A stretch of 64,000 bases of DNA from Melioribacter roseus (GTDB lineage: Bacteria; Bacteroidota; Ignavibacteria; Ignavibacteriales; Melioribacteraceae). A program made the position numbers and the translations under genes. The first letter of the stretch is position 1, and every line of letters starts with the position of its first letter. Location of the stretch: positions 1 through 64,000 of the forward strand of contig DYHH01000011.1 of the NCBI GenBank assembly GCA_020724265.1. The letters are read 5' to 3'. Below the pieces are notes generated by a model. The model saw only the letters and a list, made by a program, of their open reading frames with translations, ran no database searches and was not told the DNA's origin. This document shows positions 1-64,000 of the stretch, piece after piece.

Positions 1-60
1 CAATTTATTAATTAAATATACTCTCCTATGGTCATTTGACCTAAACTATAAATAATTTCA

Positions 61-81
61 GGGGGAGTTTTGATCTCCCCC
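61..81. terminator. GC-rich hairpin, possible terminator of an upstream gene
   Basis: A perfect seven-base-pair stem, GGGGGAG (61-67) with CTCCCCC (75-81), closes a loop of seven bases. Only a weak T tract (ATTTAG) follows it. It probably ends transcription of a gene left of the window. The rest of 1-346 is AT-rich with no ORF I can support. The string CAATTTATTAA occurs twice there, at 1 and at 121. Confidence 0.45.
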
Positions 82-346
82 ATTTAGTGCATAATTTCAG
101 TATCATTTTGAGAACCCCTTCAATTTATTAACCAATTGAATTAGTCTACTTCATATACATAGTTCAAAAAGTTAATACAAATCAGACAAAAAGTATAATA
201 ATTGTTAAATCATTCCATATTTCGAATATTTCAAAACTTAAATGAGTTACAGATCGTAAATCTCAAATGTATCTAAATATCAAATTGAGACACCCCCAAT
301 TGTAAAAAAGTGCGAAAACAATTCAAAAACAAACAAATAAGTTGGC

Positions 347-408
347 ACCTCCTTTGGATAATAAGTCGTGATGAAATTAGATCAAAACATAACAAACCAA
401 ATGGAGGT
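347..408 (+). promoter_or_regulatory. 5' leader hairpin masking the ribosome binding site of the giant T9SS protein
   Basis: ACCTCCTTTGG at 347-357 pairs with CCAAA (397-401) plus GGAGGT (403-408). This gives eleven base pairs with one bulged T at 402. The 3' arm contains the only good Shine-Dalgarno sequence (GGAGG, 403-407), eight bases before the ATG at 416. If the stem forms in the mRNA, ribosome access is blocked. The 5' arm copies the anti-Shine-Dalgarno core of 16S rRNA. The structure is seen in the sequence; the regulatory role is inferred. Confidence 0.55.
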
Positions 409-415
409 TCATAAA

Positions 416-3400
416 ATGGTTAAATCAATACTAACCAAAATTTCCTTTATTCTAATACTCTCTTCATTTCTGCTTGCCCAGAATGGCTTTAATGTAACAT
501 TCAATGGAGTAACAGATAATGAAGACGGAACATATACCTGGTCTTACACTGTAGAAAATGAAAATGCGTCAAATGGATTATCGCATTGGACAATAGCATT
601 ATGTGAAACCGAAGATGACCCTATTTCTGCTTCACCAAGTCCATGGTCAATGGTTCGAGGCATAGATGCTTCTACAGGTGTTGAAATTTATGGTATAAAA
701 TGGGATCTGGATCAATCTCTAGAACAAGGTGAGTCAAGAACATTTACATTTACCCTTAATGGAGATTATGCTCAGACTCAAGTTCAATACAGTTTAAAAT
801 ACGCAACTCTGCATGTAGAATCCTATATAACCGGACCTTCCTGCGAATTTAATACCGTTTGCACTGGCGAAATCGGGGATTATGTTTTTGTTGATATGAC
901 CGGTGACTGCGACGGTGGTCAAGAGGGCTCATTACCGATTGAGGGCGCAGTTGTTCAGCTTTCTTATGGTGATCAAACATTCACGACAACCACTGACGCA
1001 GATGGTAAATATTTATTTGATGAACTTTGTGCTGGGGAATATACTGTAACAATTATTTCTGTACCTGAAGCCTATAGCGAATATACTTTAAGTACACCAG
1101 GTTCATACAACGTTACTTTAGCTGAAGATAATTCGAAATTCTACGATGCTGATTTCGGTTACTGTTCCGAAGAAGACGAACTTTGTGGTGGTTTTGATGT
1201 GAACTTCGATGGCGTAACTAATAATAATGATGGTACATCCACTTGGACATATACAGTTACAGGTATCAACGCTGCTCATGACTTATCTCACTGGGTATTA
1301 GCTCTTTGTGAAGATAATGTAATAAGTGCTTCTCCTAGTCCATGGGAAGTCGGAACTGATCCGACAAGCGGTGTATTTGGAATTAAATGGGATGTTCCCG
1401 TAAACAAATTTAACGGACAAGTTACATTTAGTGTAACTCTTGATGGACAATATTCTCAAACAACTACAGATATAGCTATAAAAGCTGGTACGGATATTTT
1501 CTATTGCACAACTATTGGTCCGGATTGCGAAGAAATTGAATGCTCAGGTGAAATAGGAAATTACGTATTTGTCGATATGACCGATGATTGTACCGGTGAT
1601 CAAACAGGCTCAACCCCAATTGCCGGGGCAACAGTTCAATTAACCTACGGAAATGTTACCAAAACTACTACAACTGATGCATTCGGTTATTATCTATTCA
1701 CCGAATTGTGTGCTGGTGACTATGTGGTTACAATAATCTCAGTACCCGAAGCTTATGATGAGTACACATTAAGCACACCGGGATCTTACAACGTCAACTT
1801 AGCAAACGATGACTCAAAATTCTATGACGCTGATTTCGGCTATTGCCCTCCTGTTGATGATTGTGAAGGCGAAGGTGTAATAGGTGACTATATTTGGTTA
1901 GATGAAAATTGCGACGGTATACAGAATCATGGTGTTGAATTTGGTATTCCCGGTGTTACAGTATATCTTAAAGATGCACAAGGTAATATTCTTCAAACTA
2001 CGGTAACAAATAACTCGGGATTGTATAAGTTCATGGGTCTCTGTGCAGGAACATATTATGTTTTTGTTGATGAATCAACATTACCCGAAGGATACACTCC
2101 TACTGCATCCTATGTTGATACTGTCCCGAATAGCTACAAACATGATAGTAATGAAAACGGTGAAGAAGTTATTCTTATTGCAGATGATTCGAAAGATCAC
2201 ACAATTGATTTCGGTTATTGTGCTCCTGACGATGAACCCGAAGTTGATATTGAGGTTGAAAAATCTGCTTCATCAAGCAATTTACAAGACGGTGATACAT
2301 TCTATTATACAGTTACTGTAAAAAACAATGGTCCGGATAATGCAACCGGTGTTCAAGTTACTGATGTTTTACCGCAAGGCGTTGATTTTATTTCTTACTC
2401 GGCAACACAAGGCACTTATGATTTTAATACCGGTGTTTGGATGGTTGGAAACTTAGCAAACGGTGTAAGCCAAACATTAACTATAAATGTTCAAGTTAAT
2501 GTTGATGATGTAAATACTTCTACATTTAATTTGGGTATAGCATCAGATTACAATCTATTTGTTCTTTATGATGTTAATCAACCATCATCGGATACTGAAG
2601 GTAAAGTAGCAGTTGGAAGAAATGCATACTTTGCAAATTACAGTATTGGTGATAAACTTCCTCCAAACAGCGGTGATGTTCTAATCGTTGGTAACAACTT
2701 AGAGTATATTTCCGGTGCAGTATATAACGGTAATGTTGTTTATGGAAATCAAACTAATTTGGATAGTGAATACTATGCAGTTAGTATAACCGGTGGTACA
2801 CTTAGACAAGATACCCCGATTGATTTTGCTGCGGCTGAAGGATATTTGTTAGGCTTATCAAGTACATTGTTTGGATACTCAGTTAACGGTACAACTACAA
2901 TGCAGTGGGGCGGATTAAAACTTACAGGTACGGATCCTTACCTTAATGTATTTATGGTTGACGGTGCAGACTTATCATCAGCAAATGATTTCCAAATTAA
3001 TGTTCCAAACGGTTCGGTTGTTCTTGTTAATGTAAGCGGAACAACAGTTAGCTGGACCGGTGGTTTAACCGTAACCGGTACTTCAATAGGAAATGTTCTC
3101 TATAACTTTAAAGATGCAACAAGTATAACAATTCAAGGTATAGATGTACGCGGATCAATACTTGCACCTAAAGCTCACGTAAACTTTGTAGCCGGTGTTC
3201 AAAACGGTCAAATGATTTGTAAATCTCTTGAAGGTATGGGTCAGTTTAACAACAGTAAATTTATCGGCAACATTCCTACTGAAACTCAGATTGTAAACGT
3301 TGCTGTGGTTACAGGAGTTATAGAATTGGATACTAATCCGGATAACGATATGGATGACGCAGTTGTGGTTGTTAACGGAACAGATCCAGGAACCGGTAAC

Positions 3401-4600
3401 GGCGGCGGAAATGGCGGCAGTGGTAACGGTGGATGGGAATACGTCGGTAATTTCTTAGATGGTCAAATTGTTTGGTCGCTTGCTTATACCGAAGACGGCT
3501 GTATTTTAGTCGGTACATTAGGCGGTGCAATTTACAAATCAAATACCGAAGGAACTGAATTCACATTAATTAATGAAGGTATGAACGTCGGCTTCATTTG
3601 GTCATTATTAGTATACAACGGATATTATTTTGCCGGTACGGAACAGGGTGTCTTCATGTATAACGGCTCAAGCTGGGTATTAGTTGGCTTAGTCGGAATG
3701 GATGTTCGATCACTTTCTGCTGTTGACGGTAAAATCTATGCCGGAGTTTGGGGCGGCGGTGTTTACGTATCCTCAGATAACGGAGCTACATGGACTCAGT
3801 TGACTTCAGAACTTCTTTCATGGTCGGCAGTACAAGACATTACAGTTCACTTCTCGGGCAACTTTAATGTAGAATTGTTCGTTGCTACTTTAGGCAATGG
3901 TATCTGCTTCTCACCTGATGGTGGTGTAAATTGGACAAAACTAAACATCGATTATCAATTTGTATGGTCGATTGCCTCAACATCTGCAGGTGTATTGTTC
4001 GCTGGAACTTATGGTGACGGACTTTATACCTCTAATGATAATGGATTAACTTGGACTAAAGTCTTTGGTGTAAATGCACAGTACATATATGATATAACTG
4101 TTGACCTTAACGATAACGTTTATATCAGTACTTTACTTGGCGGTATATTCGTATCAACTGACGGCGGTTCATCATTCAGTAATGCAGGTATGGGCGGAAT
4201 CGGTACAAGTTCGGTTCTCGCAATCGGTGGTTCATCTGAATCAAACAGCAGTGTTTATGTTGGTACCAGCAATGGCAGCATTTACAGAAAAGTTGGTGAT
4301 AATGGTGTTACATCTGTTGAAGATGAAGATTTACCGAGAGAATTCAGATTGGATCAAAACTATCCTAATCCATTTAACCCAAGCACAACGATTCAGTTTG
4401 CCGTACCTAAAGCAGGTGAATATAAAGTAGTTATATACAATATCCTCGGTCAGCAAGTAGCAGAGTTATTAAATACTCAATTGCAGCCGGGCGTACATAA
4501 AGTTCAGTTCAATGCTAATCAATTAGCTTCAGGTGTTTACATCTATCAATTGATTGGTGATAAAGTGAACTTTACCAAGAAGATGGTATTAATGAAGTAA
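416..4600 (+). CDS. Giant multidomain T9SS-exported surface protein (SdrD B-like, DUF11, choice-of-anchor A, BNR-like repeats)
   Basis: This is a secreted, probably surface-attached protein of about 1394 residues. I chose the ATG at 416 because GGAGG lies eight bases upstream and the signal peptide (MVKSILTKISFILIL, ending LLAQ) begins there; an in-frame ATG at 371 has no ribosome binding site. After the signal come two copies of a beta module (GFNVTFNGVTDN and GFDVNFDGVTNN), each followed by an SdrD B-like repeat (GEIGDYVFVDMTGD). A third B-like repeat, a DUF11 domain (near 620-720), a choice-of-anchor A domain (near 720-1000), a Gly/Asn linker and BNR/sialidase-like repeats (near 1040-1310) follow. 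The C-terminus is a type A T9SS sorting module (NYPNPFNPSTTIQF to KKMVLMK). An adhesin or structural role is inferred; no catalytic motif was seen. Confidence 0.9.
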   Translation: MVKSILTKISFILILSSFLLAQNGFNVTFNGVTDNEDGTYTWSYTVENENASNGLSHWTIALCETEDDPISASPSPWSMVRGIDASTGVEIYGIKWDLDQSLEQGESRTFTFTLNGDYAQTQVQYSLKYATLHVESYITGPSCEFNTVCTGEIGDYVFVDMTGDCDGGQEGSLPIEGAVVQLSYGDQTFTTTTDADGKYLFDELCAGEYTVTIISVPEAYSEYTLSTPGSYNVTLAEDNSKFYDADFGYCSEEDELCGGFDVNFDGVTNNNDGTSTWTYTVTGINAAHDLSHWVLALCEDNVISASPSPWEVGTDPTSGVFGIKWDVPVNKFNGQVTFSVTLDGQYSQTTTDIAIKAGTDIFYCTTIGPDCEEIECSGEIGNYVFVDMTDDCTGDQTGSTPIAGATVQLTYGNVTKTTTTDAFGYYLFTELCAGDYVVTIISVPEAYDEYTLSTPGSYNVNLANDDSKFYDADFGYCPPVDDCEGEGVIGDYIWLDENCDGIQNHGVEFGIPGVTVYLKDAQGNILQTTVTNNSGLYKFMGLCAGTYYVFVDESTLPEGYTPTASYVDTVPNSYKHDSNENGEEVILIADDSKDHTIDFGYCAPDDEPEVDIEVEKSASSSNLQDGDTFYYTVTVKNNGPDNATGVQVTDVLPQGVDFISYSATQGTYDFNTGVWMVGNLANGVSQTLTINVQVNVDDVNTSTFNLGIASDYNLFVLYDVNQPSSDTEGKVAVGRNAYFANYSIGDKLPPNSGDVLIVGNNLEYISGAVYNGNVVYGNQTNLDSEYYAVSITGGTLRQDTPIDFAAAEGYLLGLSSTLFGYSVNGTTTMQWGGLKLTGTDPYLNVFMVDGADLSSANDFQINVPNGSVVLVNVSGTTVSWTGGLTVTGTSIGNVLYNFKDATSITIQGIDVRGSILAPKAHVNFVAGVQNGQMICKSLEGMGQFNNSKFIGNIPTETQIVNVAVVTGVIELDTNPDNDMDDAVVVVNGTDPGTGNGGGNGGSGNGGWEYVGNFLDGQIVWSLAYTEDGCILVGTLGGAIYKSNTEGTEFTLINEGMNVGFIWSLLVYNGYYFAGTEQGVFMYNGSSWVLVGLVGMDVRSLSAVDGKIYAGVWGGGVYVSSDNGATWTQLTSELLSWSAVQDITVHFSGNFNVELFVATLGNGICFSPDGGVNWTKLNIDYQFVWSIASTSAGVLFAGTYGDGLYTSNDNGLTWTKVFGVNAQYIYDITVDLNDNVYISTLLGGIFVSTDGGSSFSNAGMGGIGTSSVLAIGGSSESNSSVYVGTSNGSIYRKVGDNGVTSVEDEDLPREFRLDQNYPNPFNPSTTIQFAVPKAGEYKVVIYNILGQQVAELLNTQLQPGVHKVQFNANQLASGVYIYQLIGDKVNFTKKMVLMK

Positions 4601-4626
4601 AAACATGATTGGTTTGTGATTACTGT

Positions 4627-4661
4627 AAGGCGGCTCGGAGGAGCCGCCTTTTTTATTTTTT
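4627..4661 (+). terminator. Rho-independent terminator of the giant T9SS gene
   Basis: GGCGGCTC (4629-4636) and GAGCCGCC (4641-4648) form a perfect stem around a four-base loop. It is extended by AA/TT pairs and followed by TTTTTTATTTTTT. It lies 27 bases after the stop codon. Confidence 0.92.
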
Positions 4662-4746
4662 CAAATCCCCGGGATTTTTTACTAAAAATTTTTGATAAAA
4701 AAAGATTGTTTATACGATCTATTGGAAAATTTCGGGGATTTTATAA

Positions 4747-5322
4747 CTACTCAACCAAATAATATTTACTCAAATCCGGCAAATCATTCCAATCAATTGG
4801 ACCGACTTCAAAATAGTAAATTAACTTAGGTAAAACCGATTTACCCCAAGCGCTTACAAAATAATTATATCCTTTTTGCCAATCTTCGCTTTCTCCCCAC
4901 CCCGTTTGACGAAAGATCAATTTTGTTTTACCATCGCCGGTTTCAAAAAATCTTATTGTTACAACTGTTTTTTGATTTGCCCGTAACTCCGGCAACATTG
5001 GCGGGAAACCCCAGGTAAATGAGAACATTTTATTTTGTTCAAAAGAAATAACTTTTTCATCTTCCGCTCCCCGGCTTCCTTCGGGCGCATCGGGGAAAAA
5101 GTAAATGTGATAATCACCGAACATTTTTAAGTCAATTTTTCCGTCAGGCGCAAAAAATGTTTGTATTCCTTCGATTGTCGTCCAAGCATTATATACTTCT
5201 TGCGGAGATGCATTAACCATAAACTCAAATTCAATTAGTTTTTCTTCAGGATTCTGTGCCATAGTTCCCCCGAATTGTAAGATTAACAATATTACCAAGA
5301 CATCTATAATTTGTTTTTTCAT
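4747..5322 (-). CDS. Secreted SRPBCC/AHSA1-family protein
   Basis: The protein has 191 residues from the ATG at 5322, which is preceded by GAGG five bases upstream and starts a signal peptide ending GGTMAQ. The upstream ATG at 5355 would put eleven polar residues before the signal and is less likely. The body has the START-like pattern of AHSA1 proteins: FEFMVNASPQEVYNAWTT, then DGKIDLKMFGDYHIYFF, then VTIRFFETGDGKTKLIF, ending with a long C-terminal helix. This family binds hydrophobic ligands in a helix-grip fold. Export is unusual for AHSA1 proteins. It follows the GH18-like gene by 41 bases on the same strand, so the two are probably cotranscribed. The ligand is unknown. Confidence 0.75.
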   Translation of the reverse strand: MKKQIIDVLVILLILQFGGTMAQNPEEKLIEFEFMVNASPQEVYNAWTTIEGIQTFFAPDGKIDLKMFGDYHIYFFPDAPEGSRGAEDEKVISFEQNKMFSFTWGFPPMLPELRANQKTVVTIRFFETGDGKTKLIFRQTGWGESEDWQKGYNYFVSAWGKSVLPKLIYYFEVGPIDWNDLPDLSKYYLVE

Positions 5323-5363
5323 TTTTACCTCAATTGGTGTTGGTGCAAAATACATTTTGCGGT

Positions 5364-6839
5364 TTATTTAATCAAAATCATTTTGCGCGATTGACGTAAT
5401 GATCTTTGAGTTAAAGTATAATAATATATTCCGGACGATAGATTACTTGCATCAAAAATTACTTCGTGTTTACCCGGCTGAAGTTTTTGGTTTACAAGAG
5501 TTGCTACTTCTCGACCGAGAATATCATATACTTTCAAGGAGACTCTCTTGATACTTGCTACTTGATACTTGATTCTGGTTGTTGGATTAAAAGGGTTGGG
5601 ATAATTCTGAAATAAAACAAAATCATTTACAACTATTTCGTTTACAACACTTGTTGTTGTATCGGCAAATTTTTCCCCGATTAAATTCCAGAGTTCATTT
5701 CGTGTTCCGTCTTTTCCCAACGACCAAATACCGATACCGCTTAAGTTTTTTTCGAGTGCAAAATCATATTTCAATTCTAAACTTGGAACAGTATCCATCC
5801 AGATAAGTTGAAATTTGTCTTCTTGCGGAATCATTACATAAGTTGTTTGCGAAATTTCATCGAATACCGGATAGTTATTATCGGTAAAAAGATTATAAAC
5901 ATCTTTATAGTTTACATGCTTAACCCAATTCGAATTCTGGCTTCCTTCGGGAATAACAGTTGTGTAAGGATTGTTATTATCAACAAGCCATTCTGCACCA
6001 TAATAAGGCACACCTAAAATTATTTTTGTGATCTCAACATCGGCATAATCATTTGATATAGTTCTCTCGTAATTGTAAGGACTAAATTCATTTGTTCCGC
6101 TAAGCGGGGCAACGGGACCAGCATTTTGACTCCAGCTTCCGTGATAATCGTAACCCATAATAAATAAGTAATCACAAATTTCCGATAGTTCTTTCAGCTT
6201 CCATCTATTGCCCCAATTAACAGCGGGAGTAGCAAATGATAATTCTTTACCGATGAACCATGTATCTAACGAATCACGAAGCTCTTGCATAAAGTCATTT
6301 ATAGGATCACCCCGTTCACTTAACTTAAGATTCTCGAAGTCAATATTAATTCCATCGAAATGATAATCAGCGATAATGTTCTTTGTATCTTCAAAAAACT
6401 TTCTTTTGTTTGTGGAATTATTGATGAGATTACTAACAAGATTGCTGTCAACATCGCTTAATGATAAATTAGAAACGGTCAAAATTACTTTTACATCATT
6501 TGTCTGTGCACTGCTAATAATCTGAATCCATTTGCTTAAATTATTGTTCCAATCCGGCGGATAAGATAACGATCCGTCAGGTTGCAATACAAAATCAAAA
6601 ACGGCAAGATGTGTTAATAAATCTAATCGAATATTGGCATCATTTAATTCCCAATAAGGTAAATAACCAAATACTTTTTTCTTTAATTCTATTGAGTTGC
6701 TAAAATGAGTTATTTGCAGGTCAAATGAATTTGCTGCTTTATTGTGATTTTGAATCTTATCAAAATAATGGGTTGAATGCTGCGCAGAAACGACAATTAG
6801 CAGTTGAATGAAGAAAAATATTTTTATTATGGTTTTCAT
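5364..6839 (-). CDS. T9SS-exported GH18-family glycoside hydrolase (chitinase-like)
   Basis: The protein has 491 residues with a signal peptide ending VVSAQ at residue 20. Residues 55-390 are a GH18 TIM barrel: FGYLPYWE on strand 1, VKVILTVSN, and the signature DGINIDFE at 162-169 with Glu169 as the expected acid/base. YLFIMGYDYHG and ILGVPYYGAEW follow, then GIGIWSLGKDG near the end of the barrel. GH18 enzymes cleave beta-1,4 GlcNAc polymers or peptidoglycan by substrate-assisted catalysis. The substrate here cannot be read from sequence. The last 80 or so residues are a T9SS sorting module (NYPNPFNPTTRIKYQVASIK) that contains a heptamer-repeat stretch shared with other genes in the window. 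Confidence 0.85.
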   Translation of the reverse strand: MKTIIKIFFFIQLLIVVSAQHSTHYFDKIQNHNKAANSFDLQITHFSNSIELKKKVFGYLPYWELNDANIRLDLLTHLAVFDFVLQPDGSLSYPPDWNNNLSKWIQIISSAQTNDVKVILTVSNLSLSDVDSNLVSNLINNSTNKRKFFEDTKNIIADYHFDGINIDFENLKLSERGDPINDFMQELRDSLDTWFIGKELSFATPAVNWGNRWKLKELSEICDYLFIMGYDYHGSWSQNAGPVAPLSGTNEFSPYNYERTISNDYADVEITKIILGVPYYGAEWLVDNNNPYTTVIPEGSQNSNWVKHVNYKDVYNLFTDNNYPVFDEISQTTYVMIPQEDKFQLIWMDTVPSLELKYDFALEKNLSGIGIWSLGKDGTRNELWNLIGEKFADTTTSVVNEIVVNDFVLFQNYPNPFNPTTRIKYQVASIKRVSLKVYDILGREVATLVNQKLQPGKHEVIFDASNLSSGIYYYTLTQRSLRQSRKMILIK

Positions 6840-6923
6840 CGAACATTAATATAAATAAATTCTTTAATTGCTTTTTAGCTATATATAAAATAATTTCATG
6901 CAAAGATTTTCAAGAGAGGATAC

Positions 6924-7934
6924 ATGAAAAAATTTCCACTTGTTTTTCTCGCCGTTTTGCTAACCTTTATATTATCCGCTTGTTCAAATGATAAACCGGA
7001 TACCGAAAAAAAATACGGCATTGTAATTCATGGCGGTGCAGGTTCAATTGTACCGGGGAGATACTCGTCTGAACAAGAAGAGGAGTTTGAAAAGAAACTT
7101 GCCGAAGCACTCGAAGCCGGATATGAAATTCTTGAAAACGGGGGAAGCAGTTTAGATGCTGTGGAGGCGGCTGTAATAATTTTAGAAGATTCACCTTATT
7201 TCAATGCAGGCAAAGGAGCTGTGTTTACTGCAAGTGGTATTAATGAATTGGATGCGGCTATAATGAACGGAGAAAATTTGCAAGCTGGTGCTGTTGCAGG
7301 ATTACATCATATTAAAAATCCAATTTCTTTGGCAAGAGCCGTTATGGAAAAATCCGAACATGTTATGATGATATCAGACGGAGCAGAGCAATTTGCCGAA
7401 CAGAATGGATTTGAATTAATTGACCCGGAATATTTTTTCGTTCAAGAAAGATGGGATAGTCTGCAGAAAATTTTACAACGTGAAAAAGAATCTTCAAAAA
7501 ATAATGGTGAAGAAAAATTTGGAACTGTAGGAGCCGTAGCTTTAGATAAAAACGGGAACTTGGCGGCTGCTACATCAACAGGCGGAATGACAAATAAAAA
7601 ATTCGGCAGAGTCGGCGATGTGCCGATTATAGGAGCAGGAACATATGCAAACAATAAAACCTGTGCAGTTTCTGCAACCGGGCAAGGTGAATATTTTATT
7701 CGGCTTAACGTTGCTCATGATATTTCAGCCTTAATGGAATACAATAATATTAGTCTTGTAGATGCAGCAAATGATGTTATACATAACAAACTTGAAAATC
7801 TTGGTGGAACAGGCGGTGTTATTGCAATCGATAAAAACGGAAAAATTGCAATGCCGTTTAATACTCCCGGTATGTTTCGAGGATACAAATTAAATAATGA
7901 AAATCCGGTCGTTCTTCTCTTTAAAGAACAATAA
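6924..7934 (+). CDS. iaaA: Isoaspartyl peptidase / plant-type L-asparaginase, lipoprotein
   Basis: This is an Ntn-hydrolase precursor of 336 residues that cleaves isoaspartyl peptides and L-asparagine after self-processing. The start of the mature alpha chain is HGGAGSIVPG near residue 36. The autocleavage and nucleophile site is GTVGAVALD, with Thr201. GDVPIIGAGTYAN and SATGQGEYFIR follow as in the family. A lipobox (FILSAC, Cys20) predicts a lipid-anchored periplasmic or outer-membrane protein, which is a common form in Bacteroidota. Length is normal. GAGAGG lies upstream of the ATG. Confidence 0.92.
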   Translation: MKKFPLVFLAVLLTFILSACSNDKPDTEKKYGIVIHGGAGSIVPGRYSSEQEEEFEKKLAEALEAGYEILENGGSSLDAVEAAVIILEDSPYFNAGKGAVFTASGINELDAAIMNGENLQAGAVAGLHHIKNPISLARAVMEKSEHVMMISDGAEQFAEQNGFELIDPEYFFVQERWDSLQKILQREKESSKNNGEEKFGTVGAVALDKNGNLAAATSTGGMTNKKFGRVGDVPIIGAGTYANNKTCAVSATGQGEYFIRLNVAHDISALMEYNNISLVDAANDVIHNKLENLGGTGGVIAIDKNGKIAMPFNTPGMFRGYKLNNENPVVLLFKEQ

Positions 7935-7954
7935 AAACATCATTAGGAGGGGCT

Positions 7955-8362
7955 ATGTATATAGCAGAAGTGAATTACCTTTCCGTTCTTATCTCGGCTG
8001 TTGCGGCAATGATTGTAGGAGCTCTTTGGTATGGTCCGATATTTGGTAAAATGTGGATGGGCTATATGGGTAAAACAGAAGAGCAGTTGAAAGAAGGATT
8101 TAATCCGGCAAAAACTTACGGACTTGCATTCTTGGGGCATTTCATTGCTCTTGCCGTGTTGGCAAATCTCTTTGTTTACCTTCACGTTGAAACTATAGGC
8201 GGTGCTTTACATACAGCGTTTTGGACTTGGCTGGGGTTTACTTTAGCAACGAATTTTATTACCGGGTTGTTTGAAGATAAAAAATTCGGTCTTCTTTTAA
8301 TAGATGAAGTATATCACCTGGTAGTTTTCTTTGTTGGAGCAATTATCATTTCAATATGGTGA
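7955..8362 (+). CDS. DUF1761 family small membrane protein
   Basis: The protein has 135 residues and four predicted membrane segments. It begins with the family pattern NYLSVLISAVAAMIVGALWYGP and continues FGKMWMGYMGKTEEQL. FWTWLGFTLATNFITGLFE and a final hydrophobic helix (VVFFVGAIIISIW) follow. DUF1761 has no established function. A strong ribosome binding site (AGGAGG) precedes it, and it sits 20 bases after the isoaspartyl peptidase gene, so the two may be cotranscribed. Confidence 0.85.
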   Translation: MYIAEVNYLSVLISAVAAMIVGALWYGPIFGKMWMGYMGKTEEQLKEGFNPAKTYGLAFLGHFIALAVLANLFVYLHVETIGGALHTAFWTWLGFTLATNFITGLFEDKKFGLLLIDEVYHLVVFFVGAIIISIW

Positions 8363-8368
8363 TAGAAC

Positions 8369-8797
8369 TTAATCGGAAAGATTAAATTTTACGTGTGTTG
8401 AATCCATTTGACCGGAATGATCGTCGGTAACAAATATTTGCAGTATGTAGTCACCTTGTTCAAACGAGTCGTCAAGAATCATTTGTATTTCGAGAGGTGT
8501 ATCCAAAACTTTATTGTTATTTGTTTTGTCGATCATTCCGTAATCTACTTCCTCAAACAACTCGCCCGAAGGAGTTAGAAGATTAACATAATAGGAAAGT
8601 TTTATTGAAAAGCTTTTATCCTCTTCGAATTGCTCAAAACCTCTAACCTGTGCGGAAGCATTTAATTCCCACTCTTCCCCGATATGAAAAGCAAATGCTT
8701 CGGGATTAAAGACTTCCAGCCTAATTTCTTCTTTTGAACATGCAGAAAACAAAATGATAAAACCGACTAACGAGAGTACAACAAATATTTTTTTCAT
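8369..8797 (-). CDS. Small lipoprotein of unknown function
   Basis: The protein has 142 residues with a lipoprotein signal (IILFSAC, Cys20). The mature part is beta-rich: AFHIGEEWELNASAQVRGF, FSIKLSYYVNLLTPSGELF and GDYILQIFVTDDHSGQ. This resembles a single Ig-like or carbohydrate-binding beta sandwich. I do not recognise a named family. It converges on the DUF1761 gene with only six bases between the stop codons. Confidence 0.7.
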   Translation of the reverse strand: MKKIFVVLSLVGFIILFSACSKEEIRLEVFNPEAFAFHIGEEWELNASAQVRGFEQFEEDKSFSIKLSYYVNLLTPSGELFEEVDYGMIDKTNNNKVLDTPLEIQMILDDSFEQGDYILQIFVTDDHSGQMDSTHVKFNLSD

Positions 8798-8847
8798 ACC
8801 GATCCGATATAATTCTGTTTATATAACTAAAAATTATTACCAATGTT

Positions 8848-9366
8848 TTAATACTTTTTAAGAAACCATCTCATTACGGCAGTTACTGATTTATCGAAGA
8901 AATCACTGCCGTGAGCTATTTCGGTATCGCTTAAATGAGCACTTTCAAAACCCTTTGCTACAAAGAAAACAGCTTTATCAAAAAAGCTATTTACTTTTGA
9001 ATAAAAACCTAATCCTTCGTGAAGTTCAAACGTACTTGAGATTAATCCTTCTTCAACAATAAAATTCCAAAGTACAACTCGGACTAATATTAACGCATAT
9101 ATTACTTCAGAAACTTTAAATCCTTCTTTTGCTCTTTCGCGTCCAAGTTTAATAAAGTGTTCTGCAGTTTTGTGAAAATCGGGTTCATCACGCATTAAAT
9201 AATTACCGAGTCTTTTGAACACATCATAAACTCTTTCATCGAGAAGATTATCGGGTATATTTTTATAACCGGGAGTAGATGGACTATTCTTAACTTCCTT
9301 ACTCCATCTTTTTGTTAACTGTTCTGCATGATCCTCAACGGCTTGTATATATTTTTGATATAACAT
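8848..9366 (-). CDS. RsbRD N-terminal-like sensor domain protein
   Basis: The protein has 172 residues and is all-helical, with no signal peptide. The pattern AVEDHAEQLTKRWSKEVKNSPSTPGY, then YLMRDEPDFHKTAEHFIKLG and RERAKEGFKVSEVIYALILV matches RsbRD N-terminal domains, which are found at the head of stressosome co-antagonists and some kinases. Here the domain stands alone, without a STAS or kinase partner next to it. It may be a free signalling subunit; the signal is unknown. Confidence 0.65.
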   Translation of the reverse strand: MLYQKYIQAVEDHAEQLTKRWSKEVKNSPSTPGYKNIPDNLLDERVYDVFKRLGNYLMRDEPDFHKTAEHFIKLGRERAKEGFKVSEVIYALILVRVVLWNFIVEEGLISSTFELHEGLGFYSKVNSFFDKAVFFVAKGFESAHLSDTEIAHGSDFFDKSVTAVMRWFLKKY

Positions 9367-9474
9367 ATCATACCTCCCTCGTCATTTATAAAATATAAAG
9401 ACATTATAAAGCAAAGAACAATTTCGGTTAGGATTAAAAGTAATATACCCGGAATAAAATTATAATCAAGAGAT

Positions 9475-9507
9475 AAAAAACCTGCTTTCAAAATAGAAAG
9501 CAGGTTT
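9475..9507 (-). terminator. Terminator downstream of serC
   Basis: A nine-base-pair perfect stem is formed by CCTGCTTTC (9481-9489) and GAAAGCAGG (9496-9504) around a six-base loop. Read on the minus strand it ends in TTTTTT. It lies just after the serC stop codon. Confidence 0.88.
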
Positions 9508-9519
9508 AATTAGTATTTG

Positions 9520-10608
9520 TTAATTGTTTTTCTTGAAATCCTTCATAAATTCTACTAATGCTTCGATTCCTTTTTTCGGGAATGCGTTGTATATCGAAGC
9601 ACGGATACCGCCCACGGATCTGTGACCTTTTAATCCGGAGAAACCTTTTTCTGTTGTTTCGGCAACGAATTTCTTCTCAAGCTCCTCAGAGGGAAGACGG
9701 AAAGTGACATTCATTAATGATCTATCTTCTTTAACCGTCACAGTTCCTTTATAATAACCATCACTATTATCGATATAATCATATAAGATACCGGCTTTTT
9801 CTTTGTTCATTTCGTACATCTTATCGAGACCACCAAGGTTAAGTAACCATTTAAAAACTAATCCCATAATATAAACCGAATATGTTGCCGGAGTATTATA
9901 TAATGATTCACCATCAACATGAACTTTGTAATTCAAATAAGTATGAAGCGAATCGGAACTTCTTTCAAGTAAATCTTTTCTGATTATAACAAGAGCAACG
10001 CCTGCGGGACCCATATTTTTCTGGGCACCGGCATAAATCAAGCCGTATTTATTTACATCGATTTTTTTATGAAGCATATCCGAAGAAGCATCGCAAACCA
10101 AAGGAACATTTCCGACTTCCGGCTCGGTTATATATTGTGTTCCGAAAATTGTATTGTTTGATGTAAAGTGAACATAAGAAGCCCCGGGATCTAATTTAAG
10201 TTCTTCCTGCTTAGGAAGTCTTCCGAATTTTTCATCTTCTGTTGAACCGGCAACATTAACAGCTCCGACTCTTTTTGCTTCCTTTAGTGCTTTCTTTGCC
10301 CAAGAACCGGTTAATATATAATCGGCTTTATTATTAGGCGGCATTAAGTTTAAGGGTACCATAGAAAATTGTAATGTTGCCCCGCCTTGCAAAAACAGCA
10401 CCGAGTAATTATCGTTTATGTCCAGTAATTTTCTAAGGTCTGCTTCAGCACCTTTAAAAATTGCATCGTAAATTTTTCCGCGGTGACTCATTTCCATCAC
10501 CGACATTCCGCTTCCTTTGTAACTAATCATATCTTCTTGTGCTTCTTTCAAAACATCTTCCGGTAAGATAGCCGGGCCCGCACTGAAATTATAAATTCTG
10601 TTTGTCAT
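9520..10608 (-). CDS. serC: Phosphoserine aminotransferase SerC
   Basis: SerC is the PLP enzyme that makes 3-phosphoserine from 3-phosphohydroxypyruvate and glutamate in serine synthesis. The protein has 362 residues, the usual length. It starts IYNFSAGPAILPEDVL and has MEMSHRGKIY, the phosphate and cofactor region LFLQGGATLQFSMVPLNL and HFTSNNTIFGTQY. The PLP lysine is in YAGAQKNMGPAGVALV, and the end is GHRSVGGIRASIYNAFP. AAGGAAAAAG precedes the ATG. The DUF1015 gene lies 33 bases upstream on the same strand, a frequent pairing. Confidence 0.96.
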   Translation of the reverse strand: MTNRIYNFSAGPAILPEDVLKEAQEDMISYKGSGMSVMEMSHRGKIYDAIFKGAEADLRKLLDINDNYSVLFLQGGATLQFSMVPLNLMPPNNKADYILTGSWAKKALKEAKRVGAVNVAGSTEDEKFGRLPKQEELKLDPGASYVHFTSNNTIFGTQYITEPEVGNVPLVCDASSDMLHKKIDVNKYGLIYAGAQKNMGPAGVALVIIRKDLLERSSDSLHTYLNYKVHVDGESLYNTPATYSVYIMGLVFKWLLNLGGLDKMYEMNKEKAGILYDYIDNSDGYYKGTVTVKEDRSLMNVTFRLPSEELEKKFVAETTEKGFSGLKGHRSVGGIRASIYNAFPKKGIEALVEFMKDFKKNN

Positions 10609-10641
10609 GTCTTTTTCCTTAATTGTTATAAACTACTTATG

Positions 10642-11880
10642 TTAATCTATTGCGTGAACTAAAAGTCCATCTCTAAGTTTTGGTTCAAACCAAGTCGATT
10701 TAGGGGGCATTATTTCTCCCGCATCGGAAATATTAATTAAATCGTCAACTGAAACCGGGTACATTGAGAATGCAACAACTGCTTTTCCTTCATCTACTAA
10801 TTTTACAAGTTCTTCGGTTCCCCTTATTCCGCCTATAAAATCAACATTCGTATCGGTGCGAGGATCCGTAATTCCGAATAAAGAACTTAGAATATAATTT
10901 TGAAGTAAACTAACATCTAATTTATCACCCACACTTTCGCCCGGTTTAACATTTTCATTTGGTTTTAGAAGATACCATTTCTTTTTATGATACATGCAAA
11001 TTGTTCTTCTTTCAGGCGGATTGGGATCTTTTGTTTCTTCAATTGAAAAATTCTCTTTCAATTTATCAAAGAAATTTTTCTGTAAACCATGCGGAAATTG
11101 ATGAACAACTCGATTATACGGAAGTATTTTCAATTGTTCAGCCGGGAAGAGAACTGCCATAAAGAAATTATATTCTTCTTCTCCAGTATGACCGACATTA
11201 TTTTCTTTTCTTACTTTTTGTGACCGGCTTGCACTTGCTGCTCTGTGGTGACCGTCTGCAATGTAAAGACTTTCTATTTTACCGATTTCAAAAATTATAA
11301 TATCGTTATAGTCATCTGGCATTTGCCAAACGGTATGTCGAACACCGTCCGGTGCGGTAAAATCATAAAGCGGATCGTGTTCATTCATTGCTTCTTCAAC
11401 AATCGCATTTACTTCCGCAACACCCTTGTAAGTTAAGAATACAGCACCTGTTTGTGCTTCGGTTGTAACGATGTGATTAGTTCTATCGTCTTCTTTTACT
11501 TTTCTTGTTTTTTCGTGTTTCTTAATTACATCGTTATCATAATCATTTACCGAAAATGTTGCAGCTATACCGGTTTGTTCCTGGTCTTTCCATTTTAAGT
11601 GATAAATATAAAAATGTGGTTTTTCATCCTGTACTAATGGTGCTTCTTTTCTTAACCGTGCCCAATTCTCTTTTGCTTTATTATATACTTGTTCGGAATA
11701 AGGATCTGTTTTTGCATCAAGCTCAATTTCGGAACGAGTAACTCGTAAAAAACTAAGGGGATTACCTTTAGCAAGTTCAGCAGCTTCCTCTCTGTTGACA
11801 ACATCATAGGGAACGCTTGCAACAAGGTGAGCAACTTTTTCTTCGGGTCTAACTGCCTTAAAAGGTTTAATTACTGCCAT
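10642..11880 (-). CDS. DUF1015 family protein linked to serC
   Basis: The protein has 412 residues from the ATG at 11880. A GTG one codon earlier lies too close to the GGAGA ribosome binding site. The family pattern begins IKPFKAVRPEEK, VASVPYDVVNREEA and NPLSFLRVTRSE. It continues with YIYHLKWKDQEQTGI, HEKTRKVKEDDRTNH and YIADGHHRAASA. The His-rich GHHR segment suggests a phosphoryl or metal site, but DUF1015 has no agreed biochemical function. It is often found beside serC or serA, so a link to serine metabolism is inferred from context. Confidence 0.88.
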   Translation of the reverse strand: MAVIKPFKAVRPEEKVAHLVASVPYDVVNREEAAELAKGNPLSFLRVTRSEIELDAKTDPYSEQVYNKAKENWARLRKEAPLVQDEKPHFYIYHLKWKDQEQTGIAATFSVNDYDNDVIKKHEKTRKVKEDDRTNHIVTTEAQTGAVFLTYKGVAEVNAIVEEAMNEHDPLYDFTAPDGVRHTVWQMPDDYNDIIIFEIGKIESLYIADGHHRAASASRSQKVRKENNVGHTGEEEYNFFMAVLFPAEQLKILPYNRVVHQFPHGLQKNFFDKLKENFSIEETKDPNPPERRTICMYHKKKWYLLKPNENVKPGESVGDKLDVSLLQNYILSSLFGITDPRTDTNVDFIGGIRGTEELVKLVDEGKAVVAFSMYPVSVDDLINISDAGEIMPPKSTWFEPKLRDGLLVHAID

Positions 11881-11974
11881 CACTTCTCCATTTTTGTAAG
11901 AATTTCTGGTACGTAAAAATACGACAAATATATCTATCTGTAAATTTTGTTAGTCACAAGTTTATCTTTTTCCC

Positions 11975-12430
11975 TCACATTTTGGAGAAAATAAACTCTT
12001 CAATTTCGGTTTTATCGCCGCGCTTCAATTCTAAATTAACTTTTAGCTCCCCGGAATCTAAGAGTTCATATCTTATTCCGTTGAATGTAATTGACGAGTC
12101 TCCCATTTCGATAAAGGTAAATTCAAGATATTCGTCTTTTTCTTCCCAGCTTATGAAATTTGCATCAAAATGACGCAGCCGTAATGTTAAATTTTCGCCT
12201 GCTTCAGTTATTGCAAAATGTTCGGAAAATCTAAGTTTGTCATCAACTATAAACCGAAACATTCCGATAATTGAATTGCCGCTTGGAGCACTCCAATATT
12301 CTTCAACAGTACCGCCCCACTTTTCGGTTGTCCACTTGCCTTGCAGCCAACTTAATTTTTCAATTCCTGTTTGTGCAATAATAGCAGAAGTAAATAGAAG
12401 TATTAGAAATAAATATATTTTTGTTTTCAC
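11975..12430 (-). CDS. Secreted DUF6265-like protein
   Basis: The protein has 151 residues with a signal peptide ending SAIIAQ. The body begins GIEKLSWLQGKWTTEKWGG, followed by EEYWSAPSGNSIIGMFR, LTLRLRHFDANFISW and FEMGDSSITFNGIRY-like strands. The W-L-x-G-x-W opening and GxMxGxFR-like pattern fit the DUF6265 lipocalin-like family. The role is unknown. It is probably periplasmic. Confidence 0.7.
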   Translation of the reverse strand: MKTKIYLFLILLFTSAIIAQTGIEKLSWLQGKWTTEKWGGTVEEYWSAPSGNSIIGMFRFIVDDKLRFSEHFAITEAGENLTLRLRHFDANFISWEEKDEYLEFTFIEMGDSSITFNGIRYELLDSGELKVNLELKRGDKTEIEEFIFSKM

Positions 12431-12515
12431 TTTGTCCCTCTTTTTGTTTTGTATTTTTCATCTATGAAGTAAAAATAATTTTTTTGTAGTTTATATATCA
12501 GGATAGGAGAAATAT

Positions 12516-13154
12516 ATTAAGAGATTCTTTCACATAACAATTTTTTTATTCTTTTCTTTTCAGATTTATTCTCAGAATCTAATTGTTGGTTTTGGTTGGG
12601 GATTAATAAACTTTCAAAATAACGTTATTGAAAAAAGCGGTAATACACTTTTAAGTTATAAAGTTGATAGTGATTATCACTATTCTTTCTTTTTAAAATA
12701 TAACATTCCAAAAACTCAAATTAGATTTAAGGGGGGTTACTACCATTCCGAAATAAAAGGTGCGGGAACAATAATAAATATCAATCCTTCCGAAACTCGC
12801 TTACCGATTAATACAAGAGTTGATAACAGTCTGAAGTCGTTGATACTGGGTTTAGAATATTTATGGAACAAAGGAAAATTCAAACCTTATCTCGGTCTTG
12901 ATATGTTATTCGGCGCATTTGATGATGCAGATATTTTTTATGAAGATAAATCGGGCGAATCAATACATCAAATTTATCCGAGCGAAACTCGTATTGGTCT
13001 GGGATTAAGCGGCGGGATCGGTTATAACATTTTACCCGGAATAGAATTAGACATCAATCTGCATTACGGTATTTTAAATTTACTTGGTAAAAAAGATTAC
13101 GAAGACAACATCACCACAATCGATCTAACAGTTTCAATTATGTTCGGCATTTAA
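12516..13154 (+). CDS. Small outer-membrane beta-barrel protein with probable ATT start
   Basis: Codons read open from a TAG at 12504 to the stop at 13152-13154. The first ATG, GTG or TTG is the TTG at 12840, deep inside the conserved-looking fold. The 5' part encodes a good signal peptide (KRFFHITIFLFFSFQIYSQ) directly after an ATT at 12516, and GGAG (12506-12509) lies six bases before that ATT. I therefore call a 212-residue protein with an ATT start. The mature part has alternating strands ending in aromatics (LIVGFGWGLINF, YHYSFFLKYNI, LILGLEYLWNKGKFKPYLGL), typical of eight-stranded OmpA or OmpW-like barrels. The alternatives are a sequencing error in an ATG or a decaying gene. Confidence 0.72.
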   Translation: MKRFFHITIFLFFSFQIYSQNLIVGFGWGLINFQNNVIEKSGNTLLSYKVDSDYHYSFFLKYNIPKTQIRFKGGYYHSEIKGAGTIININPSETRLPINTRVDNSLKSLILGLEYLWNKGKFKPYLGLDMLFGAFDDADIFYEDKSGESIHQIYPSETRIGLGLSGGIGYNILPGIELDINLHYGILNLLGKKDYEDNITTIDLTVSIMFGI

Positions 13155-13915
13155 AACTTGAAAGCAATTCCTAAATCGGTCTTTGTATCCGTCTGCTTTA
13201 TTCCGTCAGGCGGATCCGAATCATGTCTTAACTTAAAATTTATCGATAAGGAAATAAGTTCGGTAAGCTTAACCGTTAAGCTGTTCTCGGCAAGTAGTTT
13301 GTAATCCGAAAAATTATCGAACATAGGTTGATAATAAACAACTCCGCCGAAATTAACATAAGGATTGATTCCAAGAAAGTACGAAAGGTAATTACTCCAT
13401 CGATGAACATTAACCTCTGGAAGATGAACTGCATTTTCCGGTAAGTTAAAATTCTCGTGTTCGAACATGTATGCAGTACCCAGAGTTAAATCACCGGTAG
13501 AGAAGTTCAAAAATTTATGTCTTATGCCGGCACCTATTAATTCACGGTTATCGAGCAATACTTTTTTATCATAATTAACCTGTCCAAAAAATTCTATGTC
13601 AAGCAGCCTGGTAATATTTCTTACGTGACGAAGATGAATTAACCCTTCGTTAGAAGTGCGGTTCCCGTTAACCCACTCATAATCACTTTCGAATATTAAA
13701 AATGTTGTAACAGAAGATAATTTCCAATCTATTCTTCCGTCAATGCCTGCCTCTGTTTTTTCAGAGTTGCCGGTTTTAATTGTTCCGCTGAATTCAAAAT
13801 AACCGGCAAATCCTTTTAATGTATCCGGTGTTCTGTATTTTTCCGTGTTTACTTGAGCTTGAGTACTAATAAGCATTATAAAAAAGAATATAACTAACAA
13901 TTTTTTCATGGTCAT
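13151..13915 (-). CDS. DUF481-like outer-membrane barrel protein
   Basis: The protein has 254 residues with a signal peptide ending ISTQAQ. The start could be the ATG at 13915 or the one at 13909; neither has a clear ribosome binding site. The pattern GFAGYFEFSGTIKTGNSEKTE, then the repeated strands IDWKLSSVTTFLIFESDYEW and LDIEFFGQVNYDKKVLLDNR matches DUF481 (YdiY-like) barrels, and it ends TDLGIAFKF with a terminal Phe suited to BAM insertion. The stop overlaps the convergent barrel gene by four bases. The function is unknown. Confidence 0.75.
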   Translation of the reverse strand: MTMKKLLVIFFFIMLISTQAQVNTEKYRTPDTLKGFAGYFEFSGTIKTGNSEKTEAGIDGRIDWKLSSVTTFLIFESDYEWVNGNRTSNEGLIHLRHVRNITRLLDIEFFGQVNYDKKVLLDNRELIGAGIRHKFLNFSTGDLTLGTAYMFEHENFNLPENAVHLPEVNVHRWSNYLSYFLGINPYVNFGGVVYYQPMFDNFSDYKLLAENSLTVKLTELISLSINFKLRHDSDPPDGIKQTDTKTDLGIAFKF

Positions 13916-14038
13916 TTTATAGTGATTGTAAAATTCAACCGCTAATTTAATAAACTAATCTTTAGCGCTGAAGTAAATGAATGATTTTATTGATAATTTA
14001 TCACCCAAAATTTCCAATAGACTTTGAGCAATTACTTT

Positions 14039-15187
14039 ATGATAAAAATAATTTCGAATAAGAACGGCAAAGAAAAATCCAACCTAATTTCTTTGTTTGA
14101 TGAGGGATCAAAAAATAAAGTTCGTGCATTTCACAAAACGTTACTTAATTATAAACCAACTCCTCTTATTGAAATGAATAAGTATGCAGATATAGTCGGC
14201 GTAAATAAATTATGGGTAAAAGACGAATCGCATCGTATGGGATTAAAAGCTTTTAAAGTTCTTGGTGCAAGTTATGCAATTACAAACATCCTGTATGAAA
14301 AAATTGGTTGGGATAAAAATGAATTGTCGTTTGAAAAATTATTTAACGAAGATTTATCACAGTTTACTTTTGTAACGGCAACAGATGGTAATCACGGCAG
14401 GGGTGTTGCATGGATTTCCAATCAATTTGGCTGCAAATCTTTTGTGTTTATGCCGAATACATCTTCAGAAGTAAGGATAAATAATATAGAAGAATTTGCA
14501 ACAGAGGTATTTATAGTTGACGGCAATTATGATATGGCTTCCGGCAAAGCGAAGGAATACGCAAAGCAAAAAAATGCAATCTTAGTTCAGGACTCATCGT
14601 GGGAAGGTTACGAAAAAATTCCGCTAATTATTATGCAAGGTTATATAACTCTAATTGATGAAATTTACGAACAACTTAACGGGGATAATTTTTCACATAT
14701 CTTTCTTCATTGCGGAGTTGGATCAATGCCGGCTGCAATTGAAGCATATCTTGTTAATAAGTTCGGCACCGATAAACCAATCACAAATATTGTTGAACCG
14801 AATAAAGCAGATTGTTTTTATAAATCAATTGAAATTAACGATGGTAAACCACATTCTGTTTACGGAAAATTGGATTCGGTAATGGCTGGACTTTCTTGCG
14901 GAACACCAAGTAAACTTGCTTGGGATATTATTTCGAAGCATAGTAATTATTTTATATCATGTGATGATGAAATTGCAAAACTCGGAATGAGAGAATTTTC
15001 AAAAGTAAATATTATTTCAGGTGAATCGGGGGCTGTCTCGTTAGGCATATTGAAATATGCTTTTGATAATGATAAATCTATTTTTGAAAAATTAGAAATA
15101 GACAGCAGCTCTAAAATTATGTTGATTTCAACAGAAGGAGATACGGATCAGATTTTTTACAAACAAGTACTTTCCGAAATTGATTGA
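14039..15187 (+). CDS. dpaL: Diaminopropionate ammonia-lyase
   Basis: This PLP enzyme converts 2,3-diaminopropionate to pyruvate and ammonia. From the ATG at 14039 the protein has 382 residues; an in-frame TTG at 14024 is possible, and neither has a strong ribosome binding site. The cofactor lysine is in DESHRMGLKAFKVLGASYA. The Asn-containing loop is ATDGNHGRGVAW, and the phosphate-binding region is HCGVGSMPAAIEAY. VEPNKADCFYKS, MAGLSCGTPSKLAWDI and the late SGESGAVSLGI are all family hallmarks. No catabolic partners for diaminopropionate lie nearby; a GYD-domain gene follows. Confidence 0.9.
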   Translation: MIKIISNKNGKEKSNLISLFDEGSKNKVRAFHKTLLNYKPTPLIEMNKYADIVGVNKLWVKDESHRMGLKAFKVLGASYAITNILYEKIGWDKNELSFEKLFNEDLSQFTFVTATDGNHGRGVAWISNQFGCKSFVFMPNTSSEVRINNIEEFATEVFIVDGNYDMASGKAKEYAKQKNAILVQDSSWEGYEKIPLIIMQGYITLIDEIYEQLNGDNFSHIFLHCGVGSMPAAIEAYLVNKFGTDKPITNIVEPNKADCFYKSIEINDGKPHSVYGKLDSVMAGLSCGTPSKLAWDIISKHSNYFISCDDEIAKLGMREFSKVNIISGESGAVSLGILKYAFDNDKSIFEKLEIDSSSKIMLISTEGDTDQIFYKQVLSEID

Positions 15188-15246
15188 TTCTGAATTCATT
15201 TTTCACTACATAGTTGGTAGCATTTCGCTCATAACTAGGAGGCAAT

Positions 15247-15543
15247 ATGCAAACCTATGTTTTGATGACTAAACTTCCCCCGTCTTTATCACAACATATG
15301 AAAGACCGCTCCGAAATCGGCAGACAATGGCTTGCACAGGTAAAAGAAAAATGTCCTGAAATTAAATTTATAGCACATTATGCACTTCTCGGCAAATATG
15401 ATTTCATGGATATCTATGAAGCGCCGGATAATAAAACCGCAGCAAAGGTTTCCATGATTAGTTTATCGAACGGTGCATTTCATGCCGAAAGCTGGAGCGC
15501 TATTCCTTATAAAGAATTTGTTGAATTGACAAATGAGATTTGA
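15247..15543 (+). CDS. GYD domain-containing protein
   Basis: The protein has 98 residues with a strong AGGAGG ribosome binding site. It begins TYVLMTKLPPSLSQHMKDR and includes the signature ALLGKYDFMDIYEAPDNKTA (GxYDxxxxxEAPD). The GYD fold is a ferredoxin-like dimer related to stress-response alpha-beta barrel proteins. The function is unknown. It is likely cotranscribed with dpaL, 59 bases upstream. Confidence 0.85.
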   Translation: MQTYVLMTKLPPSLSQHMKDRSEIGRQWLAQVKEKCPEIKFIAHYALLGKYDFMDIYEAPDNKTAAKVSMISLSNGAFHAESWSAIPYKEFVELTNEI

Positions 15544-15556
15544 TTTACGTTTGGCT

Positions 15557-15591
15557 AAAAGATGGAATCTTTTTGAAAGATTCCATCTTTA
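15557..15591. terminator. Bidirectional terminator shared by the GYD and beta-lactamase genes
   Basis: AAAGATGGAATCTT (15558-15571) pairs with AAGATTCCATCTTT (15577-15590). T runs are present on both strands. The stop codon of the minus-strand beta-lactamase gene begins at the edge of the stem, so the convergent genes share the hairpin. Confidence 0.85.
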
Positions 15592-16359
15592 TTTAAGTAC
15601 ACTCAACTCCTTCAAAATTGTTCTTGTTAGATTAATCCTTACTTGAGATGTAATGTTTTCGTAATCTGAAGCATCCATATTCATTGCAAATACAAATAGA
15701 TTATCATTAGTTTCAACGTAACCGACATACCAGCCGGTATAAATGCCATCACGTAAATCACCTAAACCAGTTTTACCACGTAAGATATAATTGTCGGTTT
15801 CTTCCGCTATCATTATTTTTTTTACGATATCAATATTGCGCTGCGAAAAAGGCAAATCATTTTTAACAAATCTTTTTAAAAACTCAATCTGCTCATCGGC
15901 TGAAATTCTTAAACTCCAATCAAGCCAAAAGTAATCAATCTTTTCACCGATGATCTTGTTACCGTAATTTAATTGTTCCAAGTATTTCAAATAAATTTCT
16001 CTATCGACTCTTCTAGCTAATTCTTGGTAATACCAAACGGCAGAATATTTCAAAGCACTTTTCAAATCGTGATCCATATTCCATTTATCCCAACCTCTGT
16101 CAACACTGTCCCATTTAATAACATAATTTTCATCAGGAATAATTCCTTCCTCTAAAAAAACCATTGAGTTGGGAACCTTAAATGTTGATGCGGGGAGCAT
16201 CCTTGAATTACATCTTTCTTCATTGTAACGGAAGTATTCATCATTATTGAAGTCATACATTATAAAGCATCCGTCGATTCCTTCAAACAAATGGTCAATA
16301 TCTTTTTGAGCAGATAAATTAATTGTAAAAAGGGTTAAAAGTATTATCAACTTTTTCAT
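15589..16359 (-). CDS. Class D (OXA-type) beta-lactamase
   Basis: The protein has 256 residues with a signal peptide ending NLSAQ. All core class D motifs are present: Ser58-Thr-Phe-Lys61 (PASTFK), Ser106-Ala-Val108, Tyr132-Gly-Asn134 and Lys196-Thr-Gly198. The conserved WVGY after KTG reads YVGY here. Class D enzymes open beta-lactam rings through an acyl-enzyme on Ser58 with a carboxylated lysine. The gene overlaps the enoyl-CoA hydratase-like gene by four bases, so it looks like a resident chromosomal gene rather than a cassette. No regulator or mobile sequence is adjacent. Confidence 0.92.
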   Translation of the reverse strand: MKKLIILLTLFTINLSAQKDIDHLFEGIDGCFIMYDFNNDEYFRYNEERCNSRMLPASTFKVPNSMVFLEEGIIPDENYVIKWDSVDRGWDKWNMDHDLKSALKYSAVWYYQELARRVDREIYLKYLEQLNYGNKIIGEKIDYFWLDWSLRISADEQIEFLKRFVKNDLPFSQRNIDIVKKIMIAEETDNYILRGKTGLGDLRDGIYTGWYVGYVETNDNLFVFAMNMDASDYENITSQVRINLTRTILKELSVLK

Positions 16360-17114
16360 TGCTTGTTCTCTTTAAAATTCTTGATATAATTTTTTGTAAA
16401 GTCACTTAATACAAGTTTCCCGCTTATCCCGGCACGATTTTCTAAAAGAGTGTCCCAATCTTCCGTTCCTTCCCAAAGGACTTTTTTTAATTCTTTCATG
16501 GCATCCGGACTTCCTTTGGAAAGTGATGCGCTAAGTTCATTAATAGCTTTATCCATTTCATCAATTGTAAGAAATACTTTGTTGAATAATCCTTTCTGTT
16601 CACACCAGCGAGAATTTTTCCATCCATAATCTATTGACATTTCAGAGAAAGCACTTTTTCCGATTTTTCTTTCAACTGCCGGACCTACCACAAAAGGTCC
16701 AATACCAAGAGCAAGTTCACTAAGTTTAGCCGAAGCACTTTCTGAAGCAAAGGAATAATCAGAGGCTGCGACAATACCGACACCTCCGCCGACAACTTTA
16801 CCTTGTACTCTTGTAATAATAAACTTAGGAGATTTTCTCATAGCGTTTATAACTTTTGCAAATCCCATAAAGAAATTTTTCCCGGTTTCAAAATCATTAA
16901 TGGCAATCAATTCATCAAAAGAAGCTCCGGCACAGAATGCTTTTTCTCCTTCGCTCATTAATATGATAACTTTTACATTATCATCATTGCCGAGCTTATT
17001 AATTGTTTCTGCAAGTTCATTTAAAAGTTGACTTGGTAACGAATTACTCTTTGAGTGATAAAACGAAATAGTACCGATACTATTTTGAATTGATGAAGTT
17101 ATTTTACCGTTCAT
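16356..17114 (-). CDS. Enoyl-CoA hydratase/isomerase family protein
   Basis: The protein has 252 residues with a crotonase fold. VIILMSEGEKAFCAGASFDEL is the first oxyanion segment (usually GxxFCAGAD). ITRVQGKVVGGGVGIVAASDY is the second. The usual first catalytic Glu position falls in ELALGIGPF and appears replaced by Gly/Ile, and the second position is also not a clear Glu. The reaction may therefore differ from water addition to enoyl-CoA. Substrate unknown. It sits between a HAD phosphatase gene and the beta-lactamase gene on the same strand. Confidence 0.8.
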   Translation of the reverse strand: MNGKITSSIQNSIGTISFYHSKSNSLPSQLLNELAETINKLGNDDNVKVIILMSEGEKAFCAGASFDELIAINDFETGKNFFMGFAKVINAMRKSPKFIITRVQGKVVGGGVGIVAASDYSFASESASAKLSELALGIGPFVVGPAVERKIGKSAFSEMSIDYGWKNSRWCEQKGLFNKVFLTIDEMDKAINELSASLSKGSPDAMKELKKVLWEGTEDWDTLLENRAGISGKLVLSDFTKNYIKNFKENKQ

Positions 17115-17129
17115 TAAAACCTCGCTTAA

Positions 17130-17774
17130 TTATAAGATTTTTGAAATCTCTTCAAAACTGTTAATAACAAAATCCGGTTTTAAGTTTTCTATTTCTTTTT
17201 TACTCCTATAGCCATATGTTACGCCGCAAGTAATTGAACCTGCATTTTTACCGCACAAAATATCAAGTTCGGTATCGCCCACCATTATTGCCTGATGTGG
17301 CGAGGAATTCAGATCATCACAAATTTTCAGCAGCATATCCGGTGCGGGTTTATGAGGTATACCGGGTCTTCTTCCCATTATATAATCGAAATATTTTGAT
17401 AGATGAAAATGTTCAATTATTCTATCAGCTTGATCTTGTGCCTTTGTTGTTAAAAGTGAGATATTAAATTTGCGTTCTTTTATTTCATACAAAACCTTTT
17501 CTACCCCGGGATACAATAACGATGAATCAATGTAGTCGAAGTAAACAGATTTATAAATTTTTATAAACTTTTCAAAATCATTTACAATGATTCCGAAATC
17601 TTTAAAAATATCTTCAAAATGATGACCAATTTTCTTATAGAATTCTTCTTCTGGTAATGCATAATCTACATTTAATTTATTAAGTGAATGAATAGTTGCT
17701 TCGTAGATATTCTTATGCGATTGAACAAGCGTTCCGTCTAAATCCAAGATAACAGTTGTTATTTGTTTATCCAT
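17130..17774 (-). CDS. HAD-family phosphatase, phosphoglycolate phosphatase-like
   Basis: From the ATG at 17774 the protein has 214 residues. An upstream in-frame ATG (17822) would add 16 residues before the usual family start. Motif I is DLDGTLVQSHKN, with the nucleophile in the first Asp. Motif II is SLLTTKAQDQADR, and motifs III and IV are GIPHKPAPDML and MVGDTELDILCGKNAG. A helical C1 cap lies between motifs I and II. This is the Gph/PpaX type, so phosphoglycolate or a pyrophosphate ester is a plausible substrate. It starts a minus-strand run with the crotonase and beta-lactamase genes. Confidence 0.85.
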   Translation of the reverse strand: MDKQITTVILDLDGTLVQSHKNIYEATIHSLNKLNVDYALPEEEFYKKIGHHFEDIFKDFGIIVNDFEKFIKIYKSVYFDYIDSSLLYPGVEKVLYEIKERKFNISLLTTKAQDQADRIIEHFHLSKYFDYIMGRRPGIPHKPAPDMLLKICDDLNSSPHQAIMVGDTELDILCGKNAGSITCGVTYGYRSKKEIENLKPDFVINSFEEISKIL

Positions 17775-17889
17775 CTTTTTGTTTTGTATGAATTGCAGCA
17801 AAGTTAAGAAAATTTTTCGCATAGAAATAATTAGTTATATTTGTCCAATTAATTTTTAAGATTATTTCATATTAAATGTAGGAGGCTTT

Positions 17890-18921
17890 ATGCCGGTTGT
17901 AAATTATGATAAGTACTGTAAAATGTTGGACAACGCAAAGAAAAACAAATTCGCTTATCCTGCTATCAATGTAACAAGTGAGGTTACTGCTAATGCAGTT
18001 TTGGAAGCATTTGCAGAAATGAAATCAGATGGTATAATTCAAGTAAGTACAGGCGGCGGTGAGTTTGCTTCGGGAATAATGTTAAAAGATGCAGCACTCG
18101 GTGCGATATCAATTGCAAATCATATTCATCTTGTCGCTGATAAATATGATATTAACGTTGCACTTCACACAGACCATTGCCAGCCGAAAAAAGTAAACTC
18201 GTTTCTACGACCTTTAATTGATGAATCAAGAAGAAGAGTTGCTGAAGGAAAACTTCCTTTATTTAACTCTCACATGTTTGACGGAAGTGAACTTCCACTT
18301 GATGAGAATATGAAAATAGCAGTTGAACTATTAAAAGAGTGTAAAGAGCTGGGAATTATTTTAGAAGTTGAAGCCGGTGTTGTCGGCGGAGAAGAAGATG
18401 GTGTAAGCAATGAAGATGCTCCTGCTGAAAAACTTTATACAACTCCCGAAGACATGCTTTATGTTTATGAAAAACTCAGCAAAGTGGAAGGTGCGCGATA
18501 TATGTTTGCCGCAACATTCGGAAATGTTCATGGTGTTTATAAGCCGGGTAATGTTAAACTTCGTCCCTCTATATTGAAAGAAGGGCAAGCTGCAGTTGTT
18601 GCTAAATACGGTGATGCTGCTGCGTTCGATTTGGTGTTTCACGGGGGAAGCGGTTCTTCTTTAGAAGAAATTAGAGAAACCTTAGAATACGGCGTTATTA
18701 AAATGAATGTTGATACCGATACTCAATATGCATTCACAAAACCGATAGTCGATCACATGTTCAAAAATTATGACGGTGTTCTTAAAATTGAAGGTGAAGT
18801 TGGGAACAAAAAGCTTTATGATCCACGCACGTACATAAAGTTAGCCGAAACCGGAATGAAAGAAAGAGTTAAACAAGCCGTAAGTGATTTGCGCGGTGAA
18901 GGAACTACTTTAGGTGTATAA
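17890..18921 (+). CDS. fbaA: Class II fructose-bisphosphate aldolase
   Basis: This zinc-dependent enzyme interconverts fructose 1,6-bisphosphate with dihydroxyacetone phosphate and glyceraldehyde 3-phosphate. The protein has 343 residues, close to the long class IIA form. It has VALHTDHCQPKK with the zinc-ligand His, NSHMFDGSELPLDEN, LEVEAGVVGGEEDGV, the zinc ligand in AATFGNVHGVYKPG, LVFHGGSGSSLEEI for phosphate binding, and MNVDTDTQYAFT. AGGAGG precedes the ATG. A hairpin follows immediately and is shared with the convergent trpF-like gene. Confidence 0.95.
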   Translation: MPVVNYDKYCKMLDNAKKNKFAYPAINVTSEVTANAVLEAFAEMKSDGIIQVSTGGGEFASGIMLKDAALGAISIANHIHLVADKYDINVALHTDHCQPKKVNSFLRPLIDESRRRVAEGKLPLFNSHMFDGSELPLDENMKIAVELLKECKELGIILEVEAGVVGGEEDGVSNEDAPAEKLYTTPEDMLYVYEKLSKVEGARYMFAATFGNVHGVYKPGNVKLRPSILKEGQAAVVAKYGDAAAFDLVFHGGSGSSLEEIRETLEYGVIKMNVDTDTQYAFTKPIVDHMFKNYDGVLKIEGEVGNKKLYDPRTYIKLAETGMKERVKQAVSDLRGEGTTLGV

Positions 18922-18924
18922 AAA

Positions 18925-18960
18925 TTTACCCGGATTTTCTAACCGGAAATCCGGGTTGAA
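18925..18960. terminator. Shared terminator hairpin between fbaA and the TrpF-like gene
   Basis: ACCCGGATTT (18928-18937) pairs with AAATCCGGGT (18947-18956). The stop codon of the minus-strand TrpF-like gene (18939) lies in the loop region. The T-rich tail is better on the minus strand (AAATTTTTA). Confidence 0.75.
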
Positions 18961-19607
18961 TTTACTTTTTCAAAAAACTCTCTTAATTTATTTTCATCAA
19001 GTTTTCCGTTTGTTCTAACACCGCTGCAGATATCCAAACCATAAGGTGTAACGGTTTTGATAGCATCTTCAACATTGTTCGGATTCAATCCGCCGGCAAG
19101 AAATACCGGCTTCGAAACAGAACAAACAATCTTTTTACTTAATTGCCAATCGTGTGTACGCCCGGTACCTCCGAGTTCTTTTACATCCAATTTTTGATTA
19201 CCAGAATCGAGTAAAATACCGTCAACATCTTCTGCAATTTTAATTGCTTCTTCAACTGATGAATCATCATTAACATGGATTACCTGTACAATTGAAATAC
19301 CAGGCAATGCTTCTTTTAATTCTTTGTGAGTACCTTCCAAAAGATGATCTACAATTTGTATTGTATTTGTTTTGCAATTCTTTTGATGTGCAATTATTTC
19401 TTTAACACTTTGTCTGCTGGTTAACAAAAAAGTGGAGATGCCGGGAGGTGTTTGCAGAGCAATTTCCTCAATTAATTCATCATTAATAACACCGGGACCG
19501 CTCGGCATTTCTGCAACAAGACCAATTGCAGACGCACCGTATCTTATGGCAAGTTTCATCTCTTCAACGGAAGAAATACAACATATTTTAACTCGTGGTT
19601 TATACAT
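18939..19607 (-). CDS. Divergent stand-alone TrpF-like (phosphoribosylanthranilate isomerase) protein
   Basis: The protein has 222 residues in a TIM barrel of the TrpF type. The start RVKICCISS matches the family RVKICGIT with the catalytic Cys kept and Gly changed to Cys. The acid side is DGILLDSG, followed by GGTGRTHDWQLSK. The phosphate loops are FLAGGLNPNNVEDAI and LDICSGVRTNGKLDENK. The usual SPR phosphate motif after beta strand 2 is replaced by EMPSGPGVIND. No other trp gene is nearby. It may be a true TrpF acting away from its operon or a paralogue with another substrate. Confidence 0.78.
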   Translation of the reverse strand: MYKPRVKICCISSVEEMKLAIRYGASAIGLVAEMPSGPGVINDELIEEIALQTPPGISTFLLTSRQSVKEIIAHQKNCKTNTIQIVDHLLEGTHKELKEALPGISIVQVIHVNDDSSVEEAIKIAEDVDGILLDSGNQKLDVKELGGTGRTHDWQLSKKIVCSVSKPVFLAGGLNPNNVEDAIKTVTPYGLDICSGVRTNGKLDENKLREFFEKVNSTRISG

Positions 19608-19658
19608 AATCTATCTTGAAAAAATTTGAAGGCACAATAATATGAAATTCTGGGAATA

Positions 19659-19695
19659 AAAAATCCCTAAAGTTAAAGTGACTTTAGGGATTTAA
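19659..19695 (-). terminator. Terminator downstream of the peroxiredoxin gene
   Basis: A 13-base-pair perfect stem joins 19661-19673 (AAATCCCTAAAGT) and 19681-19693 around a seven-base loop. On the minus strand it runs into TTTTTT. It lies between the peroxiredoxin stop (19722) and the TrpF-like start (19607), so the two minus-strand genes are probably separate units. Confidence 0.88.
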
Positions 19696-19721
19696 TGAGG
19701 GTGTTCCAACAGCAATGGAAA

Positions 19722-20381
19722 TTAATTGTCAAGTTTCTTGAACTTAAACCACCAATCGTAACCTTCAGCTTCTTTTTCTCTTGCTCTTGCAGTAACAACA
19801 TCTTTTGGAGGAGGAATAATTACTTTGTCACCAATTATTTCGTTATTAGGCCAATTCTCAGGCATAGCCACTTTTTGTGAATCGGAAATTTGTAATGCTT
19901 TCAAAGCACGTAATACTTCGTCAACTTGTCGTCCGATTTCTTGCGGGTAATAAATCATTAATCTAATCTTACCTTCCGGATCGATTAAAAATACAGCACG
20001 AACCGTATTTGTTCCTTTACCGGGATGAATCATTCCTAATTTCATAGCAACTCTTCCCATGTCGTCTGCTATTACAGGAAAAGGAATTTCAACATTAAGA
20101 TTATCTTTAATCCAATCGACCCATTTGATGTGTGAAAATACTTGGTCAATTGAGTGACCGATAAGTTCTGCATTCAATTTTTTGAATTCATCCGCTCTTT
20201 TAGCAAATGCAACAAATTCTGTTGTACAAACAGGTGTAAAATCACCGGGATGGCTGAATAGTACTATCCATTTTCCTTTGTAATCACCGGGAATGTTTTT
20301 CATTCCGTGTGTAGTTTGTACTTCTATATTCGGCATTTCTTCACCAAGCAGTGGAATACCAACTCTTCTTTCTTCTGACAT
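19722..20381 (-). CDS. Prx6-type 1-Cys peroxiredoxin
   Basis: The protein has 219 residues and is cytoplasmic. The peroxidatic motif is [14 protein letters not shown] with Cys52. [15 protein letters not shown] and [17 protein letters not shown] are typical of the Prx6 group. The long C-terminal arm ends [14 protein letters not shown]. In archaeal and many bacterial relatives this arm carries one or two Cys (CxDWWFCxK), but here both positions are Tyr and Lys, and Cys52 is the only cysteine. A 1-Cys mechanism that needs an external thiol is therefore predicted. It reduces peroxides. Confidence 0.93.
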
Positions 20382-20575
20382 ACTTAACTCCTATTATTGT
20401 TATATTTAGTGTGATTATATATCCATAAGATGACAAAACATCTTATGAGATTCACGGCATAAAATGAAGATTAACTTATCCCAATAAACATTTGTGCGTC
20501 AATTTTAGTTCAAGAAACGCGTAACATTTTAATGCGATTTAAGGTAAATTTGCAAACAAATAATTAGGATGGTTT

Positions 20576-20791
20576 ATGTTAAGCAAAAAATTACTTGATG
20601 TTTTATGCTGTCCGGAAACTAAAGCCGATCTTGTACTTGATGGAAATTTTTTAGTATCAACAGATAAAACAACAAGAAGACGTTATAGAATTGAGGACGA
20701 TATTCCGATAATGTTAATAGAAGAATCCGAACAGCTTGATGAGAAAACTTGGCGGGAAATCATGAAACGCCATGGTAAATCCGTTGATTAA
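20576..20791 (+). CDS. Trm112 family small protein
   Basis: The protein has 71 residues. It begins LSKKLLDVLCCPETKADLVL, has a middle RRRYRIEDDIPIMLIEE, and matches bacterial Trm112/YcaR. Eukaryotic Trm112 activates methyltransferases; the bacterial form is small and its partner is uncertain. Only the first Cys pair is present. It is the first gene of a long plus-strand run, 36 bases before the FAD oxidase gene. Confidence 0.88.
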   Translation: MLSKKLLDVLCCPETKADLVLDGNFLVSTDKTTRRRYRIEDDIPIMLIEESEQLDEKTWREIMKRHGKSVD

Positions 20792-20827
20792 TTCCTTCGA
20801 AATTCTAATCTATATAATTTCAAAACA

Positions 20828-22318
20828 ATGTTAATTAAAACAGATCAAACAGAAATCCAAAACTATCTTGTAGATGCCTCAAATTATAAAGGCAATTGCG
20901 AGGAGGTGTACTTTCCGGAAACAAAAGAAGAAGTTGTCTCTGTTTTAAAATCTGCAGATTCTTCTAAACAGAAAGTTACAATTTGCGGTAATAGAACCGG
21001 GCTTACCGGCGGAAGTGTTCCTGCTGAGGGAATTCTTATTTCGACAGATAAGTTGAATCGTATAATAGAAATTAATGAAAAAGAAAAATATGCAGTTGTT
21101 CAACCTGGAGTATTGCTAAGAGAGTTTATTAACCTAGTTGAGGAAAAAGAATTATTCTATCCCCCCGATCCAACCGAAAAAGATTGTTATATCGGCGGTA
21201 CTATCGCAAACAATGCATCCGGCTCTAAAACATTTAAGTATGGTCCAACACGAGATTATGTTATAGCACTAGAAATCATTTTGCCTAATGGCGAAGAAAT
21301 TTATTTGGAAAGAGGAAAGTTTTTTGCAAGTGATAACAATTTGCGTTTAACATCAAAAAGCGGAAAGCAACTAGAGATTATTCTTCCGCGATATCAAATG
21401 CCGAAAACAAAACATGCCGCCGGTTATTTTATTAAAGAAAACATGGACGCAATTGATTTGTTTATTGGTGCGGAAGGAACACTGGGATTTATTACGGAAA
21501 TTAAATTAAAATTATTAAACAAGCCTCAAAATATTTTGTCTTCGGTAATATTTTTTAATGATGAAAATGACGGACTTGATTTTATTGAGAATGCTCGAAA
21601 TGAATCATATAAAAACAGAAATGAAAACATATTCGATAATATTGATGCATTAGCTCTTGAATTTTTTGACGAAAACTCGCTGAAGTTTTTAATTGAGGAT
21701 TTTCCTAACATACCGGGTAACACAAAAGCAGCAGTTTGGTTTGAACAGGAATTCTCCAAAGAAAACGAAGAACTAATTTTTAACAGATGGATTGAATTAA
21801 TAGAACAATGTAACGGTAATGTTGAAACTGCTTGGTTTGCAAATAATATTAATGACAGGGAACAATTCGGTGAATTTCGTCATGCTGTTTCATGGAAGGT
21901 TAATGAATATATTTCTCGGAATAATATATTGAAAGTCGGTACCGATATTGCGGTTCCTGATAGTAGTTTTCGTGAATTTTATTTCTTCGCAAAGGACAAG
22001 GTGAGAGAAAGCGGTATCAATCAAATTGCTTATGGACATTTTGGCAACTCACATCTTCACTTAAACATGCTGCCTAAAAATGATGAGCAATATAGAGTTG
22101 CTAAAAATATTTATACTGAATTATGTCGTGAAGGTATTAAACTAAATGGAACAATTTCAGCCGAACATGGTATAGGAAAGTTAAAACGCGATTATTTATT
22201 AATGATGTTCGGTGAGGAAACAATCATACAAATGGCAAAATTGAAAAAGCAGATAGATCCAAACCTAATTTTGAATTACGGAAATATTATTGATCCAAAG
22301 TATTATGAGAATATTTAA
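20828..22318 (+). CDS. GlcD/Dld-type FAD-linked oxidase
   Basis: The protein has 496 residues. The N-terminal FAD-binding PCMH/VAO fold runs to about residue 230: YFPETKEEVVSVLK, CGNRTGLTGGSVPAEG, YPPDPTEKDCYIGGTIANNA and GAEGTLGFITEIKLKLL. The C-terminal cap domain has AYGHFGNSHLHLNMLP and ends NGTISAEHGIGKLKRDYL, then DPNLILNYGNI. The family oxidises 2-hydroxy acids (glycolate, D-lactate or similar). There is no Fe-S domain in this chain, and no GlcE or GlcF gene is adjacent. The substrate cannot be fixed from sequence. Its 3' end overlaps the TPR gene by 14 bases. Confidence 0.9.
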   Translation: MLIKTDQTEIQNYLVDASNYKGNCEEVYFPETKEEVVSVLKSADSSKQKVTICGNRTGLTGGSVPAEGILISTDKLNRIIEINEKEKYAVVQPGVLLREFINLVEEKELFYPPDPTEKDCYIGGTIANNASGSKTFKYGPTRDYVIALEIILPNGEEIYLERGKFFASDNNLRLTSKSGKQLEIILPRYQMPKTKHAAGYFIKENMDAIDLFIGAEGTLGFITEIKLKLLNKPQNILSSVIFFNDENDGLDFIENARNESYKNRNENIFDNIDALALEFFDENSLKFLIEDFPNIPGNTKAAVWFEQEFSKENEELIFNRWIELIEQCNGNVETAWFANNINDREQFGEFRHAVSWKVNEYISRNNILKVGTDIAVPDSSFREFYFFAKDKVRESGINQIAYGHFGNSHLHLNMLPKNDEQYRVAKNIYTELCREGIKLNGTISAEHGIGKLKRDYLLMMFGEETIIQMAKLKKQIDPNLILNYGNIIDPKYYENI

Positions 22319-24161
22319 ATATAGCGTAGTATTTTTTCTTTTATCCGGAATTATATTTTTCGCACAAGAGAAAAATCTTTCCAACATGTTCAGACTTGCA
22401 AAATCTTTTGAGCAGTCAGGACAATATGAAGAAGCAAAAACTATTTATAAAAATATATACAGCCAGCAGCCTTGGAACCATTCTTACTTAGAGGCACTCA
22501 ATAATATTTATATACAACTCAAAGAATACGATGAATCGATTGACCTAATATCAGCTGATATAAAAAAGAATCCCGAAAACATTAGTTTATATGGAATGCT
22601 CGGAAGCACTTATTATACAAAAGGAGATACATTAAAGGCATTTCAAACATGGGAAGATGGGATATCCTTAACTCACAACAGCGTCTCCTCGCATCGGGTA
22701 ATTATTAATTATGCACTTGAGAACAGAGCTTTCAATAAAGCTATCGAGTATTTGAAAAGAGGAAAAGAGCTAACACAAAACACGGATATTTTTTCACTCG
22801 ACCTTGCCCGAATTTATTCAATTACAATGAACTTTGAAAAAGCAGCCGTTGAATATTGCGAGATTATTAAAGATGATCCCACCAAAACACCGATGGTAAT
22901 AGGGAATATGATTTCATTTCTTTCGAGACCAAATGCATTACAGGAAACAATTGCTGCAGTGAGATCTTTTAATGAATCAAATAATATCACGGAAATTAAC
23001 AGAGTCCTTATTCAACTTTATCAGCTAAATAATGATTACGGCTCGGCTTATGAATATGTTGTTAAATTAGAATCACAAACAAATTCGAACGGAAGCGAAC
23101 TTTATAGATTTGCTCAAGAGGCTCTTCGTCAAAACAAATTTGATATTGCCGCAAAAGCCTTTAATAGGGTAGTTGAAGAATATCCGAAATCACCTTTAAT
23201 CCCTCAATCGCAAATAGGTTATGCAAAAACTTTCGAACAAGCACTTAACAGTAAAAGAGATTCGTTAATTGAAAATTGGAAACCCATAAGCAAAACCACT
23301 GTTGTTTTTGTTGATGACTACAAAAAGGTTATTGATTTATATCAACAAATTAACGAACAGTACCACGGAATTGAGGTCAAAAGCGAAACCGTTTTAAGAA
23401 TTGCAGAAATCTATTTTAAGAAACTAAACGAACTTGATACGGCTTCACAATTATATAATAATATTCTTTCATCAAATGCAATTCCACAGTTTCACTATGA
23501 AGCGAAATTACGGCTGGCGGAAATTAAAGTCCTAAAAGGGGATCTTGTTGACGCGGAAAATCTTTTGTTGGATGTCTCTATGAATAGAAAGCTACCGGAA
23601 CAAATTAGCAGTCATATAAATTTACTTCTCGGCAAGATTTATTTCTGGGAAGGGAATTTCGGTTCGGCTTCGGAAAAATTATCAAATGTTGCACAAAACT
23701 TATCAGATGATAATGCCAATGATGCGCTTCAACTTTTAGCATTGATAAAAACGTTAAAAAGTGATTCGTTGACTTTAGCTGAATATTCCAAAGCTGATTT
23801 TATGATTTACAAAAAGAATTTTTCGAACGCGGCGGAATTATTGAATGATCTTAAAGAAAACAAAAATCCCATTATTTCAGAGTTTTCAGCATTTAAGTAT
23901 GCGCAAGTTTTAATAGCCGGCGAGCAATATACCGCTGCGATTAAAACGCTTTCCGGTATTATGGAAGAAAGTTCGCTTCAAATGTTCAATCCGGAAATTC
24001 AATATTTATTAGGGGAAATAAAGTTTTTTGCTTTAAAAGATTATGACGGAGCCCTCTCGGCTTACAGAAATATACTTGAAAATTACAGTAACTCCTTATA
24101 TTTTGACAGGGCAAGACAAAAAATTGAGTACATTAACGAATATAAGAATAGACCAATATGA
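22305..24161 (+). CDS. Secreted TPR-repeat protein
   Basis: From the ATG at 22305 the protein has 618 residues, starting with a signal peptide ([21 protein letters not shown]). An ATG at 22290 would add five residues. At least ten tetratricopeptide-like helical pairs follow, for example [40 protein letters not shown] and [23 protein letters not shown] proteins scaffold complexes; a periplasmic envelope role is likely. It overlaps clpX by four bases (ATGA), which suggests translational coupling. Confidence 0.85.
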
Positions 24162-25411
24162 ACAATCCTAAAAATCAACCAAATGTAAAATGTTCTTTTT
24201 GCGGAAGAGACGGAAACGAAGTAACATCAATGGTTGCCGGACCGGATGTATATATATGTGATATTTGCATCAGAACGAGCGTTGATATTCTTAAAAACAA
24301 CATCGCAGCAATCAGCAGTAAATCGAAAATTGCCACGGCTCTAACTCCCGAAATGATTAAACGTAGTCTCGATGAACACGTGATAGGTCAAGAACGGGCT
24401 AAGAAAGTTTTATCGGTTGCAGTTTACAATCATTACAAAAGAATAAACTCAAGTACTTCCTTTTTCGAATTAGATGACGTAGAAATTGAAAAAAGCAACA
24501 TTCTATTAATCGGTCCAACCGGTGTAGGAAAAACATTAATTGCTCAAACTCTTGCAAAAATTTTAGATGTTCCATTTGCAATTGCCGATGCAACAACATT
24601 AACAGAAGCCGGTTATGTAGGTGATGATGTTGAGACAGTTCTGGTCAGATTGCTGCAAGCTGCCGATTATAATTTAGAAAAAGCTCAAAAAGGTATTATC
24701 TATATTGATGAGATTGATAAGATAGCGAGAAAGAGCGAAAGTACTTCTATTACACGAGACGTTTCCGGCGAAGGAGTTCAGCAAGCATTGTTGAAAATAC
24801 TTGAAGGAACGGTTGCAGGCGTTCCGCCCAGAGGTGGGAGAAAACATCCCGAGCAAAGTTTGATTAATATCAATACGAAAAATATATTATTCATTGTTGG
24901 CGGTGCTTTCGACGGTATAGACCCGATAATTGCTTCGCGCGTTAAGAAAAATATTATGGGCTTCGATACAAGTTTTTCCGAAAAACGAAATGAGGAAAGA
25001 GATCAACTCCTTCAGTTAATACAGCCGGAAGATTTGTTAAAGTATGGATTAATACCGGAACTGATCGGAAGACTTCCGATTATAGCCCCTCTTCATTCAT
25101 TAAACAAAGAAGCACTCAAGCAAATTTTGACACAACCCAAAAATGCTATCATTAAACAATTTAAAAAATTGTTTATAATGGAAGGTGTTGAACTTGAATT
25201 TGAGAAGGGCTCATTGGATATGATTGTCGAAAAAGCAATTGAACGAAAAACCGGAGCACGCGCACTTCGTTCCATTGTTGAAGGTGTTCTGCTCGATATA
25301 ATGTTTGAATTACCGAATATGAATAATATTGAAAAGTGTCTTATTACAAAAGATACAATCAACAAAGGATCTAAACCGATTTATATTAAGGCAGACCGAA
25401 AATCTGCATAG
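24158..25411 (+). CDS. clpX: ClpX, ATPase subunit of the ClpXP protease
   Basis: ClpX unfolds tagged proteins and feeds them to ClpP. The protein has 417 residues. The N-terminal zinc-binding domain has Cys12, Cys15, Cys34 and Cys37 (CSFCGRDG and YICDICI). Walker A is GPTGVGKT at 119-126, the Walker B region is [14 protein letters not shown], and the pore-loop area lies near [10 protein letters not shown]. The sensor and C-terminal D2 region includes [16 protein letters not shown] and [15 protein letters not shown]. clpP is not in the window. It is unusual to find clpX behind a TPR gene and an FAD oxidase gene. Confidence 0.97.
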
Positions 25412-25442
25412 TATTTATTTAAAACCCCGGTAGATTTTTCCC

Positions 25443-26696
25443 ATGAAGAGAATGCTGATAATTTTTCTGCTTAGCGGATCAATTTTATTTGCTCAAAATA
25501 AACTGCTGATCAATATGGACCTCGAGCAAACCGATCATCTAAAAGCTTACGGCGTAACTTACAATGCCCTCGATAAAGGAGCTACCGCCGATTGGCTTTT
25601 AAACTACCGCGGCGGATCATTCCTTTTTGATTACGATGATCAATTAGCGCTTACATGTAAATTAAAAGGCGTCTCTTTTGAAGTAATATCCAGTGCTCAG
25701 GCTGTCGAAATTTTTGCTTATGTTCAAAGTGAAGAACAAAATATGGATGTTGTTAGACTTGAAAAATCACCCCGTATCGGTGTGTTTGTCCCGGAAGGAT
25801 TTTTACCTTGGGATGATGCCGTATCACTTGTCCTTGATTATGCAGAAGTTCCTTATGATAAACTTTGGATTCAGGAAATTTTAAGAGGTGATCTGGAAAA
25901 TTATGATTGGCTTCATCTTCATCACGAAGATTTTACCGGTCAATACGGAAAATTTTATGCAAGTTTCAGTAACGCTCAATGGTATATTGAACAGCAAATG
26001 CTCTATGAAAATGAAGCAAAGAAATTAGGCTTCGCAAAAGTCAGCAAAATGGAATTAGCAGTAGCCCTTGAAATTAGAGAATATATTTCCCGCGGCGGTT
26101 TTCTCTTTGCTATGTGTTCGGCAACCGATTCGTATGATATAGCGCTTGCAGCTAAAAATGTAGACATTGTTGATAGAATGTTCGATGGTGATCCACCCGA
26201 TCCAAATGCTCAGGAAAAATTAGATTTTTCGCAAACCCTTGCCTTTGAAAATTTTGAACTGGAAATGAATCCATATATTTATGAATACAGCAACATAGAT
26301 ATTCAGCCAATTGAAATCGGTAATCAGCAAAATGATTATTTTACTCTTTTCGAGTTTTCTGCTAAGTATGATCCTGTTCCTACAATGTTAACTCAAAATC
26401 ATGTTAATGTAATTCGCGGATTTATGGGACAGACAACTATGTTCAGAAAAGAATTGATAAAAAATTCGGTTTATATTCTTGGTGAACGCGAAGGAACAAA
26501 TCAAGTAAAATATATTCATGGAAATTACGGAAGAGGTTTTTTTACATTTTACGGAGGACATGATCCGGAAGACTATCAACATGCGGTAGGAGATCCCGAA
26601 ACGGATTTGAGTCTTCATAAAAATTCTCCCGGTTACAGGTTAATACTTAATAATATTCTTTTCCCGGCAGCAAAAAAGAAAAAGCAAAAAACATAA
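25443..26696 (+). CDS. Conserved secreted Bacteroidota protein with GATase1-like region
   Basis: The protein has 417 residues with a signal peptide ending SILFAQ. It starts KLLINMDLEQTDHLKAYGVTYNAL and WLLNYRGGSFLFDY, a pattern common across Bacteroidota. Such proteins are often labelled asparagine synthetase B, but I see no glutamine amidotransferase Cys at the N-terminus and no ATP-binding synthetase domain. RIGVFVPEGFLPWDDAVSLVLDYA, the central YISRGGFLFAMCSATDSYDI and the late YIHGNYGRGFFTFYGGHDPED suggest a class I amidotransferase-like or DUF4159-like fold. The function is unknown. It follows clpX by 31 bases. Confidence 0.75.
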   Translation: MKRMLIIFLLSGSILFAQNKLLINMDLEQTDHLKAYGVTYNALDKGATADWLLNYRGGSFLFDYDDQLALTCKLKGVSFEVISSAQAVEIFAYVQSEEQNMDVVRLEKSPRIGVFVPEGFLPWDDAVSLVLDYAEVPYDKLWIQEILRGDLENYDWLHLHHEDFTGQYGKFYASFSNAQWYIEQQMLYENEAKKLGFAKVSKMELAVALEIREYISRGGFLFAMCSATDSYDIALAAKNVDIVDRMFDGDPPDPNAQEKLDFSQTLAFENFELEMNPYIYEYSNIDIQPIEIGNQQNDYFTLFEFSAKYDPVPTMLTQNHVNVIRGFMGQTTMFRKELIKNSVYILGEREGTNQVKYIHGNYGRGFFTFYGGHDPEDYQHAVGDPETDLSLHKNSPGYRLILNNILFPAAKKKKQKT

Positions 26697-26708
26697 TCCG
26701 GATATAAA

Positions 26709-27365
26709 ATGAAATTGTTAAAAATTAATAACAGCGATGAAAAAATTGAAGTAGGCAAATTAGTATGCGTAGGAAGAAATTATGCGAAACATGCCGAAGA
26801 AATGGGTAACGAAATTCCGGAATTTCCGTTAATTTTTTTAAAGCCGTCCTCGTCATTAATTCATGCAAATGAAAGTATAATAAAGCCTCGAAATTCTGGT
26901 GAATTACACCATGAAGTTGAATTAGTTTTATTTATCGGTAAGAATATTAAAAATGCTGATGAAGTTCTTGCCGAGCAAGCAATTTATGGTTATGCGGTAG
27001 GTTTGGATATGACATTGCGTGATATTCAAAGTGAATTAAAAAAGAAAGGTCATCCTTGGACTTTAGCAAAAGTTTTTGATACCTCTGCGGTGATTTCTGA
27101 TATAACTTTGAAAAAAGATTATCTTCTTCAAGGAAATGAAAAAATTGAGCTTTCGGTAAATAATGAAGTTAAGCAATCATCAACTTTAGATTTTATGTTA
27201 TTCAATGCAGTTCAAATTGTTGTTTATCTTTCATCAAAATTTACCCTGGAAAGAGGAGACTTAATATTTACCGGAACTCCTGAGGGGGTTGGTGCTGTTA
27301 ATGTGGGAGATGAAATTTTCGCAGCTATTCAAAATATTGGTAAACTTAAAGTGAAAGTAGAATGA
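26709..27365 (+). CDS. Fumarylacetoacetate hydrolase (FAH) family protein
   Basis: The protein has 218 residues. KLVCVGRNYAKHAEEMGN, PLIFLKPSSSLI, and the metal ligands in ELHHEVELVLFIGK and GLDMTLRDIQ match FAH-domain hydrolases and decarboxylases. FTGTPEGVGAVNVGD closes the site. Members include acylpyruvate hydrolase and oxaloacetate decarboxylase (FAHD1-like); the size and motifs fit that group. The substrate is not certain. It lies 12 bases after the previous gene and three bases before the rhodanese gene. Confidence 0.9.
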   Translation: MKLLKINNSDEKIEVGKLVCVGRNYAKHAEEMGNEIPEFPLIFLKPSSSLIHANESIIKPRNSGELHHEVELVLFIGKNIKNADEVLAEQAIYGYAVGLDMTLRDIQSELKKKGHPWTLAKVFDTSAVISDITLKKDYLLQGNEKIELSVNNEVKQSSTLDFMLFNAVQIVVYLSSKFTLERGDLIFTGTPEGVGAVNVGDEIFAAIQNIGKLKVKVE

Positions 27366-27368
27366 TCT

Positions 27369-27755
27369 ATGAAAATAAAAATTTTTTTTGCGGCATTCTT
27401 AATTCTGATAAATACTTCTTGTGCTCAAAGACCAAATGTTCCTTCAGTATCAATTGAGGAATTTATAGAAAATATGAATTCTGATTCATCTCTTGTAATT
27501 CTTGATGTTAGAACCCCACAAGAATTAGAAAGTTCTTTGGGAAAAATTGAGTCGGTTATTAATATTCCTGTACAAGAATTATCTGAAAGAGTCGATGAAT
27601 TAGAAGCTTATAAAAATAAAAACATAGCCGTGATTTGCAGAACCGGTAATCGCTCTACATTTGCAACTAAATTTCTACTTGATAACGGTTACAATGCTTA
27701 TAATGTTTTAGATGGAATGGTTAAATATAAAGAACTTGCGGGGATTGAAAAATGA
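27369..27755 (+). CDS. Rhodanese-like lipoprotein
   Basis: The protein has 128 residues with a lipobox (LINTSC, Cys18), so it should be anchored in the envelope. A single rhodanese domain follows: VILDVRTPQELESSLGKI, INIPVQEL and the active loop ICRTGNRS with Cys90. It moves sulfane sulfur or senses thiols; partners are unknown. Its stop overlaps the start of the ArsC-like gene by four bases. Confidence 0.88.
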   Translation: MKIKIFFAAFLILINTSCAQRPNVPSVSIEEFIENMNSDSSLVILDVRTPQELESSLGKIESVINIPVQELSERVDELEAYKNKNIAVICRTGNRSTFATKFLLDNGYNAYNVLDGMVKYKELAGIEK

Positions 27756-28093
27756 TTCAGATTTTCGGCACAAAAAAATGTAAAGATACTCAGAAAGCAG
27801 AAAGATTTTTCAAAGAACGTAAAATTGAAATTCAATTCAGAGACTTAACCGAAAAAGGTGTAAGCAAGAAAGAATTGGATAACTTCACACAATTCTATTC
27901 TTTAAATGAGTTAATCGACGTTGAAGGAAAGCAGTACAAAAAGAGGAATCTCAAATACATAATTCACGATGTTGAAAACGAATTACTTGAAGACCCGCTG
28001 CTTTTCAGAACTCCTATCGTCAGATTCAACAGAAGAGTTGTAATAGGTTATGATCCGGATGCCTGGCTTGAATTCGCAAAAGAATCGGGTTGA
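27752..28093 (+). CDS. ArsC/Spx-family thioredoxin-fold protein
   Basis: The protein has 113 residues. It begins IQIFGTKKCKDTQKAERFF, has FRDLTEKGVSKKELDNF, and ends with DPLLFRTPIVRFNRRVVIGY. This is the ArsC/Spx/YffB group. There is one Cys at the active position and Thr three residues on, so true arsenate reductase activity is unproven. No other ars gene is present. Its 3' end overlaps the convergent sensor kinase gene by 46 bases. Confidence 0.85.
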   Translation: MIQIFGTKKCKDTQKAERFFKERKIEIQFRDLTEKGVSKKELDNFTQFYSLNELIDVEGKQYKKRNLKYIIHDVENELLEDPLLFRTPIVRFNRRVVIGYDPDAWLEFAKESG

Positions 28094-31086
28094 TTTAGAA
28101 TTGAAATTGGAATTTTAGCGTTTAGTTTACAGCCTTCACCTTCAAAAGATTTTATATTCAATTCCCCCCCTAATAAACGAATTCTTTCTTCCATGCTTGC
28201 CAAACCCATTCCATATTTAGTTTTGTTGGGTTTATACTTTTGATAGTTGAACCCAATGCCGTCATCTTCAATTCGTATATTAAAGAAATCATTTTTCAAA
28301 ATAAAAATAACAATACCGCTTTCGGCTTTAGAATGCTTACGGATGTTTGTTAATCCTTCTTGTACAAATCTATAAATATTGGTCTGGTATTCTTCGTTCA
28401 TATTGAGAGGTTCATCAATGTTCGAAAAGAATTCAATTTCTATATTTGAGTAAGTTGAAACGTCCTTACATAAAGCTTGGATAGCGTTTATAATTCCCAT
28501 TTGCTTGATTGAATTAGGATGAAGCAAGAATGCCATATTTTTCAAAGAAATTAAAATGTCATTTAACTTATTGGATAACCAAGAGAATTTTGAGCTATCG
28601 TCAGTAGGGATTTCGTTAGATAATTTATCCAGTTGAAATTTAACAAGGGCTAATTCTTGTGAAAAATTATCATGCAGTTCGCGTGCAATTTTTTCTCTTT
28701 CCTCTTCTTGTGTAGTGAAAATTCTTTGTGTTAAATCCCGTATGTTTCTTTCCGAATTTCGAAGTTCCTTTGTTCTTTTCTTAACTTCAATTTCAAGTAA
28801 TTTGGAATATCGATTTTTCGCTAGATATTCATACACCGAATATGAAACGGAAATAAGGAAAATAATCACAAAGAAATAAAACCAATAGTTTTTGAAAAAT
28901 GGAGTTTTAATAACAATTGTACTTAAACTCAATGTATCGCTGCTAACACCCTTTGCATTCGTTGCAGAGATTTTTAATTCATATGTACCGGAGTCTAAGT
29001 TACGAAGAAGATAATTATCACTACTTGTTCTATATATTTCGCGGGTTTCTTTGGATAAATTTACCAATACAATAGTATAGTCAACCAGGTTCTCATCAAT
29101 AAAGCTTGGTGAATTATATCTTAATAATACTTCGGGTTTGCTGTACGGTATGTGGATTTCGTTTTCAATTTTATAAGGAATTCCCTTTAGGTTAAACAAT
29201 CCGTAAAAATTAAGCTTTGGTTTCAATTGATACAATTCTTCATTATATAGTTGAGAGTGGAACACCGATAATCCCTTCGCCGTACCGATGAAAACTTTAC
29301 CGTCTTTATATAAGAACGCATCTCTGTTTGTTTCAACACCGGCAAGTCCTTCTGTTGGTGTAAATAAAAACTGTTGACCTGTAGACGGATTCCATCGAAG
29401 TGCCCCGCCCATCAAACCGAACCAAAGAAACTCTTCTTCGCGGTCAATGAAAAATACCGGTTTGTCAATCGCCAAATCATCAAATTTACTTAGTTTCTTT
29501 CCATCGAATATGTATAAACCATTATAAGTTCCAACCAGCCATTTATTATTTGTCATTTTATAAAAAGAGTATACTTCATCTGCCAATAAAGTGCCGGTTT
29601 TAAATGAATCAATTTCAGAGGTATATTCATTAAATAGGTATAAACCTTTTTTTGTAGCAAGTATCAAGTTTTCATCATCATACCGAGAAATTCTTCTTAC
29701 GTTCAAAGAAGAAATTGATTTTAATGGAGTAGGATTTCCATTGTCGATTCTATAAAGATATTTATCGGTTGAATAATAAATATTACCCCGGTTGTCAATA
29801 AATAAACTTAAAAACGAAAAAGAGCCGTCCGATAGAATATTATTTTGCCATCTTACCTTTAATTGTCTTGTGATATAACCAATGCCAAGCAATTGCGAAT
29901 TAAACCAAACAACATCTAACTTAGGGTCATAAGTTAAATACAATATTCTATGAAACCTTCGATGTTCTTTCTGGGAAGGTAAAGACAACCTTATTACTTT
30001 GTTTTCATCTAATGCAGAAAAACTTCCGTTATGAGCTAAAATAATCGGACCGTTTGGAAATGATTCAATTGCGGTAATTTCATTTTCGGAAAGCCCGTCT
30101 GATTCATACAAATTAATAAAGGGCGAATGTTTTACTTTCGTTAAACCGCGCAACGATGTAATCCAAACATTTGATTCATAATCAACAAAACATGAAGTTG
30201 CACCGCTTGATGAGAACCCCATGGAATTGTCAAGTTTTTCAGTATGATCAATTAATTGGTTCCATCTGTATGAACCGAAAATTGTTCCGAAATAAAAATC
30301 GTTAAATGGAGTTACATTAATAAATGCATAGTTAGTATGTTGCTCGTAGAATGGTATCTCAAAATTTTCTTTAAGAATAATAATTTTATTATCAATAAAC
30401 TGTCCAATCCAATTTAATCCAAGAAGATATATTTCGTCCGTATTAACCTGCTTACTTATAGCAATTATTTCTCCGGTTTTATCAATAAAGCCGGTATCGT
30501 AAATTTTTGTTTCCGGGTTGTAAATTATCAAACCTCTGTTGGTACCAAGAAAAATCTGCGTGTCAATAAATCGACCGTCATACACTTTAATGCCGGTTGA
30601 CCCATCTATTGAAAGATTCTCCATCTTTTCATTGGTTCCAAAAACTACACTTCTTTGTTGTGAAAGACTTAAAAAATGCGGTTGGTTATCAAAAATAGAT
30701 ATATCAATTATTATAGAATTTTTATAATTGGTACTTTCTATAGTAATAGATTCCCATGAATTATCTTTTTTATAAAAGACTTTGTCTGTAAGATTAAAAC
30801 CGGGGAAAGCCCAGATAGTCCCTTGTTCATCTTTTAGTACGGAACTGAAAGAATAATTCAGATTTTCATTTTTAACTGAATCTAATCTACTCCAAGAACG
30901 TCCGTTGTATTCAATCAGACCGGATTCTGATGCAAACCACATATTTCCATTCTCATCTTGAATACAACTGTAAAGTGTTAGAGAAGGTAAGCCGTCAAGA
31001 GTTGTATATGTTCTAATAATAGAGGATTGAGAAAAGAGATGTGTTGGTAAGAGAAGAAGAATTATTATATAAAAAAGATTACGCAC
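28048..31086 (-). CDS. Orphan Reg_prop sensor histidine kinase (HisKA_3 type)
   Basis: The protein has 1012 residues. After a signal peptide (HLFSQ), a periplasmic pair of beta-propellers made of Reg_prop repeats runs to about 620 (TTLDGLPSLTLYSCIQDENG, NMWFASESGLIEY, LWFGLMGGALRWNP). A Y_Y_Y domain and one membrane helix (FYFFVIIFLISVSYSVYEYL) follow. The cytoplasmic part has a coiled coil, the phospho-acceptor region EEEREKIARELHDNFSQEL, and an ATPase domain (EGLTNIRKHSKA, DDGIGFN, GMGLASMEERIRLLGG). This resembles NarX/DesK-type kinases. No response regulator gene is adjacent and no receiver domain is fused, so the partner is elsewhere. Confidence 0.9.
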   Translation of the reverse strand: MRNLFYIIILLLLPTHLFSQSSIIRTYTTLDGLPSLTLYSCIQDENGNMWFASESGLIEYNGRSWSRLDSVKNENLNYSFSSVLKDEQGTIWAFPGFNLTDKVFYKKDNSWESITIESTNYKNSIIIDISIFDNQPHFLSLSQQRSVVFGTNEKMENLSIDGSTGIKVYDGRFIDTQIFLGTNRGLIIYNPETKIYDTGFIDKTGEIIAISKQVNTDEIYLLGLNWIGQFIDNKIIILKENFEIPFYEQHTNYAFINVTPFNDFYFGTIFGSYRWNQLIDHTEKLDNSMGFSSSGATSCFVDYESNVWITSLRGLTKVKHSPFINLYESDGLSENEITAIESFPNGPIILAHNGSFSALDENKVIRLSLPSQKEHRRFHRILYLTYDPKLDVVWFNSQLLGIGYITRQLKVRWQNNILSDGSFSFLSLFIDNRGNIYYSTDKYLYRIDNGNPTPLKSISSLNVRRISRYDDENLILATKKGLYLFNEYTSEIDSFKTGTLLADEVYSFYKMTNNKWLVGTYNGLYIFDGKKLSKFDDLAIDKPVFFIDREEEFLWFGLMGGALRWNPSTGQQFLFTPTEGLAGVETNRDAFLYKDGKVFIGTAKGLSVFHSQLYNEELYQLKPKLNFYGLFNLKGIPYKIENEIHIPYSKPEVLLRYNSPSFIDENLVDYTIVLVNLSKETREIYRTSSDNYLLRNLDSGTYELKISATNAKGVSSDTLSLSTIVIKTPFFKNYWFYFFVIIFLISVSYSVYEYLAKNRYSKLLEIEVKKRTKELRNSERNIRDLTQRIFTTQEEEREKIARELHDNFSQELALVKFQLDKLSNEIPTDDSSKFSWLSNKLNDILISLKNMAFLLHPNSIKQMGIINAIQALCKDVSTYSNIEIEFFSNIDEPLNMNEEYQTNIYRFVQEGLTNIRKHSKAESGIVIFILKNDFFNIRIEDDGIGFNYQKYKPNKTKYGMGLASMEERIRLLGGELNIKSFEGEGCKLNAKIPISILNQPDSFANSSQASGS

Positions 31087-31134
31087 TTGTTAGTTCATTT
31101 GCTAATTTGATCTTGAACTAAATATAACAAAAAC

Positions 31135-31749
31135 TTAAATAATTTTCCACTCTTTCAATAAGTACGTGAAACTATCGTTTTTTAAGTATTGAGCAGCGTC
31201 CCATCCAAGACTCTTTGCGGCTTCAACATTTTCTAATAAGTCATCAATAAAAAAATGTTCAAAAGGATATGACCCTGTAAAATTCTCAACTGCCTCGTAA
31301 ATTTTCTTTTCCGGTTTTCTAAAACCAACTTCATGAGAGAGAATCATCTTATCAAAATATTTTAGAAACTCGTATTTCTCCCAACCATATTTATGATGAA
31401 TAAAATTTGTATTAGACAAAAGAACAAGTTGATATTTTTGCTTTAATAGAGGAAGCAGATTTATTGTTTCGTCAATCGGTGAAAACAGATCTGAATAAAA
31501 ATTAAAAAATTCTTCAGCACTTATTTTAAAATTTAACCACGACAACATTTTATCAGTAAATTCTTCACGGGAAATATTGTTCTTTTCATATTCGCAGTGA
31601 ATATGATAGTTTTCAAAATACAATAAATGAAACCGATCACCGAGACCGGCTTCAACATTATTCAATTTATCAATAAGTCTCTGCGAATCTACATTAAGAA
31701 GTACATCACCTAAGTCAAAAACAATTACTTTATAATTATTTTTTGTCAT
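31135..31749 (-). CDS. HAD-IA family hydrolase (YihX-like)
   Basis: The protein has 204 residues. Motif I is VIVFDLGDVLLNVD, motif II is LVLLSNTNFIHHKYG, motif III is HEVGFRKPEKKIYE and motif IV is FFIDDLLENVEAAKSLG. A helical cap lies between motifs I and II. The family is close to YihX, which acts on alpha-glucose 1-phosphate, but the substrate is not fixed here. It lies after the M16 peptidase genes with a small hairpin between. Confidence 0.85.
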   Translation of the reverse strand: MTKNNYKVIVFDLGDVLLNVDSQRLIDKLNNVEAGLGDRFHLLYFENYHIHCEYEKNNISREEFTDKMLSWLNFKISAEEFFNFYSDLFSPIDETINLLPLLKQKYQLVLLSNTNFIHHKYGWEKYEFLKYFDKMILSHEVGFRKPEKKIYEAVENFTGSYPFEHFFIDDLLENVEAAKSLGWDAAQYLKNDSFTYLLKEWKII

Positions 31750-31759
31750 TTTAATAATA

Positions 31760-31785
31760 ATGGGTCGACAATAAAATCGACCCTA
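31760..31785 (-). terminator. Hairpin after the M16 peptidase operon
   Basis: GGGTCGA (31762-31768) pairs perfectly with TCGACCC (31777-31783) around an eight-base loop. It lies between the M16 stop and the HAD gene start. The T tract on the minus strand is interrupted (ATTATTATT), so termination may be partial. Confidence 0.5.
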
Positions 31786-31790
31786 AAACA

Positions 31791-33857
31791 TTAATTGAAG
31801 AAACCGTCACTTAAATCTTGATTAACTTTTATTTCCGCTACTTCTAATTCAATGGATTGCGGACCTAACTGCTGTGAAAGTTTGTGAGGAAAAAGAACCC
31901 CGCCTACTTCTCTGTAATCCGACATATCAATTGTTTGATCAAAACTTCCTTGCGGAGATTCAACGGTTGTTATTTCTCTAATTTTATATCCTGATTCAAC
32001 ATCATAATAATTAAACCATTTTTTGCCTGATGGAAGAAGAAGTTCAATCTCATAAGCATCTTTTCCGTTAATTGTTTTAATTCCTTTCAGTGAAGGAGTA
32101 ATACCTAATTCGTCATAATGGAGGAACAAGTTCATTGTTGCTTGTAATTTCAACTCGTCAAGCTGTTTTCCTTCAATTAATGATTCTTGACCGTTTGTAA
32201 TTTGTTTTCCGACTTCGCCATTGAATGAAGTTGTCTGTTTAACAACAACTGCATCAAGTTCTTGGTGAAGTAAATTCGGAATTTTACGGGATAAAGTTAA
32301 TGTTACTTCAAATCCTTGAACCTGACCTTTCAAAGTTGTTTGAACATCTTTAATACTTTCCAACTTTTCTCGTCCCCCCTGTACATCAATCCATCTATCA
32401 ATTATGGAATCGACGGTTATACCCGGATCAACTTTTTTTACTGACGGGTCATATTCGTTTCCGTAGATATCATAATAATTTATCTTGCCGCTTAAAGAAA
32501 ACTTTTTGAGATTATTAGCAACTTCATCACCTTTACCTACAACAAGTATGTGCGCCTCATCCGGTTTGATGTACTTTTTAGAAACAGCGATAACATCTTC
32601 CTTAGTAACCGCATCTAAATTTTTCAGATAATTCTTATAGTAATCTTTTGGAAGATTATATCTTTCTATGTTTAATGCAAAACGTGCAATAGTTTGCGGA
32701 CTCTCCAGTGAGCGCGAGAAATTTCCGTTGAGGAAATTTTTTGCTAACTCCAATTCTTCGTCGGTAATATCTCCGCTGCGCATCTTTTTCATCTCAGATA
32801 ATATTTCCGTAATTGTACTGTCGGTTACGGAGTTTCTTACTTGAGTTGAGGCTGAAAAACTTCCGATTAGTTCATCCGAATCAATACTTGATCTTGCCCC
32901 GTATGTATAACCTTTATCTTCCCTTAAATTAGAATTCAGTTTAGATGAGAAATACCCTCCCAAAATCATGTTTGCCACGGAAGTTTTAATTACATCTTCG
33001 GAACCGATTTTAAGATCAATAGGATAGGATACGTTTACTACAGATTGAACTGACTGAGGTCTGTCAACTAAAGAGACTTTATTTACCAATGGTGCTTGAG
33101 GTTTTTTGTAACTTACTTTAGAAACATCCTTTGCTTTCCAGCCATCAAAATATTTTTTTATCAACTTTTCTGCATCGTCTTTTTCAATATCACCTACAAT
33201 TGCCAAATATGAAATACTTGGTGTAAAGTATTCTGTGTAGTAGCTTTGACAAACTTCTAAAGTAATATTATTAACAGTCTCTTCGGTAACTTGTTCACCA
33301 TACGGATGATCTAATCCGAAAACAAGAGCATTTCTTACATTTGCTGCAATTGCATTCGGATCGTCTTTCTGAGCTTTCAATCCAGAAAGAGTTTGTTTGA
33401 TTATTTTATCTAATTCTTCTTGCTTGAACTCGGCATTGAGAACAATGTCGCTCATAAGCTCCAGCAAACTTTCAGTATGCCGGGTTAAAGAACTTGCAAA
33501 TATTCCTGTAGCAGAAGTATTTAATCGTGCACCAATAAAATCAACTGCTTCGTCAATATCGGCTTTTGATCTTGTTTTTGTTCCGGTTCTTAGTAACTGA
33601 CCTGCTATTGATACGTACCCGGCTTTTTCTCCTTCAAAGATCGGGTCTCTATCAATAACCAAAGAGAATGAGACAACCGGGAGTTTATCATTTTTAACAA
33701 GAAAAACCTTCAAACCATTATCGAGAGTAAAGGATTCAGAATCACCGATTTGAATTTCGGGGGCAGGACCTGGCTCCGGCATATTTGATCTGTCAACTTG
33801 TGCGTAAAGCGATAAAGTAAACAGAAATATTATTATTATAAGAATCTTGTTATTCAT
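31791..33857 (-). CDS. M16-like peptidase partner without the zinc motif, fused to a LolA-like domain
   Basis: From the ATG at 33857 (GGAG seven bases upstream) the protein has 688 residues; an ATG at 33878 lacks such support. A signal peptide ends SLYAQ. Two M16 half-domains follow (FTLDNGLKVFLVKNDKLPVV; later VVNVSYPID to the DEAHILVVGKGDEV region). The zinc-binding HxxEH is absent: the matching helix reads AGYVSIAGQLL, so this is a non-catalytic subunit. Residues after about 470 form an extra beta-rich domain (DVQTTLKGQVQGFEVTLTLS, MSDYREVGGVLFPHKL) like LolA or outer-membrane lipoprotein-sorting proteins. It probably pairs with the catalytic subunit encoded 26 bases upstream. Confidence 0.88.
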   Translation of the reverse strand: MNNKILIIIIFLFTLSLYAQVDRSNMPEPGPAPEIQIGDSESFTLDNGLKVFLVKNDKLPVVSFSLVIDRDPIFEGEKAGYVSIAGQLLRTGTKTRSKADIDEAVDFIGARLNTSATGIFASSLTRHTESLLELMSDIVLNAEFKQEELDKIIKQTLSGLKAQKDDPNAIAANVRNALVFGLDHPYGEQVTEETVNNITLEVCQSYYTEYFTPSISYLAIVGDIEKDDAEKLIKKYFDGWKAKDVSKVSYKKPQAPLVNKVSLVDRPQSVQSVVNVSYPIDLKIGSEDVIKTSVANMILGGYFSSKLNSNLREDKGYTYGARSSIDSDELIGSFSASTQVRNSVTDSTITEILSEMKKMRSGDITDEELELAKNFLNGNFSRSLESPQTIARFALNIERYNLPKDYYKNYLKNLDAVTKEDVIAVSKKYIKPDEAHILVVGKGDEVANNLKKFSLSGKINYYDIYGNEYDPSVKKVDPGITVDSIIDRWIDVQGGREKLESIKDVQTTLKGQVQGFEVTLTLSRKIPNLLHQELDAVVVKQTTSFNGEVGKQITNGQESLIEGKQLDELKLQATMNLFLHYDELGITPSLKGIKTINGKDAYEIELLLPSGKKWFNYYDVESGYKIREITTVESPQGSFDQTIDMSDYREVGGVLFPHKLSQQLGPQSIELEVAEIKVNQDLSDGFFN

Positions 33858-33883
33858 TTTATTCTCCGTTATTCTCATAAACT

Positions 33884-35206
33884 TTATTTTTCTTGCGACT
33901 TAGGCAAGTAGTATAATACTACTCTTTGATTTTCATCTAAGTAATCATTTGCGACTCGTTTAATATCTTCTTTAGTAACTCTCATATATCTTTCTAACTC
34001 TGTGTTTATTAAATTAGCATCTCCGAAATACACATGATAATCGGCGAGAGTTTCTGCAATACCTGCAACCGTAGAGTTCTGCTGCACAAATCTACTTTCA
34101 ATTTGATTACGTAATTTTTCAAATTCGGAATCAGAAATAAGTTCATTCTTTGCTTTGTTAATTTCTTCTTGAATTGCTTCTTCTAAAACCGCAGGCTCTA
34201 TCCCTACGTTAGGTAAACCGAAAACAATAAATTGTCCTTCTGCTTCTAACGATAATGGAATAGATGCAGCTTGTAAAGCAAGTTGTTTGTTATCAACAAG
34301 TTCTTTGTACATACGCGAACTTTGTCCCCCCGAAAGTAAAGTTGTGAGCATATTAATAGCATAATAATCTTCAGTGCCCTGAGCCGGTATCCGGTAGGAA
34401 TGAATTACTGCAGGAAGTTGAATGTTATCATAAACAGTATCTCTAATTTCCGCAGTCATTGGCGGTTCAACTATATTTGGTCTGTAAATTTCCTTGCTAC
34501 CCGCAGGTATACCGGAAAAATAAAGGTCTACAAGTTCCTTGGTTTTATCAATATCAATATCTCCTGCAATTGATAAAGTAGCATTTTGAGGAACATAAAA
34601 AGTTTCATAGAATTCAATAAACTCATCGATTGTTGCCATATCTATATACTGAACGGAGCCGATTGGTGTCCAGCTATAAGGATATTCGGAATAAGCACGT
34701 TTAAATATTTCTTCAAGAATAGAACCGTATGGTTGATTATCATAACGCTGACTTCTTTCTTCCTTAACAACTTTGCGCTGAGTTTCAACTCCCAAAGAAT
34801 CGATCTTTGCATGAAGCAATCTTTCCGATTCCAACCAAAGACCAAGTTCTAATTGGTTGGATGGAAGAATTTGATAATAAAATGTTCTATCGAAAGAGGT
34901 GTTCGCGTTGAGCGTACCGCCGCTACCTTGAACTATTTTAAAGTATTCACCTCTCGGAATGTTCTCGGAGCCCTCGAACATCAAATGCTCGAAAAAATGA
35001 GCGAAGCCTGTTCGTTCCGGGTGTTCGTTTTTTGAACCGACATGATACATAATAGAAACAGCTACTATCGGTGTGGAATTATCTTGATGTAAAATCACAT
35101 GAAGTCCGTTCTCTAAATCATATTCACCAAATTCAATTTTCTTTGAATCGGCAAATAAAAGTATGGAACAGACAATCATCAAAATAAAAATCAATTTCCT
35201 ATTCAT
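33884..35206 (-). CDS. M16 family zinc peptidase, catalytic subunit
   Basis: The protein has 440 residues with a signal peptide (IVCSILLFADS), and is likely periplasmic. The inverted zinc motif is GFAHFFEHLMFEG with His70, Glu73 and His74. The distal Glu ligand lies in KVVKEERSQRYDNQP. SGGTLNANTSFDRTFYY and the C-terminal half-domain with QSSRMYKELVDNKQLA complete the fold. It belongs with PqqL or the mitochondrial processing peptidase group and should act with the inactive subunit encoded next. Substrates are unknown. Confidence 0.93.
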   Translation of the reverse strand: MNRKLIFILMIVCSILLFADSKKIEFGEYDLENGLHVILHQDNSTPIVAVSIMYHVGSKNEHPERTGFAHFFEHLMFEGSENIPRGEYFKIVQGSGGTLNANTSFDRTFYYQILPSNQLELGLWLESERLLHAKIDSLGVETQRKVVKEERSQRYDNQPYGSILEEIFKRAYSEYPYSWTPIGSVQYIDMATIDEFIEFYETFYVPQNATLSIAGDIDIDKTKELVDLYFSGIPAGSKEIYRPNIVEPPMTAEIRDTVYDNIQLPAVIHSYRIPAQGTEDYYAINMLTTLLSGGQSSRMYKELVDNKQLALQAASIPLSLEAEGQFIVFGLPNVGIEPAVLEEAIQEEINKAKNELISDSEFEKLRNQIESRFVQQNSTVAGIAETLADYHVYFGDANLINTELERYMRVTKEDIKRVANDYLDENQRVVLYYLPKSQEK

Positions 35207-35307
35207 GTTAACCCTTTTATTTTTTGTAAATAGTTTGGATTTGAGGTAACTAATATTACTAAAATCCGGCTCTAAAGAAATACTTAATTACGCAATCGAA
35301 AATATAT

Positions 35308-36216
35308 TTATATTTTTTTGTTTACCGTTTTTCGTTTAACCTGTACTAATACCGCACCTAAAGCAGCAATCATCATACCGATGCCTTCTTTAGATGTTAT
35401 TGCCTCACCAAGAAAAATCCAAGCTAATATGGCTATTTGGATCAACATTGTTCCGTTAATAATGCTCGATTCCATTGCGGTTAATGTACGGAGAGTTAAA
35501 TTCCAAAGAGTAAATGCAAAGGCAGTATTTATAATTGCCAACCAAAGTAAATAAAGAATATTAGCCGAGCTTATTACCGGGAGTCCTTGAATACCAACGC
35601 CTGAAATAAGCAAAACAATGCCGCCGATTCCCATACTTATAACTGTAATTGTAACCGGACTAATAGAAGAAGCTCTGTTTACATCTCTGCCGATAATTGC
35701 TGAACCGGCATTGGCTAAAACTCCGAATCCCATTACAATTAATCCCAATGTTTGGTTGCCGCTTAAGAGAACCGGATAAAAATATACAAGAACGCCAATT
35801 ATAAAAAGTAACGCCCCTGCCCATTGTAAAAATGTCGGTTTCTCGGATAAAATAAAAATTCCCATCACGGCAACAACAATAGGTGTGAAGTTAAGAAGAA
35901 GACTTACGGTAACAGCAGGTAAAAGAGAAAGTCCAAGAAATTGTGCTCCTTGTGTAAACGTATAAAATGTGAAACCGAGTAAAACCAATTTTGCCCAATC
36001 ACTTTTTTGTAAGTTTTTTATTTCGCTTATTACTTTCTTGCTGAATGCTAAGGGTAACAGTGCTATAAATGCGATTGTATAACGTAAACCGGCAAAAGTG
36101 AGAGGGGGGATTTCAGCTAAACCAATTTTAATTATCACAAATGAAGTTGACCAAAGGAAGGTTACAAGAAGAGCTATGGATATTGCTGCAAATTGTGAAA
36201 GAGATTTAGTTTTCAT
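35308..36216 (-). CDS. EamA/DMT-family transporter
   Basis: The protein has 302 residues with ten predicted membrane helices in two EamA repeats. The first starts ISIALLVTFLWSTSFVIIKI and has PPLTFAGLRYTIAFIALLPL; the second has SGVGIQGLPVISSANILYLL and the signature EAITSKEGIGMMIAALGAVLV. Drug/metabolite transporters of this family usually export amino acids or metabolites. The substrate is unknown. Confidence 0.9.
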   Translation of the reverse strand: MKTKSLSQFAAISIALLVTFLWSTSFVIIKIGLAEIPPLTFAGLRYTIAFIALLPLAFSKKVISEIKNLQKSDWAKLVLLGFTFYTFTQGAQFLGLSLLPAVTVSLLLNFTPIVVAVMGIFILSEKPTFLQWAGALLFIIGVLVYFYPVLLSGNQTLGLIVMGFGVLANAGSAIIGRDVNRASSISPVTITVISMGIGGIVLLISGVGIQGLPVISSANILYLLWLAIINTAFAFTLWNLTLRTLTAMESSIINGTMLIQIAILAWIFLGEAITSKEGIGMMIAALGAVLVQVKRKTVNKKI

Positions 36217-36249
36217 TTAACAACATAAAAAAATCTCATTTACTATCAA

Positions 36250-36522
36250 AAAACACCCGGATAGGGACGCTGATTTTTATGATCGATAGTCAATCATCAA
36301 TAATCAATAGTAAATTTAAAACTTCATCCATTCTCACATAGAAAAACAAAGCCGCGAATTCGCGAATCATCAGTATGAGATTCTATTTGCTTAATCAATT
36401 TTCGCGAATTAAAACTTTAATTCTAATTACCAAATAAGTCAAAGAACCCGGATTCTTTTTTATCGATATGATATTTAATGAACAATAATCAATCGTCAAT
36501 AATCAATAGTAAATTAATAGCT
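36250..36522. repeat. Gene-free stretch with two copies of a heptamer-repeat unit and an internal CGCGAATT cluster
   Basis: Two related blocks of about 65 bases lie at 36255-36315 and 36446-36514. Both begin CCCGGAT and end in seven-base units: AATCATC, AATAATC, AATAGTA in the first, and AATAATC, AATCGTC, AATAATC, AATAGTA in the second. Between them is a palindrome-rich patch with CGCGAATTCGCG at 36354 and TCGCGAATT at 36402. No ORF or promoter was seen. A third heptamer block occurs at 40296. Confidence 0.6.
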
Positions 36523-37422
36523 TTACCCGTGTATTCGTTTTCGTTTATTATCCGAAGTGCGGCATTTATCCGAACAGCAATATTCGTTTTCAATTTTGCA
36601 GTTGTGGCATGTTACCAAAAGTTTATCACAATTTTGGTTGTGACAATTAATGTACCATGAAGCCGGTTGACCGCAATAATAACATTTGCCGGTATGTTGT
36701 AATTCTGTTTTTTTGTTAGGTTGAACGATTCGCCGTTCATCGAAAACAAAAATACTTCCTTCCCAATATTTATCTGGATTGTCGTTTGTATAAGTAACGA
36801 TTCCGCCTTCAAGCTGATAAACATCTTTAAAACCTTGTTCAACTAAATAAGCAGAGGCTTTCTCGCATCTTATACCCCCGGTACAATATGTGACAACCGT
36901 TTTATCTTTGTAATCTTTCAACTCATCGGCAACTTTCGGCCAATCACGGAATGTTTTCATTTCCGGGGTTACTGCATTCTTGAATCTACCGATTTCACTT
37001 TCGTAAGAATTTCTTGCGTCAACAATTATAAAGTCTTTATTCTCTTCATAAAATTTATTCAGGTCATCAGGCTTTAAACGTTTGCCGGTTTTTTGTAAAT
37101 CGACATTCCCAAAATCTGAATTAACAATTTCTTTCTTGACTCTTACATGAGTTTTATAAAATGCATGTTCATTTGCGTAATCCTCTTTGAACCATATATC
37201 GGAAAACTCCGGGTAACTTCTTACTTGTGATTTGTACAATTCAATATTTTTTATTGTACCGGAGACGGTGCCGTTTATTCCTTCGGTAGAAATAAAAACT
37301 CTTCCCTTGATATCGTTATCTATGCAAAACCGTAAGTGATCTTCTCTAAAATTTTCCGGGTTTGAAAATTCGACATACTTGTAAAAAAGTAATACTTTAT
37401 ATTTGCTTTCTTGTTGATTCAC
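36523..37422 (-). CDS. trhO: TrhO, oxygen-dependent tRNA uridine hydroxylase (YceA/rhodanese family)
   Basis: TrhO makes 5-hydroxyuridine at the wobble base of some tRNAs. The protein has 299 residues. The N-terminal acylphosphatase-like domain has GRVFISTEGINGTVSG, and the rhodanese domain has FIIVDARNSYESEIGRFKNA and the active loop YCTGGIRCEKA with Cys180. The C-terminus is Cys-rich (CYYCGQPASWY, CHNCKIENEYCCSDKC), as in the longer bacterial forms, probably a zinc site. No other tRNA gene or enzyme is adjacent. Confidence 0.92.
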   Translation of the reverse strand: MNQQESKYKVLLFYKYVEFSNPENFREDHLRFCIDNDIKGRVFISTEGINGTVSGTIKNIELYKSQVRSYPEFSDIWFKEDYANEHAFYKTHVRVKKEIVNSDFGNVDLQKTGKRLKPDDLNKFYEENKDFIIVDARNSYESEIGRFKNAVTPEMKTFRDWPKVADELKDYKDKTVVTYCTGGIRCEKASAYLVEQGFKDVYQLEGGIVTYTNDNPDKYWEGSIFVFDERRIVQPNKKTELQHTGKCYYCGQPASWYINCHNQNCDKLLVTCHNCKIENEYCCSDKCRTSDNKRKRIHG

Positions 37423-37506
37423 TTATTCCTTTTAGTTCTGTTATTTAGGGAAACAAAGATAGCAAATCCGATTTAATAACTAAACAAGAAAATACGGAGG
37501 AATATC

Positions 37507-37803
37507 ATGCAGCATTTTATAGTGGAAATAATTTACAAAGCAGATATATCGGTTATTGATAACCTTAGACCGGCTCACAGAGAATTTTTAGATGGAGGTT
37601 ATAAAAAAGGAATAATATTAATGTCCGGTCCGCAAGTTCCTCGAACCGGCGGAATCATAATTGCTCGCGCAGAATCAATGGAAAAGCTTGCAGAGTTTCT
37701 TAATAATGATCCTTACCAGGTAAATAAAGCGGCGGATTACAATTACATACAATTTAATCCGCGCAATTATCAAAACTTCTTAAATGAATGGGTAGAAGGA
37801 TAG
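37507..37803 (+). CDS. YciI-like (YCII-related) protein
   Basis: The protein has 98 residues with a good ribosome binding site (GGAGG). HFIVEIIYKADISVIDNLRPAHREFL and the late PYQVNKAADYNYIQFNPRNY match the YCII-related dimeric alpha-beta barrel. The His-Asp pair of active YciI proteins is only partly kept (RPAHREFL has the His). The role is unknown. Confidence 0.85.
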   Translation: MQHFIVEIIYKADISVIDNLRPAHREFLDGGYKKGIILMSGPQVPRTGGIIIARAESMEKLAEFLNNDPYQVNKAADYNYIQFNPRNYQNFLNEWVEG

Positions 37804-37851
37804 ACATATCTGTTTTGTTAACTTTGCTATTTATATATTTACAATTCGTTT

Positions 37852-39192
37852 ATGATATCAATAAAAGAACCCATATTAAGTGTCGGCTTGATTAAAAGTC
37901 CAAGTATTAATCTCGAGCTCTACGGAGATTTTAGGATTAGAAGTGTTAACTATAATTTCAGCGGGGTATTTACAGCTCAAATTGAAGAAGGTAAAATCAA
38001 ATTAACCGGTTCGGATTTTTCGCAAACATTCGACGGATTAATTTTAGAACCGCGCGATCCTTTCTCCGAAACATTTCTGTTAAAAGACGTATCGATTGGT
38101 ATAAACTTTCACTGGCAGCAGAAGAAAAGTTTTAGATTTCACGGAGCACTTAAACTTATCATTTGTGAAAATGAAATTATGGGAATAAATCTTGTCCCGC
38201 TTGAATCTTATCTTACAAGTGTTATCAGTTCCGAAATGTCTGCATCAAGTTCGTTGGAGTTATTAAAAGCTCACGCAATAATATCAAGGAGCTGGGTGAT
38301 TGCTCAACTTAGATCAAAAAAGCAAAAGAAAGAAAATTCAAAAACCGAATTTATTACAGATAATGAAATTATTAGATGGTATGATAGAAGCGATCATGAT
38401 TTATATGATTTTTGCGGTGATGATCACTGCCAGCGTTATCAAGGTATTACTAAAAAATATAGTGACCGTGCGGTAAGTGCTGTTGATGAAACCCGCGGTG
38501 TTGTTCTTACTTACAGAAATGAAATATGCGATACAAGATATTCAAAATGCTGCGGAGGAATTTCCGAATCATTCGATAATGTCTGGCAGCCCGAAAAACA
38601 TGAATATCTGTCTTCGGTAATTGATTATAAATTTGAACCGGAGAACTTCAACTTAAGTTTAACAGATGAACAATCGGCTATCAACTGGATCAACGGAAAT
38701 CCTTCCGCTTTCTGCAATACAAAGGATGATAAAATTCTTTCGCAAATCTTAGTTGATTATGATAGAGAAACTCATAATTTTTTTAGATGGACTGTTCGAT
38801 ACTTACAGGAAGAATTAAAGAACATTATAAAAAAGAAATCGGGAATTGATTTTGGTGAGATCAGAAATCTAATCCCGGTTGAGCGGGGACTCTCCGGGAG
38901 GTTAACGAAACTAAGAATAGTCGGCACAAAAAAAGAATTAACCATCGGTAAAGAACTTGAAATAAGAAGAGTACTTTCGGAAACACATTTATACAGCTCG
39001 GCTTTTTATGTTGAAATGAAAGATGTAAACGAAGGCATTCCGGGAGTGTTTGTTTTTCATGGTGCCGGCTGGGGTCACGGGGTTGGTCTTTGCCAAATTG
39101 GTGCTGCGGTTATGGGTGAAATGGGCTATATGTTTGATGAAATTCTGCTTCATTATTTTAAAAATGCCCGTATCGAGAGGGTTTATCAATGA
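37852..39192 (+). CDS. SpoIID/LytB domain protein
   Basis: The protein has 446 residues without a signal peptide. The SpoIID core is LVPLESYLTSVISSEMSASS, then LLKAHAIISRSWVIAQL, DETRGVVLTY, YSKCCGGISESFDNVW and the C-terminal FHGAGWGHGVGLCQIGAAVMG. SpoIID is a lytic transglycosylase that cleaves denuded peptidoglycan; the catalytic Glu sits in SSEMSA here. This organism type does not sporulate, so a cell-wall role is likely. It overlaps the glycosyltransferase gene by four bases. Confidence 0.9.
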   Translation: MISIKEPILSVGLIKSPSINLELYGDFRIRSVNYNFSGVFTAQIEEGKIKLTGSDFSQTFDGLILEPRDPFSETFLLKDVSIGINFHWQQKKSFRFHGALKLIICENEIMGINLVPLESYLTSVISSEMSASSSLELLKAHAIISRSWVIAQLRSKKQKKENSKTEFITDNEIIRWYDRSDHDLYDFCGDDHCQRYQGITKKYSDRAVSAVDETRGVVLTYRNEICDTRYSKCCGGISESFDNVWQPEKHEYLSSVIDYKFEPENFNLSLTDEQSAINWINGNPSAFCNTKDDKILSQILVDYDRETHNFFRWTVRYLQEELKNIIKKKSGIDFGEIRNLIPVERGLSGRLTKLRIVGTKKELTIGKELEIRRVLSETHLYSSAFYVEMKDVNEGIPGVFVFHGAGWGHGVGLCQIGAAVMGEMGYMFDEILLHYFKNARIERVYQ

Positions 39193-40307
39193 AAATTTTG
39201 ATGTCCTGCCTCTCACGAAGCTGGGGCGGTATGGAGATGTTTGTTCTTACCTTAACCGAACAGCTAATCCGTAGAAATTTTGAGTGTTTACTTGTTTGTT
39301 ATCCCGATTCAAAAATTCATCAAGAAGCAAAGAAGCTTAATATTACTATAATAGATTTAAAAGCAAATAGTTATTTCCACCCGGTACAAATTCTAAAGTT
39401 GACCTCTTTTTTAAATCAAAATAAATTCGATATAATCCATACTCATTATTCAAAAGATTTGTGGACTTTAGTTCCGGCACTAAATCTTTCTAAATCGAAG
39501 TTGCCTTTAATTCTTACTAAACAACTTGGTTCGTTCATTGTTAAAAAAGATTTCCTTCACAAGAAGCTATATAGCCGTGTTAATATGACGACTGCAATTT
39601 CAACCATTATAAAAAATAATCTGCTGGAGACTTGTCCGATTGACGAGAATAAAGTAACAATTATATTCAATGCTGTAGATACAAATAAATTTGACCCGAA
39701 GAATATTGATGGTAAGAAAATAAGAGATGAGTTTGAGATAAAAGATAATGAAATTGTAATAGGTATGAGTGCACGCTTTACGGAGGGAAAAGGTCACGAA
39801 GAATTATTATTAGCTGCGAAAGATTTAGTCCAAGAGTATGATAATCTAAAATTCTTTCTTGTCGGTGAACCAAGCAGAGGCGAAAATACATACGGTAAAA
39901 AAATTCGTGATATGGTTGATGAATTAAAGTTGAGTGAAAAAGTTATATTCACCGGTTTCAGAACAGACATGCCCGAGATGTATTCGGCAATGGATATTTT
40001 TGCTTTCCCATCTCATTCGGAGGCTTTTGGGATAGCCCTAACGGAAGCTATGTCAATGGAACGAGCTTGCGTTGCATCCAATGCAAACGGAATTCTTGAT
40101 ATAATTGAAGACAATATAAACGGCTTGATGTTCGAAAATAAAAACCATACTTCACTTAAAGAAAAATTGGAACAACTTATTAACTCAAAGAGTGAAAGAG
40201 AAAGGCTTGGAAAAGAAGCAAGAAAAACGGTTATACAGAAATTCGAAATTCAAAAAATTACCAATGATTTTACCAAGCTTTATAACAAATTAAAAAATAA
40301 TCAATAG
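39189..40307 (+). CDS. GT4-family glycosyltransferase
   Basis: The protein has 372 residues. The N-domain begins MSCLSRSWGGMEMFVLTLTEQL. The C-domain has the nucleotide-sugar region IGMSARFTEGKGHEELLLAA, then VIFTGFRTDMPEMYSAMDIFAFPSHSEAFGIALTEAMS with the E-x7-E pattern. This is a GT-B, GT4-type retaining transferase acting on a lipid or cell-surface glycan. The stop codon TAG lies inside a heptamer repeat (AATAATC AATAGAC), so the last residues (KNNQ) are repeat-encoded. Confidence 0.9.
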   Translation: MKILMSCLSRSWGGMEMFVLTLTEQLIRRNFECLLVCYPDSKIHQEAKKLNITIIDLKANSYFHPVQILKLTSFLNQNKFDIIHTHYSKDLWTLVPALNLSKSKLPLILTKQLGSFIVKKDFLHKKLYSRVNMTTAISTIIKNNLLETCPIDENKVTIIFNAVDTNKFDPKNIDGKKIRDEFEIKDNEIVIGMSARFTEGKGHEELLLAAKDLVQEYDNLKFFLVGEPSRGENTYGKKIRDMVDELKLSEKVIFTGFRTDMPEMYSAMDIFAFPSHSEAFGIALTEAMSMERACVASNANGILDIIEDNINGLMFENKNHTSLKEKLEQLINSKSERERLGKEARKTVIQKFEIQKITNDFTKLYNKLKNNQ

Positions 40308-40323
40308 ACAATAATCAATAGAA
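40296..40323 (+). repeat. Four tandem heptamers overlapping a gene end
   Basis: The units are AATAATC, AATAGAC, AATAATC and AATAGAA in exact seven-base register. The repeat supplies the stop codon of the glycosyltransferase gene and runs into the space before the BatA-like gene. It matches the blocks at 36292 and 36484. Confidence 0.7.
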
Positions 40324-40331
40324 AATTATAA

Positions 40332-42431
40332 ATGGTTTTTCTCAATCCCGCATTTTTATTCGGACTAATCGCCGCAGCTATACCGGTACTACTTCATTTC
40401 TTGAATTTACAAAAGCTGAAAAGAATTGAATTCAGTACGCTTTCTTTTTTAAAAGAATTACAGAAAACAAAAATTCGTAAACTAAAATTCAAACAATTGC
40501 TTTTGCTTGCTTTAAGAATTCTTTTAATAATTTTGATTGTCTCTGCTTTTGCAAGACCAACCTTAGAAACATTTACAATCGCGGGTACTTCCGCAGCAAA
40601 ATCATCGACTGTATTTATTATAGACGATTCTTTCAGTATGTCGGTTGTAAAAAGCAACGGTTCTCATTTTAACTTTGCAAAAGAAATCGTAAAAAATATT
40701 CTGAGCGATCTGCAGCAAGGGGATGAAGCCGTTGTATTATTTTCAACGGAAAGAAAAGATAAAAAATTTACAACTACTTTAAACGAAATTGAAAGAGAAC
40801 TTATAAATGCAAATGTCTCGGTAAAAAAGCAAAGGTTTAACGAAGCTCTTCATACTGTAAGTGAGTTGCTCAATTCTTCGAAGAATTTTAATAAAGAGCT
40901 GTTTGTTCTATCCGATTTTTCGCAACAAACATTAACAGAAAAAATAACCGGTCAAAACATAGTTTTTGATGAAAACACAAAACTATATTTGTTCAACTTC
41001 AGTGATGATGAATATTCAAACCGTGTAGTAACAGATTTTCAGTTAAACAACCAGTTGCTGGAAAAAGGTAAATCAATTTCTTTTACGGTTCAGATAAAAA
41101 ATGCAAGAGGCTCTTCGGTAACAAACGGCGTTGCATCACTTTTCTTGAATGGCACACGTTCCGCTCAACAAAGTTTCGATTTACAGGAAAATGAAAGTAA
41201 ATCAATTTTGTTCGAAACAATATTGAATAGCAACGGTTTGGTGGAAGCTTATGTAGAAATCGAGCAGGATGATATAATTCACGATAATAAAAAATATACG
41301 TCATTCTTAGTTCCGGAAAAAATTAACATCCTACTTGCTTCGGATAACGGCAATGACAATCGGTTTGTAAAAATTGCTCTCGCATCAGCTTCGGAGCAGA
41401 CTGTTACAAACATTAAAGAAATTAATACTTCCGAGCTGAGCTATAATCTCAATAATAATTATGATGTTGTAATCATTATCGGTTCAAAAAATATCGACAG
41501 TAAAGCGGAACTTAATAATTATATTGAACAAGGCGGAAGAATAATACTATTCCCCGGCACACAAAGTGAAGCAAACGATTTTCAGTCTTTATTTACCGGG
41601 TTAGGTATCAGAGCAAGCATCTCTTTGATCGGAGAACCAAATTCAACAGAATCGATATCTTATTTTAAGGAAGTTGAATACGAGCACCCGATATTCGAAA
41701 ATCTTTTTGAAGATAGAAAAGTTACAAAAGTTGAATCACCGGAAGTTTATTCCTATTTCAAAATAATTCCGCAGCAAAATCTTAGACCGATTATTAGTTT
41801 AAGCGATAATTCACTTTTCTTCAGCGAATTAATAAAGGGGAACGGAAGAGTGCTAATTTTCAATACAGCACCGGTTTTAAGTTGGAATAATTTCCCGGTC
41901 AAATCACTTTTTGCACCTTTGATAAATAAATCGGTACTTTATCAATCAATACAAAAACAAAGCGGTAAAAATATTATTGCAGGCGAATCAATTGATATAA
42001 AAACAGGCGACTTAAAACTGCCGCAATTAAAAATTGTTAAGCCTGATAACAGCGAAGAGTTTGTAAATATTGATGAGCTTGTTAATTACAATTATTTCAC
42101 ATACAATAAAACGGATCAGTTGGGGACTTATAAATTTTATTCCGGTAACGAGTTAATTAATTATGCTGTTGTAAATTTTGATCCGTCGGAAACCGTAACC
42201 CAATATTTAAATAAAGATGATATTGAAAAATATTTTGCTGAAATTATTTCGGGTGATAAATACACTTTTATTGATCCGAATAATAATTATAAAGAATCAA
42301 TCAAGCAGGCTCGCTTCGGTACCGAGCTTTGGAAGTATTTTCTAATTGCAGCTCTGTTTATTGCACTGCTGGAAACGTATGTTTCCAAAAATTCTAAAAA
42401 AGATTTTAAGGAGATTAAAAGTAAAGTATGA
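40332..42431 (+). CDS. BatA-domain, VWA-domain membrane protein
   Basis: The protein has 699 residues. The N-terminus is the BatA pattern FLNPAFLFGLIAAAIPVLLHFLNLQ followed by a second membrane helix (LLLLALRILLIILIVSAFARP). A von Willebrand A domain follows with a MIDAS DDSFSMS. Residues 300-650 hold an amidotransferase-like region (FPGTQSEANDFQSLFTGLG), and a final membrane helix (YFLIAALFIALLETYV) ends the chain. Such proteins are common in Bacteroidota and link to MoxR/Bat systems, but no MoxR is here. It overlaps hflX by four bases. Confidence 0.88.
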   Translation: MVFLNPAFLFGLIAAAIPVLLHFLNLQKLKRIEFSTLSFLKELQKTKIRKLKFKQLLLLALRILLIILIVSAFARPTLETFTIAGTSAAKSSTVFIIDDSFSMSVVKSNGSHFNFAKEIVKNILSDLQQGDEAVVLFSTERKDKKFTTTLNEIERELINANVSVKKQRFNEALHTVSELLNSSKNFNKELFVLSDFSQQTLTEKITGQNIVFDENTKLYLFNFSDDEYSNRVVTDFQLNNQLLEKGKSISFTVQIKNARGSSVTNGVASLFLNGTRSAQQSFDLQENESKSILFETILNSNGLVEAYVEIEQDDIIHDNKKYTSFLVPEKINILLASDNGNDNRFVKIALASASEQTVTNIKEINTSELSYNLNNNYDVVIIIGSKNIDSKAELNNYIEQGGRIILFPGTQSEANDFQSLFTGLGIRASISLIGEPNSTESISYFKEVEYEHPIFENLFEDRKVTKVESPEVYSYFKIIPQQNLRPIISLSDNSLFFSELIKGNGRVLIFNTAPVLSWNNFPVKSLFAPLINKSVLYQSIQKQSGKNIIAGESIDIKTGDLKLPQLKIVKPDNSEEFVNIDELVNYNYFTYNKTDQLGTYKFYSGNELINYAVVNFDPSETVTQYLNKDDIEKYFAEIISGDKYTFIDPNNNYKESIKQARFGTELWKYFLIAALFIALLETYVSKNSKKDFKEIKSKV

Positions 42432-43699
42432 TTGAAATTCCGAAAGTAGAAAGAGAAGATGCAATACTTATTGGACTGGCAACAAGAGAAGTAAATAAAG
42501 ATAAAGTTCAAGAACACCTTGATGAACTTGAGATGCTTGCCGATACCGCAGGAGCCAATACAATATTTAAAATTATGCAGGATAAAAGCAAACCTGATTC
42601 CGCATTTTATATCGGTAAAGGTAAAGCCGAAGAAATTGCCGAACTTGCGGAGTTGAACAATATCAATCTAATAATTTTTGATGACGATCTTAATCCGACA
42701 CAAGTAAGAAATCTTGAAAAACTATTCAACAAAAAGATTATAGATAGAAGCGGTTTGATACTGGATATCTTTGCCTCGCATGCAAGAACAAGAGAAGCAA
42801 AAGTACAGGTTGAACTCGCACAACTCCAATATACTTTGCCACGGTTGACAAGAGCATGGACACACCTTTCAAAACAATATGGCGGTATTGGTACTAAAGG
42901 TCCGGGTGAAACCCAAATTGAAACCGATAGAAGAATTATCCGTGATAGAATTGCGAAACTGAAAGACAAACTCGAGAAAATTGAACAACAGCAAAAAACA
43001 AAAAGCAGCGGTCGTAAAGATTTTTTAAAAGCGTCGATGGTCGGATATACAAATGCAGGTAAATCAACTCTAATAAATTTTCTAACCGGTGCGGGTGTGC
43101 TCGCCGAAAACAAACTCTTTGCTACGCTTGATTCAACTACAAGATCATTTGAAATTGAACATGATAAAAAGATGTTAATCAGCGATACGGTTGGATTTAT
43201 CCGCAAACTTCCTCATCATCTTGTTGCTTCTTTTAAATCAACATTAAATGTTGTCCGTGATGCAGATTTAATTCTGCATGTAATTGATGTATCACATCCC
43301 TCTTTTGAAGATCACATCGATGTTGTTGATGCGACATTGAAAGAACTGAGTGTTGATAAAAAAACACAGATAAAAATTTTCAATAAAGTAGATCTTATAA
43401 CCGATAAAAGTAAATTTGATTATGTCCTTAACAATTATGAAAATTCAATTTTAATCTCTGCCGAAAAAGGAATTAATATCGGCAAACTTAAAGAAATGCT
43501 GTTGAATATTTACCAGGAAAATTTTGTTGAGTATAAAGTTGAAGTAAAGAATTATAATTCAAAAATTATCTCGCAAATTCATACAATGGCGGATGTTATC
43601 GATGTTAAATATAACGATGATTTGGTTTATATAACTTTTCGTGCAGACAAGCCGACTGTAAATAAAATTAATAATCTCATCAAAGAAGTAGGCAGTTGA
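42428..43699 (+). CDS. hflX: GTPase HflX
   Basis: HflX is a ribosome-associated GTPase that splits stalled ribosomes under stress. The protein has 423 residues. The N-terminal domain has YIGKGKAEEIAELA and LIIFDDDLNPTQVRNLEK, then IDRSGLILDIFASHARTREA and the Gly-rich YGGIGTKGPGETQIETDRR. The G domain has the P-loop GYTNAGKST from 206, LFATLDSTTR, SDTVGFIRKLPHHLVASFKSTL and FNKVDL. It is translationally coupled to the BatA gene upstream and the MOSC gene downstream. Confidence 0.96.
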   Translation: MIEIPKVEREDAILIGLATREVNKDKVQEHLDELEMLADTAGANTIFKIMQDKSKPDSAFYIGKGKAEEIAELAELNNINLIIFDDDLNPTQVRNLEKLFNKKIIDRSGLILDIFASHARTREAKVQVELAQLQYTLPRLTRAWTHLSKQYGGIGTKGPGETQIETDRRIIRDRIAKLKDKLEKIEQQQKTKSSGRKDFLKASMVGYTNAGKSTLINFLTGAGVLAENKLFATLDSTTRSFEIEHDKKMLISDTVGFIRKLPHHLVASFKSTLNVVRDADLILHVIDVSHPSFEDHIDVVDATLKELSVDKKTQIKIFNKVDLITDKSKFDYVLNNYENSILISAEKGINIGKLKEMLLNIYQENFVEYKVEVKNYNSKIISQIHTMADVIDVKYNDDLVYITFRADKPTVNKINNLIKEVGS

Positions 43700-44502
43700 A
43701 TAATTACATACTAAGCGAAATATATATCTATCCAATTAAGTCTCTTGGCGGAATTTCACTTGATACCGCTGAAGTAACAGACCGCGGATTGAAGCATGAT
43801 CGCCGTTGGATGCTTGTTGATGAAAACAATAAGTTTTTTACGCAGCGATTAGTTAAAACAATGGCGCTTTTACAAACAAGTATCGCTTCTGAGTCATTAA
43901 TAGTTTTTAATAAAACCAACCCTGACGAAAAAATAGAAATTCCGTTTACACCTAAAAATAATAAAACGGAAAAAGCTGTTGTGTGGGATGATATGGTAGA
44001 TGTTATTCCTTATGGAAAGGAAATCAATGACTGGTTTACCGAACAATTAAAAATTCAATGCAAACTCGTTTTTATGCCCGATGAAACAGAAAGGAAAGTC
44101 GACATAAATTATGCAAAGAATAACGAGTTAACATCTTTCGCGGATGGTTACCCGTTTTTGATCATCGGACAGGAATCACTTAACTTACTTAACTCAAAAT
44201 TAGAAGTGCCGCTCCCGGTTAATCGTTTTCGTCCTAACTTAGTTTTTACAGGCGGAAACCCTAACGATGAAGATAGTTGGAAAAGGTTTACAATTAACGA
44301 CATAATTTTTAAACCTGTAAAACCCTGCGCCCGCTGTGTTATAACCACAGTTAATCAGAACAATGCTGAACAAGGAATTGAACCACTCAAAACTCTTGCA
44401 ACGTACCGCGCCGTTGGAAATAAAGTTATGTTCGGTATGAATCTTTTGCACGAAGGAAGCGGGGTTGTTAGTGTTGGGGATGAGTTGGAAAGCATTCATT
44501 AA
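43696..44502 (+). CDS. MOSC-domain protein (YcbX-like), TTG start
   Basis: The protein has 268 residues. The start is a TTG that overlaps the hflX stop (TTGA); YILSEIYIYPIKSLGG directly after it is the family start, so the TTG is well supported. The MOSC_N domain has ELDTAEVTDRGLKHDRRWM-like sequence (AEVTDRGLKHDRRWMLVD). The MOSC domain has FRPNLVFTGG, DIIFKPVKPCARCVITTVNQ with the Cys that binds molybdopterin-sulfur, and GMNLLHEGSGVVSVGDEL. Such proteins use molybdenum cofactor, often to reduce N-hydroxylated compounds. Confidence 0.9.
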   Translation: MNNYILSEIYIYPIKSLGGISLDTAEVTDRGLKHDRRWMLVDENNKFFTQRLVKTMALLQTSIASESLIVFNKTNPDEKIEIPFTPKNNKTEKAVVWDDMVDVIPYGKEINDWFTEQLKIQCKLVFMPDETERKVDINYAKNNELTSFADGYPFLIIGQESLNLLNSKLEVPLPVNRFRPNLVFTGGNPNDEDSWKRFTINDIIFKPVKPCARCVITTVNQNNAEQGIEPLKTLATYRAVGNKVMFGMNLLHEGSGVVSVGDELESIH

Positions 44503-44557
44503 ACTCACACTTCAAATCTTTATAATCTAAGATTTTTGTGGTAAATTATTTACTAAG

Positions 44558-45340
44558 ATGAAGAAATTTAGAATATACATTGACGAAGTAGGGAATAATG
44601 ATTTAGATAGTTCGAATAACCCAAATCATCGGTACTTAAGTTTAACGGGAATTATTTTTGAGTTAGATTATGTTAAAAAAATAGTTACACCACAACTCAG
44701 TAGTCTAAAAGAAAAGTATTTTGAGCCGCACCCTGATGAACCTATAATCTTTCATAGGAAGGAACTCGTAAATAAAAAATATCCTTTTCAATCACTCCGC
44801 AATCCAGATATTGAACACAAATTTAACAACGACCTATTGACTCTCCTTAAAAACTTTGAGTTTACCGTTATTTCAGTGCTTATCGATAAGAAGGAACATA
44901 AAATTAAATATTCTACATGGAAATATGATCCTTATCATTATTGTATGGAAATTATTTTGGAAAGATTCTTTTTCTTTCTTGAAAATAATGATGCGCTGGG
45001 TGACGTGATGATTGAATCTAGAGGGGGAAAAGAAGATATGAGATTAAAAAAATCTTACAGCCGGATTTTTGAAAAAGGAACTCATTTTGTTGAAGCTGAA
45101 AGATTAAATAAACGACTTACTAGTAAAGAACTGAAAGTGAAACCCAAAATGTTAAATATTGCTGGACTTCAATTGGCTGATTTAGTTGCACATCCCTCAC
45201 GACGGATGATGTTTAGAGTATATAACATCGAAGAGGGCAAAAAGTATCCTTTTGGTGAAAAAATTATCTCGGTAATTAAAACGAAGTATTATAAAGGGAA
45301 AGATGGAATTGAAGGGTACGGGATTAAATTGTTACCATAA
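44558..45340 (+). CDS. DUF3800 domain protein
   Basis: The protein has 260 residues. The DUF3800 pattern is clear: RIYIDEVGNNDL at the start, YLSLTGIIFELDYV, VMIESRGGKEDMRLKKSY in the middle, and LQLADLVAHPSRR near the end. The acidic residues (Asp in YIDE, Glu in ESRG, Asp in LADLV) fit an RNase H-like nuclease fold, but activity is not established. DUF3800 genes often lie in accessory or mobile regions and next to structured RNAs. Here a small minus-strand RNA candidate follows directly. No strong ribosome binding site was seen. Confidence 0.9.
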   Translation: MKKFRIYIDEVGNNDLDSSNNPNHRYLSLTGIIFELDYVKKIVTPQLSSLKEKYFEPHPDEPIIFHRKELVNKKYPFQSLRNPDIEHKFNNDLLTLLKNFEFTVISVLIDKKEHKIKYSTWKYDPYHYCMEIILERFFFFLENNDALGDVMIESRGGKEDMRLKKSYSRIFEKGTHFVEAERLNKRLTSKELKVKPKMLNIAGLQLADLVAHPSRRMMFRVYNIEEGKKYPFGEKIISVIKTKYYKGKDGIEGYGIKLLP

Positions 45341-45403
45341 AAAAACCCCGATTGCTCGGGGCAAAGGCTCATTCGTCCTTCCACCTCCAGACGAACTGGA
45401 TTA
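45340..45403 (-). ncRNA. Small structured RNA candidate beside DUF3800 (DUF3800-associated RNA type)
   Basis: Read on the minus strand, a transcript of about 60 bases would start near 45402. Its 5' hairpin has the stem TTCGTC/GACGAA (45390-45395 with 45372-45377) and a 12-base loop TGGAGGTGGAAG, which displays a Shine-Dalgarno-like GGAGG. A short linker leads to a perfect terminator stem CCCCGA/TCGGGG (45361 to 45346) followed by TTTTTTT. No ORF of useful size is present and no minus-strand gene precedes it. Several RNA motifs named DUF3800-I onward have been described near such genes; membership here is inferred from position. Confidence 0.65.
45346..45361 (-). terminator. Minus-strand rho-independent terminator after the small RNA
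   Basis: CCCCGATTGCTCGGGG is a six-base-pair stem with a four-base loop. On the minus strand it is followed directly by seven T residues. On the plus strand the A run precedes it, so it does not serve the DUF3800 gene well. Confidence 0.85.
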
Positions 45404-45406
45404 CTT

Positions 45407-45437
45407 CAAAAATAACATCTGGTTTATAAAGTGTCAA
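45407..45437 (-). promoter_or_regulatory. Promoter of the minus-strand small RNA
   Basis: On the minus strand, TTGACA (45437-45432) is followed after exactly 17 bases by TATTTTTG (45414-45407). The second box is a perfect match to the Bacteroidota -7 consensus TAnnTTTG, and the first is the full sigma-70 -35 consensus. Initiation is expected near 45402, just before the hairpin. Confidence 0.65.
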
Positions 45438-45608
45438 TCACAAAACAAATATCATTTTGAATTGCATTCGATTTGAAAGCGGTTTTAATTAGTTGAAAGA
45501 AACCCAAGTTTTTAGAAAAGTTGGACTTCTTGTTGCGCAAGATGTTAATCTCAATAATCATTAAATTGCATACCTTAAATAACTCCACTGTTTTATAAGG
45601 ATTCAGAT

Positions 45609-45656
45609 ATGAAACTCAAAATCGACGGCAAATCACTCACGCAAAATATATGGTAA
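45609..45656 (+). pseudogene. Fossil of the hutH 5' end (15 codons)
   Basis: The codons read MKLKIDGKSLTQNIW then TAA. The hutH gene 1.8 kb downstream begins MKLALNGKSLT. The two share the 16-base string ACGGCAAATCACTCAC at the same distance from the ATG (45625-45640 and 47420-47435), then diverge. An AAGGA-type ribosome binding site precedes the fossil ATG. It is probably a remnant left by an insertion or recombination that placed the ATPase gene between the copies. The region 45420-45608 otherwise has no ORF; it holds one weak palindrome near 45508. Confidence 0.7.
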
Positions 45657-45690
45657 CAATATTTTTTTAGATGATTAGGAAGAATCTTTA

Positions 45691-47325
45691 ATGCCACTGC
45701 CTATAAATATAGATGAATTAATAAATGGAAGAACTGTAGAGTGGGAAAGAATTGAGTTCCGTAAAGGTTGGGATCCCGAACGGTCAATCAAAACGATTTG
45801 TGCTTTTGCTAACGATTTTAATAACTGGGGCGGGGGTTATTTAATTCTTGGAGTTTCTGAAAATGATGGAAAACCGGAACTGCCCCCAATCGGATTGAAG
45901 CTTAGTCAAATTGATAGAATTCAAAAGGAACTAAATAATCTTTGCAGAAAAATTACACCTAATTTTTTCCCTATAGTTGAGCCGGTTGATTATCGTACTA
46001 AAAAGATACTTGTTATATGGTGTCCGGGGGGAAGTAATCGCCCCTATAAAGCCCCTGAATCTTTGGGAAATAATACACGGTTCTTCTACTTTATCAGGCG
46101 TTTTTCATCAACTGTTAGACCAACTAATGATGAGGAACATGAACTTCTTTCTATGGCTAATCAAATTCCCTTTGATGACCAGTTAAATCATAACGCCGAG
46201 TTGTCCGATTTCGACCTCCATTCAATTAAAGATTTCTTAAATGAAATCGGGAGCGATCTCGAAAAAGAAATTTTCAACCTCTCGATTGATGAAGTCGCGA
46301 GAAGAATGAATATTGCTGAAGGTGCGAACGAAAATTTGCTTCCAAAAAATGTAGGACTTCTATTCTTTGCTAAAAATCCTCAAATGCATTTTCAATCAGC
46401 AATAATTGAGGTTGTTGAATTTAAGGATGAAACAGGAACAGAGTATTCCGAAAAAATTTTTTCTGGGGGACTTCACCGTCAACTTAAAAATGCTCTCGAT
46501 TATCTTCAAAACAAGTTTAGTGAACAATTCATTAGAAAAAGTGCTGGCATTGCGGAATCCGAAAGAGCAGTAAAATATCCTTATTCAGCCTTAGAAGAAG
46601 CGCTGTGTAATGCAGTTTATCACCGCGGATACGACAACAACTCTACTATTGAAGTTCGAATTTACCCAAACCGGATTGATATTATTAGTTTCCCGGGACC
46701 ACTACCACCACTTGATAAAGAAAAACTTAGGAACAATCAATTTGATATACGCAAGTACAGGAACAGGAGAATCGGCGAATTTTTAAAAGATCTTCACCTT
46801 ACCGAAGGAAGAGCTACCGGTATTCCGACAATTATTAACGCGATGAAGAAAAATGGATCACCCAAGCCTGTATTTGAAACAGATGATAATAGAGCATACT
46901 TTAAAACTACTTTATTTATTCATCCTAATTTTTCTCTAATTCCCGAAAGTGTACAAGTCAGTGTACAAGTTAGTGAGATAGCTAACTTCTTTATTATAAA
47001 TAACTTAGAAGAAGTTGTGGACAGCATAGAAACCTACGGTGAGCAAGTAGGTGTACAAGTTAAAGACCAAGTTAAAAGTGTTATACCAACAAAAAAAATT
47101 AATGCATTGTTGGGTATTTTGAATATTTGTTCTTCCCCGCAAAAAAGGCAAACAATATTAAAATACTTGAACATAACAAATCACCCCAAAAATTATGCGA
47201 ACAATATTATTCCATTAATAGAAAACAATCTGCTTGAATTAACAATTCCGGATAAGCCAAGAAGTCGTTTACAAAAGTATAGAACAACAGAAAATGGGAT
47301 GAAACTTTTAAAAATACTTGGTTAA
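45691..47325 (+). CDS. AlbA_2/Schlafen-type ATP-binding protein with HATPase_c_4 domain
   Basis: The protein has 544 residues. The N-terminal AlbA_2 (Schlafen-like) domain has WERIEFRKGWDPERSIKTIC, AFANDFNNWGGGYLILGVSE and LPPIGLKLSQID. Residues 230-420 have the HATPase_c_4 pattern: YPYSALEEALCNAVYHRGY with the Asn of the GHKL box, RIYPNRIDIISFPGPLPP and RNRRIGEFLKDLHLTEGRATGIPTI. A short run of QV repeats (VQVSVQVSE, VGVQVKDQVKS) and a C-terminal winged-helix-like region follow. The family is common in accessory regions; roles in regulation or defence are proposed but unproven. AGGAAG precedes the start. Confidence 0.88.
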   Translation: MPLPINIDELINGRTVEWERIEFRKGWDPERSIKTICAFANDFNNWGGGYLILGVSENDGKPELPPIGLKLSQIDRIQKELNNLCRKITPNFFPIVEPVDYRTKKILVIWCPGGSNRPYKAPESLGNNTRFFYFIRRFSSTVRPTNDEEHELLSMANQIPFDDQLNHNAELSDFDLHSIKDFLNEIGSDLEKEIFNLSIDEVARRMNIAEGANENLLPKNVGLLFFAKNPQMHFQSAIIEVVEFKDETGTEYSEKIFSGGLHRQLKNALDYLQNKFSEQFIRKSAGIAESERAVKYPYSALEEALCNAVYHRGYDNNSTIEVRIYPNRIDIISFPGPLPPLDKEKLRNNQFDIRKYRNRRIGEFLKDLHLTEGRATGIPTIINAMKKNGSPKPVFETDDNRAYFKTTLFIHPNFSLIPESVQVSVQVSEIANFFIINNLEEVVDSIETYGEQVGVQVKDQVKSVIPTKKINALLGILNICSSPQKRQTILKYLNITNHPKNYANNIIPLIENNLLELTIPDKPRSRLQKYRTTENGMKLLKILG

Positions 47326-47403
47326 AAAAACTAACATATATTGCACATGGTTTTTAAAAATAAATTTTAATATGAATTACGGCAACTACTATGGGGACAG
47401 AAA

Positions 47404-48960
47404 ATGAAACTAGCTTTAAACGGCAAATCACTCACACTCGAAAAAATTGATTTCTTCTTAAAAGAAAATCCAACCGTAGAATTAACAAACGATGCGAAGA
47501 AAAAAGTAATCAAAGCTCGCGCCCTAGTTGAAAAATGGGTAGCTGAAGATAAAGTTGTTTACGGCGTTACAACCGGTTTCGGTGAGTTCTCAAACGTAAA
47601 AATTTCGAAAGATGAGAATGATCAGCTTCAAGAAAATTTAATTGTTAGTCATGCTACCGGCGTTGGAGAGAATCTTCCACCGTATATTATAAAAATTATG
47701 ATGCTGTTAAGAGCAAACGCTCTTGCTGCGGGTCATTCGGGAATTCGTCTCGAAACCTTGCAGCTATTAATCGATATGATGAATAAGAATATCATTCCTG
47801 TTATCCCTTCGCAAGGTTCGGTCGGTTCAAGCGGTGATCTCGCTCCGCTTGCTCATCTTGTATTAGGCATGATTGGAAAAAGCAAAGTTCAAGTCTTCAA
47901 AAAAGTTGATGAAGAAACAGACAAGTTTACAAATACAATCTTATCAAAATCAGCTTTGAAGAAACATGGATTATCTCCGGTTAAACTGCGTGCAAAAGAA
48001 GGTCTCGCATTAATTAACGGAACACAAATGATGACTGCTTTTGCTTCAGTGATTTGTAATCGTGCAAGAAAACTGAACAAGCTTGCCGACGGAAGCGCTG
48101 CATTGTCTCACGAAGCACTGCGCGCAACCGACAAAGCTTATGATGCACGACTTCATAAACTTCGTCCTTTCCCCGGACAAATTACCACTGCAAAAAATAT
48201 GCTTGAATTAATTAAAGGAAGCGAGATAAGAAAATCACATTTAAAAAATGATCCACGCGTGCAGGATTCATATTCGATAAGATGCATTCCACAAATTCAT
48301 GGAGCATCACGTGATGCAATTGATTATGTCTGCTCTAAAGTTGAAATAGAATTAAACTCGGTAAACGATAATCCTTTGATTTTTCCCGAGCAGGGCGATC
48401 ATCGAGAAGGCGGAAATTTTCACGGGCAGCCGATGGCACTGGCAATGGATTTTATGTCAATTGCTTTGGCTGAATTAGCAAGTGTTTCCGAAAGAAGAAT
48501 TGAAAGATTGGTTAACGGTTCACTCAGTCAATTACCGAGATTTTTAACAGAGCACGGCGGGCTTAATTCCGGGTTAATGATTGCACAATATACTGCAGCT
48601 GCCCTAGTTTCGGAAAACAAGACATTATCACATCCCGCAAGTGTTGATTCTATTCCAACCTCGGCTAATCAAGAAGATCATAATTCAATGGGGTCAATTG
48701 CCGCAAGAAAATGTTACGAAATATTAAAAAATGTTGAAACCGTTATCGCCATCGAATATCTAACTGCTGCACAAGGAATTGAATTCTTAAATCCCCTTAA
48801 ACCGGGTAAAGGTACTGGTGCTCTTTATAAAAAAATCAGAACACAGGTTAAACCGTTGAATAAAGATAGATTACTGTATGACGATATTCAAAAAGTAATT
48901 AATCTTGTAAAAAGCGGTGAACTCTTGAAATCGGTTGAAAATGTTATTACACTAAAGTAA
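47404..48960 (+). CDS. hutH: Histidine ammonia-lyase
   Basis: HutH converts histidine to trans-urocanate and ammonia using the self-made MIO group. The protein has 518 residues, the normal length. VYGVTTGFGEFSN, VSHATGVGE with the HAL-type Ser-His, and SANQEDHNSMG with the HAL-type Glu support histidine as substrate over phenylalanine or tyrosine. The MIO triad is Ser142-Ser143-Gly144 (GSVGSSGDLAPLAH) in place of the usual Ala-Ser-Gly. No hutU, hutI or hutG is in the window, so the pathway is scattered or incomplete. Its 5' end has a fossil copy at 45609. Confidence 0.93.
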   Translation: MKLALNGKSLTLEKIDFFLKENPTVELTNDAKKKVIKARALVEKWVAEDKVVYGVTTGFGEFSNVKISKDENDQLQENLIVSHATGVGENLPPYIIKIMMLLRANALAAGHSGIRLETLQLLIDMMNKNIIPVIPSQGSVGSSGDLAPLAHLVLGMIGKSKVQVFKKVDEETDKFTNTILSKSALKKHGLSPVKLRAKEGLALINGTQMMTAFASVICNRARKLNKLADGSAALSHEALRATDKAYDARLHKLRPFPGQITTAKNMLELIKGSEIRKSHLKNDPRVQDSYSIRCIPQIHGASRDAIDYVCSKVEIELNSVNDNPLIFPEQGDHREGGNFHGQPMALAMDFMSIALAELASVSERRIERLVNGSLSQLPRFLTEHGGLNSGLMIAQYTAAALVSENKTLSHPASVDSIPTSANQEDHNSMGSIAARKCYEILKNVETVIAIEYLTAAQGIEFLNPLKPGKGTGALYKKIRTQVKPLNKDRLLYDDIQKVINLVKSGELLKSVENVITLK

Positions 48961-48983
48961 TGTTGAACTAATACGGAGATAAA

Positions 48984-49937
48984 ATGGAAAAAAGAAAATT
49001 AGGTAATTCCGATTTGGAAATTACTCGCGTAGGATTTGGTGCTTGGGCTATCGGAGGTTCGGGTTGGGACTTTGCCTGGGGCGATCAAGATGATAAAGAG
49101 TCTATCGAAGCAATACATAAAGCTCTGGATATGGGAATTAATTGGATTGATACCGCCGCTGTTTATGGTATCGGTCACTCAGAAGAAGTTGTCGCCAAAG
49201 CTTTAAAAGAATATGGCGGAAACAAACCATATGTATTTACTAAGTGTGTTATGGTGTGGGATCGAAATGGTCATGTTAGAAAAGTACACGATCCCGAATC
49301 GATAAGACAAGAGTGCGAAGACAGCTTGCGAAGATTACAAACCGATACAATTGATTTATATCAAATTCATTGGCCGCCGGATGATGATAATGAAAAAATT
49401 AAACCGGCGTGGGAGATGCTTGCTAAGTTAAAAGAAGAAGGAAAAGTTCGTTACATAGGCGTATCTAATTTTAATGTTGAGCAAATGAAAATCGCCGAAT
49501 CGATTGCCCAAATTACATCGCTTCAACCAAAGTATAGTTTGATAAGCCGAGATATTGAAAAAGAAATTTTACCATACACGCATAAACAAAACATCGGCGT
49601 TATAGTTTATTCGCCTATGGGTTCCGGCATATTAACCGGTAAATACAATCGCGAGAATATCGAGAAATTACCAGATGATGATTGGAGAAAGAATTCACGT
49701 GATTTTAACGAACCTAATCTTACTAAAAATCTAAAACTTGTTGAAGCGATGAAACAAATTGCCTCCGAGCATAACCGTCGTATTGGAGAAGTTGCAATTG
49801 CATGGACATTAAAACATGAAGCTGTTACGGCAGCTATTGTCGGCGCACGGAACGCTAAACAAGCAGAAGAAGTTATGACTACACATGATTTTGTTTTAAG
49901 TGAAACAGAAATTAGAAGGCTTGAATCCGTTTTGTAA
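48984..49937 (+). CDS. Aldo/keto reductase
   Basis: The protein has 317 residues. RKLGNSDLEITRVGFGAWAIGG is the start, INWIDTAAVYGIGHSEEVVAKAL holds the catalytic Asp and Tyr, and KPYVFTKC holds the Lys position. DTIDLYQIHWPPDD has the His. VRYIGVSNFNVEQM, VIVYSPMGSGILTGKY and AIVGARNAKQAEEVM complete the NADPH site. It reduces carbonyl compounds; the substrate is unknown. Ribosome binding site CGGAG is present. Confidence 0.93.
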   Translation: MEKRKLGNSDLEITRVGFGAWAIGGSGWDFAWGDQDDKESIEAIHKALDMGINWIDTAAVYGIGHSEEVVAKALKEYGGNKPYVFTKCVMVWDRNGHVRKVHDPESIRQECEDSLRRLQTDTIDLYQIHWPPDDDNEKIKPAWEMLAKLKEEGKVRYIGVSNFNVEQMKIAESIAQITSLQPKYSLISRDIEKEILPYTHKQNIGVIVYSPMGSGILTGKYNRENIEKLPDDDWRKNSRDFNEPNLTKNLKLVEAMKQIASEHNRRIGEVAIAWTLKHEAVTAAIVGARNAKQAEEVMTTHDFVLSETEIRRLESVL

Positions 49938-49946
49938 TAGTTCGCT

Positions 49947-50050
49947 GTAAGAGGGTGACCAAAAAGTAATGTTTTATTATAATAGCCGCGAATTACGCTA
50001 ATATTCGCAAATAATTTTATTGAATAATTACTTTTTGGTCACCCTCTTAC
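49947..50050. repeat. 104-base element with perfect 24-base inverted repeats (MITE-like)
   Basis: The arms 49947-49970 and 50027-50050 are exact reverse complements over 24 bases; each outer arm contains AAGAGGGTGACCAAAAAGTA or its complement. The 56-base centre contains AGCCGCGAATTACGC, related to GCCGCGAATTCGCG at 36351. There is no T run and no ORF. It may be a small non-autonomous repeat, or a very stable terminator for the reductase gene. Confidence 0.7.
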
Positions 50051-50156
50051 AATAAATTTACAACCTCACATCTTATTTCCCCATCATTTTTCTGTATTTG
50101 GATTGATATAATAACGATATAAACGTACATTTATTTTGAAAATTAAAAGTAGAGTG

Positions 50157-51551
50157 ATGAAAAGAATTAATTTCATAAAGCTTCTTTTAATATTTTTATT
50201 TATCGCTATTACAAACTTCTCACAAGTAACTACAACCCGTGGTAATCTATTAGTTATCGATATGTATAGTACGGAAATTAATTTAGCGGATACTGTGGGG
50301 AATTGGGAAAAGAATGTCTATTCAACCGGAACAGAAGACAGCTACTATATTGAAGTAATTAATAACATTGAAAAAAAATATTTTATACTCTCAAATAAAA
50401 ATTATGATTTCGATTTTGACTTGAATAATTCAACAAACAACTACTTACAAGAATTTCAAGATGATTTTTATAAACACATTCTTCACTATAACCAATGGTT
50501 TGATGTTCCGGAACCTTATTTGCATTTCAACCCTTACATTAAAAAAGTTGAAAATGGCTTTTGGATTTTATTCGGGAATTTAGGTAACACATTTGTAAGA
50601 AATGATGATTCGCTTTTTATTACACCAAATTATTCTGAATCTGATTTAATGCATATTGCCGGTAGAATTCACAACGAGGAACTCATTGTTTTTCGTCAAA
50701 AAGAGAGTTATTACCATATAAATAAATATTATCTCGTAGATTTATCCACCTCACCTCAAATAGAAAATATGCGACCAATTATTATTGAGCCTGATCAAAG
50801 CAATAATTATATGTTTTCGATTACAAAGTTTTCTCATCTTGGGGATAATGCTTATGCATTTCTTTCGGCAGATGGACGGCTCTGGATTGCAGAGTATGAA
50901 AATGATGGAATTAAACACAAGCTGAATCTGGTAATTTCACATGAATGGTTTAATTTGGATAATATTCAATTGATCGGTAATAATCTGTTTAAATCAGAGG
51001 CAGGTAAAATATACTCGCAACAGATTAATTCAATAGATTATTCAATAAGTGAAGAAGAGATATTTATAGAAAAAGTGAACTTCACTCATAATAACGGATT
51101 CAATTCAAATTTCTTTTCCTTCATTCGCAATGACTCATTGATGATATATTCACTAAAAGAAAAAAGTTTTATAAACTCATTCTATCTCTCCGGAATAGAT
51201 TATCGAGGAAAAGTTTTAATTGATTCACCTTATGTTTATGTTCATCAAACATTAACAGTAACCGATGTTGAAGACGATAATATTAAAAACGAATTCTATT
51301 TAGAACAAAACTACCCCAACCCGTTTAATCCAACAACCAGTATCAGGTATCAAGTAGCAAGCATCAAGAGAGTCACCTTGAAAGTATATGATATTCTTGG
51401 TCGAGAAATAGTGACGTTGCTAAATGAAGTAAAACATCCCGGGAATTACGAAGTAAAATTTGATGCTTCTGAATTACCGAGCGGAGTTTATCTGTATAGA
51501 CTTGAAGCCGGAAGTTTTTCTTCGGTTAAGAAACTAATGTTACTTAGATAA
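50157..51551 (+). CDS. T9SS-exported protein of unknown function
   Basis: From the ATG at 50157 the protein has 464 residues with a signal peptide (MKRINFIKLLLIFLFIAITN, ending FSQ). A TTG at 50136 would add seven polar residues. The body is beta-rich with propeller-like spacing (FWILFGNLGNTFV, LWIAEYENDGIKH) and no recognised family. The C-terminus is a T9SS sorting module (NYPNPFNPTTSIRYQVASIK to KKLMLLR). Its 161-base coding segment at 51306-51466 differs at only four positions from one in the gene at 55070. Confidence 0.8.
   Translation: MKRINFIKLLLIFLFIAITNFSQVTTTRGNLLVIDMYSTEINLADTVGNWEKNVYSTGTEDSYYIEVINNIEKKYFILSNKNYDFDFDLNNSTNNYLQEFQDDFYKHILHYNQWFDVPEPYLHFNPYIKKVENGFWILFGNLGNTFVRNDDSLFITPNYSESDLMHIAGRIHNEELIVFRQKESYYHINKYYLVDLSTSPQIENMRPIIIEPDQSNNYMFSITKFSHLGDNAYAFLSADGRLWIAEYENDGIKHKLNLVISHEWFNLDNIQLIGNNLFKSEAGKIYSQQINSIDYSISEEEIFIEKVNFTHNNGFNSNFFSFIRNDSLMIYSLKEKSFINSFYLSGIDYRGKVLIDSPYVYVHQTLTVTDVEDDNIKNEFYLEQNYPNPFNPTTSIRYQVASIKRVTLKVYDILGREIVTLLNEVKHPGNYEVKFDASELPSGVYLYRLEAGSFSSVKKLMLLR
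51342..51369 (+). repeat. Heptamer repeat inside a T9SS sorting module
   Basis: Four units in seven-base register: ATCAGGT, ATCAAGT, AGCAAGC, ATCAAGA. They encode RYQVASIKR. The same run occurs at 56357-56384 and, on the minus strand, at 5546-5573. Confidence 0.65.
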
Positions 51552-51760
51552 TGATAAACCGATAATTAGTTAACCACCTGTTCAGCACATCATTAGTATT
51601 TAATCTGCTTATTTTCAATATCTTATAATGCGATAAGTCATCGATATATCTTATTCTTTGTTCTAACTCCGAAACTTATTACCATAGCTAATCAAAGGGA
51701 TTTTCTTTACAATTATTGTTAACAAAATCGCAGATTATTTTACAATTACGGAGGGATATC

Positions 51761-53023
51761 ATGAGGAAACTATTTCATTTCAACCATCTATTAAAAGTTG
51801 CAATAATAATTTCTTTCAGTCTATCGATAACAGCACAGACTGATTTTTGGGAACCGAAAAACAACGGAATAACAAGTCCCAATATTAACATTAAAGAACT
51901 TGCAGTAAATTCCACAGATGATTTATTTGCAGCCGTTATGCTTCATGGTGTTTTTGTTTCAACCGATGGCGGTGAGACCTGGAATCAAAAAAATAGCGGG
52001 CTTACAAATTTAGAATTGCTTAGCATAGCAGTAACACCTTCTGATGAAATCTTTGTTGGAACTACAAACGGTATGTTCAAATCAACCAACAAAGGAGATA
52101 CCTGGGAAAAAATAGAAATAGATTCTTACTTCAGCCGCTTTGCCAAAATTATTGCTAGTCCGAACGGATATTTGTTTGCAGCAGGTACTTTTGAAGGAAT
52201 GTTTCGATCATTAGATAATGGAGCTAATTGGGAAAAGATTAACAATGGTTTGCTTGGCAGTGGAGATATTACTTCCTTATATGCAGATTTACATGGTCAG
52301 ATTTTAGCAGGAACAACTTTCGGAAGAATATATTTTACTAATAGTTACGGAGACGGATGGACTGAATCAAGTGTCGGTCTTCCACGTGTTACAACAGCTC
52401 CGGTTTTATCTATAGTTGAGAATGTGGATGAAAAATATTTCCTTGGAACCGGACAAGGTGTTTATCGCTCCACGGATTACGGTTTGAACTGGAGTCAAGT
52501 CCACTCCGGTGGTGGCAATGGTTATGTGCACTCTTTATTAGTTGATCATTATGATAATGTGTATATCGGAACAGGGAATAGCGGTGTTTACATGTCCTCT
52601 AATAATGGTGAGGATTGGCAGCAAATAAACAGCGGTTTAACACATCCCGGTGTTTATTCCATGGTAATTAATTCAAGCGGGTATATATTTATAACAACCG
52701 GTGACGGCATATTTAAATCAACTCGATCAGTTGTTTCTGTTGAAGAAGAAAATATTCAAAGTGAATTTTCGCTAGAGCAAAACTATCCCAATCCGTTTAA
52801 TCCAACAACAATTATTAGTTATACTGTATCAAAAAAATGTAATGTTAACATTAAAATTTATGATCTGCTTGGTAAAGAAATCATTCAACTTATAGATATG
52901 GAGCAGGTAGCAGGTTCATATAAAATTTCATTTAATGCCGAAAATCTTTCATCGGGAGTTTATTTATACAAAATAATTGCCGGTAGTTTTGTCGATTCTA
53001 AAAAAATGTTATTAATACGTTGA
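51761..53023 (+). CDS. T9SS-exported BNR/sialidase-like beta-propeller protein
   Basis: The ATG at 51761 is chosen because GGAGG lies seven bases upstream and the signal peptide (MRKLFHFNHLLKVAIIISFS, ending ITAQ) starts there; 420 residues result. Five to seven BNR-like repeats follow, such as GVFVSTDGGETWNQKNSGL, GMFKSTNKGDTWEKI, GMFRSLDNGANWEKINNGL and GVYMSSNNGEDWQQINSGL. These Asp-box repeats build a propeller as in Ycf48 and sialidases, but sialidase active-site arginines are not evident. The C-terminus is a T9SS module. Similar repeats occur in the giant protein at 416. Confidence 0.88.
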   Translation: MRKLFHFNHLLKVAIIISFSLSITAQTDFWEPKNNGITSPNINIKELAVNSTDDLFAAVMLHGVFVSTDGGETWNQKNSGLTNLELLSIAVTPSDEIFVGTTNGMFKSTNKGDTWEKIEIDSYFSRFAKIIASPNGYLFAAGTFEGMFRSLDNGANWEKINNGLLGSGDITSLYADLHGQILAGTTFGRIYFTNSYGDGWTESSVGLPRVTTAPVLSIVENVDEKYFLGTGQGVYRSTDYGLNWSQVHSGGGNGYVHSLLVDHYDNVYIGTGNSGVYMSSNNGEDWQQINSGLTHPGVYSMVINSSGYIFITTGDGIFKSTRSVVSVEEENIQSEFSLEQNYPNPFNPTTIISYTVSKKCNVNIKIYDLLGKEIIQLIDMEQVAGSYKISFNAENLSSGVYLYKIIAGSFVDSKKMLLIR

Positions 53024-53097
53024 TATTGTGTATCAGAAAGATATTTATCAATTAAGATAATGAAGCGAAATATTTTAATAACTATCTGGAGGAAATC

Positions 53098-54609
53098 ATG
53101 AAGCCTTTGGGATATCTGATTTTATTCATATTATTCCTCTCGTTTACAAAAGCTCAAACGTCCAATCAATATCAACAATCTTTCGATGAGGATGTCTTAG
53201 GGTGGAGTCACACAGCGTGGAATGCAAATCTATATGCAGAGAATAGTTTGATGTATTTTCAAACAAATGAACCAGAGGATTTTGCTTTTTTGTTCCCTCC
53301 TATACCAGCCACAAAGAACGACTTTTCTCTTAAAATTTTTGGAGGGGGCATAAACAACCCGTTTATTTCTGGTATTATTGGTAGAGCTGGATTTAAATCT
53401 TTTATTGGTTTTTATATAACATCCGGTTTAATTTTCGTTGTATACACTAATGATATAATGGATTATACTAATCCGAGTATGACGTTATTACACGGTCAAC
53501 CTTTTCAAGAAATTTCTAATCTAGAACTTAATGTATATATAACCGGGAACGACTTAAATATTCTAGCCTATCTAAACGATGGACTTATTTATAGCGGGCA
53601 AATTACTGATGCTGAAAATGACTTATTGAATGGGCAAATTGTTCTTGGAGCATCAGCTAATAACGATGAACATATTTCATTTGTACTTGATGAGATTCAA
53701 ATAAATTATAATTCTATAAACGAAACACCGGGTTATTTTATAGACGAGTTCACTTATGATTATTCTCCTTGGTTTCGATTTGGTGATTTGGAAAATGCCG
53801 CACCTTCAATCTCTATAGGTGGGGGATACCTTAATTTTATATATAACCAACCTGTAGAAACTGAACTGATTGTCTCTGCACCAGTTGGGGCAACAAGAAA
53901 TTTTTCTGTCGAAGTTGAAGCCAATGGATTTCTATCTAACGGTACTATTGGCATAGGAAGGTTTGTTGACTATCATACTTATACTAGCCTTTGGATTGAA
54001 GAAGGGAATTTGTATTTAGGATATTTGGATGGTCAAATAATCGATGATCCGTATGTTGTCAACCAGATTTCTGTTGGAGATATGGATATTCAGAAAATAA
54101 AATTCAGTGTAACAGGAACCCCACCTATTTTGGAATTGTCTGGTTGGATAAATGATAATCTTATATTAACTGGAAATATTAACGACGCTAGTCCCAAACT
54201 TGGTTATGGACATTTGTCGCTTTCTGTTGAAAAGTCGAACATCTACAATTTTTTAGTTGATCGTATCGTGATTACATACGACGATTATTTAACAAATCTG
54301 GAGGAGGATAATCCGTTCTTAAAGAAAGAGTTTACTCTATGGCAAAACTATCCCAATCCCTTTAATCCAACAACAATAATAAAATTCACAATTCCAAATG
54401 TAGGGGACGAAAATATTAGCTCCCAACAAGCTAAGTTAATAGTTTATGACATACTCGGTAATGAAGTACAAAAACTATTTAGTGAGAGTAAAGCACCCGG
54501 TATTTATGAAGTTGAATTCAACGCAAACAATCTTGCAAGTGGAGTTTACTTTTATCAATTACGGAGCGGTAATTATGTAAGTACCAAGAAGATGATGTTA
54601 ATACGTTAA
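53098..54609 (+). CDS. T9SS-exported LamG-like tandem paralogue 1
   Basis: The protein has 503 residues with a signal peptide ending FTKAQ. CTGGAGG precedes the ATG. Two related beta modules follow: SNQYQQSFDEDVLGWSHTAW with LFPPIPATKNDFSLKIFGGG, then GYFIDEFTYDYSPWFRFGDL with RNFSVEVEANGFLSNG. Each resembles a concanavalin-like (LamG or DUF1080-type) sandwich, which often binds glycans. The C-terminus is a T9SS module (NYPNPFNPTTIIKF). It is a clear paralogue of the gene at 55070, so a tandem duplication is inferred. Confidence 0.82.
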   Translation: MKPLGYLILFILFLSFTKAQTSNQYQQSFDEDVLGWSHTAWNANLYAENSLMYFQTNEPEDFAFLFPPIPATKNDFSLKIFGGGINNPFISGIIGRAGFKSFIGFYITSGLIFVVYTNDIMDYTNPSMTLLHGQPFQEISNLELNVYITGNDLNILAYLNDGLIYSGQITDAENDLLNGQIVLGASANNDEHISFVLDEIQINYNSINETPGYFIDEFTYDYSPWFRFGDLENAAPSISIGGGYLNFIYNQPVETELIVSAPVGATRNFSVEVEANGFLSNGTIGIGRFVDYHTYTSLWIEEGNLYLGYLDGQIIDDPYVVNQISVGDMDIQKIKFSVTGTPPILELSGWINDNLILTGNINDASPKLGYGHLSLSVEKSNIYNFLVDRIVITYDDYLTNLEEDNPFLKKEFTLWQNYPNPFNPTTIIKFTIPNVGDENISSQQAKLIVYDILGNEVQKLFSESKAPGIYEVEFNANNLASGVYFYQLRSGNYVSTKKMMLIR

Positions 54610-54627
54610 TTACCACATAATACATAT

Positions 54628-54664
54628 AGCCCCGCTTTCTAAATTTTTGAAAGCGGGGTTTTCT
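54628..54664 (+). terminator. Terminator after paralogue 1
   Basis: CCCCGCTTTC (54630-54639) pairs perfectly with GAAAGCGGGG (54649-54658) around nine bases, then TTTTCT. It ends the T9SS gene at 54609. Confidence 0.9.
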
Positions 54665-54784
54665 ATATATTAATTTCTATAAATATTTCCATAAATTTAT
54701 TCTTAAAATCTGCAAAGCTTATGATTCTGATTTTGTTTTGAAAACGCTACTCCTTAATGAATAATCACCCGGTTTACTCATCAA

Positions 54785-54880
54785 AGGGAGGATTTATTTT
54801 TGTATTTACTTAATAATAGAAATACTTCTCAACTATTATTGAACCTAAATTTGATTTCCTATCCAACTAAACTAAGGTAG
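54785..54880 (+). other. Possible decayed copy of the paralogue 5' end
   Basis: AGGGAGGA at 54785, then GTATTTACTTAA at 54802, mirrors AGGGAGGTG and GTATTTACTTAA at the start of the gene at 55070. The ATG is replaced by TTG, and the frame (LYLLNNRNTSQLLLNLNLIS) stops after 26 codons. The rest of 54665-54985 is AT-rich with no ORF. A chance match is possible because the bases are simple. Confidence 0.35.
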
Positions 54881-54985
54881 TTCTGTTTTCATAGCTTTTT
54901 TTTGCAGAATTATTTACCTTTTTAAAAAATTAAATCGTTTTTCAGTATAAAGTTATTTTTACCGACTGAAGTTAATCTTCTTTTT

Positions 54986-55068
54986 ATACCTCCATTAGAT
55001 AAAAACATTATTCATATAAATATTCTTTCACGATAAAAAGCAGCTACAAAAAACGTCTAGGGAGGTGT
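54986..55068 (+). promoter_or_regulatory. Leader pairing that masks the ribosome binding site of paralogue 2
   Basis: ATACCTCC (54986-54993) can pair with GGAGGTGT (55061-55068), which holds the Shine-Dalgarno sequence of the ATG at 55070. Inside, AGA (54997-54999) pairs with TCT (55056-55058) across a small internal loop. This is the same arrangement as in the leader at 347-408, with a loop of similar size. The function is inferred. Confidence 0.45.
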
Positions 55069-55069
55069 T

Positions 55070-56566
55070 ATGTATTTACTTAAAAGACTTTCACTTTTGC
55101 TGATTGTTTTTTTTATTTCGTTTAATGCACAAACGACACATCAATACTATCAAACGTTTGACAACAACATTTTAGGTTGGGCTACTACCGCTTATGGTGC
55201 GGATTTTTATGTACAAGACGGTTTGCTTCATTTTCAAACTGATGAACCCGAAGATTATATTTTTCTTTTTCCTCCAATTCCGGCAACAATGTATGATTTC
55301 TCAATAAAAGCCTTTGGCGGTGAATCTCAAACTGAAGGGGATATGGTAGGTTGGTTTGGAAGAATAGGTTTTAAATCTGCTCTAGTACTCGTAATTGATC
55401 TAGATACGCTGAAACTGTTTTATTCAAACAATATTGAAGATTATTATGATCCCGATGAAACTTATTTTTATGATTACCCTTTGCCTAATGAATTATCAAG
55501 CTTAGAATTAAAGGCTAATGTTCATGGGAATAATTTAAACGTCGCTGTATATCTTAACGAAACTCTTACACATAATGGATTAATTGAAAATGCTCCGGGT
55601 GACCTTCTTTATGGACAAATTGTTATCGGGGTTAGCCCTGATGAAAGCGATAATATTTCTTTTTCTGTTGATGCAGTACAAATTGACTATAATCCTTTCA
55701 ATGAAACACCGGGCAATTTTGTTGATAATTTCCAATTCGATTATTCTCCATGGTTTAGATGCGGTGATTGGGAACATGCTGCTCAGTCTATTACAATCGG
55801 TAACGGTAAGCTGAACTTTAATTACGATCAAAATGAAGATAGTTATTTTTACGTAATTGCCCCAGTAGGTGCAGTAAGTGATTTTTCGATGGAAATACAA
55901 TCCGATAACTTTCTAAAAAACGGTGAATCGATTTCAAGATTTATTGATATGAACACTTATGTCTCTTTATTTTTTGATGAAGATGTAATGTATTTCGGGT
56001 ATTTGGATGGACAGCAAGTCTATGATCCGTTTATTGTTGCGCAAATTCCGGTAGGAGGTATAGATATCCAAAAAGTTAAGTTCGGGGTCGAAGGTACACC
56101 TCCTTTATTAGAGCTGAAAGGTTGGGTTAATGATGACCTAATACTAACCGGTTCAATAAATAATGCAAGTGAAAATTTGGGGCAGGGATTTTTAATGTTT
56201 GCTTTAGAAGGAGGTAATCATTATAACTTTTCCGTTGATCAAATATCAATAACATACGATGAGTTTTTGACAAGCATTAATGAAAATATATCTTTACTAA
56301 AAAATGATTTTACTCTATTTCAAAACTACCCCAACCCGTTTAATCCAACAACCAGTATCAGGTATCAAGTAGCAAGTATCAAGAGAGTCACCTTAAAAGT
56401 ATATGATATTCTTGGTCGAGAAATAGTGACGTTGCTAAATGAAATAAAACATCCCGGTAATTACGAAGTAAAATTTGATGCAAACGACCTTACAAGCGGG
56501 GTATATTTTTATCGATTGCAGTACGGCAATAATTTTATAACTAAAAAATTTGTCGTGCTAAGATAA
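55070..56566 (+). CDS. T9SS-exported LamG-like tandem paralogue 2
   Basis: The protein has 498 residues with a signal peptide ending FNAQ. GGAGGTGTT precedes the ATG. The two-module layout matches paralogue 1: HQYYQTFDNNILGWATTAYG with LFPPIPATMYDFSIKAFGG, then NFVDNFQFDYSPWFRCGDWE with SDFSMEIQSDNFLKNG. The C-terminus (NYPNPFNPTTSIRYQVASIK to KKFVVLR) is nearly identical at DNA level to that of the unrelated gene at 50157, not to that of paralogue 1. This points to exchange of the sorting module. Glycan binding is plausible but not shown. Confidence 0.82.
   Translation: MYLLKRLSLLLIVFFISFNAQTTHQYYQTFDNNILGWATTAYGADFYVQDGLLHFQTDEPEDYIFLFPPIPATMYDFSIKAFGGESQTEGDMVGWFGRIGFKSALVLVIDLDTLKLFYSNNIEDYYDPDETYFYDYPLPNELSSLELKANVHGNNLNVAVYLNETLTHNGLIENAPGDLLYGQIVIGVSPDESDNISFSVDAVQIDYNPFNETPGNFVDNFQFDYSPWFRCGDWEHAAQSITIGNGKLNFNYDQNEDSYFYVIAPVGAVSDFSMEIQSDNFLKNGESISRFIDMNTYVSLFFDEDVMYFGYLDGQQVYDPFIVAQIPVGGIDIQKVKFGVEGTPPLLELKGWVNDDLILTGSINNASENLGQGFLMFALEGGNHYNFSVDQISITYDEFLTSINENISLLKNDFTLFQNYPNPFNPTTSIRYQVASIKRVTLKVYDILGREIVTLLNEIKHPGNYEVKFDANDLTSGVYFYRLQYGNNFITKKFVVLR
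56357..56384 (+). repeat. Heptamer repeat inside a second T9SS sorting module
   Basis: The units are ATCAGGT, ATCAAGT, AGCAAGT and ATCAAGA in seven-base register, encoding RYQVASIKR as at 51342. Confidence 0.65.
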
Positions 56567-56582
56567 ATCGACGTTCAATTCT

Positions 56583-56623
56583 AAAAAGACCTTAAGAGAA
56601 AAACACTTCTTTAAGGTCTTTAC
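56583..56623 (+). terminator. Terminator after paralogue 2
   Basis: AAAGACCTTAA (56585-56595) pairs with TTAAGGTCTTT (56611-56621) around a 15-base loop, in a T-rich setting after the stop codon. Confidence 0.8.
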
Positions 56624-56680
56624 TTATCTAAAGAATTCTCTATATATTTCCATTAATCAGTTAACCGAATAAATAATTAT

Positions 56681-57700
56681 ATGAGTAAAACTTTGCAGGA
56701 AAATTTCAATATACTTTTTAGGACTTGGTGTGGCGAAGAAATTTATAAAATCACTCCGTTTAAATCATCGGGGTCAAACAGGAAGTACTTTCGATTAATT
56801 AGCAATTCATTTTCGGCAATTGGTGTTCATAATCAAGACAAAAAAGAAAACAATGCCTTTCTAACTTTTGCGGAACATTTTTTGAATAAAGGTCTAAGTG
56901 TGCCAAAAGTTTATCAACATGATTTATCCAACAATATTTATATACAAGAAGACCTTGGTGATAACACGTTATTTGACTTGCTGCTGACGAATGGATTTTC
57001 CGAAAAAGTTGAAATGTATTATCATGAAGCACTCAAACAACTAGTAAAATTTCAAATCGACGCCGGGATTGATTTAGATTATTCGGTATGTTATCCTCGC
57101 GATAGATTTGACTTGCAATCTATTTTGTGGGATTTGAACTACTTCAAATATTACTTCCTCAAACCTGCCGGTATTCAATTTGACGAACAGGAATTAGAAG
57201 ATGATTTCAATACTTTAGTAAATTTCCTGCTGCAAACCGAAATTGATTTTTTTATGTACCGTGATTTTCAAGCTCGGAATATTATGATTAAAAATGAGCA
57301 GCTTTACTTTATTGATTTTCAAGGAGGACGAAAAGGGGCATTGCAATATGATCCGGCATCCCTTATTTGGAGCGCACGCGCTAATCTTCCCTTTTCACAG
57401 AAAGAAAATTTATTGAATTATTATTTAGATGAACTTAATAAGCGAATAAAAATAAATGACAAAGAATTTAAAAAATATTATTACGGTTATGTTTTAATCC
57501 GTATATTGCAAACACTCGGGGCTTATGGTTTTAGAGGGTATTTAGAACGCAAAGACCATTTCTTAAATAGTATTCCTTTTGCACTCAACAATATTAAATG
57601 GCTTTTAGAGAATAATAAGATAGATCTTACATTAAACGAGTTAATTTCTGCGTTGAATAAGTTGTTAAAAATAGATTTAGATAAAAAGATTTTTGGGTAA
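56681..57700 (+). CDS. AmgK-like sugar kinase (aminoglycoside phosphotransferase fold)
   Basis: The protein has 339 residues. The ATP-binding N-lobe has FKSSGSNRKYFRLIS and IYIQEDLGDNTLFDLLL. The catalytic loop is FMYRDFQARNIMIK, with Asp and Asn in place, followed by the metal Asp in YFIDFQGG. AmgK phosphorylates MurNAc or GlcNAc at the anomeric carbon in peptidoglycan recycling. The assignment rests on fold plus context: a stand-alone RapZ-C gene follows after three bases, then a MurU-like gene. Confidence 0.82.
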   Translation: MSKTLQENFNILFRTWCGEEIYKITPFKSSGSNRKYFRLISNSFSAIGVHNQDKKENNAFLTFAEHFLNKGLSVPKVYQHDLSNNIYIQEDLGDNTLFDLLLTNGFSEKVEMYYHEALKQLVKFQIDAGIDLDYSVCYPRDRFDLQSILWDLNYFKYYFLKPAGIQFDEQELEDDFNTLVNFLLQTEIDFFMYRDFQARNIMIKNEQLYFIDFQGGRKGALQYDPASLIWSARANLPFSQKENLLNYYLDELNKRIKINDKEFKKYYYGYVLIRILQTLGAYGFRGYLERKDHFLNSIPFALNNIKWLLENNKIDLTLNELISALNKLLKIDLDKKIFG

Positions 57701-57703
57701 TTT

Positions 57704-58105
57704 ATGATAAAACTTACCATAACAAGTTTTTCTTATAGAAGCGGGATCCCGGAAGATAAATACGGTAACGGAGGCGGGTATGTTTTTGATTGCAGATTAT
57801 TGCATAACCCCGGCAGGTATGAAAAATACAAAACCTTAACCGGCAAAGATAAAGAGGTAATAGACTTTCTTGAAAATAATAGTGATGCTAACAAATTTAT
57901 AAAAGTTGTTAAAAGTATTATTTATAAAACAATAACTGCATATAAAAAAAATAATTATACCAATCTTATGATAAACTTCGGTTGTACCGGTGGAAGACAT
58001 CGTTCTGTATATTGTGCTGAAAGAATTGCTAATCGATTAATATATGTCCCAGGTGTTGAAGTGGAGTTGATTCATACTGAGTTAGAAAAGGAGGTTAATA
58101 AATGA
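57704..58105 (+). CDS. Stand-alone RapZ C-terminal domain protein
   Basis: The protein has 133 residues. ITSFSYRSGIPEDKYGNGGGYVFDCRLLHNPGR and the later INFGCTGGRHRSVYCAERIA are the hallmark of the RapZ C-terminal half (FGFKxGxP, DxRFxxNP, GCTGGxHRSV in full proteins). The N-terminal P-loop kinase-like half is missing. In enteric bacteria this half binds glucosamine 6-phosphate and small RNA. Here, between a sugar kinase gene and a nucleotidyltransferase gene, an amino-sugar sensing role is a reasonable inference. It overlaps the next gene by four bases. Confidence 0.88.
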   Translation: MIKLTITSFSYRSGIPEDKYGNGGGYVFDCRLLHNPGRYEKYKTLTGKDKEVIDFLENNSDANKFIKVVKSIIYKTITAYKKNNYTNLMINFGCTGGRHRSVYCAERIANRLIYVPGVEVELIHTELEKEVNK

Positions 58106-58809
58106 AAGCAATGATATTCGCTGCAGGGTTAGGTACAAGACTTCGTCCGATTACCGACAAAACACCCAAACCGTTAGTTCAAATTAAGGGGAAAACACTT
58201 CTTGAGATTACTATTCAAAAATTGATTGAAAATGATTTTGATGAAATAATTATCAATGTGCATCATTTAGCAGATCAAATAATTTCTTTTCTCAACGAAA
58301 AAAAAATCAATGCTCGAATTGAAATATCAGATGAAAGCAAACAACTTTTAGATACAGGCGGCGGACTAAAAAAAGCTTCTTGGTTTTTTGATGACGGTAA
58401 ACCCTTTCTTGTTTATAATGTTGATATTGTTTCAAATCTTGATCTAAAAAAGATTTATCATACTCATCAGCAAAACGAAGTAATAGCTACACTTGCAGTT
58501 AGTAAAAGAAAGACCTCACGTTATTTTATTTTTGATGAAGAGGGAATACTCTCGGGATGGCAGAATGTAAAAACTAACGAACAAAAAATTACAAGAAACA
58601 TAACCTCCATTAATAAACTTGCGTTCAGCGGTATTCAGGTAATTGACCCGGAATTATTTAAATTCTTTCCCGAAGCGGAAGTTTTTTCAATAGTTGACCT
58701 TTATTTAACAACGTCCAAGTTAGAAAAAATAAAATCATATCAACATGAGGATTCACACTGGTATGATGTTGGAAATATGGAAGAATTAGAATTATTAAAT
58801 CAAAACTGA
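58102..58809 (+). CDS. MurU-like sugar-1-phosphate nucleotidyltransferase
   Basis: The protein has 235 residues. The nucleotide-binding signature is FAAGLGTRLRPITDKTPKPL followed by KGKTLLEI. NVHHLADQIISFL, DTGGGLKKASWFF, FLVYNVDIVSNLDL with the metal Asp, and YDVGNMEELELL complete the fold. MurU charges MurNAc 1-phosphate to UDP-MurNAc. The short length and the kinase gene next door support that role over glucose-1-phosphate thymidylyltransferase. Confidence 0.85.
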   Translation: MKAMIFAAGLGTRLRPITDKTPKPLVQIKGKTLLEITIQKLIENDFDEIIINVHHLADQIISFLNEKKINARIEISDESKQLLDTGGGLKKASWFFDDGKPFLVYNVDIVSNLDLKKIYHTHQQNEVIATLAVSKRKTSRYFIFDEEGILSGWQNVKTNEQKITRNITSINKLAFSGIQVIDPELFKFFPEAEVFSIVDLYLTTSKLEKIKSYQHEDSHWYDVGNMEELELLNQN

Positions 58810-58988
58810 GTAATTGATAAAAGAATCTACTTAATAAATTGTCCCCATCATGTTTTCTGAACCTTCCAACGTAAAGAATTTCCTCGTTTCAATTTGAAAC
58901 AACAATCAATTTGATACAATTATTTGATTAAGAATAGCCGAAAAAAGCAAAAAAATGCTTAAAAGGACATGGCATATCAATTGTTTAA

Positions 58989-59120
58989 TATAGTGTAAAT
59001 GCACCCTCATTTTAGACGTAAAAAAAATTCGAACACACGTCTGGTTCGTTACTGAGAGGGCGGAACATTTGGTTGTCTCTTGGCTGGTGGCAACTAAATC
59101 TCTTTCGCCCTTCTTTTTTG
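58989..59120 (+). ncRNA. Structured leader or small RNA upstream of rpmH
   Basis: TATAGT at 58989-58994 could be a -10 box with a start near 59001. A first hairpin is AGACGT (59014-59019) with ACGTCT (59037-59042), with CCCTC (59004) able to pair with GAGGG (59056) outside it. A second structure is AGGGCG (59057-59062) with CGCCCT (59106-59111), enclosing ATTTGGTTG (59067) with CAACTAAAT (59091), followed by TTCTTTTTT. GAGGG and AGGGCG overlap, so the two outer stems exclude each other, as in attenuators. No ORF is present in 58810-59207. Confidence 0.5.
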
Positions 59121-59144
59121 CTATAACTCCTTTCTTGTAAATAA

Positions 59145-59351
<207 letters not shown>

Positions 59352-59355
59352 AGAT

Positions 59356-59757
59356 GTGAAGAAGCAAGGTTTTTCAAGATCAGAACGAATTAAACGAAAA
59401 AATGATTTTGAAAAGGTCTATAATTTTGGTACTACAATTTACTCTTCCGGTAGAAAATTAAAAGCAACGTATTTTTTCGATAAAACAAACGAACGCGGCT
59501 TAATTAAAGCTGCGTTTGCTGTTCATAAGAAGGCAGGCAAAGCCGTTTGGCGTAATAGGATGAAACGATTGTTAAGAGAGTCGTTCCGCCTTAATAAAGA
59601 GAATTTTTACGATAGTTTGAATTTATCCGGCTATATGTTGTTAATAATTTTTTCACCGAATACTATTAATGAAAAGACCGATAAAAAAATTAAACTTGCT
59701 GAGGTTATGCCTTCATTGGTAGAGATAATGAGCAAAATTAATGTTCCCGAAAAATAG
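59356..59757 (+). CDS. rnpA: Ribonuclease P protein component
   Basis: RnpA assists RNase P RNA in tRNA 5' maturation. The protein has 133 residues from a GTG four bases after the rpmH stop. FSRSERIKRKNDFEKVYNFG is the start, and the RNR-type motif is FAVHKKAGKAVWRNRMKRLLRE. LLIIFSPNTI replaces the usual VVIAR strand. The stop codon directly abuts the yidD ATG. Confidence 0.95.
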   Translation: MKKQGFSRSERIKRKNDFEKVYNFGTTIYSSGRKLKATYFFDKTNERGLIKAAFAVHKKAGKAVWRNRMKRLLRESFRLNKENFYDSLNLSGYMLLIIFSPNTINEKTDKKIKLAEVMPSLVEIMSKINVPEK

Positions 59758-59967
59758 ATGCGCAATGTTTTTATATATCTTATTAAGTTTTATCAGAAAA
59801 TCATTTCTCCGTTATTCCCGCCCTCATGCAGATTCTATCCAACCTGTTCAGAATATTCGGTTCAGGCATTTAGAAAATACGGTGTGTTCAAGGGGGGTGC
59901 TAAATCAATTTGGAGAATATTAAGATGTAATCCCTTTAATAAAGGGGGCTACGACCCTGTTGAATAA
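59758..59967 (+). CDS. yidD: Membrane protein insertion efficiency factor YidD
   Basis: The protein has 69 residues. [33 protein letters not shown] is the family core with both Cys, and [14 protein letters not shown] is the conserved end. It is membrane-associated and helps YidC-dependent insertion. No gap separates it from rnpA. Confidence 0.96.
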
Positions 59968-59981
59968 AATTTGGAATAGAA

Positions 59982-61847
59982 ATGGATAAACAAACTACTC
60001 TCGCTTTTGTAATGATTGGTATCATTTTAGTCGCATGGCTCTACTTCAACGCACCTGAACCGCAACCGCCACAACAAAAACCAAGTGATGAACAGGAAAT
60101 GGTCGATGATCAATTCAAATCGATTGAATCTGAAGCGAAAGAAACCATCGATCAAGAAGAAAAAGTTGCTGCGGCTTTTGCTGAAACTACCGAAAAACCC
60201 GAACAAATTATTACAATAGATAATGATGTATTTAAAGCCGAGATGACAAGCAAAGGCGGAAGAATCAGAAAATTCTATCTTAAGAAATATCAAACTTGGT
60301 ATCACCGCGATATTCCCGATACAAATTTTTATGACAACCACGTTCAGCTTGTTAACCAAATGGAAGGAGGGGATTTTAATCTTCTGTTTGTTACGAAAGA
60401 CGGACAGTTAATTAATACTAAAAACCTACCTTTTGAATCGTCTCTTACAAATTGGCAGTATACAATCGGGACAAATGATTCTCTTACGTTAAATTACATA
60501 TATTCATTCGGTGAAGATAAAGAGATTATTAAATCATATACCTTTTACGGGGATAGATATTCCGCAAACGTTGATATTGAATTAAAAAATCTTGATGATA
60601 TTATAAGTAGTTATACCTATGATGTTATTTGGGAAACCGGGATTAATTTTGTCGAAGATAACTCGGTTGACGAAGCAACATTTACGGCAGGTTCGGCTTA
60701 TTCCGGAGGTGAACAGGTAATTGTTGATGCTTCTTCGGAGGGTGAAAGAGTTCAAAAAGATATTTCCGGAAGAGTTGATTGGGTCGGTGTTAAAAATAAA
60801 TATTTCGGAATTATTATTGCTCCCCACACTCCTTATAACGATGGCGGCGCTTTTTTAGAAGGATACAATCAATCAAACCAATATGGAGCACGCGAATATT
60901 ACAGTGTTACTTTAAAAGTTCCTTTCAAAAATCAAAGTTATCAGAAAGATTCTTTTATTCTCTTCATTGGACCTATGGTTTATGATCTGCTTGTTTCCTA
61001 TGATCGTAACTTCGATGCAATTTATGATTTCGGAAGTATTTTCGGATTACAATTATTAAGACCGATTTCAGAGTATTTAATTTTACCACTCTTCTTGTTT
61101 CTTCATAAGTTTATTCCGAATTACGGTTTTGTAATTATTGTATTTACGCTTATCATAAAAATTGCCCTTTATCCTCTAACAAAGCAAAGTTATAAATCGA
61201 TGAAGCGGATGCAAATGCTTCAGCCGAAAATAAAAGAGCTAAAGGAAAAATATCCGGATGATCAGCAAAAAGTTCAGAAAGAAACCATGCGGCTTTATTC
61301 TACATACGGAATAAATCCTGCGGGCGGATGCTTGCCAATGTTGCTGCAAATGCCGATACTTTTTGCATTGTTTACCTTCTTTAAAGTTACAATTGAAATC
61401 CGGCACGAACCGTTTATTCTTTGGATTACTAATTTATCTTCACCCGATATTATTGCAACACTTCCCTTTAAGATTCCGTTGTTCGGAGTTGATCAAATAA
61501 GCGGACTCGCATTGCTTCTTGGTATTACAATGTTTCTTCAGCAGAAGATGTCCATTAAAGACCCAAGCCAAAAAGCACTTGTTTATATAATGCCGGTTAT
61601 GTTTACTGTTCTATTTATGAGTTTTCCTTCAGGCCTGAATTTGTATTACTTTATGTTCAACCTCTTTTCGATTGCACAGCAGTATTATATTAATCAACAT
61701 AAAACCGATGAAGAACTTGTGCCAGTTAAAGATCCTAAGAAAAAAGGAGGCGGTTTTATGTCAAGAATGATGGAGGCTGCCGAAAAGCAGGCTAAAGCTC
61801 AAAAAGAAGCACAAAGACAATCGAAAAAGAAGAGCAAAAAATTCTAA
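59982..61847 (+). CDS. yidC: Membrane protein insertase YidC
   Basis: The protein has 621 residues. It has an N-terminal membrane anchor (LAFVMIGIILVAWLYFNAPE), a large periplasmic beta domain (about 60-350: VFKAEMTSKGGRIRKFYLKK, DWVGVKNKYFGIII), then five membrane helices of the insertase core from LLRPISEYLILPLFLFLHKF. The conserved TKQSYKSMKRMQMLQPKIKE and NPAGGCLPMLLQMPILFALF segments are present. The tail is Lys-rich (QRQSKKKSKKF) and may contact ribosomes. Confidence 0.96.
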   Translation: MDKQTTLAFVMIGIILVAWLYFNAPEPQPPQQKPSDEQEMVDDQFKSIESEAKETIDQEEKVAAAFAETTEKPEQIITIDNDVFKAEMTSKGGRIRKFYLKKYQTWYHRDIPDTNFYDNHVQLVNQMEGGDFNLLFVTKDGQLINTKNLPFESSLTNWQYTIGTNDSLTLNYIYSFGEDKEIIKSYTFYGDRYSANVDIELKNLDDIISSYTYDVIWETGINFVEDNSVDEATFTAGSAYSGGEQVIVDASSEGERVQKDISGRVDWVGVKNKYFGIIIAPHTPYNDGGAFLEGYNQSNQYGAREYYSVTLKVPFKNQSYQKDSFILFIGPMVYDLLVSYDRNFDAIYDFGSIFGLQLLRPISEYLILPLFLFLHKFIPNYGFVIIVFTLIIKIALYPLTKQSYKSMKRMQMLQPKIKELKEKYPDDQQKVQKETMRLYSTYGINPAGGCLPMLLQMPILFALFTFFKVTIEIRHEPFILWITNLSSPDIIATLPFKIPLFGVDQISGLALLLGITMFLQQKMSIKDPSQKALVYIMPVMFTVLFMSFPSGLNLYYFMFNLFSIAQQYYINQHKTDEELVPVKDPKKKGGGFMSRMMEAAEKQAKAQKEAQRQSKKKSKKF

Positions 61848-61878
61848 ATTGAATGTTGATTTTAGATCGGCTTTACAA

Positions 61879-64000
61879 ATGTTCAACAAAACGAAAATCA
61901 TACTTGTTTATGCTTTGTTTACCTCTATTCTATTAGGGCAGAATGTTAAAGAGCTTGATCTAAAATTAACATACAAATCGCTCCCATTCGGTTTAACTTC
62001 TTTGAAATCAGAATATGATCCGCATGTTTCACTTGCACTAAGCGGAGGCGGTGCTAGAGGTATTAGTCAGCTCGGAGTTTTAAAAGCCCTAAATGAATAC
62101 GGTATCGAAATAGATGAAATTATCGGTACCAGCATGGGCAGCATTGTAGGTGGACTTTATTCTGCAGGCTATTCACTTGATGCACTTGATTCTTTAATTA
62201 TACATGCACCCTGGCGAGACTTCTTTTCAATTGAAGAAACTAGCAGAAGAGAACTCTTTCTCGAGCAAAAAATTACATCGGATAAAGCAATTCTTGCACT
62301 TCGTCTTGACGGTTTTGAACCTGTAATTCCAACTGCTATTAACACCGGTCAACGAGTTTCAAATTTTCTTAACCTCTTAAGTTTAAATGCTCCGTTAAAT
62401 ACAATCAGCAATTTTAACGAACTACTTGTTTCATTCAAGGCAATTAGTACAAATCTTGTTACAGGTGAACCTTATATACTTGATGAAGGAACACTTGGAA
62501 TTGCAATGCGGGCAAGTTCCAGCGTTTCTTTGGTTCTTGAACCTGTAAATTTAGATTCTGTAATTCTGGTTGATGGAGGTTTGGTTGCAAATGTGCCTGT
62601 AAAAATAGCCAACGAACAAGGGGCAGACTATATTATTGCGGTTGATGCTACTAGTCCGCTAAGATCCGCTGAAGATCTTAAATATCCTTGGGAAGTAGCA
62701 GATCAGCTCGTGAGTATTCCCATGAGGATGATTAATGCAGAGCATTTACAAAAAGCTGATGTCATTATTTATCCGGCAATTAAAGAACATAAGAACAATG
62801 ATTTTACAAATCTTATCCCTCTGTTAGATTTCGGTTACCAATCAACAATAGAATCTATTGATAAAATCAAAAATGGTTTAAAGGAACTTTGGCTTAAGAG
62901 AATAGACCGCAATGATATCGCTTATAATAACATTTCAATTAAATGTGACGATTCCGAATTAAACAATTTTATAACAGAGCGGCTAAATAAAATTGATGAA
63001 ATTACTGAGGGCGAACTTATATATTTAATTGCACAATACCCGAACCTGGATGATTATAAAGATATTTCGGTAAATGTTCTGACTGATTCACTTTCAAATG
63101 TGTTTATAATATCTACGCAAAATAATCCGGTTATCGAAAATATCATTATAAAAGGCGCCAATCTTATTGATGCCGATTCGATTATAACCCATTCAATTTC
63201 TCTCAGAAATCGTTCATTTAATACAAAGAAAGTATTAGAAGTTTTTTTGAATATACTTCGGGAATATAGAAAACAAGGATTTTCTTTAGTTGGAATTTCT
63301 GATTACGTTTTTGAAAACGGCACATTAGAAATTTATATAGATGAACAAATAATTGACGAAATAAATGTTTTAGGTAATGAAAAGACAGCAAAAGAAATTA
63401 TTATAAGAGAACTTCCGTTTAAGTCCGGAAGTATATTTAAAAGTAAGGAAATTGAAGAAGGTCTTTCGAATTTAAGAAGCACTAATCTTTTTGAAAGAGT
63501 TGAATTTAAGCTTGAAAAAATCAACGGTAAGAATCTGCTGAACATTGAGGTAATTGAAAAACCTTCTTTAATGCTTCGGTTTGGACTTAGAATAGATAAT
63601 GAATACTTTTCTCAAATTTCATTCGATCTACGGGATGAAAATATGATGGGTATCGGTACGGAAGTTGGCTTAATTTTTTCTGGCGGAATTAGAAATCAAT
63701 CGCTGGCTATTGAGCATAGGGCAAACCGTGTCTTTAATACGTATTTAACATATAGAATAAAAGGTTTTTATGAAAGTCGAGATATAAATACTTACCAAGA
63801 TGATTCGACCGGTAGTGACAAGAGATTCAAGCGTTCTAAACTAGGTGAATATTCTCAAAGTTATCTCGGAGGTTCAATCGGAGTAGGTGCTCAACTGGAA
63901 AAACTCGGCAATCTAATTTTTGAAGGGAAATATCAAAGAGATAGAATTATTTCAAAAGAAGAATTTCCATCACACGACACTTACTCTGTAAACATAACGG
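61879..64000 (+). CDS. Patatin-like phospholipase fused to POTRA and Omp85 barrel (cut by window edge)
   Basis: At least 707 residues are read and the frame is open at 64000. I chose the ATG at 61879 because the signal peptide (MFNKTKIILVYALFTSILLG) begins there; a TTG at 61849 is possible. The patatin domain has the oxyanion loop SLALSGGGARG, Ser85 in GTSMGS, and Asp232 in VDGGLVANVP. POTRA-like repeats (INVLGNEKTAKEIIIRELPF, SIFKSKEIEEGLSNLRSTN) and the start of an Omp85-type barrel (LMLRFGLRIDNEYFSQISF) follow. This is the PlpD or RssA-type V autotransporter class, which displays a lipase at the surface or in the periplasm. Confidence 0.92.
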   Translation, partial: MFNKTKIILVYALFTSILLGQNVKELDLKLTYKSLPFGLTSLKSEYDPHVSLALSGGGARGISQLGVLKALNEYGIEIDEIIGTSMGSIVGGLYSAGYSLDALDSLIIHAPWRDFFSIEETSRRELFLEQKITSDKAILALRLDGFEPVIPTAINTGQRVSNFLNLLSLNAPLNTISNFNELLVSFKAISTNLVTGEPYILDEGTLGIAMRASSSVSLVLEPVNLDSVILVDGGLVANVPVKIANEQGADYIIAVDATSPLRSAEDLKYPWEVADQLVSIPMRMINAEHLQKADVIIYPAIKEHKNNDFTNLIPLLDFGYQSTIESIDKIKNGLKELWLKRIDRNDIAYNNISIKCDDSELNNFITERLNKIDEITEGELIYLIAQYPNLDDYKDISVNVLTDSLSNVFIISTQNNPVIENIIIKGANLIDADSIITHSISLRNRSFNTKKVLEVFLNILREYRKQGFSLVGISDYVFENGTLEIYIDEQIIDEINVLGNEKTAKEIIIRELPFKSGSIFKSKEIEEGLSNLRSTNLFERVEFKLEKINGKNLLNIEVIEKPSLMLRFGLRIDNEYFSQISFDLRDENMMGIGTEVGLIFSGGIRNQSLAIEHRANRVFNTYLTYRIKGFYESRDINTYQDDSTGSDKRFKRSKLGEYSQSYLGGSIGVGAQLEKLGNLIFEGKYQRDRIISKEEFPSHDTYSVNIT

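Follow-up and report, generated by a model that had tools for sequence, protein, structure and literature searches.

The small-RNA gene and its neighbours

The DNA analysed here, referred to as the window, is a 64,000-nucleotide stretch of the Melioribacter roseus genome (contig DYHH01000011.1, positions 1 to 64,000). It carries a DUF3800 gene and, converging on the stop codon of that gene from the opposite strand, a small-RNA gene. The features of the locus are as follows:

44503–45497, no strand: inserted cassette of DUF3800 and RNA, situated between a MOSC gene's stop codon and the terminator of that gene; missing in two congeners
44558–45340, plus strand: DUF3800 gene encoding 260 aa and converging with the RNA; protein of predicted RNase H2-like fold
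45339–45362, minus strand: intrinsic terminator, GCCCCGA-GCAA-UCGGGGU with a U-tract, which overlaps the stop codon of DUF3800 (45338–45340)
45340–45402, minus strand: structured small RNA, 63 nt, AAUCCAG...GGGGUUUUUU, absent from Rfam
45363–45381, minus strand: hairpin 2, (G)AAGG...CCUU(U); in relatives AAGU/ACUU, AAGCC/GGCUU, AUAGC/GCUAU or AUGGC/GCCAU
45382–45385, minus strand: unpaired linker GGUG, conserved; some relatives have GUUG or AGUG
45386–45400, minus strand: hairpin 1, UCCAG-UUCGU-CUGGA, with covariation at the closing pair (G-C/U-A/A-U/U-G)
45407–45414, minus strand: TATTTTTG, a match to TAnnTTTG, the −7 element of Bacteroidota type, 4 nt 5′ of the first A of the RNA, a distance kept in relatives
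45432–45437, minus strand: promoter of the RNA, −35-like box TTGACA

A sequence-only reading had proposed a self-contained minus-strand small-RNA gene here, with promoter, hairpin and terminator packed together. The promoter and terminator were found as described: TTGACA is followed after a spacer of 17 bases by TATTTTTG, the RNA starts with AATCCAG at about 45402 on the minus strand, and its 3′ end consists of CCCCGA/TCGGGG and then seven T. The hairpin did not survive in the form proposed, with the 12-base loop TGGAGGTGGAAG, since its arms TTCGTC/GACGAA pair fully in only 1 of 29 sequences, that of the window. In the conserved fold, the UGGA of this 'loop' belongs to hairpin 1, as part of its 3′ arm, and the AAG to hairpin 2.

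Taken alone, the promoter and terminator patterns in the window are not above chance: promoter-like sites number 9 (10.1 in shuffles) and terminator-like sites 2 (1.9 in shuffles). The element rises above chance because the RNA, the spacing of its promoter element and the compensatory pairing are conserved; TAnnTTTG ends 3–4 nt upstream of the first A in 20/32 distinct RNAs. This conservation bears out the proposal and indicates that the flagged ~100 bases are a genuine small-RNA gene, present as one copy in the genome of the window.

Conservation and fold of the RNA

A pattern search found the RNA in relatives in other genera and families. A covariance model applied to 164 genomes of the order detected 15 strong copies, which fall in 12 genomes including that of the window. 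When 84,980 species genomes were scanned with a pattern, copies turned up in records of Ignavibacteria, Kapabacteria and Bacteroidia; seven matches to unrelated sequence were dropped by eye. IMG/VR, also scanned, contributed two viral contigs. A looser pattern picked out one more viral contig (L164), but this was a chance Shine-Dalgarno match and was dropped. The total was 26 copies at E<=5.1e-5, including that of the window, and the aligned copies span the Ignavibacteria/Bacteroidota group and the two viral contigs. The RNA is sparse, since model R2 found it in only 3/395 genomes of a phylum-wide sample.

The copies share a common order: an initial AA comes first, then hairpin 1 (UCCAn/nUGGA), the GGUG linker and hairpin 2 (AAGn/nCUU), with the terminator last. 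In alignments that were fitted to the structure, and are thus biased toward it, both-side changes were seen in 22 cells with 26 sequences (6.4 when shuffled) and in 36 cells with 30 sequences (9.2 when shuffled, with 36 reached in 0/500 shuffles). With 30 sequences, 12 of 18 pairs showed compensatory change, and the signal collapsed in slid controls. The covariation across homologous loci that the small-RNA reading called for is clear, and folding of single sequences recovered the hairpins in most of them.

At L138 and L139 (DUF3800 identity about 52%) the sequences of hairpin 2 and of the terminator are altered with their pairing kept. L140–L142 (DUF3800 about 36%) combine the core AAUCCGUYAAGCGGAGUUGGA with new hairpins. 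Total RNA length ranges from 57 to 73 nt, and the hairpin loops also differ by non-multiples of three. A conserved plus-strand peptide, the explanation that would have undone the RNA, is excluded because these length differences break the frame and because the changes preserve pairs rather than codons. The short plus-strand frame at 45303–45476 has no Pfam match and undergoes frame-breaking length changes in relatives; a minus-strand micropeptide from the ATG in hairpin 2 was also rejected, as this ATG is absent in many relatives.

Pairing with DUF3800 and mobility of the cassette

A convergent DUF3800 gene lies 3′ of the RNA at 15 of the 26 loci. The association with DUF3800 that had been noticed at the window holds up, the distance from the RNA start to the DUF3800 stop codon being 58–68 nt in all 16 measured pairs. 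When the search was begun from the protein, the RNA was found at 13/15 loci whose DUF3800 is at least about 35% identical; the two that lack it are L137, where the gene is truncated, and L154, the most divergent. The L154 gene (G228:C7:166150-166908), 35% identical and without the RNA, is followed by another convergent promoter-like plus terminator-like stretch, which is perhaps a further RNA type. Distances between RNAs and between proteins were correlated (Mantel r 0.67, 0/5000 permutations), as would be expected under co-inheritance, and RNA types track DUF3800 types. The RNA is almost certainly a conserved partner of DUF3800.

In two congeners, G001 and G002, MOSC continues directly into the terminator and the sequence beyond, whereas in the window about 995 bases (44503–45497), containing only DUF3800 and the RNA, lie between the MOSC stop codon and the terminator. 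Inspection of the insertion edges by eye found no terminal repeats, and an IS-like element was rejected. Neighbouring genes vary at nearly every locus. Horizontal transfer of DUF3800 is indicated because its identity to the window protein is 75% in G678 and 72% in G545, genomes from other orders or families of the class, against 50% and 52% for the housekeeping GTPase HflX. These comparisons point to a mobile two-gene cassette of ~1 kb formed by DUF3800 and the RNA.

Defence genes account for several of the neighbours, namely DarT and type III and type ISP restriction genes. At L094 (1–5300) the cassette separates the methylase gene of a type III restriction system from its Res gene. Elsewhere in the window, at 45609–47420, a gene with AlbA_2/Schlafen and HATPase domains (45691–47325) is apparently inserted at the start of hutH, with a duplicate of the hutH 5′ end left beside it at 45609; this insertion is present in G001 and absent from G002.

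RNA copies without DUF3800

The adjacent DUF3800 gene is missing at 11 of the 26 copies. Remnants of the DUF3800 C-terminus are readable beside both copies at L110, at L088 and beside a decayed copy in L049 (matched by 0, 1, 0 and 5 of 2000 shuffles, respectively), and an RNA that persists beside a decayed DUF3800 could reflect recent protein loss. The remaining orphan copies have no clear DUF3800 remnant. The genome that contains L110 (G085) has no DUF3800, and neither do the two viral contigs (13 and 64 kb). At L110 (1039–5406) the RNA copies, 2.1 kb apart, flank DUF5131 and wHTH-domain genes between DarT and HsdS, a defence-island arrangement without DUF3800. On the viral contig L111 (1586–1656 and 1750–1875) the RNA is directly downstream of a YrlA-like RNA and near a gene with a TROVE domain (Ro60-like).

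The DUF3800 protein

The gene 3′ of the RNA belongs to Pfam PF12686 (DUF3800). The AlphaFold model of the window protein (pLDDT 87) matched 1eke in Foldseek (E 2.4e-4), and VIA-align gave an RNase HII match with Z 9.3 over 175 residues, with RNase H2/H3 structures ranked below it. Residues D9, E10, E153 and D208 are invariant across 29 DUF3800s. The protein is therefore predicted, from its model, to have an RNase H2-like fold and to be a putative RNase H-type nuclease. A sequence search of solved structures found no relative, and PADLOC did not recognise the protein. An RNase H fold predicted for DUF3800 and a link to non-coding RNA have been noted before (PMC10910872, PMC12669027).

Relation to known RNAs and systems

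Rfam gave no match to DUF3800-I to -XI in the window at the gathering score, no DUF3800 family over 45250–45700 even at E<=10, and none over the loci of ten relatives at E<=1. In the broad sense the window RNA is nevertheless a DUF3800-associated small RNA, being conserved, structured and genetically linked to DUF3800. It is most easily compared with DUF3800-VIII (RF03075), also a small structured RNA of about 64 nt, which lies convergent and 3′ of DUF3800 in G087:C19 and G013:C4 and which in this order likewise occurs where DUF3800 is not found. The genome of the window, which has only one DUF3800 gene, carries an orphan DUF3800-VIII RNA at C41:24886-24950 (L160). The window RNA differs from DUF3800-VIII, and from the other Rfam DUF3800 families, in sequence and structure: it has the core AAUCC...GGAGKUGGA and three short hairpins, and accompanies another DUF3800 clade. 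The characteristics of DUF3800-I to -XI used here are in part those given in Rfam and in part general background.

A sister DUF3800 clade, about 27–32% identical, has another convergent RNA, GGAYYGGGG...CCCCGGUCGG plus terminator (L052, L053, L054, L055, L057, L060, L145, L147, L149–L153; L165–L168, L170), which ranges from the class of the window to Proteobacteria. By eye, plasmid records of Bradyrhizobium, Shinella, Sinorhizobium and Acinetobacter showed the same or a similar RNA 3′ of DUF3800, and Pseudomonas phage JBD68 a related form. Position, orientation and a terminator at the DUF3800 stop codon are as in the window, whereas primary sequence and hairpin layout are unrelated. No Rfam family covers the sister-clade RNA above threshold; the BjrC68 (RF02353) covariance model reached a sub-threshold 27.2 against 39 bits at best on these RNAs and did not match the window RNA.

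The window RNA is grouped with the DUF3800-associated RNAs because the family is new in sequence but its kind is already known; by comparison with Rfam we regard it as a new family within that kind.

The pairing of a protein with a small structured RNA is also reminiscent of ToxIN, a type III toxin–antitoxin system. ToxIN RNA consists of tandem repeats upstream of the toxin and is co-transcribed with it, whereas the window RNA is a single unit that lies on the opposite strand and has a promoter of its own, and the RNase H2-like fold predicted for DUF3800 differs from the ToxN fold. A virus carrying the RNA alone would resemble phage PhiTE, which reportedly escapes ToxIN by RNA mimicry (PMC3475682).

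Discussion

We tentatively favour the reading that DUF3800 and the RNA form a protein–RNA toxin–antitoxin-like defence module with an inhibitory RNA, to which we give somewhat less than an even chance. The RNA, transcribed from its own promoter, would fold into three hairpins and bind the DUF3800 protein, a predicted RNase H2-fold nuclease; the bound RNA would hold the protein inactive until a trigger, for example phage infection, disturbs the balance. Direct binding and restraint of the nuclease are what we infer. RNA copies beside decayed DUF3800 genes, in a genome devoid of DUF3800 and on viral contigs are antitoxin-like signs, as are the defence genes among the neighbours.

The same pair could instead consist of a nuclease and a positive cofactor, with the RNA serving as a scaffold or for recognition and DUF3800 unable to cut its target in its absence, and the two readings predict largely identical genomics. 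Other RNase H-fold effectors use RNAs in this way, and the predicted RNase H-type fold and the strict match between RNA type and protein clade would suit it, as would the occurrence of DUF3800 proteins as accessories in CRISPR types V-A2 and VI-F (PMC10910872, PMC12669027). However, the aligned RNAs contain no variable guide-like stretch, and copies without DUF3800 or on viral contigs are not predicted for a cofactor. Restraint is preferred because the RNA is tolerated without the protein and carried by viruses, while an intact protein without the RNA is rare in the clade, an argument from a small sample with only two viral copies; a cofactor role seems to us rather unlikely, if a serious contender. 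Control in cis, in which convergent transcription or a duplex with DUF3800 mRNA read past its stop would lower expression, could draw on the convergent genes, on the overlap of terminator and stop codon and on the lack of a T-run after the hairpin on the plus strand. It is improbable given that the RNA lies outside the coding region and that its conserved sequence and strong compensatory changes are not needed for antisense pairing.

The sequence-only reading had also suggested that the GGAGG of the RNA pairs with ACCTCC-type leaders, and a trans-acting RNA of this kind might equally pair with the 16S 3′ end. The core GGAGGUGG is indeed complementary to the anti-Shine-Dalgarno sequence and nearly invariant through most of the close clade. 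Yet its GGA is held within hairpin 1, the core varies among the RNAs (GGAGUUGG, GGAAGUGG), with GUUGG and AGUGG breaking the complement, and the sister-clade RNA has neither GGAGG nor the complement. Moreover, ACCTCC is common in the window, with 22 occurrences against 11 expected, on both strands, one of them being the RNA's own complement. The suggestion is thus not supported, and we consider trans-action of this type very unlikely. The element might also be a boundary or recombination repeat, non-functional as RNA and kept for the movement of cassettes, as its copies between defence modules (at L110 in the order DarT, RNA, DUF5131 and wHTH, RNA, HsdS) and the varied insertion sites of the cassette might indicate. 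The fixed spacing of the promoter, the RNA-type terminator and the changes that preserve pairs suit a transcript, the insertion lacks terminal repeats and the expected second copy is usually missing, so that such a repeat is very unlikely.

Each DUF3800 clade examined closely carries its own convergent RNA, which suggests a rule. It is conceivable, though doubtful, that several DUF3800 clades make up a broad class of RNase H2-fold protein–RNA defence or toxin–antitoxin modules, each with its own convergent RNA antitoxin at the stop codon, and that the RNAs carried alone by viruses are decoys. The searchable literature gives no function for any DUF3800-associated RNA, though the RNAs have been catalogued. 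With its fixed layout, orphan RNAs, viral copies and RNase H2-like protein, the family in the window is a small, well-defined RNA–protein pair, and it makes the role of DUF3800-associated RNAs directly testable.
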